NCBI GenBank assembly: GCA_028382005.1
Contig: JAOESH010000001.1
Span: forward strand, 1-36,797
Direction: 5' to 3'
Length of the DNA: 36,797 bases
Source of the DNA: Pseudomonadota bacterium
GTDB taxonomy: Bacteria; Pseudomonadota; Alphaproteobacteria; Puniceispirillales; Marisalimonadaceae
Below the pieces are notes generated by a model, which worked only from the letters and a program-made list of their open reading frames with translations, was not told where the DNA came from and did not search any database. This document shows, in pieces, positions 1 to 36,797 of this stretch. The first letter of the stretch is position 1. Each line of letters opens with the position of its first letter. The translations under genes were made by a program, and so were the position numbers.

Positions 1-169
1 TGTAACTATTATAAACTAATTATAAATCAATTTAGACTTATCTGAAATTTATTAATATCTACTCCACACTCGATCTGCGACGATTTTATTTAAGTTTAAG
101 TTTAATCACTTTACTCAAAGAGTTAGTAAAGATATTAAATAAGTCATATTTAATTTTTTAAAAGAGTAA
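1..169. other. left-edge non-coding stretch
   Basis: No convincing reading frame, RNA gene or strong hairpin is seen. A short patch around 61-90 is richer in G and C than the surrounding A/T sequence. The last bases carry an AAAGAG purine run a few bases before the ATG at 170 that may act as a weak ribosome binding site. Promoter elements for the downstream aminotransferase are probably here, but none stands out. Confidence 0.4.
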
Positions 170-1426
170 ATGATGATTCATTTTTCTAACGAGATTTTGA
201 CTGATATTCGCAATAGATTTGTCCATATAAATGAATGTCCTATCCAAGGTAAAAGAGTGTTCTTTGAGAATGCTGGTGGAGCATTAACACTAAAATCTGT
301 AGTAGAATGTTCTAAGAAATATGCTGCAATTCCAGATAATCAAGGTCGAGATAACCCTGGATCCCATGAATTAGTAAAAGTAATCAATAATGCTAAAGAC
401 GATATGAGATCGTTTATGAACGCATCTGAAGGTCAATTTTTTGTTGGAGAAAGTGGAACAGAACTATTATTTAGACTTATAATGAATGCGTGTCTTGGAA
501 CTGATAATGATGGAATTGTTTTAGGATCAACTGTTGAACATCCCGCTACGAGGAGTGCTTGTTCTAGATGGTCTAAAATTTCTGGAAAAAAACACGTTTT
601 AATTCCACATAATGATGACAAGGGTCTAGTTTGTGCGAAACAATACTCAAAGTATATTACAAAAGATACAAAAGTAGCGACAATCCTACATACATCACCT
701 GTTACTGGTATGGGTATGAATATAAAAGAGATTGCTAAAGAAATTAGACTTGTATCTCCTGACTGTTTTATCATTGTAGATGGTATTCAACATGCTGCTC
801 ACGGTCAAATAGATATTGATAGCTACGATATAGATGGTTACGTTATCTCTCCTTATAAAATGTTTTCAAGACACGGGTATGGACTAGCTTGGATATCTAA
901 AAGATTAACGCACTTGCCACACGATACGTTAGTTGATGGACCCAATGAAACATGGGAGCTTGGTACAAGAGATACTGGAGCATATGCAACTCTTTCAGAG
1001 GTTGTCTCATATTTTAATTGGTTAGGTAGTCATTTTACAGATAGTAAAGTTAAGAGAGATAAATTTGTTGCTGCTGGAAAAGCTATCAAAAATCACGAAA
1101 AAATTCTAACTGATACAATGATTTTTGGGAATGGTAATATACCTGGGCTTTCGCAAATAGATAATGTGAATATAATTGGAGGATTAAATAATCCTGCAAG
1201 AGAGGGACTAGTTTCAATTTACATTGATGGAATACCTTCACAAGAAGTTGTAAAAAAACTTAATGATCAAGGAATAAGAACTCATCTTCGTAAGGCAGAT
1301 CATTACTCTGGTAATATTCTCAATCCATTAAAACAAGATAGTTGTATTCGAGTTTCACTTTGTCATTACAATTCAATAGAAGAAGTTTCACAATTTTTAT
1401 TAGCTATAAAAGAAATATGTAACTAA
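170..1426 (+). CDS. class V aminotransferase-fold PLP enzyme
   Basis: A 418-residue fold-type I PLP enzyme of the class V aminotransferase/cysteine desulfurase superfamily. Visible family marks are SGTELL at about 95-100 (PLP phosphate contact), VEHPA with His124, VDGIQH at 203-208 with the PLP-pyridine Asp204, and SPYK at 227-230, whose Lys230 should form the Schiff base. A C-terminal RVSLCHYN motif matches the small domain of this family. The loop where true cysteine desulfurases carry their catalytic Cys reads RTHLRKADHYSG and has no Cys. A desulfurase role is therefore unlikely, and aminotransferase, lyase or epimerase chemistry on an unknown substrate fits better. Two ATG codons lie in tandem (170, 173). 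The gene converges on the rhodanese gene with only two bases between the stops, so no separate terminator fits there. Family assignment is firm; the substrate is unknown. Confidence 0.85.
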   Translation: MMIHFSNEILTDIRNRFVHINECPIQGKRVFFENAGGALTLKSVVECSKKYAAIPDNQGRDNPGSHELVKVINNAKDDMRSFMNASEGQFFVGESGTELLFRLIMNACLGTDNDGIVLGSTVEHPATRSACSRWSKISGKKHVLIPHNDDKGLVCAKQYSKYITKDTKVATILHTSPVTGMGMNIKEIAKEIRLVSPDCFIIVDGIQHAAHGQIDIDSYDIDGYVISPYKMFSRHGYGLAWISKRLTHLPHDTLVDGPNETWELGTRDTGAYATLSEVVSYFNWLGSHFTDSKVKRDKFVAAGKAIKNHEKILTDTMIFGNGNIPGLSQIDNVNIIGGLNNPAREGLVSIYIDGIPSQEVVKKLNDQGIRTHLRKADHYSGNILNPLKQDSCIRVSLCHYNSIEEVSQFLLAIKEICN

Positions 1427-1428
1427 TT

Positions 1429-1836
1429 TTAAGGCTTCAATAAAGTTTCATTAGATTGTATCCATGACTTGATACCATTCGTTACATTGTAAACATTTAT
1501 GCCTAAATTTTTAGATATAATGTCTGCTGCTATCTTAGTTCTTCTACCACTTCTGCAAATTAGTATTATATCTTTATTATAAGAAGAATTTTCTAATAAC
1601 TGTTTATGCCATTGTTTCAGATTATAATTTCCTCTTTTATCAAAAAAAGTTATCAGCACACTATTAGGGATTACTCCTGTATCTTTCCATTCACTACTCC
1701 TTCTTATATCTACTATTAATGTATCTTTTTTTATTAATTTTTTTAATTGTGTATTATCAACATTAATAACTTTTGCAATTGATACATTAATAAATAAAAG
1801 ACATAAGACGATTGTGTATTTGAGTATTTTGCACAT
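1429..1836 (-). CDS. exported rhodanese-domain protein
   Basis: A 135-residue protein with a hydrophobic N-terminal signal (about residues 4-21, ending SIA) followed by one rhodanese domain. The domain shows the VDIR strand near 42-45, an SSEW segment corresponding to the usual E/W motif, and the active-site loop CRSGRR at 94-99 with Cys94 as the likely persulfide carrier. The CRxGxR loop is typical of single-domain sulfurtransferases of the PspE/GlpE type. The signal sequence implies a periplasmic location, where the donor and acceptor cannot be read from the sequence. It is the last gene of a leftward run, 19 bases after the SDR gene, with an AGGA about 12 bases upstream of the ATG. Confidence 0.85.
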   Translation of the reverse strand: MCKILKYTIVLCLLFINVSIAKVINVDNTQLKKLIKKDTLIVDIRRSSEWKDTGVIPNSVLITFFDKRGNYNLKQWHKQLLENSSYNKDIILICRSGRRTKIAADIISKNLGINVYNVTNGIKSWIQSNETLLKP

Positions 1837-1855
1837 AAATGATATTTCCTTTCTT

Positions 1856-2560
1856 TTATTTAAACTTAATTACTTTTTTCAGTGGTGAAAGATTAATTTC
1901 GTCTACAACTGTATTTCTACCAAGTGTTAGAATACTTAATACCGCATTAGATATATCTTCTTCACTCACTGCATTATTAATATCTTCACCTGGTGAAAAT
2001 TTTAAACTATTAAAAAAATTTGTTCTAACCATTCCAGGATTTATTATACAAACTCTGATATTACTATTTGATACGTCTTTTCTAAGAGCCTGAGAAAACC
2101 CTCTCAATCCAAATTTAGCACTACAATAGAGGGTTCCATTTTTCTCTCCCGTTAAACTTGCTTCAGAACCCATAAAAATAATATCTCCTATTTCTTTCTT
2201 TTTTAAATGTGGGAGTAAACATTTTGTTATTATGATATGAGAAGTCAAATTCATTGAGAAAAAACTAGAAATATCGTTAACTGAAAAGTTTTCAAGAGGT
2301 CCGAATTCACCATAACCTGCATTACTTATTAATCCATTAATTTCTGGGTGATCTTGTATAATTTTTTTGATTATTTTTTCTAAATCGTTAAATTTACTTA
2401 GATCAATTGAGTAAGTTAAATAATTTTTGTGCTCTAATTTGGGCTTGCTATGATTTCTTGCTATACCGATAACCTTAGCTCCAGAATCTAGTAATTTTAT
2501 TGTAATAGCACGTCCAATTCCACTTGAGCTTCCTGTTACTAAAAAACATTTATCTTTCAT
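1856..2560 (-). CDS. short-chain dehydrogenase/reductase (SDR)
   Basis: A 234-residue classical SDR, a Rossmann-fold NAD(P)H oxidoreductase. The nucleotide-binding TGSSSGIG is at 9-16 and the NAG motif at 80-82. The catalytic set Asn104, Ser132, Tyr145 and Lys149 (in YCSAK) is complete, so it should be an active enzyme. A basic residue (Arg35) after the second beta strand would suit NADP(H), which is inference. The substrate is unknown. The gene starts 18 bases after the radical SAM gene and ends 19 bases before the rhodanese gene, consistent with one transcript. The C-terminal NPGMVRTNF segment is the usual SDR substrate-loop region. Confidence 0.88.
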   Translation of the reverse strand: MKDKCFLVTGSSSGIGRAITIKLLDSGAKVIGIARNHSKPKLEHKNYLTYSIDLSKFNDLEKIIKKIIQDHPEINGLISNAGYGEFGPLENFSVNDISSFFSMNLTSHIIITKCLLPHLKKKEIGDIIFMGSEASLTGEKNGTLYCSAKFGLRGFSQALRKDVSNSNIRVCIINPGMVRTNFFNSLKFSPGEDINNAVSEEDISNAVLSILTLGRNTVVDEINLSPLKKVIKFK

Positions 2561-2578
2561 TACTAATTACCTATAAAA

Positions 2579-3571
2579 TTAAGCAGAACATTTAAAAATC
2601 TGACTTTTATCTATATAATTTTTTGTAATATTACTACAAAAGGAAGTCATTTCTTCTTCAATATCCAAATCATAAGACACAACACCATTATGTTGAGATA
2701 AAGGTCCTGAAAATAAAGGTGTCTGTGGATATAACTTAAAAATATCCTTAAACATTTCTTTGGGAAACCGTAATGGACCAAAACTTACAGAATGTATAGA
2801 ATGTGAAGGAATTGTATTATATATATTATCTAATAAATCTTTATATAATTTCTCCCAATTTTTACCATGGATCAACGGGTCAAATCTTAACCCAATTTTC
2901 CAGCCCTTTGCTGCTAAATGAGACATAGCGTTAATTCTTTTTAAAGTAGAAGGCGTCTTATTATCTAAGGCTTTTGACATTAAATCCGGCAAAAGACTAT
3001 ATGCAACAATAACATTCTTTAGAGGTTCTATTGAAGCAAATGGTTCTGTCTGAACACTTTTAGTTCTAAATTCAATATCTACATCAGGATATTTTGTAAA
3101 TAAAGTTGTTATATGTTTTGCAAAACCTGTAAGGGTTTCAAGAGCAAGTGAATCACAATCATAACCAGAAAAAAAGGTTGTTTTATTATCTTTATTATCT
3201 TGGATAACTTTTTCAATCTCTTTATCAAAGTCTTCAAAGTTTACAAAAATTACATAATTAGCAGATGAATACATACCCTGAAGAAAGCAATATCTACAAT
3301 CATATATACAGTTATACATATGAGAAAAATAATAATTTTTAGAAGAACCAATTCCAAATCCTTCTGGAGCTGAGAGTACATATCCATCATTTTTAAAAGC
3401 AAGTATTAGGTCAGGATTCTTTTTTTGAATTCTAAAATTTTGATTTCGTTTATTAAATATTTCTCCATATCTATCTATCTCTATAATTGTAGCTTTTTTA
3501 AACTTGGACAATATAAATTTAGTTCTTGGATGTTCTTTAATTTTTTTTTCAACATAAACAGTTTCTATCAA
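2579..3571 (-). CDS. spore photoproduct lyase-like radical SAM protein
   Basis: A radical SAM protein of the spore-photoproduct-lyase (SPL) family, about 330 residues. The [4Fe-4S]/SAM motif is CxxxCxxC (Cys88, Cys92, Cys95 in CIYDCRYCFLQ), and the trailing YCFLQ is the SPL-type extension of this motif. A second Cys (139) sits in YDCDSLALE near where SPL carries its hydrogen-donor Cys, but by eye it is offset by about two residues. An EFRTKS segment also matches the family. True SPL repairs the spore photoproduct thymine dimer in spore DNA; nothing here suggests a spore former, so the natural lesion or nucleoside substrate is open. Start choice: a TTG at 3571 overlaps the upstream TGA as TTGA and has GGAG six bases upstream, which is better than the in-frame TTG at 3583. 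It is tightly coupled to the nucleosidase gene. Confidence 0.83.
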   Translation of the reverse strand: MIETVYVEKKIKEHPRTKFILSKFKKATIIEIDRYGEIFNKRNQNFRIQKKNPDLILAFKNDGYVLSAPEGFGIGSSKNYYFSHMYNCIYDCRYCFLQGMYSSANYVIFVNFEDFDKEIEKVIQDNKDNKTTFFSGYDCDSLALETLTGFAKHITTLFTKYPDVDIEFRTKSVQTEPFASIEPLKNVIVAYSLLPDLMSKALDNKTPSTLKRINAMSHLAAKGWKIGLRFDPLIHGKNWEKLYKDLLDNIYNTIPSHSIHSVSFGPLRFPKEMFKDIFKLYPQTPLFSGPLSQHNGVVSYDLDIEEEMTSFCSNITKNYIDKSQIFKCSA

Positions 3572-4419
3572 ACTAGACTCCAATCAACTTCAGTATTTAG
3601 AATTTTTCTTTCTAAAGTAATAATAACAGATCGTGAGTTTTTACAATCTTTTATCAGTTCTATTATTTCTTCATCTTTAGTTAAAGTATTAATCCGTCTA
3701 ATTAAGTTGTTAAGCTTATATTTTTGAGAAACTGTGAAATGCCATTGAGATAATATTTGTGAAAATATTTTAGGTTTGTTTGTTATTTTGTATTCATCCA
3801 CAGACAAATTTTCATAATAAGAAACTATAGTTTTAATATTAGTAATATTTGACTTGATAAGTTCTATAATTTTTAATTTATTTAAATCTTTAATACTATT
3901 ATCAGGGCCATCAGAAATCACTTTAATGAGACAAATAAGTTCTCTACCAGATATCTTATTTGTAACATCATAAAAAGCACTACCTTCCATGTCTATAAGC
4001 TCATGTAAAGTGTAGTTTACAACAGGAACATCAGAAGTAAATAATTTCATCTTATCGAAAGTAACGTTTGGTATGGTCGCTGGATAGGTATTTGAAGAAC
4101 CATTATTACTTATTTTATTAACTAAACATAAATCTCCATAATGCCCTTTACCACTTCCTGCTATCCCAAGATTTATCCAGGAAGTTGACCTAGAAGCATT
4201 GCTAATTATATATAAATAAGTTGTCGCTGCTGCAGAATTATGTCTTCCAATTCCTGATAACACTAACCATCTAGTTTTTGCAAAATTTCTAAATACTTGG
4301 AACAACGTGAACTCAGGATCAAAATTCATGTTATACTCATCTAAGATTATTTCAGCCTCTTCCTTAAGTGCAACAACCCACCTAATAGACAAATTATTAA
4401 GAGCTTTATTTTGATTCAT
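3568..4419 (-). CDS. MTAN-like nucleoside phosphorylase/nucleosidase
   Basis: A roughly 283-residue protein of the purine nucleoside phosphorylase/MTA-SAH nucleosidase superfamily. The visible motifs are NLGIAG (83-88), the ribose-binding DMEGS (143-147, with Glu145) and a VISD segment with Asp170, equivalent to the catalytic Asp of MTA/SAH nucleosidases. The core therefore looks functional, though the C-terminal 80 residues are long and unlike short MTANs. Expected chemistry is N-glycosidic bond cleavage; the substrate is not readable. Start: the frame is open to a TTG at 4434, but the ATG at 4419 gives a shorter overlap (14 bases) with the glycosyltransferase gene. Its stop overlaps the SPL-like start. 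The tight pairing with a radical SAM SPL-like gene suggests a shared nucleoside or SAM-product role. Confidence 0.78.
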   Translation of the reverse strand: MNQNKALNNLSIRWVVALKEEAEIILDEYNMNFDPEFTLFQVFRNFAKTRWLVLSGIGRHNSAAATTYLYIISNASRSTSWINLGIAGSGKGHYGDLCLVNKISNNGSSNTYPATIPNVTFDKMKLFTSDVPVVNYTLHELIDMEGSAFYDVTNKISGRELICLIKVISDGPDNSIKDLNKLKIIELIKSNITNIKTIVSYYENLSVDEYKITNKPKIFSQILSQWHFTVSQKYKLNNLIRRINTLTKDEEIIELIKDCKNSRSVIITLERKILNTEVDWSLV

Positions 4420-5278
4420 ATTTGATTTCTTCAAGTTTAATTAAACATTGTTTAAGTTTTTGATCATACTTTTGAAAAGCTTCTTGATTTCCTCTTTTCT
4501 TGGCTCCAGTTGATACTATAATTAATTTTTCAATTAATTTTTTGTAAACAGTCTTAATTTGTTCTTTAGAGAACCAGTTATTTTCTATGTTTTTTTCTAA
4601 AGATTTTATTCTAAATCTATCCATCCCCCAGAATTTTTTTGAAAGCTGATCTTCATGCCCACCATATTTAAAAACCATTGGCTCAGATAAATAACCAATT
4701 TCCTCTTTAGCTGTTATTCTAATCCACATATCGTAATCTTCACAGACCTCTAACTTTTCATCAAAAAAGCCATAATCGTTGAAAACATTTTTTTGTATAA
4801 TAGAGCTACTTGGAGACACACAACATAATTCAAGCGATTTTTCAAAAATATTACCCCCTGATTTTTGGTGTTTTTTCATCTGATTTAATAATTTACCATT
4901 TCTATACCAAATTTCGTTTGTATGAATAAGTCTTAAATCTTTATTTTGGTTAGCGAATTGCAATTGTTTTTCTATTTTGTTAGGTTTCCAAGTGTCGTCT
5001 GAATCTAAAAGTGCAATCCAATTGGATTGAGCAAAACTAATACCTCTATTCCTTGCTGCACTTACACCCTTTTTTTTTTCGACTAAATATTTAATAGTTG
5101 GAAATGATGAAGATACCATTATATCTGTTTGATCACTAGATCCATTGTCAATTACAATAACTTCGTCAGGTTTTACAGTTTGCGTTAAGACAGATGATAG
5201 AGCCCTTTTAAGTAATTTACATCTGTTTAAAGTTGGTATTATAACAGAAACAGTATCTAACTTATGGTTATGGGACAT
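4406..5278 (-). CDS. family 2 glycosyltransferase
   Basis: A GT-A fold glycosyltransferase of family 2, about 290 residues from the ATG at 5278. The domain opens with VSVIIPTLN and has a VIDNGSSD nucleotide-sugar motif, the acidic DSDD motif (about 92-95) that holds the metal and UDP-sugar, and a CEDYDMWIR segment matching the usual ED acceptor-site motif. No membrane segment is visible, so it is probably cytosolic or peripheral, acting on an envelope glycan or lipid. Sugar and acceptor are unknown. The frame extends to a TTG at 5314 that would overlap the GFA gene by 17 bases; neither start has a clear Shine-Dalgarno. I prefer the ATG because the catalytic domain begins about eight residues later. 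A glycosyltransferase is an unexpected partner for the nucleosidase and radical SAM genes. Confidence 0.85.
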   Translation of the reverse strand: MSHNHKLDTVSVIIPTLNRCKLLKRALSSVLTQTVKPDEVIVIDNGSSDQTDIMVSSSFPTIKYLVEKKKGVSAARNRGISFAQSNWIALLDSDDTWKPNKIEKQLQFANQNKDLRLIHTNEIWYRNGKLLNQMKKHQKSGGNIFEKSLELCCVSPSSSIIQKNVFNDYGFFDEKLEVCEDYDMWIRITAKEEIGYLSEPMVFKYGGHEDQLSKKFWGMDRFRIKSLEKNIENNWFSKEQIKTVYKKLIEKLIIVSTGAKKRGNQEAFQKYDQKLKQCLIKLEEIKYESK

Positions 5279-5297
5279 TTTTGAAGGATAATTAACT

Positions 5298-5699
5298 CTA
5301 AGGTCTTTTATCAAAAGACTTTACATTATCATCAATATAATGAAATTTTTGTTTATCAGAAGTAAAAATAGCTATTTTTGGATCAAAAATGGACGGATCG
5401 TCAAATGTTCCAACTTTTAAAATTATTGAGTTAGGTCGTATTGGATTTTTTGTTCCAATTGCGGTACCACAGTTATTACAAAACAACCTTGTTACTGCCT
5501 TTTCTATATCATTTCTTTTAAACTCTTGTGGTTGACCTTTAATAAATTTAAAACTCTCTAAAGGCATTATCATTATTACGTTGGGGTGACCTCCTGTTAT
5601 ATATTGGCACTCTCTGCAGTGACACTGTATGGAAGCTTGAGGTTCTCCATTTGATACATACCTAATATTACCACAATAACATCCACCCTCAATATTCAT
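5298..5699 (-). CDS. GFA-family zinc protein (Mss4-like fold)
   Basis: A 133-residue protein of the GFA family (named after glutathione-dependent formaldehyde-activating enzyme). The metal-binding cysteines are in the standard layout: GGCYCG (Cys7, Cys9), CHCREC (Cys26, Cys28, Cys31) and FCNNCGT (Cys74, Cys77). The length is normal for the family. Most members have no proven reaction, so a glutathione or formaldehyde role should not be assumed. A GGAG seven bases before the ATG marks a good start. Its stop lies within the alternative TTG start region of the glycosyltransferase, and the gene is probably co-transcribed with the genes on both sides. Confidence 0.85.
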   Translation of the reverse strand: MNIEGGCYCGNIRYVSNGEPQASIQCHCRECQYITGGHPNVIMIMPLESFKFIKGQPQEFKRNDIEKAVTRLFCNNCGTAIGTKNPIRPNSIILKVGTFDDPSIFDPKIAIFTSDKQKFHYIDDNVKSFDKRP

Positions 5700-5731
5700 A
5701 ATAGATCTCCGTTGTTATAGTATAATTATAA

Positions 5732-6031
5732 TTAAAAACTTTTAACTGACAACACTTCAATTGATTCCTCATCATACTTTACATTTAAACTGTTATAATC
5801 ATGAGGTACTTTAGTTAATTTTTCAATCGGTAAATTATCTACCCAAAGTAAGAAATTAATTTCTACGTTTTCTTTAGTATCAAAAGATAGTTTATTTTTA
5901 ATGTCTATATCTTCACTTATTATCACACTGTCTTCTTTTATTTCTCTGAAAGAACCTCGTTCTGGATCATTTCCATAAAATGTAACTTCAAATTTTATGA
6001 CCCACGATTTTTTTTTTAAAAAATTACTCAT
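5732..6031 (-). CDS. small protein of unknown function
   Basis: A 99-residue predicted cytosolic protein I do not recognise. It has no signal peptide, membrane segment or Cys. Alternating hydrophobic and charged residues (for example WVIKFEVTFYG and EINFLLWVDNL) suggest a mostly beta protein. It lies 32 bases upstream of the GFA gene and 20 bases downstream of the 74-residue protein, in the same direction, so it probably belongs to the same transcript. Codon use looks like that of its neighbours. The reading frame is clean and nothing competes on the other strand, which supports it being real; the function is unknown. Confidence 0.6.
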   Translation of the reverse strand: MSNFLKKKSWVIKFEVTFYGNDPERGSFREIKEDSVIISEDIDIKNKLSFDTKENVEINFLLWVDNLPIEKLTKVPHDYNSLNVKYDEESIEVLSVKSF

Positions 6032-6051
6032 ATCAAAATTATTATAATCAA

Positions 6052-6276
6052 TTATTCTGGTATTTTTAATCTTTGTTTTTTTTCTGTTGATCTTGCCAAT
6101 GCAGGTGGAGGAATTTCTTCTGTGATTTCTGCCTTATTACAAGTTAATAAGTTCATAACTTCCTCTGCTTTTTCTTTTCTACTCCAAGTATGGACTACAT
6201 TATCCTCCAAGTCTTTATACAAAAACCAATCTTTTTCACTTTTAGAAAGCCAAACTTTAATAGCATATACAGACAT
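6052..6276 (-). CDS. 74-residue protein of unknown function
   Basis: A small predicted cytosolic protein that I do not recognise. The frame opens at an ATG at 6288, but the ATG at 6276 has GGAG exactly six bases upstream and is the better start, giving 74 residues beginning MSVYAIKVW. The N-terminal half has aromatic and hydrophobic beta-like segments (YAIKVWL, DWFLYKDL). A predicted helix follows (KEKAEEVMNLL), then a charged, proline-containing tail. It is the first gene of the leftward run and is divergent from ppnP across about 125 bases that must hold both promoters. Confidence 0.6.
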   Translation of the reverse strand: MSVYAIKVWLSKSEKDWFLYKDLEDNVVHTWSRKEKAEEVMNLLTCNKAEITEEIPPPALARSTEKKQRLKIPE

Positions 6277-6310
6277 AATTAACTCCATTACGTAACAAAA
6301 AAATTGATAT

Positions 6311-6339
6311 TAGATAATACGTCATAAAAAAAATATAAT
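6311..6339 (+). promoter_or_regulatory. candidate sigma70-type promoter of ppnP
   Basis: A perfect TATAAT at 6334-6339 is preceded, with a 17-base spacer, by TAGATA at 6311-6316, a four-of-six match to TTGACA. Transcription would start near 6346 and give a leader of about 55 bases before the ppnP ATG. In DNA this AT-rich a chance match is possible. Confidence 0.4.
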
Positions 6340-6401
6340 GTAGTAATAATATTATTAAGAATTTAAAGTAAATTTTTATTTAACAATAAGAAAGAAAATC
6401 T

Positions 6402-6716
6402 ATGAATACTTTTAAAAATGTTACAGTTGATAAATTAGCAAATATATACTTTGAAGGAAAAGTCATTAGCAGGAAAATTATTTTTGATGACGGCACAATT
6501 AAAACTTTAGGAGTTATGCTTCCCGGTGAATATGAATTTAAAACTCAATCAAAAGAATTGATGGAAATTATTTCAGGTGAACTTAATTTTCAATTAAAAG
6601 ATAAAACTAATTGGAATATTATTAAAGATGGTATGAGCTTTAACGTAGAAAAAGACTCTTCATTCAAAGTAAAAGTATTCAAAACCGTCAATTATTCATG
6701 CTCATATTTTGATTAA
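6402..6716 (+). CDS. ppnP: pyrimidine/purine nucleoside phosphorylase PpnP
   Basis: A 104-residue single-domain cupin of the PpnP (formerly DUF1255/YaiE) family, which phosphorolyses several nucleosides to a free base plus ribose 1-phosphate in the cytosol. The characteristic stretches ANIYFEGKV, a KTLGVMLPGEYEF segment and EIISGEL are all present, as is the C-terminal YSCSYF end. Length matches the family (about 94-105). An AAGAAAG purine run precedes the ATG. It is divergent from a run that holds a second, unrelated nucleoside-cleaving enzyme, which hints at local nucleoside salvage, but that link is inference. It is followed after 43 bases by a flavoprotein gene on the same strand. Confidence 0.92.
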   Translation: MNTFKNVTVDKLANIYFEGKVISRKIIFDDGTIKTLGVMLPGEYEFKTQSKELMEIISGELNFQLKDKTNWNIIKDGMSFNVEKDSSFKVKVFKTVNYSCSYFD

Positions 6717-6759
6717 TTGATTATTTTAAAATTTTTTCAGAATAGGTATTACTTTTTTT

Positions 6760-7974
6760 ATGTTGAAAACAGTTAATATAATTGGTGGTGGACCAGCTGG
6801 TTTGATGGCAGCTAGTATTTTGTCACAAAATAGTTATCAGGTAACTATATTTGACCGCAAACCATCTTTAGGTCGAAAGTTTTTATTAGCTGGACGTGGT
6901 GGTTTGAACATTACACACTCAGAAAAAAAAGAAGATTTTTTTGAAAAGTATGGTAAAAACTCACAAATTTTTAAGCAAATTATTAATGAGTTCTCTCCAC
7001 AAGATTTACGTAATTGGTGTGAAAAATTAGGAGAAAAAACTTTTGTAGGATCAAGTGGAAGAGTTTTTCCAGAGAGTTTTAAAGCATCACCGCTTTTAAG
7101 AGCTTGGCTTTCTCAACTTAAAAGACAAAAAGTAATCTTTAAAACTAAACATGATTGGCTTGGGTGGAAAGATGATAAACTCTTATTTAAATCAGATAAT
7201 CAAGATATTTTAGTAAACTCAGACTTGACTATACTTTCATTGGGTGGTGCTTCTTGGCCTCATTTAGGATCTGATGGTTCTTGGGTGAATATCTTAGAAA
7301 AATACAATATTGAAGTTTCTAAATTACAACCTTCAAATTGTGGTTTTTTCGTAAATTGGTCTAAAATTTTTGCTAATCGTTTTGCTGGTAAGCCCCTCAA
7401 ATCAATAAAAATTAAATATAAAGAAAAAATAATTAGGGGTGAATTTGTTATTACAAAGGATGGTATTGAAGGTGGAGCTATTTATACTTTATCTTCATTG
7501 ATACGTGAATCTATAAATATTGATGGAGAGCAAAAAATAACTGTTGATCTCAAACCAGATATTAACATTAATGAAATTAATAGGCGTTTATCAAATACTA
7601 AGTCAAATTTATCTATGACAAACTATTTACGAAAAACTATTAAACTATCAGATGTAGCTATTGGGTTAATAATGGAAGTTAAGCATAAAAAAAAATCAAG
7701 AAAACTTAACTCAGAAAACTTAGCTTATCATATTAAAAATTTTGAGTTATCACTTCAAAAACCTTTTTCTATTAAAAAATGTATTTCTACAGCTGGTGGA
7801 GTAAGCTTTAATTCTATTGATAAAAATTTCATGTTAATAAAAAAATCCAACGTATATGTTGCTGGTGAAATGATAGATTGGGAAGCTCCAACTGGTGGGT
7901 ATCTTCTACAAGCTTGCATTGCTAGTGGGTTTTTTATAGCAAATAATATTTTAAAAAAAAACACTGAAAAATAA
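6760..7974 (+). CDS. YhiN/BaiN-type NAD(P)/FAD-dependent oxidoreductase
   Basis: A 404-residue flavoprotein of the HI0933/YhiN/BaiN family. The N-terminal FAD dinucleotide-binding motif GGGPAGLMAA is at 9-18 and the family signature GRKFLLAGRGGLN at 38-50. The C-terminal FAD-closing region includes VYVAGEMIDW and GGYLLQACIASG at about 368-390. The length and the PTGGYLLQ ending suggest the PP_4765-like subgroup. Physiological substrates of most members are unknown; a BaiN homologue has been linked to bile-acid reduction, which is not implied here. The Shine-Dalgarno is poor (AGG about 15 bases upstream). It lies downstream of ppnP and may share its transcript. Confidence 0.88.
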   Translation: MLKTVNIIGGGPAGLMAASILSQNSYQVTIFDRKPSLGRKFLLAGRGGLNITHSEKKEDFFEKYGKNSQIFKQIINEFSPQDLRNWCEKLGEKTFVGSSGRVFPESFKASPLLRAWLSQLKRQKVIFKTKHDWLGWKDDKLLFKSDNQDILVNSDLTILSLGGASWPHLGSDGSWVNILEKYNIEVSKLQPSNCGFFVNWSKIFANRFAGKPLKSIKIKYKEKIIRGEFVITKDGIEGGAIYTLSSLIRESINIDGEQKITVDLKPDININEINRRLSNTKSNLSMTNYLRKTIKLSDVAIGLIMEVKHKKKSRKLNSENLAYHIKNFELSLQKPFSIKKCISTAGGVSFNSIDKNFMLIKKSNVYVAGEMIDWEAPTGGYLLQACIASGFFIANNILKKNTEK

Positions 7975-8004
7975 AATTTATATATCTACAAATATTATAT
8001 TTAA

Positions 8005-8226
8005 TTACTTTCTTTTCTTTCTTAGTTGGATACAAGATTTACAGCCATTACTTCCACGTAAATGTAACCTTGGTTGTTGATAAAATTCTCCATGGTCTGG
8101 ACAAATTATTATTACTTTAGCAGTAAGTCCTTCAAACTCAACTTTTGAATAGTCAAAGTTATCACCATGAACTTTTTTAAATTTTGTAATTAATAATTCA
8201 GTAGTTATTTGTTTATCTTTTGACAA
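8005..8226 (-). CDS. small zinc-motif protein (DUF723-like)
   Basis: A 73-residue protein with one copy of a short module often found in phage and mobile-element proteins (DUF723-like). It reads HGDNFDYSKVEF, then CPDHGEF, then QPRLHLRGSNGC and C. Cys42, His45, Cys62 and Cys65 form a likely CxxH...CxxC zinc site. In larger proteins this module occurs beside nucleases; here it stands alone. The start is a TTG at 8226 with an AAGGG six bases upstream. The C-terminus is basic (RKKRK), compatible with nucleic-acid binding. It converges on the flavoprotein gene and stands alone. It could be a relic of a larger mobile-element protein. Function unknown. Confidence 0.62.
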   Translation of the reverse strand: MSKDKQITTELLITKFKKVHGDNFDYSKVEFEGLTAKVIIICPDHGEFYQQPRLHLRGSNGCKSCIQLRKKRK

Positions 8227-8495
8227 TAATTTCCCTTTAACTAAAGCAATTAAAACTTGTCTATCTAGTAGATTGCCTTCTTAGAAATTTATAATAGTGA
8301 TTAAAACAGATTATAAAACATAAATTAGTACATACTAAACTTAATTTGTTACATTTAATGATTTAAAATAATTATAAGTAAATTATGAATAAAAATACCA
8401 AGATAATAAGAGGTACAATAGTAATTTTTTACATATTTCCCTCCGACTTCAGCAATGGAGTTTGAAAGTGATAAAGGTGATTACAAAGTCAAATG
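8227..8495. other. intergenic stretch with possible gene remnant
   Basis: About 270 bases without a convincing gene. On the plus strand a 27-codon frame opens at ATG 8385 with a hydrophobic, signal-like segment. A second short frame opens at ATG 8455 in another phase and ends just before 8496. Together they could be a frameshifted relic, but both are too short to defend. A weak CTCC/GGAG hairpin near 8441-8460 lies just past the end of the Sel1 gene and lacks a T-tract. Confidence 0.25.
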
Positions 8496-8792
8496 CTAAT
8501 CAAATATGCTTTCAGCTGCTGTTTTATACCATTTAATAGCTTCGTCTTTATTTAAAGGAACGCCAATACCATTATTATAAGCTTCAGCTATATAATATGT
8601 AGTGGTATTTATTCCTAGTTTATTTTGATGATTATATAGATTAGCTATATTGTACTCAGATTCATCATCTCCTTGATATGAAGCTTTTGAATACCATTTT
8701 ATCTCAATATTCATATTTTCTTGAATTATAAAATGCAATTCTGTTACTCTTTTATTATCAGATAACGATAATCTTATTAAAATCTTCTTCAT
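8496..8792 (-). CDS. Sel1-like repeat protein
   Basis: A 98-residue protein with about two Sel1-like (TPR-related) repeats. The first is around IEIKWYSKASYQGDDESEYNIANLY, here spanning residues 29-53, and the second around residues 66-95 (AEAYNNGIGV then AIKWYKTAAE). The alternating helix pattern and the GIGV turn followed by AIKWY are the usual marks. Such repeats bind proteins. No signal peptide is obvious, although the N-terminal 12 residues are basic and hydrophobic. Its ATG shares one base with the stop of the VTC-domain gene (TAATG), so translation is probably coupled. It is the last gene of the DUF4956-CotH-VTC operon and may be an adaptor for it. Confidence 0.7.
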   Translation of the reverse strand: MKKILIRLSLSDNKRVTELHFIIQENMNIEIKWYSKASYQGDDESEYNIANLYNHQNKLGINTTTYYIAEAYNNGIGVPLNKDEAIKWYKTAAESIFD

Positions 8793-9484
8793 TAATTATT
8801 AACTAAATTAATACCAACGGCATATTTAGAATGTCTTCCGGGTCGAAGTAACTGAATATCTAATTCAACGTCATGTATTTTATTATCTCGCAATAATGGT
8901 TTTTTTATTTCTAACACTCCATACTCAACAGAGATACCATTTAATTTATTGTTTTTAAAAACATTGTTAGGGTTAACTTTTGAAAAAACTAACATTTTAT
9001 CTATGGTAATTCTTAATTCTCCATTATGATCTTCATAATATTCACGACAATATGACGAAAACAAAGAGAATTCTGAATAACTATCTATAAATGGCAACAT
9101 TGATTTAGGCAGTAAGTGTCGTAATTGGATCATTAACTTATGATTATTTTTCTCTAAAAATATATTATTATCTTTGATATTTATAGTATTAGATAATTTA
9201 CTACCAATCGTATTAGATCTAGCTTTAATTTCAAAATTCATAGTCGAAGAAGCTGTAATTTTTTCTTCTGGATGATCTGAATACCATCGCAATCGAGCTT
9301 TAACTCTATTAGATATTCCGGATAAATTATCTTCATAATTATTTAAGTGATATGAATCCATATACAAAGAGTTAACAAATCTTTCATTGAAAGCTTTTTT
9401 AACAGCAAAGTTTGAACCTAAAACTAAATCTCTTATTCTATCTAAATCAATTAATGAGAAAGTAAATTTCTTTTCTGAGCGCAT
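8792..9484 (-). CDS. VTC-domain polyphosphate polymerase-like protein
   Basis: A 230-residue stand-alone VTC domain, the tunnel-fold domain that in yeast Vtc4 makes polyphosphate from ATP. The expected tunnel residues are visible: RSEKKF at 2-7, NSLYMDS at 38-44, RVKARLRWY at 60-68, EIKAR at 85-89 (Lys87), YCREYY with Arg147, LRITID with Arg158, VLEIKK with Glu192, and SKYAV with Lys220. By correspondence with Vtc4 these cover the phosphate-binding arginines and lysines and the metal-binding Glu, so activity is plausible. No membrane segment is present, so it should be cytosolic. It starts one base after the CotH-like stop and overlaps the Sel1 start by one base. VTC domains next to DUF4956 and CotH genes are a recurring but poorly explained set. 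Confidence 0.85.
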   Translation of the reverse strand: MRSEKKFTFSLIDLDRIRDLVLGSNFAVKKAFNERFVNSLYMDSYHLNNYEDNLSGISNRVKARLRWYSDHPEEKITASSTMNFEIKARSNTIGSKLSNTINIKDNNIFLEKNNHKLMIQLRHLLPKSMLPFIDSYSEFSLFSSYCREYYEDHNGELRITIDKMLVFSKVNPNNVFKNNKLNGISVEYGVLEIKKPLLRDNKIHDVELDIQLLRPGRHSKYAVGINLVNN

Positions 9485-9485
9485 T

Positions 9486-12074
9486 TTATTTAACTGACTT
9501 CATTTTAGTTGCATATAATTTTTTAATATTAATTTTTTGAGTTTTTCTTTTTACACCTTCTATAATAAGTGTTGATCCATGTTCTGCTATATGTATTCCA
9601 GAATGGTCATCAATATTTTTCATTTCCAAAATAGCTCCTGAAAAATTTTGTTTCTTGTTATAAACCATAGTATTAGCCATAAAAATATTATGCATAACTA
9701 TATTATTTGCAATTAAGTGAGAAGAATCCTTTGCAACAATTCCAACTAAGGTATCAGATATTATTATATTATTAATAGTTGCCTTGGAGGATTCTCCAAC
9801 AGAAACACCCTTATCTGTCACATTCGTTATTTCTATATTATCCGCTACAAGATGAGATTTACTTATATCAATTGCATCGGCACCAGTAGTCGAACCAACG
9901 TTTGAAAATCTAGAATTAGACATTTTAACTTTGGAAAAATCAATGTCTAACGCATCAGATTTCGTATTCTGTATAATGACATTATCTAATGACCCTTTTG
10001 CATTCGATAAATTAAGAGTGTCTTCCGACTGATTATTTTGAAATAATGAATTTCGAATTTCAAAAGAACTATTATTTATAGTGAAGGCACCTCTATTTGA
10101 GAGGCCTGCAAAAATTCCATTACCTCCATCAACAATAAGGTTATTAATTATAGATAGAGATTTAAAGCCGTTTATTTGTATTCCAGCCCAATTTGAACTC
10201 TCCCCACCCTTTAGCATAACCTTACGGTCTTTTTTTCCGCTAACTACTAAACTTCCATTAATTATTAAGCCAGTGTTGTCACTAAAATCAAGTGTTGAAC
10301 CTGCTCCTATCTTTACATTTACACCTTTTGGAAAAATAATAGTCTGATTTATATACTTATATGTATCTTCTTCGATGTAAAAAGTATTTTCTTCGATGTC
10401 ATATTTAAAATAATTAGCAATAGTTGAGGCCTTTGTATATTCAAATAAATTTACATCAGAATTTATATAAGCAAAATGTGGATTAATAGTTTTTTTATAT
10501 TTCTTCTTCCCTAACTCAAAATAGTTTAATTTAATTTTAGGCATGCTTTTTAAATCTCTAAGCTTAAGATTATCATTTAAAATTCTAGATATCTCGTCCG
10601 AATTTGTTTTATTATTTATTGGATAGATGGTTTTTACTTGAGCAACTTTCAAAGACATTTCGTATAATTGAATAGTATCTTTTTGAAAAGGATATAAAAT
10701 AGCCTGAAATAAATTTGAATTACGTTTAACTAGAAGTGTTGGCACAAACTTGGCCTGCAGAGGTGAAGGTTGTATTTTATTTTTTTTATCTATAAATTTA
10801 GGTTCATGTTTTAATCCTTTGATCCATTTCAAAACTTCACCTAAATGACTATTTTTAATTTTAAAGTCACCTATAAAAGGGGCTTCTTGCGCAACTAAAG
10901 CTTTTAAATAACTACTTTTCTTATTAAACTGAATTAGTAATTTTTGCGCAGATGGATTATTAATCCACCATATTATTTTTTTTTCTAATATTATTTGGAA
11001 ATTTTCACTTTCAAGTAATTTATGAACAAATTCACTTCCGACAGGTAAAAAACCTAAAGGCCTATGATCTTCTTTTTGACCACACGAGTGATCTGTACTT
11101 ATAGGCTCAAGCTTTCTATTTAAAGGATGAAAATAATAGCTTAAGTTAAAATCAATATTACCGTGAAAACATTTAAATAGAAATGTTATAGAGAGGTATT
11201 CTGCCCATTTATCGAGATCTATTAAGTGAATATATTTCATTGGTTTTTGAATAATATTTTCTATTTTCCCTCCAATAAATTGTTGAACAGGGTCATTTAA
11301 CCAAAATAGTTTCTTATCTTCAAAACTAATTTTGTTAGCTTTTTCATCAAATTTAAAAATGGGGCCATAAGGTAAGTTTGATGCTTCGGTAAGTTGTTCA
11401 TTAATATCTTCTTCAAAATACATAAGTCCTATATTTTTACCATTGATAGTCAGATTTACATATCCATCCCTTGGAGCAAGAATTTCCCTTACTCGCATTG
11501 CTTCTTGTATGACAGGGGCAGAATGAAAATCTTTAGTATGTGGTGCTTGGAGAGTAAATTTTTGAATACCATCAAACGAACTATCTTTTAATTCTATTTT
11601 CAGTGACCATTTATTCGTTGCCAAGTGATCAAGTTGATACCCTTTTAATCTTAACTTCACTTCATCTTTATTTCCAGGAAATTTTATTATACCCTTAACT
11701 TTTGGATGCCCATCATAAATAAAGCCTTCACTCAAGGCTCTTATACGACTTTTTTCTAGATTCTTAAATTGTTTAAATTTAAGATCAAGCACAATTGGCC
11801 TAACTTTTTCGGCGTCCTTATGTTGAAAAAAAATGAAATCAGATAGATTACTTATTAGATTATCAACAACTTTTAAAATACTTACGGTTCTGTCAACACC
11901 TCCTAAACCATATGACTTAATCATCGTCCGAATAATAATATTTTCTCTTAAATGATTTTTAATCTGTACCTGATAAAGCACTACTAAAGTAGAACAAATT
12001 AAAAGAATACTTAAAAAAATTAGCAGAGTTTTTCCAAAATATTTGGATGATTTTTGTCTAGAAACAATTAACAT
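9486..12074 (-). CDS. membrane-anchored CotH-like kinase with beta-helix
   Basis: An 862-residue protein in three parts. A basic N-terminus and one membrane segment (about 15-36) place the rest outside the cytoplasmic membrane. Residues about 95-345 match CotH-type atypical kinases: KWSLKIEL with Lys159, a YFEED segment near 219-223, HGNIDFN (304-310, Asp308) and EPISTDHSCG (Asp328). Asp308 and Asp328 are my best candidates for the catalytic and metal-binding Asp pair. Residues about 575-800 form Asn/Ser/Ile-rich turns typical of a right-handed parallel beta-helix. CotH of Bacillus phosphorylates spore-coat proteins; here the target is unknown. The gene sits between DUF4956 (14-base gap) and VTC (1-base gap), which indicates one operon. 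The CotH plus beta-helix combination is large for the family. Kinase activity is inferred. Confidence 0.8.
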   Translation of the reverse strand: MLIVSRQKSSKYFGKTLLIFLSILLICSTLVVLYQVQIKNHLRENIIIRTMIKSYGLGGVDRTVSILKVVDNLISNLSDFIFFQHKDAEKVRPIVLDLKFKQFKNLEKSRIRALSEGFIYDGHPKVKGIIKFPGNKDEVKLRLKGYQLDHLATNKWSLKIELKDSSFDGIQKFTLQAPHTKDFHSAPVIQEAMRVREILAPRDGYVNLTINGKNIGLMYFEEDINEQLTEASNLPYGPIFKFDEKANKISFEDKKLFWLNDPVQQFIGGKIENIIQKPMKYIHLIDLDKWAEYLSITFLFKCFHGNIDFNLSYYFHPLNRKLEPISTDHSCGQKEDHRPLGFLPVGSEFVHKLLESENFQIILEKKIIWWINNPSAQKLLIQFNKKSSYLKALVAQEAPFIGDFKIKNSHLGEVLKWIKGLKHEPKFIDKKNKIQPSPLQAKFVPTLLVKRNSNLFQAILYPFQKDTIQLYEMSLKVAQVKTIYPINNKTNSDEISRILNDNLKLRDLKSMPKIKLNYFELGKKKYKKTINPHFAYINSDVNLFEYTKASTIANYFKYDIEENTFYIEEDTYKYINQTIIFPKGVNVKIGAGSTLDFSDNTGLIINGSLVVSGKKDRKVMLKGGESSNWAGIQINGFKSLSIINNLIVDGGNGIFAGLSNRGAFTINNSSFEIRNSLFQNNQSEDTLNLSNAKGSLDNVIIQNTKSDALDIDFSKVKMSNSRFSNVGSTTGADAIDISKSHLVADNIEITNVTDKGVSVGESSKATINNIIISDTLVGIVAKDSSHLIANNIVMHNIFMANTMVYNKKQNFSGAILEMKNIDDHSGIHIAEHGSTLIIEGVKRKTQKINIKKLYATKMKSVK

Positions 12075-12088
12075 TATTTAAGTTACCT

Positions 12089-12775
12089 TTAGAAGGGCAT
12101 AAGTTTTTGTCCATCTACAATTGACAAATCTGAAGGAGAAAAAATATTGTTTATCTGATTTGTCAATTTAATTAAATGATCGTTACCTGACAATTTTACA
12201 CACATAGTAATCATTGTATTTTTCTTTGAATAATCTAACCTTCGCAATACTATATTGTGTTCAATTTTTTGGTTTGCTTCTAAAAGCATTTTTTCAAAAT
12301 CTTGAGGATTAACATTTCCATCCAGAGTTACATAAACGAAATGTAAGTTATTATCATTTTTATCAACATTTTTCATCAAAAAGAAGAGTATAAGTAATAA
12401 TGTAATTACTACGATAATCGTTGGTATAGCTTGTCCTGCACCGAACCCTAGACCAACAGCAATACCCAAGAAAAGATAAGCAAGTTCAAATGGTTCTTTT
12501 ATCGGTGTTCGAAAACGCACTATAGATAGAGCACCAACCAAGCCTAATGACAGTGCCAATGAAGATTTTACTACAGTAATTACTAGGAATACAGTTATAG
12601 ATGTTGCTATTAATGTCTTTTCCATTGATTGGGACCTTGAGAGAGTTGGGAAATATCTTTTATAATGTTCTTTAATTAAAAAGCTAAGCACGATGGCACC
12701 AAAGAAATGTAAACAAAATTCTACCAAATTAAAAGCTTCTGAAACTGTAAGATTTGAAATTATTGTATCATTCAT
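12089..12775 (-). CDS. DUF4956 membrane protein
   Basis: A 228-residue integral membrane protein of the DUF4956 family. Hydrophobic segments lie at about 16-34, 54-70, 72-86, 97-113 and 117-134. Between and around them is the family signature GALSIVRFRTPIKEP at 81-95 followed by a glycine-rich helix. The last 90 residues are hydrophilic and probably cytosolic. The layout (SIVRFR after a helix, then a soluble C-terminal domain) recalls the MgtC/SapB-like fold, but this is inference. Function is unknown. The family commonly occurs beside VTC-domain and CotH genes, as it does here. A GAGG seven bases before the ATG is a good ribosome binding site. As first gene of the operon it is preceded by 450 non-coding bases. 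Confidence 0.83.
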   Translation of the reverse strand: MNDTIISNLTVSEAFNLVEFCLHFFGAIVLSFLIKEHYKRYFPTLSRSQSMEKTLIATSITVFLVITVVKSSLALSLGLVGALSIVRFRTPIKEPFELAYLFLGIAVGLGFGAGQAIPTIIVVITLLLILFFLMKNVDKNDNNLHFVYVTLDGNVNPQDFEKMLLEANQKIEHNIVLRRLDYSKKNTMITMCVKLSGNDHLIKLTNQINNIFSPSDLSIVDGQKLMPF

Positions 12776-12891
12776 ATTTACCTCTATTGTGAGACCATAT
12801 TAATATTTCAATTAAATTTTCTTAAAATAGTTACCAACGAGGTATTGAAGGTAAAAAGTGTCAATTTGATATAAAATATTTTCAAAATTAC

Positions 12892-12919
12892 ACTAGATCC
12901 TTTTTTAAGGTTGTCTAGT
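12892..12919. repeat. nested inverted repeat upstream of DUF4956
   Basis: An outer arm ACTAGA (12892-12897) pairs with TCTAGT (12914-12919), and an inner CCTT/AAGG pair encloses a TTTT loop. It could be an operator or a weak terminator for the tRNA transcript. It is not followed by a T-run on either strand. Confidence 0.45.
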
Positions 12920-13088
12920 AAAATATTAAAATATAATATTTAAAAAAAAATATAATTTGTAAATAATTTCCAATATATCATTGTCTATGTTTCATGGACT
13001 TCTAAAATTTTATTTTCAGATATATATATTATTTATATAAGCTTCACGATTACAAATAGGCGTTCGGCTGCAAGCTTAAATATGCCAC

Positions 13089-13107
13089 CTTCATCCAGTT
13101 AATGAAG
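13089..13107. repeat. hairpin in GC-richer patch
   Basis: A perfect six-base stem CTTCAT/ATGAAG with a seven-base loop, located in the middle of the 13041-13140 patch. It may be part of a small RNA or of a decayed gene. Nothing assigns a function. Confidence 0.35.
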
Positions 13108-13225
13108 CAACATCACGAGTTTCCATAATGGGGTGTAATTAATTGAAAGTAGTATGTATTCAATACAAGTTAAAAACTAGATAACATTCTCAAGTTACTT
13201 TATAAAATAATATTAATTATTTAAA

Positions 13226-13302
13226 TGGTAGCGGAGGAGGGACTTGAACCCCCGACAACCGGATTATGATTCCGATGCTCTAACCAGCTGAGCTACTCCG
13301 CC
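13226..13302 (-). tRNA. tRNA-Met (CAU), elongator type
   Basis: The minus strand folds into a full cloverleaf of 77 bases including an encoded CCA. The acceptor stem is GGCGGAG with CTCCGCT (first pair G-U). The D arm is GCTC...GAGC. The anticodon stem is TCGGA/TCCGG around loop ATCATAA with anticodon CAT, and the T arm contains the standard GGTTCAAGTCC. The sequence resembles the elongator tRNA-Met of alphaproteobacteria; initiator tRNA would have an unpaired 1-72 position and three G-C pairs in the anticodon stem. An Ile-CAU (lysidine) identity cannot be fully excluded but is less likely. It stands alone between the accessory region and the mnmA operon. Confidence 0.93.
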
Positions 13303-13316
13303 TTAACTATCTCATG

Positions 13317-13345
13317 TTATTAAATACAAATTATTTTACAGTCAA
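13317..13345 (-). promoter_or_regulatory. candidate promoter of tRNA-Met
   Basis: On the minus strand TTGACT (13345-13340) is followed after exactly 17 bases by TAATAA (13322-13317). A start about seven bases later would leave a roughly ten-base leader before the mature tRNA. It fits inside the 67-base gap between the glyoxalase-like gene and the tRNA, so the tRNA probably has its own promoter. Confidence 0.55.
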
Positions 13346-13369
13346 GTAATTAGACATTTAAATCAATAC

Positions 13370-14038
13370 TCATAATAAAATGATTTTGTTTGCTTTATTA
13401 TCTTTGATTGATGCTTTCATTCTGGGATAATCATAAGATCTTTGCTGAGTAATATTATCTTTTAATGAAAAAGTTATTTTTTCTATGGTTCCTAATGAAT
13501 TCAGAAAGTTTTTATAATGAATTTGATTATTTGTAATTTCAATTTCAAATTTATTTAAATTAAAATCATTATCTTTCATTTGAAAAATAGGTTTATTACT
13601 TTTCCAATTTATCAAATTTGGTATTATTCCACTTTGAATTGATTTATGATTTAAAAAATCACTTTCTAGGTTTGGAATTGCAAAATTCCATTTGAAGTCT
13701 CCACGTGACGCTGTTAAAGGCGCACAAAAATGTTTTAGAATTTCTTTATCGTCAGTTTCAATTACGTAACCAATAATCTGAGGTAAGTTTTGTAACTTTT
13801 GTTGTAGTTTTGGATTATCTAAGTTAAACCATCTGTCTTCTTTTGGAGCTTCTGAACTTGGATTTATAGCTATTACCTCTAAATAAATACTTTTATCTAC
13901 TTTTATAACTCTATTATGCGTCCCCATAAAATCATGATATCCAACATCACTCAATTTACTATTCAGCTTATTTTCTATAAAGTTAGTCCCCTCTTCAAGA
14001 GATGATGCAGCAAAGACTATGTGATCTAGTTTATGCAT
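13370..14038 (-). CDS. glyoxalase-like (VOC superfamily) protein
   Basis: A 222-residue protein that starts KLDHIVFAASSLEEG, the typical first strand and helix of a glyoxalase-like (Glyoxalase_3/VOC) domain. His5 is in the usual first metal-ligand position, and IYLEVIAINP at about 51-60 supplies the expected Glu strand. The second half (about 95-222) is more divergent. Members include dioxygenases, isomerases and lyases, so no reaction can be named. Its ATG directly abuts the mnmA stop with no gap, which argues for co-translation with mnmA. It is the last gene of the cysE operon. A role in tRNA thiolation is not implied by the fold. Confidence 0.72.
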   Translation of the reverse strand: MHKLDHIVFAASSLEEGTNFIENKLNSKLSDVGYHDFMGTHNRVIKVDKSIYLEVIAINPSSEAPKEDRWFNLDNPKLQQKLQNLPQIIGYVIETDDKEILKHFCAPLTASRGDFKWNFAIPNLESDFLNHKSIQSGIIPNLINWKSNKPIFQMKDNDFNLNKFEIEITNNQIHYKNFLNSLGTIEKITFSLKDNITQQRSYDYPRMKASIKDNKANKIILL

Positions 14039-15220
14039 TTAGTAATATGAAGAAGTAACTATATTTGGTGCTTCCGTAATCCAGCCACCTCCAAGAACAT
14101 GAGAATATTCTTTGGTATTATAAAAAACAGCAGCTTGTCCGGTTGATACTCCAAATTGAGGTTCATCAAAATATAAATTAGACAATCCGGTTTGAAAATT
14201 AACTTCAACCTCACCATTAACTGGCTTTGAAGAATTTCTTAGTTTTACTAAGACCTTGAACTTTGAATTTTTAGGTTGCTTTATTATCCAATTGCATTCT
14301 GTTACTTTTATTTTTTTGCATGCTAAAAAGTTCCTAGGACCAACAATTACATTATTATTCTTAGTGTCTAGTGCAATGACATATAATAAAGAATCTTTAT
14401 CTGCTATGCCTTTTCTTCCTCCAATTCCAATTCCTTTCCTCTGTCCAATAGTATAGTCAATTATACCATTATGTTGACCTAAAACTTTTCCCTCAACATC
14501 AACTATATTGCCTGCGTCAATACTGCCTGGTCTTAATTTTCTTACTATATCTGCATATTTTCCTTCTGGAACAAAACATATATCTTGACTATCAGGCTTT
14601 TCTGCAACATTTAAATTATGTCTTCTAGCGATTAATCTAGTTTCCTCCTTTGTAAGTGAACCAAGTGGAAACCTTAAAAAATCTAGTTGATTTTTTGTTG
14701 TTGCAAATAAAAAATAAGATTGATCTTTTAAATCGTCTATTCCCTTATATAAACTAGGAATTCCTGACTTATTTTTTCTTCTAATATAATGACCTGTTGC
14801 CATTGCACTTGCACCCAGTCTTTTTGCTCTTTCAAACATATCAGTAAATTTAACTGTTTGGTTACACCTTATGCATGGTATAGGTGTTTCACCTCGTAAG
14901 TAAGCATCTGCAAAATCATTGATAACCTTATCTTGAAAAAGATTTTCATAGTTTAAAACATAATGGGGAATTTTTAACTTATCAGCAACTAATCTAGCAT
15001 CATTAATATCCGAGCCTGCGCAACAAGCACCTTTTTTTTGAAGAGCATTTCCATGATCATATAATTGCATTGTTAGACCTACAACGTCAAAACCGGCGTC
15101 AACGAGGAGTGCTGCGGTCACTGATGAATCAACACCACCAGACATAGCAACAACTATTCTGTGATCAGAAGGTTTTCCTGCTAAATCCATATCTTTAATA
15201 ACTTGTTTCAGGTTAATCAT
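14039..15220 (-). CDS. mnmA: tRNA-specific 2-thiouridylase MnmA
   Basis: MnmA thiolates U34 of tRNA-Lys, -Glu and -Gln, using ATP to activate the uridine and a protein persulfide as sulfur source. The 393-residue protein has the PP-loop SGGVDSS at 27-33. The catalytic Cys116 is in CIRCN, and the partner Cys215 is in SQDICFVP. The C-terminal beta-barrel domain ends near GGGWI. The length fits, with a 20-residue N-terminal extension common in alphaproteobacteria. A GAAGAG precedes the ATG. It lies five bases after the ferredoxin gene and two genes after a cysteine desulfurase, the expected persulfide supplier, so the sulfur relay may be encoded in one transcript. Confidence in function is very high. 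Confidence 0.96.
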   Translation of the reverse strand: MINLKQVIKDMDLAGKPSDHRIVVAMSGGVDSSVTAALLVDAGFDVVGLTMQLYDHGNALQKKGACCAGSDINDARLVADKLKIPHYVLNYENLFQDKVINDFADAYLRGETPIPCIRCNQTVKFTDMFERAKRLGASAMATGHYIRRKNKSGIPSLYKGIDDLKDQSYFLFATTKNQLDFLRFPLGSLTKEETRLIARRHNLNVAEKPDSQDICFVPEGKYADIVRKLRPGSIDAGNIVDVEGKVLGQHNGIIDYTIGQRKGIGIGGRKGIADKDSLLYVIALDTKNNNVIVGPRNFLACKKIKVTECNWIIKQPKNSKFKVLVKLRNSSKPVNGEVEVNFQTGLSNLYFDEPQFGVSTGQAAVFYNTKEYSHVLGGGWITEAPNIVTSSYY

Positions 15221-15225
15221 AAAAA

Positions 15226-15537
15226 TTACTCTTCAGGTATACAAATTCGTAAACCATCTAACTTGTCAGTGATCTCTATTTGACACCCAAGACGTGATGT
15301 ATCAGTTAAGCCAACTGCTAAATCCAACATGTCTTCTTCATCTGGATTTGGCTTTCCTACAATTGGAAACCAGTCTTTATCTATAACCACGTGACATGTA
15401 CAACACGATATTGATCCGCCACAAGTACCTTCAATTCCTAGATCATGGTCTCTAGCAACTTCCATAATAGATAAACCATTTTCAGCATCTATAGAATTTT
15501 CATCTCCATTAGGATTAATAAATATTAACTTGGGCAA
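15226..15537 (-). CDS. fdx: adrenodoxin-type [2Fe-2S] ferredoxin
   Basis: A 103-residue ISC/adrenodoxin-type ferredoxin. The cluster ligands are Cys39, Cys45 and Cys48 (C-x5-C-x2-C in CGGSISCCTC) and Cys85 in RLGCQI. Cys46 is an extra neighbour. Such ferredoxins pass electrons to iron-sulfur cluster assembly or to oxygenases. Start: the frame runs to an ATG at 15549, but GGAG within that extension lies exactly six bases before a TTG at 15537. That start gives the usual family N-terminus MPKLIF, so I prefer it. It sits between the cysteine desulfurase (19 or so bases) and mnmA (5 bases), consistent with a sulfur/iron-sulfur operon. Confidence 0.9.
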   Translation of the reverse strand: MPKLIFINPNGDENSIDAENGLSIMEVARDHDLGIEGTCGGSISCCTCHVVIDKDWFPIVGKPNPDEEDMLDLAVGLTDTSRLGCQIEITDKLDGLRICIPEE

Positions 15538-15568
15538 AACTAACTCCATAAAATTTATTTTAATTTAA

Positions 15569-16696
15569 CTAAATGTTAGACCAACATTGGGCCAATCTAT
15601 CTAATTCTTCAGTAGTAATCAAGTTATCTGACGCTAAAATAATATCATTAGGTGGAAATGATAACCTAATAGAGTTAGAAGCTAAAGTTTCATAACCCAT
15701 CGCTTTTAAAACATGGCTTTGACTGATTTTTCCAGAACTGCAAGCAGAACCCGAACTTACAGAAAATGCATCAATATCTAATTTCATTAATGCTAAATCT
15801 CCTGGAATGTTTGGTGATGCTATCAAAAGAGTATTATTTACTCTTTCAACATTATTTCCAAAAAAAACTGTTTCTGGACTAACTAATTTAATTTTATTAC
15901 TTAAATAATCTCTTAAAAAATTAACTTTTTCATAACTATACTCTGGCATTTTTTTTAAAATAGCAGCAGCTTCACCAAAACCAAGTATTCCAATAATATT
16001 TTCAGTTCCAGCTCTCATTCCTTTTTCTTGTCCTCCACCTAATATTTGAGGATTAAGATTAAAATTTTTATTATTAACTAAAGCACCTATTCCAGCGGGT
16101 GCACCAATCTTGTGACCTGATAATGTTAAAAAATCTAAATCTACTTTTTTTAAATCTATCTTGACTTTACCTAGAGCCTGAGCAGCATCACAATGAACTA
16201 AACAACCATATTTTTTTGATAATTTTACTACATCTTCAATTGGTTGAACAACACCAGTTTCGTTATTTACCCACATTACTGATACAAGAATATTTTTTTT
16301 ATTTTTAGAATTTTTTTTTAACAATACTTCTAAATTTTCTATATCGATGACACCATTTTTATTTACAGAAATTATTTGATCACTTTTAGAAGCAGATAAA
16401 ACGGCTAAATGTTCTATTGAACTTACTATTATATTATTAAAATTACTAAAAAGTAAATTGATAGATTCTGTTGCGGAACTTGTAAAAATTACATTTTCAC
16501 TCTTTGTGTTTATCAATTCAGCAATGTTTGCTTTAGCATGCTCAATGACATTTTTACCTTTTCTTCCATAAAAGTGAACTGATGAGGCATTAACAGGTCC
16601 AAAATCCATAAAAGCTATCATAGATTTTTTTACTGTACCAAGTGTTGGGACAGTAGCATTATAATCTAAGTAGGTTGAAGTGTTTGCTTTAATCAT
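15569..16696 (-). CDS. cysteine desulfurase (NifS/IscS family)
   Basis: A 375-residue class V PLP enzyme that takes sulfur from cysteine as a protein persulfide and releases alanine. It begins TYLDYNAT, as NifS/IscS do. Expected residues are His96 (EHLAVL), Asp170 (HCDAAQ), Lys196 in SGHK (Schiff base), RAGTEN at 228-233 and the catalytic Cys319 in SSGSACSSG. The group I loop around the Cys is present. It is shorter than E. coli IscS (404) and lacks the C-terminal tail that binds IscU there, so whether it feeds cluster assembly, MnmA or both is open. Its neighbours cysE (cysteine supply), ferredoxin and mnmA suggest dual use. No Rrf2-type regulator gene is seen nearby. Confidence 0.93.
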   Translation of the reverse strand: MIKANTSTYLDYNATVPTLGTVKKSMIAFMDFGPVNASSVHFYGRKGKNVIEHAKANIAELINTKSENVIFTSSATESINLLFSNFNNIIVSSIEHLAVLSASKSDQIISVNKNGVIDIENLEVLLKKNSKNKKNILVSVMWVNNETGVVQPIEDVVKLSKKYGCLVHCDAAQALGKVKIDLKKVDLDFLTLSGHKIGAPAGIGALVNNKNFNLNPQILGGGQEKGMRAGTENIIGILGFGEAAAILKKMPEYSYEKVNFLRDYLSNKIKLVSPETVFFGNNVERVNNTLLIASPNIPGDLALMKLDIDAFSVSSGSACSSGKISQSHVLKAMGYETLASNSIRLSFPPNDIILASDNLITTEELDRLAQCWSNI

Positions 16697-16722
16697 TGTT
16701 TCTATACAGCTTGAAAAAAATA

Positions 16723-17409
16723 TTATTTTGTATTTTTCTTTTTCCTAATTCCTTCAATTTTTTTAATTTTCTTTTCTAACGTTTCTACTTTTTCAATAAG
16801 TGAATTCAAGGTTCTTTCTCTTGGGTCAACTTCGTTTTTAGAAATTGCGTAGGCTAAAAATTTGTCAGATTTAGTTGATTTTGCAAATTCTCTAGCTGGT
16901 ACACCAGCAACGGTAACATCTGAAGGAACATCTTTAGAGACAACTGAATTAGCACCTATTCTAGCGTTATCTCCAACATTAATAGGTCCTAATATTTGGG
17001 CTCCAGAACCTATAATTACATTATTTCCAATTGTTGGATGTCTTTTTTGGTTTCTTTGTAAATCACTCTCCACTGAAGGCATTATACCACCAAGAGTTAC
17101 ACCTTGATAAATAGTTACATTTTCTCCTATTTCTGTAGTTTCACCAATGACAATACCCAAGCCGTGATCCATAAAAAAATTGGGGCCTATCTTGGCAGCT
17201 GGATGGATTTCAATACCTGTAAAAATTCTGGCTAAATGCATAATTAATCTAGATACAAATTTTAAATTATATCTCCAAAAAATATTTCCTATCTTATAAA
17301 AAGCCATTACATGAAAAGATGGGTAAAGAAAAACCACTCCTAATCTACTTCCTGCTGCAGGGTCTCTTTCGATAATAGAATCTATTTCTTGAATAAGATT
17401 TTTGAACAT
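16723..17409 (-). CDS. cysE: serine O-acetyltransferase CysE
   Basis: Serine O-acetyltransferase makes O-acetylserine from serine and acetyl-CoA, the step before sulfide incorporation into cysteine. The 228-residue protein has the N-terminal helical domain with ERDPAAGSRLGV at 14-25. A left-handed beta-helix of hexapeptide repeats follows, with the catalytic DHGLGIVIGE (Asp81, His82) and the YQGVTLGG turn. The C-terminal 30 residues form a lysine-rich coiled-coil-like tail (ETLEKKIKKIEGI). It is the first gene of the leftward operon and starts 26 bases before the desulfurase. Having the cysteine-precursor enzyme co-transcribed with a cysteine desulfurase makes metabolic sense. Confidence 0.95.
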   Translation of the reverse strand: MFKNLIQEIDSIIERDPAAGSRLGVVFLYPSFHVMAFYKIGNIFWRYNLKFVSRLIMHLARIFTGIEIHPAAKIGPNFFMDHGLGIVIGETTEIGENVTIYQGVTLGGIMPSVESDLQRNQKRHPTIGNNVIIGSGAQILGPINVGDNARIGANSVVSKDVPSDVTVAGVPAREFAKSTKSDKFLAYAISKNEVDPRERTLNSLIEKVETLEKKIKKIEGIRKKKNTK

Positions 17410-17580
17410 AAGTTAACATATCCGTTTTTAAACATTCTAATTTATATATCATATTTTTTATAAATGAAGTTCTAAATTTAATATGAAAAAATATTCATGC
17501 AGAAATCAATAATATTTTGACAGATTTGTCTAATGTTACTATTCGATTAATTATAAACATTTAAGATTGATTGTTTTAAT

Positions 17581-17609
17581 TTTATAGCTTCAATATTTTA
17601 TGTTATAAT
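17581..17609 (+). promoter_or_regulatory. candidate promoter of the alpha/beta hydrolase gene
   Basis: TTTATA (17581-17586), a 17-base spacer and a perfect TATAAT (17604-17609) would start transcription near 17616, about 25 bases before the ATG. GGAG at 17631-17634 then gives a good ribosome binding site. A perfect TTGACA further upstream (17517-17522) has only a poor -10 partner. Confidence 0.42.
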
Positions 17610-17641
17610 TTAGAAATTAATAAATTAATTGGAGATAATTA

Positions 17642-18301
17642 ATGCCAGAAGTTATTCTAAATGGTCCACATGGAAGGATTGAATGTAGATATCATCCAGG
17701 AATTTCATCTGATTGTCCTGTAGCACTCATTTTACATCCGGAACCAAACCAAGGTGGAAGTATGAATAATAAAGTTTCATACGGCATGTATCATGAATTT
17801 AGAAACAGGGGCTTTGCAGTCTTGCGTTTTAACTTTAGAGGAGTTGGAAGAAGTGAAGGAGTTTATGAGGGTGGCGAAGGAGAATTAGCTGATGCAGCAG
17901 CAGTTTTAGATTGGCTTCAATCTCAAAATATCCATTCTAGATACACGTTTATAGCAGGTTTTTCTTTTGGTTCCTGGGTTGGAATGCAATTAATGATGAG
18001 ACGACCTGAAATAGTTGGTTTTATCTCAGTATCTCCACCTGCCGATAAATTTGATTTTTCCTTTCTAGCTCCCTGTCCTGCTTCAGGTTTAATTATTCAT
18101 GGTGAAGAAAACAAAAGAGTTCCAAGCGAAACTATCCAAAAAATAGTAGATAAAATATCAATCCAAAAAGGAATAAAAATAGATGTGGAATATATTAAAG
18201 ATGCAAATCATATGTTTTCAAACCACGACGAAGAACTAATTACTTCGATTAGGAAATACTTAAATAATGTGCTTGATTCATCTGAATACAAAGAACTTTA
18301 A
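17642..18301 (+). CDS. alpha/beta hydrolase (COG2945-like)
   Basis: A 219-residue single-domain alpha/beta hydrolase. LHPEPNQGG at 31-39 is the oxyanion-hole region of this subgroup. RFNFRGVGRS at 62-71 and the nucleophile elbow GFSFG (Ser108) follow, and His190 (ANHMF) completes the likely catalytic pair, with an acidic residue in HGEEN near 153-157. The length and motifs fit the COG2945-type hydrolases that are often found near iron-sulfur/cysteine desulfurase genes in alphaproteobacteria, as here across the divergent cysE promoter region. The substrate is unknown; small esters are a guess. tyrS follows after 21 bases on the same strand. Confidence 0.88.
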   Translation: MPEVILNGPHGRIECRYHPGISSDCPVALILHPEPNQGGSMNNKVSYGMYHEFRNRGFAVLRFNFRGVGRSEGVYEGGEGELADAAAVLDWLQSQNIHSRYTFIAGFSFGSWVGMQLMMRRPEIVGFISVSPPADKFDFSFLAPCPASGLIIHGEENKRVPSETIQKIVDKISIQKGIKIDVEYIKDANHMFSNHDEELITSIRKYLNNVLDSSEYKEL

Positions 18302-18322
18302 AAACTTTTTAAGAGATTACTT

Positions 18323-19564
18323 ATGAATAAATCTGTAAAGTCAGAATTTCTAAATGTTATGATTGAGAGAGGTTATGTACATCAAATTACTGATGTTGAA
18401 AAACTTGATCTTCAAGCATCTAAAGCTTTGATTACAGGATATATTGGTTTTGATTGTACAGCACCTTCTTTACATGTTGGTTCATTAATACAAATTATGA
18501 TGTTAAGATGGTTTCAGAAAACTGGTAACAAACCTATTATATTAATGGGTGGTGGAACTACAAAAATAGGCGACCCTTCAGGGAAAGATACTGCTAGACC
18601 AGTCCTGTCAAACGAAAAAATAGAATATAATCAAACTAGTATAAAAAGTATTTTTAAAAAATTTTTGAAATTTGGGAATAATAAAAATGATGCAATTATG
18701 GTTGATAATTCTTCTTGGTTAGAGAATATAAATTATGTATCATTTTTACGCGAATTTGGATCTTCCTTTTCTATTAATAAATTAATTAATTTAGAGAGTG
18801 TAAAAATCAGGTTAGAACGAGAACAAAATCTTTCATTTTTAGAATTTAATTATTCATTATTACAGGCTTATGATTTTTTACAATTAAATAAAGAATATGA
18901 TTGTTCTCTTCAAATGGGTGGATCCGATCAATGGGGAAATATTGTAACTGGACTGGATCTAATAAGAAAAAAAACCTCTAATCAAGCTTTTGGCCTAACT
19001 TCTCCTTTGCTAACAACGAGTAGTGGTTCAAAAATGGGTAAAAGTGCAAACGGTGCTATTTGGCTTAACGAAAGCGAATTGTCAAATTGGGATTTTTGGC
19101 AATATTGGAGAAACACTGAGGATCTAGACGTTATAAAGTTTTTAAAACTATTTACTGAACTGCCAATAACAGAAATTAATAAACTAGAAAAATTAAAGGG
19201 TGCTGAAATAAACGAAGCTAAGATTATTTTAGCTAATGAAGTTACTAAATTATGCAGAAATGAAGGAGAAGCAAACCGCATTTCAAAAGCTGCAGCAAAT
19301 ACTTTTAATAAAGTAATGACTGATAATACATTGCCAAGCGTAATTATTGATAATTTCGTATTGAAACTTATAGACGCATTAAATCTACTAGGCTTTGTAA
19401 AATCTAATGGAGAAGCAAGAAGATTAATAAAAGGGAATGGAGCTAAAGTTAATGACACTGTAATTAATGATGAAAATTATAGTTTAAACCAAAAAGACTT
19501 TAATAATTTTAAAGTAAAAATTTCATCTGGAAAGAAAAAACACGGTCTATTGATAATAAAATAG
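18323..19564 (+). CDS. tyrS: tyrosyl-tRNA synthetase
   Basis: Charges tRNA-Tyr with tyrosine in the cytosol. The 413-residue protein is a class I synthetase of the bacterial type. The HIGH-equivalent HVGS is at 51-54, the tyrosine-binding QMGGSDQWGN at 197-206 and the KMSKS-equivalent KMGKS at 237-241. A C-terminal S4 RNA-binding domain starts at about 345 (EARRLIKGNGAKVN). The length matches TyrS. It follows the hydrolase gene by 21 bases, so a shared transcript is likely. Its TAG stop directly abuts the TGA stop of the converging AsmA-like gene, leaving no room for a terminator between them. Confidence 0.97.
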   Translation: MNKSVKSEFLNVMIERGYVHQITDVEKLDLQASKALITGYIGFDCTAPSLHVGSLIQIMMLRWFQKTGNKPIILMGGGTTKIGDPSGKDTARPVLSNEKIEYNQTSIKSIFKKFLKFGNNKNDAIMVDNSSWLENINYVSFLREFGSSFSINKLINLESVKIRLEREQNLSFLEFNYSLLQAYDFLQLNKEYDCSLQMGGSDQWGNIVTGLDLIRKKTSNQAFGLTSPLLTTSSGSKMGKSANGAIWLNESELSNWDFWQYWRNTEDLDVIKFLKLFTELPITEINKLEKLKGAEINEAKIILANEVTKLCRNEGEANRISKAAANTFNKVMTDNTLPSVIIDNFVLKLIDALNLLGFVKSNGEARRLIKGNGAKVNDTVINDENYSLNQKDFNNFKVKISSGKKKHGLLIIK

Positions 19565-22513
19565 TCAATTAGCTTTGTTTTTTACAAAAAAATTATTTTT
19601 ATCAAGCCAATCTTCTGAAAAAAGATTTCTCAGAATACCAGGGGCAAAAGATAAAGTGTTTAAGTTGATTTTAGGTTTTTCAAGTGGACCAGTCATCTTA
19701 AATTGACCTGCAAATAAACCTTGTTTTTTTAAACCCGTTATTAATTGTCCTACTGCTGGCACTATGCTTACAATATTAGAGATCATTTTAATAGGAGCAA
19801 CAGAACCTCTCAAATCTACATTTTGATCTTTTAAATTTAATTTGCCACGGGCTGATATACCAAGAGATTCACTTGATAAATATAATTTATCAAAATTAAA
19901 AATATTGTTGTCTACAAATATTTTTGCTCGACCTTTATTAAAAAAAACACCTTCTCCAGTAATAATTGATTGTATTCCAGAAAAACTTAAAATAGACAAT
20001 GATTTTATAAAACCAGGTGCGTTAATTAAACTAAAATTTTCTGTGTCAATAATTCCCTCATATTGGTTATATGAAGCATTTAGAAAATTAATTTCTATTT
20101 TCATATCCCCACTTTTTATATTTTTAGTAAATCCTAGAGCTTTTAAAAGTTTACCACCATTACTAGTTTCAAAAGTTAATTGAGGATAACTATTATTATT
20201 TTTTATTAATTTTAACTTTGTTTCTGCTCCACCTGTGAGACCAATTCCATCTAATTTGGATACCTTGTCATTTATAGATATATTCAATTTTCCAAATTCT
20301 AATAAAGGAGATCCTCCTAACCACATTCGACCATATGCTATAGATTGAAAAACTGATTTTTTAATATTACCTTTAATATTTCCTGAAAAAATAATCTTAG
20401 GATCAAAAATAATTTTATCTGCCGTAATGTCAAAAGTAATCTTTTTTTCTATACCAAATTTATTTTTGATGTTATTTTTTAAATTTGATAAATCTATTTT
20501 TTTTCCTAATATCAATAAATTTATATATCCATCAACTTTAGAAATATTAACTTTATTCAAAATTAAATTTCTTGCTGTAATATTCTTTAAAGTAATTTCG
20601 TTAAATGAATTACCTTTGATAGAAACTGATTGAATTGAATAAATATTGTTATTTGTTTTAAGAACAAAGTTTTTTAATTTTCTTAACCTTCCATTTTCAA
20701 ATCTCATCTCAAGTTTAATTGATGCTTTAATATTTTTGTTCTTGCGTATATTTAAAAGATTAGAATTTATAAATGAATTTGACAAATCTGAATTAAGGTT
20801 AAATTTAAAGTCCAATTTTTTTAAATTTCCTTGTATTGAAAAATTAAATTCTGCGTCCCCAACTAAATCAATATTTAACTTTTTTTTGAAAATATTAGAA
20901 AAAAACTGATTATTATTAATTTTCAAGTAACCATTTTTTATAATTTTATTTATGATAATTATATCTTTGAAACTATACTCTATTTGTTTGTCTCTAATAA
21001 AAATAGCTTTAGATATTTTAAAATTATCCTTAATAATTTTTAATTTAAATTTAGCTTGATCAAATTTATATTTGAAATTAGGTTCCTTTAAATGCAAGGC
21101 TCCTTTAGAAGCGTCTATATTCATTTCCACCCAACTGTATCTATCTATTATTATATTATTTTCAAAAAACACTTCAAATTCAAAATCTCCAGATAAAACA
21201 CTTGAAAATTTTTGGAAAAACTTATTTCTGTGTTTAACAGTTATATTTTTAAAAACTGAATAACCTTTGATGTCTATAAATTTCAATTTTTTTATAAATG
21301 AAAAATTTAAATTTAAAACAATCTCATCGAACACTCCTGATTTAATACTATTTAAATAATATTCAATTCTAGTGTTATCTATAAATTGTTTAATATAATT
21401 TTGATGAGCTGCTAGGATTTTTTCTATAGATTTTAATTCTAATTTTTTAAACTTTAATTCTACAAAACCTTTTTGAGACAAAAAATCTAAACTTCCAGAC
21501 CCTATTGATTTTTTTGCAAAAGAAATATTTTTAAAATTTAATAATTTTTCTTTTGGTTTCCATGAGATTTCTCCGTTAAATTTTGATTTGGAAACTAGTT
21601 TAGTTTTTTGGGTATCAATAATAGTTATCAAAGAATTTTTAGAGAAAAAATTTAAACTTTTAAGGTTTAAATTTTTATCTGTAATAAAATTATAACTTCC
21701 ATTCAAGTTAGTACTGAATTTTTCTATTAAATTTATATTATCTAAATCATATAATGTATCTGTTAATAGTCCAAGGTTGATATTCTTAATATCCCCATTA
21801 AATTTGTTATACTTTTCTGCAAATTCACCTCTAAAAGAAAATTGAACTTTATTATTATCTTCACAATTCATATTAATTGAACGTGATTTGTTGATGTATC
21901 TTGAGATATAAACATTTTTACAATCAATATTAAAGTTCCGTTCTTTTAACTTATTTGTTTTGTCTAATAATAATAGTTTAATATTACCAACTGACATTTC
22001 ATTATTCCAAATATGCTTAAAATTATTTTTATTTGTAATATCATTATTTACCAATGATAAAATTTTCAGTAAAGGACCAGGTAAAAAATTTTCCTTTTCT
22101 AATTTAGCATTCAAGGTTAGGTCATTGAAATTAATATAGTTAATATATAAATCTTTATTGTTTAAAAAAATATTAGTTACTAAATCTTCGTATGAAAAAC
22201 CCAATTCAACAAGCTTAATAATTGAATTTTCTTTTTGGTCATACGTATTTATATTTATATCATTAAGCTCAAATCTAAGTAAATTTGGCCACTCAGGCTC
22301 TAAAAAGGTTATATTTGCAACCTTTAATCTAATATTTTTATCATTAAGTTTATTAGAAATATAATCTTCTAATATATGATTAATGGTTTCTTTTAAGTTC
22401 AGTGAGTGAATGATTAGCTTTTGAGCACGCTCAAAATAGATAAAAGAAAATAATAATGATCCTGTTAATAAAGTAGTCGTTATTAAAAATGATATTGTAA
22501 TTTTTTTTAACAT
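19565..22513 (-). CDS. large AsmA-like envelope protein (DUF3971 type)
   Basis: A 982-residue protein with an N-terminal membrane segment (about 5-27) and a long, beta-rich, Asn/Lys/Ile/Phe-rich body. The C-terminal 250 residues carry AsmA/DUF3971-like features: GKLNISINDKVSKLDGIG, GGKLLKALG, a NAPGFIKSLSILSFSG segment and the PLEKPKINLNTLSFAPGIL ending. This arrangement is that of the alphaproteobacterial YhdP/AsmA-like proteins, thought to be bridge-like lipid carriers between inner and outer membranes. Anchoring in the inner membrane with the body in the periplasm is inferred. Extreme A/T codon use makes its middle nearly low complexity. It is divergent from bcp and converges on tyrS without a gap. 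Confidence 0.8.
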   Translation of the reverse strand: MLKKITISFLITTTLLTGSLLFSFIYFERAQKLIIHSLNLKETINHILEDYISNKLNDKNIRLKVANITFLEPEWPNLLRFELNDININTYDQKENSIIKLVELGFSYEDLVTNIFLNNKDLYINYINFNDLTLNAKLEKENFLPGPLLKILSLVNNDITNKNNFKHIWNNEMSVGNIKLLLLDKTNKLKERNFNIDCKNVYISRYINKSRSINMNCEDNNKVQFSFRGEFAEKYNKFNGDIKNINLGLLTDTLYDLDNINLIEKFSTNLNGSYNFITDKNLNLKSLNFFSKNSLITIIDTQKTKLVSKSKFNGEISWKPKEKLLNFKNISFAKKSIGSGSLDFLSQKGFVELKFKKLELKSIEKILAAHQNYIKQFIDNTRIEYYLNSIKSGVFDEIVLNLNFSFIKKLKFIDIKGYSVFKNITVKHRNKFFQKFSSVLSGDFEFEVFFENNIIIDRYSWVEMNIDASKGALHLKEPNFKYKFDQAKFKLKIIKDNFKISKAIFIRDKQIEYSFKDIIIINKIIKNGYLKINNNQFFSNIFKKKLNIDLVGDAEFNFSIQGNLKKLDFKFNLNSDLSNSFINSNLLNIRKNKNIKASIKLEMRFENGRLRKLKNFVLKTNNNIYSIQSVSIKGNSFNEITLKNITARNLILNKVNISKVDGYINLLILGKKIDLSNLKNNIKNKFGIEKKITFDITADKIIFDPKIIFSGNIKGNIKKSVFQSIAYGRMWLGGSPLLEFGKLNISINDKVSKLDGIGLTGGAETKLKLIKNNNSYPQLTFETSNGGKLLKALGFTKNIKSGDMKIEINFLNASYNQYEGIIDTENFSLINAPGFIKSLSILSFSGIQSIITGEGVFFNKGRAKIFVDNNIFNFDKLYLSSESLGISARGKLNLKDQNVDLRGSVAPIKMISNIVSIVPAVGQLITGLKKQGLFAGQFKMTGPLEKPKINLNTLSFAPGILRNLFSEDWLDKNNFFVKNKAN

Positions 22514-22551
22514 TTTTTCTCTATTTTATAAATATATTTATAAAATCATAG

Positions 22552-22580
22552 TTGATATTATTATCAATTATTTATATAAC
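22552..22580 (+). promoter_or_regulatory. candidate bcp promoter with overlapping inverted repeat
   Basis: TTGATA (22552-22557), a 17-base spacer and TATAAC (22575-22580) match the sigma70 consensus in ten of twelve positions and would give a leader of about 33 bases. The -35 box is the left arm of a perfect inverted repeat, TTGATA-N4-TATCAA (22552-22567), a plausible operator. Confidence 0.5.
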
Positions 22581-22619
22581 TTATAACTTAACCAATTACT
22601 AATTATATGAGTTTCTTAT

Positions 22620-23084
22620 ATGTTAAAAATAAATGATAAGTTACCTGAGTTCGAGATATTAACTGATACAGGAAATTTTAAAACTTCTGATAATCAAGGC
22701 AAAAACATTGTTGTTTTCTTTTTTCCAAGAGCAGATACTTCAGGATGCACTGCAGAATCTTTAGCCTTTACAAACCTTCAAACGAAGTTTGATAAATTAA
22801 ATTGTGCTGTGATTGGCATTTCTAAAGACAATCAAAAAAAACAAGGGAAATTTAGAGAAAAATATAAACTTTCTTGTGAGCTTGGAGCAGATTTTGAAAA
22901 TAATATATGTGAAAAATTCGGCGTTTGGGTAGAAAAATCAATGTATGGTAAAAAATATATGGGTATTCAACGAGCAACTTTTTTATCTAATACAAATGGG
23001 ATAATTACCAATGTCTGGGAAAAAGTAAAAGTACCTGGCCATGCTGAGGACGTTCTAGAAGAATTACAAAAAATTTATTCATAA
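22620..23084 (+). CDS. bcp: peroxiredoxin of the Bcp/PrxQ family
   Basis: A thioredoxin-fold peroxidase that reduces hydroperoxides in the cytosol. The 154-residue protein has the PRADTSGCTAES active site with peroxidatic Cys43 and the supporting Thr40 and Arg117 region (GIQRATF). Many PrxQ enzymes carry the resolving Cys five residues later; here that position is Leu48. Other cysteines (62, 86, 97) could resolve it, or it may work as a 1-Cys enzyme. It is divergent from the AsmA-like gene and ends nine bases before the stop of prfB. The start ATG is supported by a normal family N-terminus (KINDKLPEF). Confidence 0.93.
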   Translation: MLKINDKLPEFEILTDTGNFKTSDNQGKNIVVFFFPRADTSGCTAESLAFTNLQTKFDKLNCAVIGISKDNQKKQGKFREKYKLSCELGADFENNICEKFGVWVEKSMYGKKYMGIQRATFLSNTNGIITNVWEKVKVPGHAEDVLEELQKIYS

Positions 23085-23093
23085 TTTTATATC

Positions 23094-24200
23094 CTACCTA
23101 TTCATCCCAACTTTTAAAGCTAAAGCAGATTGAATAAATATATCAATGTCACCGTCTAAGACTGATTGTGTATTACCAACCTCTATACTTGTTCGGAGAT
23201 CTTTAACCATTTGGTATGGATGGAGTACATAAGATCGTATTTGACTTCCCCAACCAATCTCTCCTTTAGCGAGAGCATTTTGATTGTTTACTTCTTCTCT
23301 ACGTTTAAGTTCAATTTCATATAATTTAGCTTTTAACATTGACATAGCTTGAGCTCTATTTCTATGTTGAGATCTATCATTTTGACATTGTACAACGGTA
23401 TTAGTTGGAATATGAGTAATTCTAATAGCTGAGTCTGTTTTGTTTACATGCTGACCACCAGCACCCGAAGCTCTATAAGTATCAATTCTTAAATCTTTTT
23501 CTTCAACTTCTATATCAATTTTGTTGTTGATTTCAGGATAAACCCAAATTGAGGCAAAGCTAGTATGTCTCCTTGAAGATGAGTCAAAAGGTGATATTCG
23601 CACTAACCGATGCACTCCCGATTCAGTTTTAGACCAACCATAAGCGTTAAAACCTTCTATCAAAAGAGTACATGATTTAATACCAGCTTCTTCACCAGAA
23701 CTTTCATCAACATAAGATACCTTAAAACCTCTTTTTTCTGACCACCTTGAGTACATTCTTTGTAACATTAATGCCCAATCTTGAGCTTCTGTACCTCCAG
23801 CGCCTGCGTGTATTTCAATATAACAATTATTTGAGTCTGCTTCTCCTGATAATAAACTTTCTAATTGAAGCTTGTCACATTTTTTAACTAATTCATTTAA
23901 TTGTATTGCAGCTTCTTCAATAAAATCTTGATCTCTTTCCTCTTCAGCTAAATTTATAAGCTCAACTAAACTATTTTTCTCAGTTTCTATAGATTTGACT
24001 AACTCTATTGTTTTTTCTAAGTTTTTTTTATCTCTCATTATTAGTTGAGCATTAGAAGCGTTGTTCCAAAAATTTGGATCTTCAATTAACAAATTAAGTT
24101 TATTTAGTTGAGTTATAGAATTTTCCCAATCAATATGTTTTTTTAATATCTTTAAAGCATACTCAACTTCATTAAATTTTAGTTGTATTTCAGCTTGCAT
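23094..24200 (-). CDS. prfB: peptide chain release factor 2
   Basis: RF2 reads UAA and UGA stop codons and triggers peptide release. The 368-residue protein has the codon-reading SPF tripeptide at 203-205 and the catalytic GGQ at 248-250. The DPNFWNN segment at 41-47 and the C-terminal DLRTSIEVGNTQSVLDGDID are typical. The reading frame is continuous through the region where many bacteria need a programmed +1 frameshift (around codon 25), so that autoregulation is absent here. It follows mrcA by 18 bases on the same strand and is probably co-transcribed with amiC and mrcA, an order common in alphaproteobacteria. Confidence 0.97.
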   Translation of the reverse strand: MQAEIQLKFNEVEYALKILKKHIDWENSITQLNKLNLLIEDPNFWNNASNAQLIMRDKKNLEKTIELVKSIETEKNSLVELINLAEEERDQDFIEEAAIQLNELVKKCDKLQLESLLSGEADSNNCYIEIHAGAGGTEAQDWALMLQRMYSRWSEKRGFKVSYVDESSGEEAGIKSCTLLIEGFNAYGWSKTESGVHRLVRISPFDSSSRRHTSFASIWVYPEINNKIDIEVEEKDLRIDTYRASGAGGQHVNKTDSAIRITHIPTNTVVQCQNDRSQHRNRAQAMSMLKAKLYEIELKRREEVNNQNALAKGEIGWGSQIRSYVLHPYQMVKDLRTSIEVGNTQSVLDGDIDIFIQSALALKVGMNR

Positions 24201-24218
24201 TATTGATTTCCTGTTATT

Positions 24219-26816
24219 TTAGTATAGTGGAGACAAATTTTTAAGATTTTTTTCAGATTTTTTTAAGTCTACAAGATTATTATTTATACTCAAACTTGGT
24301 AGTTGGCCTGGCTTAAAAGCTTCCAAAATTGAATTTTTGTCATTGGATTTTGCCTTAATTCCAGTTTTAGCATTTACCATAACAAGCTTAATACCAGGAG
24401 GTCGTCTAAAAGGGATGTCTGGTTTGTTTTTAAGAACCTCTTTCATAAATTTTTTAAAAATAGGTGCTGCTACTGAACTACCTGTTTCTTTAAATCCAAG
24501 AGATCTCGGATTATCAAAACCAACAAATACACCTACGACTAAATCACTTGAAAATCCAATAAACCATGCATCTGCATTTGAGTTAGTAGTTCCAGTTTTA
24601 CCTGCTAAATTTCTTTTAAGAGATTTAATAACAACACCTGTTCCTCTGTCCACAGCTCCTTTAAGCATGGATGCCATTTGATATGCTGAAGCTGAAGAAA
24701 TAATTTGTTTTCTTGAATCTCTTGACGCTACTGGGGGAATTTGACTAGATTTTGATCCAACATTACAGTTTTCACATTCCCGTTCATCGTGCTTTAAAAT
24801 AGTTTTTCCCCTTCTATCTTGAATACGATCAATTAATGTAGGCGTGATTTTTTTCCCACCGTTTACAATCATGCCATATGCATTAGTTAACTCTAGTAAA
24901 GTAGTTTCTCCAGCTCCTAACGACATAGATAAATATGGAGGAAGATTTTGATTGATTCCAAATAATTTTGCATATTTTTGTATAATATGTGGTTTCGCAT
25001 AATTTCTTAAAAAACCTTTTGCAGTATTTATATCTATCATAAAATAGTTGGCAATTTTATAATAAGACGCACCACTCTCCAAGAGTTCGTAAAGTTTATT
25101 TTCATTAACTTTATTATTAAAAGCAAATTTCTGGATTAACGATAATTTTTCTTCTTCAATTAACTTTATCGCTAATCTTGCAGTCATTAAATTTCTTGAC
25201 TTTTCTATGCCTAATCTGAGAGGGCTAGGCCCATAGAATTTTTTTGTATAATTTGCAGGCTTCCACTTTGGGCATCCTTCACATTGCTCATAAGCTAATG
25301 GTGCATCTTGTATTAGGTCTGTTGGCTTATAATTATTTTCTAGACCAGCTAAATAAACGAAAGGTTTAAAAGCAGATCCAGGCTGACGTTTTGCTTGGGT
25401 AGCTCTATTAAATTCACTTTGATTGAAGTTATAACCACCACTCATTGCCAAGACTCTTCCAGTATTTGGGTCCAATACTACAATAGCTCCGTTAACTTCT
25501 GGAATCTGTGAAAGCAAATAATGTTTTTTATCTCTATTAAATTGCTGCTTAACAACAATTACATCTCCAACTTTTAAAAATTCTTCAAATTTTTTAAATC
25601 TAGGACCTAAATAAATATTAAATTTATTTTTTTTATTTTTTTTAATTGTTTGTGGCCGAACCCAAGAAATATTTTTAAACTCAACCTTTCCAATGTCTCC
25701 CTTAGGTAAGCGTATCTCAATAAAATTATTTTGTATTTTATTAACTACAACAACAATTCTTTGGGGCGGTAAATTTTTTTGTAAATTATTTAAGATCTTT
25801 AAAGTTTCATTTAGGTTCATTTTAGATAAATCTAAATTTTGGATTGAACCCCTCCAACCTTGCCGTTTATCTAAACTTTCTAATCCATTTATTAATGCAT
25901 CGTCAGCATTGACTTGCATAAAAGGATCTAATGTAGTCCTAACTGAATATCCGTTGGTGTATAGTTTTGATCCAATTTTTTTGTTTTTACTTAACGTTTT
26001 TCTAACTTCTTCTGTAAAATAAGGTGCATAGCTAGTATCTGTACCACTCGATTTACGTATCTTAATTGGTTTATTTCTTTCTTTAATTTCTATTTCTTTT
26101 TTTATATATCCATTTTTATAAATTTGATGCAGAACCCAATTACGCCTTATTGTAGCCTGTTCAATTTTGTATAATGGGTTGTAGTTGTTTGGAGCCTTGG
26201 GTAATGCAGCTAAAAAAGCCATCTCAGCTATATTTAGATTATCTAAACTTTTATCAAAATAATTTAAAGCTGCGGCAGCTACACCATATGATTTAAAACC
26301 TAAATAAATCTCATTTAAATATAACTCTAAAATCTGATTTTTAGAAAAAGCCCTTTCAATACGTATTGCTAAAATGGCTTCTTTAATTTTTCTTTCATAT
26401 GAAACTTCGGAAGATAAAAGGAAGTTTTTTGCAACCTGCTGAGTAATTGTGGAAGCTCCTATCAATCTTTTTCCAGACCCAATATTTTTAATGTTGGTAA
26501 CAACAGCTCTCAAAGTCGCTTTTATATCCAAACCAAAATGATTATAAAAATCTTTATCTTCTGCAGAAAGAAATGCGTTGATTAGTTTCTTAGGAATAAC
26601 ATTAATTGGAACAAACACCCTATTTTCTATTGCATACTCTGAAAGTAAGGCTCCATTTCCTGCATGTACTCTAGTTACAACTTTAGGATTATATTTTGAC
26701 AATTCTTTATAATCTGGAAGATTTTTTCCAAAATGCCACAAACCATAGAAAAATAGGACTATCCCAGATAATAAAAATAAAAAAAGTGTTGTTATTGAAT
26801 ATGCAAAAAATTTCAT
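24219..26816 (-). CDS. mrcA: penicillin-binding protein 1A
   Basis: Bifunctional peptidoglycan synthase in the inner membrane with its catalytic domains in the periplasm. After a membrane segment (5-27) comes the glycosyltransferase-51 domain with catalytic Glu86 in SAEDKDF and GASTITQQVAKN at 120-131. An OB-like insert lies at about 300-440. The transpeptidase domain has GSAFK (Ser481, Lys484), SRN (540-542) and KTGTT (740-744). All catalytic motifs are present. Between SRN and YAKLFGI there is an extra segment of roughly 50 residues (about 553-613) not usual in PBP1A; see findings. It is 43 bases downstream of amiC and 18 bases upstream of prfB. Length 865, slightly above the alphaproteobacterial norm. 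Confidence 0.95.
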   Translation of the reverse strand: MKFFAYSITTLFLFLLSGIVLFFYGLWHFGKNLPDYKELSKYNPKVVTRVHAGNGALLSEYAIENRVFVPINVIPKKLINAFLSAEDKDFYNHFGLDIKATLRAVVTNIKNIGSGKRLIGASTITQQVAKNFLLSSEVSYERKIKEAILAIRIERAFSKNQILELYLNEIYLGFKSYGVAAAALNYFDKSLDNLNIAEMAFLAALPKAPNNYNPLYKIEQATIRRNWVLHQIYKNGYIKKEIEIKERNKPIKIRKSSGTDTSYAPYFTEEVRKTLSKNKKIGSKLYTNGYSVRTTLDPFMQVNADDALINGLESLDKRQGWRGSIQNLDLSKMNLNETLKILNNLQKNLPPQRIVVVVNKIQNNFIEIRLPKGDIGKVEFKNISWVRPQTIKKNKKNKFNIYLGPRFKKFEEFLKVGDVIVVKQQFNRDKKHYLLSQIPEVNGAIVVLDPNTGRVLAMSGGYNFNQSEFNRATQAKRQPGSAFKPFVYLAGLENNYKPTDLIQDAPLAYEQCEGCPKWKPANYTKKFYGPSPLRLGIEKSRNLMTARLAIKLIEEEKLSLIQKFAFNNKVNENKLYELLESGASYYKIANYFMIDINTAKGFLRNYAKPHIIQKYAKLFGINQNLPPYLSMSLGAGETTLLELTNAYGMIVNGGKKITPTLIDRIQDRRGKTILKHDERECENCNVGSKSSQIPPVASRDSRKQIISSASAYQMASMLKGAVDRGTGVVIKSLKRNLAGKTGTTNSNADAWFIGFSSDLVVGVFVGFDNPRSLGFKETGSSVAAPIFKKFMKEVLKNKPDIPFRRPPGIKLVMVNAKTGIKAKSNDKNSILEAFKPGQLPSLSINNNLVDLKKSEKNLKNLSPLY

Positions 26817-26859
26817 TTTATTTTAATAAGTAGTAAATTAGACATTTTTAGGACAATTT

Positions 26860-28134
26860 TTATCTATTTTTATCAAATAGGTAATTTTCTATGGCTTTCG
26901 CCAATCCTTTGCTTAAATCATTCATATATTTGTTGTTTAACAGTTTTTTCTCTTCTTCTTTATTTGACAAAAAGCCAATTTCAATCAGGACTGAAGGGAT
27001 TTCATATGATTTTAAAACTGCAAATCCTGCAAATCTATGACCTCTATTTAGAGCTAACTTTGTCTTTTTTAGATTCGATATTATTTTTTTTGCTAGAAAA
27101 GAACTGTCATTCATTGCTTCTCTTTGAAACATTTTGATTAATGATCCGTATACAAATGGATCTTTTATTTTTTTCTGAACTCCTAATATGTTATCAACTT
27201 CATTTTCTCTTTTAGCTAATATTTGTGCTTCCTTATCAGAAGCTCTATTTGAAAGACTAAATACAGAAATACCAGTAGCTTTTGTATTTTTACTGGAATC
27301 TGCATGAATAGAAACAAAAACATCCGCACTGTTATTTTTAGCTAATCTAGTTCTTTCTCTGAGAGGTAAAAAATAATCACCTGTCCGAGACAAAAGTGCA
27401 TTAATTTTATTATTCTTATTTAATGCTTTAGCTAGTAAGAGCGAAGCTTTTAAAGTTAATTCTTTTTCTAGCGTCCCTAAAGTGCCAATTGCTCCAGGGT
27501 CTTTACCTCCATGACCAGGATCTATGAAGACAATAAAATTTTTTTTTGATTTTAAATTTTTAACATTTTGGTCTATTTGTATTTGAAAATTATTAGATTT
27601 TCTATGTTCTAAACTTATTTTTCTATCAGATTCAATTAAATTAATTTCATCATTTAATGAAAGAAAATTGCCTTTATTTTTATACAAAACATGTTTAGCT
27701 ATACTAAAACTCGTTACAGAAGTTTTAGTTACAGTCATTTCAAAGTTTATAATTTTATTATTATTTTCCACTTTATTATAAAAAAAATTTGAAATAATAG
27801 CGGGTTGATGTAATTCTAAAACCAACCTAGAGCTAAATCCTGACTTAGAACTTGATCTTATATCTTTAAATAATGTATTTTTGCTTTGATTTATTTTTGA
27901 TTGATGTTTAATTTTTACTGATTTTTCAAAGTCTATTATAATTCTATATGGATCATCTTGTAGATTAACTTTTATATCATTTTTTAACTGATAATTTATA
28001 CAAACTAAATTATTAAACGTTAGTGAACAATTAGTTATTAACTCATCAGATTTAACGCTATGGGTAAAAATAATAATATAGAAAATTAATATTATTTTTG
28101 TAAAATTAGTTTTAATTTGAATTGATATGCTCAT
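26860..28134 (-). CDS. amiC: N-acetylmuramoyl-L-alanine amidase with AMIN domain
   Basis: A periplasmic zinc amidase that splits septal peptidoglycan between MurNAc and the stem peptide. The 424-residue protein has an N-terminal signal/membrane segment (about 11-26) and an AMIN domain (about 45-135, PYRIIIDFE and SRLVLELHQP). The Amidase_3 domain spans about 199-420. Its zinc ligands are in DPGHGGKDPG (His208), the Glu of EKELT (about 225) and SIHADS (His277), and the catalytic Glu is in SVLIEIGFLSN. A regulatory-helix-like insert after SIHADS (about 295-330) is the part normally released by EnvC/NlpD-type activators; this is family knowledge. It is the first gene of the amiC-mrcA-prfB run. 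Confidence 0.94.
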   Translation of the reverse strand: MSISIQIKTNFTKIILIFYIIIFTHSVKSDELITNCSLTFNNLVCINYQLKNDIKVNLQDDPYRIIIDFEKSVKIKHQSKINQSKNTLFKDIRSSSKSGFSSRLVLELHQPAIISNFFYNKVENNNKIINFEMTVTKTSVTSFSIAKHVLYKNKGNFLSLNDEINLIESDRKISLEHRKSNNFQIQIDQNVKNLKSKKNFIVFIDPGHGGKDPGAIGTLGTLEKELTLKASLLLAKALNKNNKINALLSRTGDYFLPLRERTRLAKNNSADVFVSIHADSSKNTKATGISVFSLSNRASDKEAQILAKRENEVDNILGVQKKIKDPFVYGSLIKMFQREAMNDSSFLAKKIISNLKKTKLALNRGHRFAGFAVLKSYEIPSVLIEIGFLSNKEEEKKLLNNKYMNDLSKGLAKAIENYLFDKNR

Positions 28135-28231
28135 ATTTTTTTTATAAATGTTATACGATATTTTTTATATCAAAAAATAAAGTTTGTCTTGATCCAATCA
28201 ACAATATATAACTAAAACATAGAATTTATAT

Positions 28232-28245
28232 GATTTGATCAAATC
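28232..28245. repeat. palindrome GATTTGATCAAATC, rne-distal copy
   Basis: A perfect 14-base palindrome in the amiC-rne intergenic region. Its TTTGATCAAA core recurs at 28505-28514. Its position near the amiC side suggests a possible operator or a small dyad bound by a dimeric regulator. Confidence 0.5.
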
Positions 28246-28504
28246 TTTATTAGTTTGTTTAATTACAGAATATAAATATCTGATTAAATCAGTTGAAACG
28301 CAGCATTAGCGCGCGAGATACAGAATGAGATTAAAGTTTTAGCGTTACGTAAATTTATAAGGAATTAATTATTATTGATTTTTAATTTAAATTAAGCTTC
28401 TACAAAAGATTACATTAATATTGTATTTTTTTATAACATAAAATTTGTCAATATTATTAATATGTATCTTTTACTTTTAAAAAATCTCATTCAAATTAAT
28501 TTAG

Positions 28505-28514
28505 TTTGATCAAA
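28505..28514. repeat. palindrome TTTGATCAAA, rne-proximal copy
   Basis: A second copy of the ten-base core, 37 bases before the rne ATG. A pair of identical dyads in one intergenic region is more than expected from a single chance event, although the bases are A/T-rich and the region short. Confidence 0.45.
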
Positions 28515-28551
28515 TAGTATTTGGTTGAGCCTTTGATTTTGGAGATACATT

Positions 28552-30696
28552 ATGACTAAACGTTTATTAATTGATGCAAGGCAAACTGAAGAAACTCGAG
28601 TAATAACAAGTACAAACAATACAATTGACGATTTTGAATATGAAGTTCATTCTAGAAGACAGTTAAAAGGTAATATTTACCTTGCAAGGGTTACGAGAGT
28701 TGAGCCCAGTCTCCAGGCAGCTTTCGTTGAATATGGTGGAAACCGACAAGGATTTTTAGCATTTAGTGAGATTCATCCAGATTATTATAGAATTCCAGTA
28801 GAAGACAGACAAAAATTAATCGCAGATGTTTCAGCTAAAACAGATGAAGAACTAAATATTAATCAAAATATAAATGAAGAAAATGAAGAAGATTTTAGCG
28901 AAGAAGAGCTGAGGAAAGTAAAGCGTAATTTATACAGAAACTATAAAATTCAAGAAGTTATTGCTAGGCGGCAAATATTGTTAGTTCAAGTAGTTAAAGA
29001 AGAAAGAGGAACTAAGGGAGCTGCGTTAACAACTTATATATCAATAGCTGGAAGATATTGTGTTCTTATGCCAAATACTCCAAGAGGTGGGGGTGTTAGT
29101 AGAAAAATTGCAAATATAACTGATAGAAAGAGACTAAAAAAAATAGTTGATGACTTAGATCTTGCTACAGGTATGGCTCTAATAATCAGAACTGCTGGCA
29201 GTAAAAGAACAAAAATAGAAATAAAAAGAGATTACTCCAATTCTATGGCTACTTGGGAAACTGTGAAAAATCTTACACTAGAGTCAAATGCACCATCTCT
29301 AATTCATGAAGAAGGTTCACTTGTCAAAAGAGCAATACGAGATCTATATCACAACGATATTGATGAAGTTTTAGTTGAAGGTCACGAGGCATATAAAGTT
29401 TGTAAGAATTATATGAAAGCTTTAATGCCTAGTCATGCAAAAAAAGTTCAAGAATATAGTGATGAAAAAAAACCTCTATTTCAAAAATATACTCTAGACT
29501 CTCAATTGTTTGATATATTTAACCCTAAAGTTATTCTCAACTCTGGAGGTTATCTCATTATTGATCAAACCGAAGCATTGGTAGCAATTGACGTTAACTC
29601 TGGAAAAGCTACTAGGGAAAGATCTATAGAAGATACAGCACTTAAAACCAATTTAGAAGCTGCTGAAGAGTTTGCTAGACAAGCCCGACTTAGAGATCTG
29701 TCTGGTCTAGTAGTTATTGATTTTATTGATATGGAAGAGAATAAAAACCGTCACAGCGTAGAAAAAAAATTAAAAGAAGCAATGCGAAAGGACAGAGCTC
29801 GAATACAAATAGGTGAAATTAGTAGCTTTGGCCTTCTAGAATTATCTAGGCAACGTCTTAGACCTTCAGTTGTAGAAAACTCTTCAGAGCTGTGCTCTCA
29901 TTGTGGTGGTTCAGGTCGAATACAATCTATTGAAGTAAGCGCTGTTCAAATCTTAAGATCAATTGAAGAAGAAGGTGCTGACGATAATAATACAGAGATA
30001 AAGGTTTATGCACATTCTAGTATAATTCTTCATATTTTAAATAAAAAACGAGATCAACTGAGTGAAATCCAATCTCGATACAATATTTTAATTGAATTCA
30101 TTAATGACAACACAATAATTCCGCCTTTAAAAAAATTGGAAACAATTAAGAAAGCAAATATAAATCACAAGGTTCAAACAGAAAAAAAAGACACTCCAGA
30201 AAACTTTACTGCTAATGCTGAAGATAACTTAAACAGAAAAAAAAGAGGAAAAAGAGTAGGAAGAAGAAATAACAAAAGAGTTTTGAAAAAAATTGATACT
30301 TTAAATAATAAACCAATAGAGAATGACAATGAACCGTCGCAAACTGAAAACAAAGAAACAAATGACACGGTTAAAAAAGAAACAGATATGAGCAAGAACC
30401 TAGAAAAAGGAAAAAAAATATCTAATAAAGACAGTCCTTCAAAAGTTATTAAAGTAAAAAAAGATAAACCTGTAAAAATAAGTACTGATAAAGAGGTGCA
30501 TAGCAAGCAAGATAAAAATAATAAAGCGTTGCATACCAAGCAAGATAAAAATAATAAAGATGATATTAAAAAAACAATAACTAGTAAAAAAAATGAGCCA
30601 AGAATAGTGAAGACTTCTTCTCCTATTGAAGTAACAAAAGTTGATGAAAATTCTATTATTAAACAACCCAAAAGAAAAGGATGGTGGTCAAAATAA
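28552..30696 (+). CDS. rne: ribonuclease E
   Basis: The main endoribonuclease for mRNA decay and rRNA/tRNA processing. The 714-residue protein has an S1 domain (about 36-165) with an acidic insert (92-127) of the kind seen in alphaproteobacteria. The 5'-sensor/RNase H-like region follows. The DNase I-like catalytic part has AIDVNSGK (Asp347) and VIDFIDME (Asp390, Asp393), and the zinc-link CSHCGG (Cys448, Cys451) joins subunits. From about 530 the tail is disordered and very Lys/Asn-rich, with an 11-residue tandem repeat, ending KRKGWWSK. It is far shorter than the 1061 residues of E. coli RNase E, so a reduced degradosome scaffold is likely. The last 16 bases overlap the M48 protease start. 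Confidence 0.96.
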   Translation: MTKRLLIDARQTEETRVITSTNNTIDDFEYEVHSRRQLKGNIYLARVTRVEPSLQAAFVEYGGNRQGFLAFSEIHPDYYRIPVEDRQKLIADVSAKTDEELNINQNINEENEEDFSEEELRKVKRNLYRNYKIQEVIARRQILLVQVVKEERGTKGAALTTYISIAGRYCVLMPNTPRGGGVSRKIANITDRKRLKKIVDDLDLATGMALIIRTAGSKRTKIEIKRDYSNSMATWETVKNLTLESNAPSLIHEEGSLVKRAIRDLYHNDIDEVLVEGHEAYKVCKNYMKALMPSHAKKVQEYSDEKKPLFQKYTLDSQLFDIFNPKVILNSGGYLIIDQTEALVAIDVNSGKATRERSIEDTALKTNLEAAEEFARQARLRDLSGLVVIDFIDMEENKNRHSVEKKLKEAMRKDRARIQIGEISSFGLLELSRQRLRPSVVENSSELCSHCGGSGRIQSIEVSAVQILRSIEEEGADDNNTEIKVYAHSSIILHILNKKRDQLSEIQSRYNILIEFINDNTIIPPLKKLETIKKANINHKVQTEKKDTPENFTANAEDNLNRKKRGKRVGRRNNKRVLKKIDTLNNKPIENDNEPSQTENKETNDTVKKETDMSKNLEKGKKISNKDSPSKVIKVKKDKPVKISTDKEVHSKQDKNNKALHTKQDKNNKDDIKKTITSKKNEPRIVKTSSPIEVTKVDENSIIKQPKRKGWWSK
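30497..30559 (+). repeat. 33-bp tandem repeat inside rne tail
   Basis: Two head-to-tail copies with a 33-base period (30497-30526 and 30530-30559) differ at one of 30 compared bases. They encode two copies of a KQDKNNK-containing 11-residue unit in the disordered RNase E tail. The near identity implies a recent in-frame duplication. Confidence 0.85.
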
Positions 30697-32054
30697 AAAA
30701 ATTACTTTTTATATTTTTTATTTTTTTTTCACATTACGCCTTTGCTTCTAGTAATGTAAAAATTATTAGAGATGCGGAAATAGAGCTTTTCCTTCAAAAG
30801 ATTATTATATCTATTACAAAAAATCTAAAACAGAAAAGTCAAAAATTCTACCCTCGATTAATTTTAGATAGTCAATATAATGCATTTGTCACTGGCTCCA
30901 ACAAAATTTATATAAATACAGGGTTAATTAACAAAGCTAGTTCAATTAGTGAAATTCAGGGAGTTTTAGCTCACGAAATTGGACATCTAGTTTTAAATCA
31001 TCATGATACTCGAGCCATAAACAAATCAAAAAGCTCTAACTTTTCAACTATAGCTGCAATAGCAGGAATTGGTTTGTCCATGGAAGGAAAATTGGATAGC
31101 AACGCAGTTGCTGGTTTGATTATTGGTAGTCGAGACTTAGCAACAAAATCTTATTTTCAATTTACACGAATTCAAGAACAACAGGCTGATAAATTTGCTT
31201 TAAATATTATGCAAAAAGCCAAAATTTCTTTAAATGGATTACAACATCTACTATCTAGATTAAGTGAAGAAGAGCTTTTAAACCAATCTATGAGAAGTAG
31301 TTTCTATAGATCTCACCCTTTTTCAAAGTTAAGGTTAAGACAGCTCAAAAAATATATTAATTTATCCTCAAGCTTAAAATTGCAAAAGACAAACATTTTT
31401 ATTAATAATAATCTTATTTCTTTAGAGTATATAAATAACAAGATAAGATCATATAACAAAAACCCTTTTCAAATTTTAGACAACAAAAAAAATACTAATA
31501 GTGTTTTATCAATATATAATAAAATAATAGGAAATCTAAGAATAGGTAAATACGATTTAGCAATCACTAATTTAAATAAATTATCTACAAAATTTAAAAA
31601 TTATCCTTTCGTATTTGAACTATATGGGGATATTTATTTTGCAAAAGGAGATTTTAACAAGGCAATAGAATATTACAAAAGAGCAATAGAAATCCTTAAC
31701 AAAGTGTCTTATAGATCTTCTGATCTTATTAAATTTTCTCTTGTTAAGTCATATATTCAAACTAAAAATTTAAATAATTTGAATAAATCAATAGATATTT
31801 TAGAAGATTTGATAAAAAATAATCCGAGATGGAGTTATTTATGGAGACTACTTGCAAAAGCGTCAGGTAGAGTAAATAAAAAAGGAATTTCTTATATTGC
31901 ACTAGCGGAAGAAGCATTTATTAAAAAAGACTTTTTGAAAGCAAAAAAATATGTAAATTTAGCGTTTAAATACCCACACTTATCCAAAGAATACATATTA
32001 AGAGGAAAAGATATTTTAGTTAGGACAAGCGAAAAAAATGAAAAAACCTATTAG
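30681..32054 (+). CDS. M48 family metalloprotease with TPRs (BepA-like)
   Basis: A periplasmic protease/chaperone-like protein of the BepA/YfgC type that monitors outer-membrane protein assembly. The 457-residue protein has a signal peptide (about 4-22, ending AFA) and the zinc motif HEIGH at 98-102 with the third ligand Glu166 in EQQAD. A membrane-associated glycine-rich helix (about 121-150) follows, and TPR-type helices lie from about 265 to the end (for example YGDIYFAKGDFNKAIEYYKRAI). Its start overlaps rne by 16 bases and its end overlaps the DsbA-like gene by 17 bases, so translation is coupled. The exact start is uncertain because the purine run directly abuts the ATG. Confidence 0.9.
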   Translation: MVVKIKKLLFIFFIFFSHYAFASSNVKIIRDAEIELFLQKIIISITKNLKQKSQKFYPRLILDSQYNAFVTGSNKIYINTGLINKASSISEIQGVLAHEIGHLVLNHHDTRAINKSKSSNFSTIAAIAGIGLSMEGKLDSNAVAGLIIGSRDLATKSYFQFTRIQEQQADKFALNIMQKAKISLNGLQHLLSRLSEEELLNQSMRSSFYRSHPFSKLRLRQLKKYINLSSSLKLQKTNIFINNNLISLEYINNKIRSYNKNPFQILDNKKNTNSVLSIYNKIIGNLRIGKYDLAITNLNKLSTKFKNYPFVFELYGDIYFAKGDFNKAIEYYKRAIEILNKVSYRSSDLIKFSLVKSYIQTKNLNNLNKSIDILEDLIKNNPRWSYLWRLLAKASGRVNKKGISYIALAEEAFIKKDFLKAKKYVNLAFKYPHLSKEYILRGKDILVRTSEKNEKTY

Positions 32055-32772
32055 AACAAGAACGAAAAATGAAACCTTTAATATAATAACCTTATTAATT
32101 ACTTTAATGTTTTTGTTCCCATTTCCATCTAACTCTCATGAAATTAAAGAGGATACAATAGAAAAAATTATACAAAAATTTTTAGTAAACAACCCTGAAC
32201 TAATTAGATCTACTCTAGATAATTATAAAATTAATTTTGAAAAAAAAATTTTTAAGAATACCGTCAGAAAATTAAAAAAAATTAAAAACCCTGGTATTTT
32301 TCAAAAAAATGCAACGATAACAATATATGAATTTTTTGATTATAACTGTGGATATTGTAAATCAGTTCTTAAAGTAGTTCTAGAGACATTAGCCGAAGAT
32401 AAAAATATAAATTTTGTTTTTGTTGAATACCCTATTTTATCTCAACAGTCTTATACAACCGCCATAGCCGCACTTGCGTCAAGAAAACAAGGAATGTATA
32501 ACGAGTTTCATTCTTCACTTATGAGTTTAAGGGGTAGAATAAATGAAAATCAAATATTCAATACTGCAAAAAAAATAGGTATAGATATAGAACAATTAAA
32601 AGTTGAAATGAATAACCCTAAAATAAAGGATCAACTTTTACAAAATCGTAAAATAGCTGAATTGCTTGGTCTAAACGGAACTCCAGCATTTATAATTGGT
32701 GACATTATTTACCCAGGTGCTATAGACAAAGAAAAATTAAAGAAAATGATAAAAAACTTTCGCGAAAGTTAA
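32038..32772 (+). CDS. DsbA family thiol-disulfide protein
   Basis: A 244-residue thioredoxin-fold protein of the DsbA/Com1-like family, exported by an N-terminal hydrophobic segment (about 14-33). A helical region (38-85) precedes the fold, as in the alphaproteobacterial ScsC/Com1-like members, where it can mediate oligomerisation. The active site is CGYC (Cys104, Cys107) after EFFDYN, and the cis-proline loop GTPAF is near 217. A disulfide oxidase or isomerase role in the periplasm follows from the family. It overlaps the BepA-like gene by 17 bases, and a shared role in envelope protein quality control is a reasonable inference. A 16-base palindrome overlaps its stop codon. Confidence 0.9.
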   Translation: MKKPIRTRTKNETFNIITLLITLMFLFPFPSNSHEIKEDTIEKIIQKFLVNNPELIRSTLDNYKINFEKKIFKNTVRKLKKIKNPGIFQKNATITIYEFFDYNCGYCKSVLKVVLETLAEDKNINFVFVEYPILSQQSYTTAIAALASRKQGMYNEFHSSLMSLRGRINENQIFNTAKKIGIDIEQLKVEMNNPKIKDQLLQNRKIAELLGLNGTPAFIIGDIIYPGAIDKEKLKKMIKNFRES

Positions 32773-32807
32773 TTCTTTCTATAATTAGATTGTCTTATAA
32801 TAGACAA
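32755..32807 (+). terminator. two hairpins between dsbA-like gene and aroQ
   Basis: A perfect 16-base palindrome AACTTTCGCGAAAGTT (32755-32770) overlaps the DsbA-like stop and is followed by TTCTTTCT. A second stem TTGTCT/AGACAA (32790-32807) encloses a TATAAT loop and is followed by a pyrimidine run. The first looks like a weak intrinsic terminator. The TATAAT could instead be the -10 box of an aroQ-accB-accC promoter, though no good -35 is found. Confidence 0.4.
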
Positions 32808-32845
32808 ATTTCTCTTTTAACTATAATTTTAATTGGAGAATAAAA

Positions 32846-33286
32846 TTGATTAAAGAACTATATATTCTAAATGGACCAAATTTAAATCTATTAGGAATAA
32901 GGGAACCAGAGAAATATGGCAAAACTTCTCTAGAAGATGTTAAATCTTTATGTAATGAAAAGTGTATAAGGAACGAATTGGATCTCCATTTCTTTCAATC
33001 TAATTTTGAAGGTGAATTAATTGAAGAAATACATAAAGCTATCAAAAATGCTTGTGGAATAATAATTAATGCTGGAGCACTAACTCATACTTCAATTGGA
33101 ATACTTGATGCTTTAAACATGTTCGAAGGTCCAAAGATAGAGATCCACATAACTAATGTATATGCAAGAGAAAGTTTCCGTCATAAGTCTTTCATTTCGC
33201 CAGTTGCTACTGGTATAATAGCTGGTTTAGGTGTCAATTCGTATGTACTAGCAATTGACGCTATCAAAGAACTTATAAAAGACTAA
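32846..33286 (+). CDS. aroQ: type II 3-dehydroquinate dehydratase
   Basis: Third step of the shikimate pathway: trans-dehydration of 3-dehydroquinate in the cytosol by a dodecameric flavodoxin-like enzyme. The 146-residue protein has NGPNLNLLG at 9-17, Arg19 and Tyr24 on the mobile lid, NAGALTHTS with His81, EIHITN with His101, and RESFRHKS with Arg112, so the active site is complete. The start is TTG at 32846 with GGAG seven bases upstream. It is 19 bases before accB. The aroQ-accB-accC order is common in many bacteria, which supports co-transcription. Confidence 0.96.
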   Translation: MIKELYILNGPNLNLLGIREPEKYGKTSLEDVKSLCNEKCIRNELDLHFFQSNFEGELIEEIHKAIKNACGIIINAGALTHTSIGILDALNMFEGPKIEIHITNVYARESFRHKSFISPVATGIIAGLGVNSYVLAIDAIKELIKD

Positions 33287-33305
33287 TTTAGAGATAGGAC
33301 AAATA

Positions 33306-33785
33306 ATGAACAATAAGAAAAAAAATGATTCATATGATGTTAATTTAGTACAAGCACTATCTGACATAGTTAATAATGACGACCTATCAGAACTAGAGTA
33401 TGAAACTGATGAATTTAAGATAAAAATTGCAAAACAATCAAAAGAAGTATTCTCACAAGTTCAACCAATTGTAAGCCAAGCTCCTAAGGAAAATTTTGTT
33501 ACGGAAACAAATAAAACTATTTCGACTTTAGATAGTTTCACTAGTGAGCATTCAGGTGCAGTAAACTCTCCAATGGTTGGAACCGCATACTCTTCATCAG
33601 AACCTGGTAAAGAACCTTTTATAAAGATAAACTCTTCAGTTGAAAAAGGTGATACCTTACTTATTATTGAGGCAATGAAAGTCATGAATTCTATTACTGC
33701 TCACAAATCTGGGAAAGTAACCTTCATTGGATTTGAAGATAATCAACCAATAGAATTTAACCAACTCTTAATTATTATTGAGTAG
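33306..33785 (+). CDS. accB: biotin carboxyl carrier protein AccB
   Basis: The biotin-carrying subunit of acetyl-CoA carboxylase, which commits acetyl-CoA to fatty acid synthesis. The 159-residue protein has the usual N-terminal helix region, a linker (about 45-85) without the Pro/Ala-rich run of E. coli, and the biotinyl domain from about 84. The biotinylation motif EAMKVM has Lys125 as the modified residue. The thumb region SPMVGTAYSSSEPG, here spanning residues 88-101, is also present. AGGA lies upstream of the ATG. It is followed by accC after nine bases, so the two subunits are expressed together. Confidence 0.96.
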   Translation: MNNKKKNDSYDVNLVQALSDIVNNDDLSELEYETDEFKIKIAKQSKEVFSQVQPIVSQAPKENFVTETNKTISTLDSFTSEHSGAVNSPMVGTAYSSSEPGKEPFIKINSSVEKGDTLLIIEAMKVMNSITAHKSGKVTFIGFEDNQPIEFNQLLIIIE

Positions 33786-33794
33786 AAATTTCCA

Positions 33795-35138
33795 ATGTTT
33801 TCAAAAGTATTAATTGCAAATAGAGGTGATGTGGCCTTAAGAGTACTAAGAGCCTGTAAGGAACTTAATATTAAAACTGTTGCAATTCACTCAACTGCTG
33901 ATAATGAAGCAATGCATGTAAGGTTAGCTGATGAGAGTGTTTGTATAGGCCCTCCACAATCTTCAAAATCATATTTAAATATTCCAGCTATAATAACTGC
34001 TGCCCAATTAGTAGGAGCTGACGCAATACACCCTGGAGTAGGTTTTTTGTCAGAGAACGCTGAATTTGCAGAAATTGTTGAAGCTCATAATATTGTTTTT
34101 ATTGGTCCTAAGGCTGAACATATTAGATGTATGGGTGATAAGATAGAAGCAAAAATAACAGCACAGAAATTAGGTATACCACTAGTTCCTGGTTCTGAAG
34201 GTGATATAACTGATTTTGAACATGCAAAAAAAGAAGCAAAGCAAATTGGCTATCCAGTTCTTATTAAGGCAGCTTCTGGTGGAGGTGGTCGAGGGATGAA
34301 GGTTGCTTTGACAGAAGAAGAGTTAGAATTAGCCTTTACTGCTGCAAAAAGTGAGTCAAAAGCTGCTTTTGGAGACGACAGAGTTTACATAGAAAGATAC
34401 CTTCAAAATCCAAGACATATTGAAGTTCAGATTATTGCAGATAAATTTGGAAACACAGTGCATCTAGGAGAAAGAGAATGTTCTATTCAAAGAAGACATC
34501 AAAAAGTTATTGAAGAAGCTCCTTCTCCTGCAATTAACGATATAACTAGAGATAGAATTGGTTCAATAGCCTCAAACGCTGTAGCTAAAATGAGTTATTT
34601 AGGGTTAGGAACTATTGAATTTTTATATGAGAATGATGAGTTTTTCTTTATAGAAATGAACACTAGATTACAGGTAGAACACCCTATAACTGAAGCAGTT
34701 ACTGGTATAGACCTTGTAAGAGAACAAATCATGATTGCAGCCGGTCTTCCTTTATCGTTTAAACAATCTGATATTAAAATTCAAGGGCATGCAATAGAAT
34801 GCCGCATTAATGCAGAAGATCCAAAAACTTTTGTTCCATCCCCTGGAAAAATTACACAATTTCATTCTCCAAGTGGTCTTGGTATTAGAGTTGAGGCATG
34901 CGTATATTCAGGTTATGTTGTACCACCCTATTATGACAGTTTAATAGCTAAATTAATAGTTCATGGTGACAACAGAAATCACTGTATTTTAAGGCTTAAA
35001 CAAGCTTTGAGAGAAATTGTTATAGAACCTATATCTACTACTATTGAACTACATAAAAATATTTTAGACACAAAAGTTATGGATGAAGGATCTTATGATA
35101 TTAGATGGTTGGAAACTGAATTGTTAAATTCAAAATAA
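33795..35138 (+). CDS. accC: biotin carboxylase AccC
   Basis: The ATP-grasp subunit of acetyl-CoA carboxylase that carboxylates biotin on AccB with bicarbonate. The 447-residue length matches E. coli AccC (449). It begins with the biotin carboxylase N-domain (FSKVLIANRGDVALRVLRA, here spanning residues 2-20). The glycine-rich ATP lid GGGGRGMK lies near 165-172. The catalytic EMNTRLQVEHPITE segment follows, then the C-domain with GHAIECRINAEDP. All core motifs are intact. It is nine bases downstream of accB. The two carboxyltransferase subunits (accA, accD) are not in the window, as is usual. Confidence 0.97.
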   Translation: MFSKVLIANRGDVALRVLRACKELNIKTVAIHSTADNEAMHVRLADESVCIGPPQSSKSYLNIPAIITAAQLVGADAIHPGVGFLSENAEFAEIVEAHNIVFIGPKAEHIRCMGDKIEAKITAQKLGIPLVPGSEGDITDFEHAKKEAKQIGYPVLIKAASGGGGRGMKVALTEEELELAFTAAKSESKAAFGDDRVYIERYLQNPRHIEVQIIADKFGNTVHLGERECSIQRRHQKVIEEAPSPAINDITRDRIGSIASNAVAKMSYLGLGTIEFLYENDEFFFIEMNTRLQVEHPITEAVTGIDLVREQIMIAAGLPLSFKQSDIKIQGHAIECRINAEDPKTFVPSPGKITQFHSPSGLGIRVEACVYSGYVVPPYYDSLIAKLIVHGDNRNHCILRLKQALREIVIEPISTTIELHKNILDTKVMDEGSYDIRWLETELLNSK

Positions 35139-35165
35139 TCGTTAATTAATATAGAAATTTAAATT

Positions 35166-35840
35166 TTGAAATATAAAAACAACATTTCTATTTCTCCAAA
35201 CGAGTTAATAAGGGCTTATATGCTTGGATATTTTCCTATGGCAGAAAGTAGGAAAAATAAAAATTTAATTTTTATTGACCCTGAATATAGAGCTTTAATA
35301 CCAATAGAAAGTTTTCACGTTTCAAAAAGTCTATCTCGTTTGGTAAAGAAAAAGCCTTTCACTATTACTATGAATCAAGCCTTCTATCAAGTAATACAAA
35401 ATTGTGCTACAATGAATAGAGAAGAAACGTGGATAAATCTAGAGATAGAAAAATTATTTATTACTCTTAATGAAATGAGATATGCCCACTCACTAGAGTG
35501 TTGGGATAACCAAAAATTAATTGGTGGCATTTATGGCCTAGCTGTAGGCGGAATTTTTTTTGCTGAATCAATGTTTAGCTGCGTCCCTAATGCAAGTAAA
35601 ATTGCTTTACTCAACCTTGTAGCAAGATTATGGCAAACTGGTTTTAAAATACTAGATGTTCAATTTTTAAATGCCCATTTATTACAGTTTGGTGCTTATG
35701 AAATTGAAAATATCATTTTCAAAAAAAATTTAAAAGAAGTTATAAATATAGAAAACAAATTTTATTCTTCAACATTAACAAATGATGATTTTTTTGAAAC
35801 CGTATTAACGTTTTTGCAAGCAAGAATAGATAAATCATAA
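35166..35840 (+). CDS. aat: leucyl/phenylalanyl-tRNA-protein transferase
   Basis: Adds Leu or Phe from aminoacyl-tRNA to proteins with N-terminal Lys or Arg, marking them for ClpS/ClpAP. The 224-residue protein has the family start SPNELIRAYMLGYFPM and FIDPEYRALIP. The core VGGIFFAESMFSCVPNASKIAL segment, here about residues 127-148, and the LDVQFLNAHLLQFGAYEI region are also present. The length is normal. The start is a TTG at 35166 without a visible Shine-Dalgarno; the next ATG (35220) would remove conserved residues. It follows accC by 27 bases. The last 79 bases overlap the 3' end of the DUF2155 gene on the other strand. The upstream clpS partner is not here. Confidence 0.94.
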   Translation: MKYKNNISISPNELIRAYMLGYFPMAESRKNKNLIFIDPEYRALIPIESFHVSKSLSRLVKKKPFTITMNQAFYQVIQNCATMNREETWINLEIEKLFITLNEMRYAHSLECWDNQKLIGGIYGLAVGGIFFAESMFSCVPNASKIALLNLVARLWQTGFKILDVQFLNAHLLQFGAYEIENIIFKKNLKEVINIENKFYSSTLTNDDFFETVLTFLQARIDKS

Positions 35841-36175
35841 ACTGAGTTTTCAAGGGCGTTTAAAGCAGGACTTGAAGCAAACATCCATCCTTTAAACTTA
35901 ACTTCAGAAAATCTGTCAGAATTGTCATTGATTCTTATAAAAGCGAGTGATTCAGGCTTAAATATTGGTTTAGAAAAAACACATCTTTCTACGAAAATAT
36001 CAAGAACACCGAATTTATGATTCTGACCTACAAACACTTCAAAAGTTTCTATTCGAGCCGTGATTTTATCTAATCCTTGGATAACTAATTTATTACCTTC
36101 AATCCAGGGAGAAGCAAATACATTTTTTGAGAGAACAACTAAAAATAAAGAAAAAAATATTTTTTTAAAATACAT
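35762..36175 (-). CDS. exported DUF2155 protein
   Basis: A 137-residue exported protein of the alphaproteobacterial DUF2155 family. A signal peptide (about 2-21, ending FAS) is followed by the family pattern ARIETFEVFVGQ, then FGVLDIFVERCVF and FKGWMFASSPALNALENSVYDLS. Two cysteines (in ERCVF and LACKNV) could form a disulfide, as in the family. The function is unknown; the family is usually found next to aat, mlaD or NADH dehydrogenase accessory genes, as here. The reading frame ends inside the 3' end of aat on the opposite strand. It lies 37 bases downstream of mlaD in the same direction, so it is probably co-transcribed. Confidence 0.88.
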   Translation of the reverse strand: MYFKKIFFSLFLVVLSKNVFASPWIEGNKLVIQGLDKITARIETFEVFVGQNHKFGVLDIFVERCVFSKPIFKPESLAFIRINDNSDRFSEVKFKGWMFASSPALNALENSVYDLSILACKNVNTVSKKSSFVNVEE

Positions 36176-36212
36176 AATATTAATAACCTTTATATTTTTT
36201 AATTTATTTTGT

Positions 36213-36659
36213 TTATTTTTTATTTCCTGAATAAATCACTTTTCCTAACATATCGGTAAAACTTACTGGATCACTAGTGTTATAAATAATATCATTAGGC
36301 TTCATATAAGTGTCAGATACCCCAGGAATAATGTCAATAAAATTACCACCTAGAAGTGATGTTGAAGTTATTTTTGCTGATGAATCATCTGGAATTTTTA
36401 TATTTTGATTTAATTTTATAGCTACTTTTGCATTATAATCATCTAAATCCAGATCTAAATTAATTATTTTCCCAACATTAATTCCTGATATTTTAACGTT
36501 ATCCCCATTTTTTAAACCAGCTGAAGATCCAAAAATCAGTGATATATCATAACCAACTTTTTGGTTGCTGTTAATTGACCGCATACCTAAGCTTAAAAAA
36601 CCGATTGCTATAGTTAAAACTATTGCCCCCATTAAAATTTCAATCAAGCTATATCTCAT
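36213..36659 (-). CDS. mlaD: MlaD, MCE-domain lipid transport protein
   Basis: Substrate-binding subunit of the Mla phospholipid transport system that keeps outer-membrane lipid asymmetry. It is anchored in the inner membrane and forms a hexameric ring. The 148-residue protein has an N-terminal membrane segment (about 7-27) and one MCE domain (about 36-115) with the motif FGSSAGLKNGDNVKISGINVG, here spanning residues 44-64, and LLGGNFIDIIPG. The C-terminal tail is short compared with E. coli MlaD (183 residues). The partner genes mlaE and mlaF are not in the window and would lie further right. The ATG at 36659 is followed by the typical MlaD N-terminus. Confidence 0.93.
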   Translation of the reverse strand: MRYSLIEILMGAIVLTIAIGFLSLGMRSINSNQKVGYDISLIFGSSAGLKNGDNVKISGINVGKIINLDLDLDDYNAKVAIKLNQNIKIPDDSSAKITSTSLLGGNFIDIIPGVSDTYMKPNDIIYNTSDPVSFTDMLGKVIYSGNKK

Positions 36660-36797
36660 AATTAAGTTTCCTAATTAAGTTATATCTATTACTATTATAG
36701 AGAATTCTTAATTTTTTTTAAACATCAATGTAATAATTATTTACATTTAAACTTACACATCAATGTTAAAATCATAGTAAAATTAAAGAGTTAAAAA

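Follow-up and report, generated by a model that had tools for sequence, protein, structure and literature searches.

Organization of the locus

The window, by which we mean the whole stretch of 36,797 nucleotides analyzed here, comes from an alphaproteobacterium of the Marisalimonadaceae and contains four open reading frames (ORFs) arranged head to tail on the minus strand, with gaps of 14, 1 and -1 bases in the ORF listing. These coordinates agree with an earlier sequence-only reading of the same DNA, which had described four tightly packed genes. The features are listed below, with the basis of each assignment in brackets.

8496..8792, minus strand: Sel1-repeat protein, 98 aa, one repeat, with a 1-base overlap with the end of the VTC gene (Pfam)
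8792..9484, minus strand: VTC-type triphosphate tunnel protein, 230 aa, predicted polyphosphate polymerase without a membrane segment (Pfam, conservation, hydropathy)
9486..12074, minus strand: CotH::beta-helix protein, 862 aa, with an N-terminal membrane anchor (profile, predicted model, hydropathy)
9525..10409, minus strand: parallel beta-helix domain, residues 556-850 of the CotH::beta-helix protein (model, Foldseek)
9651..10022, minus strand: ladder of residues D685, D707, D710, D712, D733, D736, D754, K755, S758, E761, K782, D783, S785, K807 and K808 in this helix (conservation)
10815..11813, minus strand: CotH kinase-like domain, residues 88-420 (AlphaFold2 model, Foldseek)
11163..11165, minus strand: His304 codon, aligned with the catalytic Asp of kinase CotH (alignment to 5jd9)
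11952..12038, minus strand: membrane anchor helix, residues 13-41 (model and hydropathy)
12089..12775, minus strand: DUF4956 membrane protein, 228 aa (Pfam, hydropathy, conservation, Foldseek)
13226..13302, minus strand: tRNA-Met, apparently the insertion site, upstream of the operon (same-genus loci)

The tRNA-Met site looks like a variable site. A gene for a VOC protein adjoining mnmA was found in 28 of 40 genomes of the same genus (its own included), and tRNA-Met lies next to it in all 28. In the stretch visible, 4 of the 27 relatives then carry counterparts of the genes at 5732-6031 and 5298-5699, while the window has about 7 kb, operon included, after tRNA-Met at the same place; none of the 27 has a module gene in the visible flank (up to 1.5 kb) after the tRNA. 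At one alphaproteobacterial locus found through DUF4956 (L103), the DUF4956 gene starts 43 bases past tRNA-Met, with mnmA about 5 kb off. No direct repeat of the kind left as an integrase scar, that is, no exact 11- to 30-base copy of the tRNA, was present between 5601 and 13225. Recent transfer was not supported by composition, as the operon genes (G+C of 26-30%) and the rest of the window (25-32%) are alike. Carriage by phages or plasmids was likewise rejected: the C-terminal 304 residues of the CotH::beta-helix protein had no match among 50,697 phage records, and the VTC protein had none among 72,556 plasmid records. A promoter and terminator scan was uninformative, with 46 promoter-like sites against 36.5 expected and 1 terminator against 1.4 expected.

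Distribution of the three-gene module

Among 398 Pseudomonadota genomes, VTC was found above the cut-off in 7 and DUF4956 in 8, and all 7 VTC genomes also have DUF4956, for which the hypergeometric chance is 2.7e-14; CotH (E up to 0.001) occurs in 31 of the 398 and in 5 of the 7 VTC genomes, with a chance of 3.9e-5. Both values are uncorrected for kinship, 3 of the 7 genomes being of one genus. This check bears out the earlier expectation that the three families co-occur beyond chance. At all 10 VTC loci in these 7 genomes, DUF4956 lies in the same cluster, either adjoining VTC or with only CotH between. CotH was not seen by Pfam in two VTC genomes (G083 and G099), one genome (G166) has a subthreshold VTC match (20.9 bits) with neither DUF4956 nor CotH listed, and one (G250) has DUF4956 without partners. 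A second copy of the module, in the same gene order, is present on another contig (C2) of the window's own genome; its DUF4956 match, at 29.6 bits, is just under the cut-off of 30.6.

Close to home the module is patchy. VTC was found in 7 of 81 near-relative genomes (own included): 5 of these 7 belong to the genus (40 genomes), 1 to the family (9 genomes) and 1 to the order (32 genomes). At the six VTC loci from the other near-relative genomes, the CotH::helix gene lies beside VTC in 6 of 6 and DUF4956 is present in 5 of 6; the locus without a visible DUF4956 gene (L042) has a contig end 64 bases from its start.

A wider sample was drawn by a scan with 12 aligned DUF4956 proteins, from which the best 80 of at least 569 relatives were taken as named loci; the sample is thus not random, and in 33 of the 80 the available sequence stops less than 1.5 kb from the module. 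Among these best 80 of at least 569, VTC is present at 61, the CotH::helix protein at 54 and all three families at 45, most commonly in the order DUF4956-CotH-VTC, and DUF4956 stands alone at 5. DUF4956 and VTC occur without a profile-found CotH at 14 of the same 80; in at least three of the 14 (L060, L095 and L099) a canonical CotH is nevertheless present and escaped the profiles. The record titles within this best 80 of at least 569 name Bacteroidetes, Planctomycetota, Myxococcota, Chloroflexi, Verrucomicrobia, Nitrospina, Calditrichaeota, Thermoanaerobaculia, Marinamargulisbacteria, Pelagibacteraceae and Prochlorococcus marinus MIT 9302. DUF4956, CotH/beta-helix and VTC form a widespread module across many phyla. 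In a family tree built by a quick method, the window's row is unplaced (support of 22, long branches), and the grouping of the Prochlorococcus locus (L127) with Pelagibacteraceae hints at transfer.

The Sel1 protein differs from its neighbors in this respect. It matches the Sel1 family with one repeat (39.9 bits versus a cut-off of 30.7) and has no membrane segment by hydropathy, but a search of 4432 ORFs from 98 loci returned only the protein itself, with no counterpart at the other 97 loci. Sel1 was therefore ruled out as a part of the system and is a local addition outside the conserved module. The sequence-only reading had counted both the beta-helix and Sel1 as additions; that description suits Sel1 and fails for the beta-helix, whose ladder is strongly conserved (see below). 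Could all four genes be chance neighbors, with Sel1 an equal partner of the rest? The solitary Sel1 gene speaks for such a reading, but the recurrence of the three families together at the named loci, and of at least two of the three at all six near-relative loci, makes it almost certainly wrong as a whole. Chance assembly is already refuted for the three families and stands for Sel1.

The CotH::beta-helix protein

In Pfam, the CotH match (PF08757) of the window protein reaches 19.5 bits, below the cut-off of 23.8. A profile of 12 relatives matched the solved CotH of Bacillus cereus (5jd9) at E 2.4e-16, with no other solved structure matching at E up to 1, and the predicted model matched 5jd9 in Foldseek at E 7.1e-14 with a TM-score of 0.68 by target. 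The model comprises the anchor (13-41), the CotH domain (88-420; pLDDT of 85-96 over most of its blocks, with dips near 241-280, 331-350 and 401-420), a poorly predicted linker and the beta-helix (556-850; AlphaFold2 pLDDT of about 94). Hydropathy gives a single, N-terminal membrane segment, and the remainder is predicted to face out, as had been proposed for an extracytoplasmic CotH protein.

The helix of the window protein had no match to the Pfam beta-helix families (Beta_helix, NosD) at E up to 0.01; among 12 family members, 3 matched PF13229 and 2 matched PF05048. When the helix-bearing model was compared by Foldseek, alginate lyase, epimerase, tailspike and polygalacturonase folds ranked after CotH, at E 1.7e-4 and weaker. 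The window protein shares with alginate lyases (PL6), AlgE/AlgG epimerases and GH28 enzymes the parallel beta-helix fold and acidic or basic residues about once per coil. It differs from them in that the Foldseek TM-scores are low and in being without a family assignment or a demonstrated common catalytic motif.

Conservation was counted over 66 CotH::helix, 73 VTC and 91 DUF4956 proteins, some of their frames cut by contig ends; the fold alignment of the CotH::helix family took 55 of 61 complete proteins. By these counts, the Asp/Lys/Glu ladder of the helix ranks with the most strongly conserved portions of the long protein: 58-63 of the 66 proteins retain each of D685, D707, D710, D712, D733, D736, D754, K755, S758, G760, E761, K782, D783, S785 and K808, and 54 retain K807. 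Several of these residues recur every 21-29 residues, about one per coil, and this spacing suggests that they are stacked on a single face of the helix.

The CotH domain has a different peculiarity. Change of either Asp228 or Asp251 is reported to inactivate the CotH of B. subtilis (PMC7821199). The equivalence of these residues in the present family rests on alignment to 5jd9, whose two Asp residues are 23 residues apart, like the B. subtilis pair. The position of the catalytic Asp holds His in 56 of 66 fused CotH::helix proteins (His304 in the window), and that of the second essential Asp, D328 by alignment, holds Asp in 52 and Glu in 9. We compared this column in fused proteins (the window protein and seven others) and in nine unfused CotH-type proteins encoded near VTC or DUF4956 genes at related loci: it is His in 8 of 8 fused proteins and Asp in 8 of 9 unfused ones, the exception being at L083. 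The window protein thus resembles the spore-coat kinase CotH (5jd9/5jda) in the fold of residues 88-420 and in the second essential Asp, and differs from it in the His, the membrane anchor, the beta-helix fusion and the subthreshold Pfam score. As the catalytic Asp of known CotH kinases is absent, phosphorylation outside the membrane, which the sequence-only reading had put forward as a working idea, cannot be assumed. The replacement of Asp by His in most members may point to a pseudokinase or, on the boldest view, to a phosphohistidine route.

It is possible that the beta-helix is the working enzyme, a surface-glycan lyase, epimerase or hydrolase, with CotH as a phosphate-sensing or phosphate-binding pseudokinase and with VTC and DUF4956 in a regulatory role. 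In its favor, conservation of the ladder equals or exceeds that of His304 and Asp328, Foldseek matched alginate lyases, epimerases and polygalacturonases, CotH has lost its catalytic Asp, and some copies of the module have sugar-pathway genes and O-antigen ligases nearby. However, other residues of the CotH domain are also kept (G145 and E222 in 65 of 66 each, H150 in 60), the His too is conserved, as would not be required of a dead domain, and VTC retains polymerase-type residues. On balance we regard this as a doubtful explanation, albeit one that deserves serious attention.

The VTC and DUF4956 proteins

The VTC protein (PF09359; 67.8 bits versus a cut-off of 23) has no membrane segment by hydropathy and no Pfam match to an SPX domain. 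By alignment it has the basic residues of the tunnel, the metal-binding Glu and a catalytic-type Lys; 72-73 of 73 proteins retain R2, E4, K6, R64, R66, E85, K87, R147, E192, K194 and K220, and 70 retain R158, which confirms the earlier observation that the tunnel residues are present. K220 aligns with the lysine of the SKF motif of Vtc4, here taken as Lys-458. Lys-458 is catalytic in the polymerase and has little effect in a hydrolase (PMC4641920). VTC thus keeps polymerase-type residues and is predicted to be a polyphosphate polymerase.

Alternatively, VTC might be another tunnel enzyme, such as a tripolyphosphatase or a nucleotide-binding regulator. E4 (73 of 73), when equated by motif place, corresponds to Glu-4 of the acidic patch of AtTTM3, which Vtc4 lacks (PMC4641920). 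Against this, two other patch positions, R2 and K194, equated in the same way, have the basic residues typical of polymerases, and 72 of 73 proteins retain the polymerase lysine, so that we consider such an enzyme improbable. A role of VTC as a stand-in for PPK1 was not supported either: PPK1 was found in 17 of 32 module genomes and was not found in the window's own genome, which is 80.7% complete. Since 17 of the 32 have both, the need for polyphosphate is not by itself enough to account for the module.

DUF4956 (PF16316; 66.8 bits versus a cut-off of 30.6) has four membrane segments by hydropathy, followed by a ferredoxin/ACT-like domain (144-221), and a basic motif in which R87 and R89 are kept in 91 of 91 proteins and K93 in 89. 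There is a weak resemblance to MgtC, with a Pfam E value of 0.057 and the C-terminal domain of MgtC among the Foldseek matches (E 0.023). The fold alignment took 80 of 90 proteins. No match of the model to solved structures fell below E 0.003 in Foldseek, so that a channel role for DUF4956 is without fold support, and the best match of the sequence to those of solved structures was at E 0.16.

Neighboring genes

Of 88 same-strand ORFs within 300 bases of the module, 86 were scanned; two that overlap module genes were left out (L057:1594-4158 and L104:9606-10259), and a few other overlapping ones were kept. The 86 included 11 with Metallophos domains, 4 pyrophosphatases, 4 CotH, 4 GT1 glycosyltransferases, 3 Wzy_C, 2 PHO4 and 2 MBOAT proteins. 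By profiles that were built from neighbors at the same loci later searched, calcineurin-like phosphoesterases are present at 20 of 98 loci (13 of 21 matches within 300 bases) and pyrophosphatases at 7 of 98 (5 of 7 matches within 300 bases). Neither family was found in the window or in the stretch with the second copy (L003), and PF00719 had no match in the window's own, 80.7% complete, genome. At a locus from Pelagibacteraceae (L088) the order is phosphoesterase-DUF4956-CotH::helix-VTC-pyrophosphatase, in what appears by eye to be a surface-sugar cluster.

Soluble pyrophosphatases are known as cytosolic enzymes. Those linked to the module have, by eye, a hydrophobic or lipobox-like leader in 7 of 7, and two of these genomes also have a separate pyrophosphatase of 176-181 aa without a leader. 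The presence of a secreted-type pyrophosphatase near the module therefore points to phosphate chemistry outside the membrane.

Such neighbors would also be expected if the module served as a phosphate store, in which VTC would export a periplasmic reserve, the CotH::beta-helix protein would hold the polymer, and secreted pyrophosphatase, phosphoesterase and PHO4 transporters would recover the phosphate. The occurrence of the module in open-ocean Pelagibacteraceae and Prochlorococcus agrees with this idea. However, the neighbors stand at a minority of loci, an acidic ladder is unlikely to bind a polyanion without metal ions, and the patchy presence within the genus, together with the surface-sugar contexts, fits surface variation better. 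We therefore think a store of this kind quite unlikely.

Relation to known gene sets

The sequence-only reading had named the locus the strongest candidate for an undescribed system. This does not hold for the gene families, as cotH, polyphosphate polymerase and DUF4956 genes have been published as accessory genes of pel loci in Gram-positive bacteria: together with DUF4832 they adjoin pelDEADAFG in streptococci and clostridia (PMC7112168). According to a 2025 report, deletion of SIR_1592 (the membrane protein) or SIR_1594 (CotH) in Streptococcus intermedius alters Pel levels and lowers aggregation, and no effect on aggregation is reported for deletion of SIR_1593, the polyphosphate polymerase (PMC12345266). 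VTC and CotH genes also occur together in a locus of Clostridium perfringens (PMC2879425).

As in the window, the three genes of the Pel accessory set are contiguous, and SIR_1594-1592 encode a secreted CotH-type protein, a polyphosphate-polymerase-type protein and a four-helix membrane protein with an ACT-like domain. The window protein differs in that its CotH is fused to a beta-helix and not to FN3, has His at the catalytic Asp and occurs in other bacteria. PelG (PF16933), the one pel gene searched for, was not found in the window's genome (80.7% complete), and a Pel link for this genome was therefore not supported; nor was PelG found in 31 of 32 genomes that carry all or most of the module, many of them being incomplete. 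In the remaining one (G113), PelG is on one contig (C291) and the module on another (C325). The module of the window stands apart from the known helper set of Pel, a biofilm sugar, though built of the same three families. Its distribution speaks against the published statement that synteny of cotH, polymerase and DUF4956 was not found outside Pel loci (PMC12345266).

The module also shares with the yeast VTC complex a membrane-coupled tunnel protein with polymerase residues. The two differ in that a relation of DUF4956 to the Vtc membrane subunits is unsupported and the window's VTC lacks an SPX match. The yeast complex is not known to have an outside partner of the CotH::beta-helix type. Among the titles and abstracts covered by our literature search, whose scope excluded preprints and most subscription papers, none dealt with the CotH-beta-helix form or with polyphosphate as the donor of a secreted kinase.

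Proposed role of the module

The earlier statement that such gene sets have no settled function still applies. Our preferred reading, held tentatively and with somewhat less than even confidence, is an envelope module for phosphate transfer and glycan modification that would be fed by polyphosphate made by VTC. VTC would polymerize polyphosphate from ATP at the inner face of the membrane. DUF4956, an MgtC-like protein with a basic core motif, would dock VTC and pass or gate the polymer, by analogy with yeast VTC and the vacuole. The CotH::beta-helix protein, anchored outside, would use the phosphate of the polymer on a surface glycan or glycoprotein, the beta-helix being the glycan-binding or glycan-processing part, and the secretion-leader pyrophosphatases and phosphoesterases present at some loci would clear the by-products. 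The observations behind this reading are the operon, the conserved residues, the predicted membrane placement and folds, the phosphate-enzyme neighbors and the failure to find PelG. What we infer within it are the polymerase activity, export through DUF4956, polyphosphate as the donor and glycan as the substrate.

The strongest contrary results are the loss of the CotH catalytic Asp and the silent deletion of VTC in S. intermedius. Since an aggregation defect was reported for deletion of cotH or SIR_1592 and none for SIR_1593, VTC as the only source of phosphate is hard to reconcile with that account. In a bolder and unlikely form of the envelope module, VTC and DUF4956 would make polyphosphate and thread it out of the cytosol, and the His-type CotH would draw phosphate off the polymer, possibly via phosphohistidine at His304, for transfer to a glycan lying in the groove of the beta-helix. 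If true, a polyphosphate-fed phosphotransferase on the outside would solve the lack of ATP beyond the membrane, and the secreted pyrophosphatase near some copies would pull phosphotransfer forward.

Secreted kinases need a phosphate donor where ATP is scarce, and the ATP source of secreted CotH has been called an unanswered question (PMC7821199). If a membrane-coupled source of polyphosphate stood next to a CotH-like protein, the question would become open to testing. As the module occurs in records of Pelagibacteraceae and Prochlorococcus, the cell surfaces on which it acts may include those of some of the ocean's very abundant bacteria.

Possible insertion site and neighboring genes

A comparison of positions 6031-13302 of the window with same-genus loci (L134-L161) and another alphaproteobacterial locus (L103) suggests that the tRNA-Met gene adjoining mnmA is a hot spot for insertions. 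The window carries approximately 7 kb at this site, consisting of a small gene, a flavoprotein gene and the operon, whereas a near-direct junction was found in 4 of the 27 same-genus loci compared. In L103, too, a DUF4956-helix-VTC set lies at a tRNA-Met, beginning 43 bases past it. Two other genes of the window lie near one another:

2579-3583, radical SAM protein, spore photoproduct lyase-like (PF20903, 81.9 bits)
4406-5314, GT2 glycosyltransferase

The same genome contains a second operon:

L003:9706-13161, DUF4956-CotH::beta-helix-VTC

This copy is adjoined by a divergent gene for a 414-aa membrane-like protein, which had no match in a Pfam search at E 0.01.

Variation among related loci

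Five loci (L053, L058, L069, L077 and L108) have either two CotH::helix genes or, in L108, separate open reading frames for the helix and CotH parts. A helix-less CotH retaining the catalytic-position Asp occurs near DUF4956/VTC in L055, L059, L060, L076, L095 and L099; in L055, L059 and L076, a CotH::helix protein is additionally present a few kilobases away. Secretion or lipoprotein-like leaders were observed on module-linked pyrophosphatases at seven loci (L040, L061, L064, L071, L074, L085 and L088), with the PF00719 match seen directly for L040, L061, L085 and L088. In genome G429 (L167), a PF00719 match is interrupted by internal stops.

In Clostridium perfringens NELoc-2, the published account (PMC2879425) places VTC and CotH genes next to 222- to 226-aa membrane proteins annotated as tubulin/FtsZ; at a guess from their size and place in that account, these may be DUF4956 proteins.
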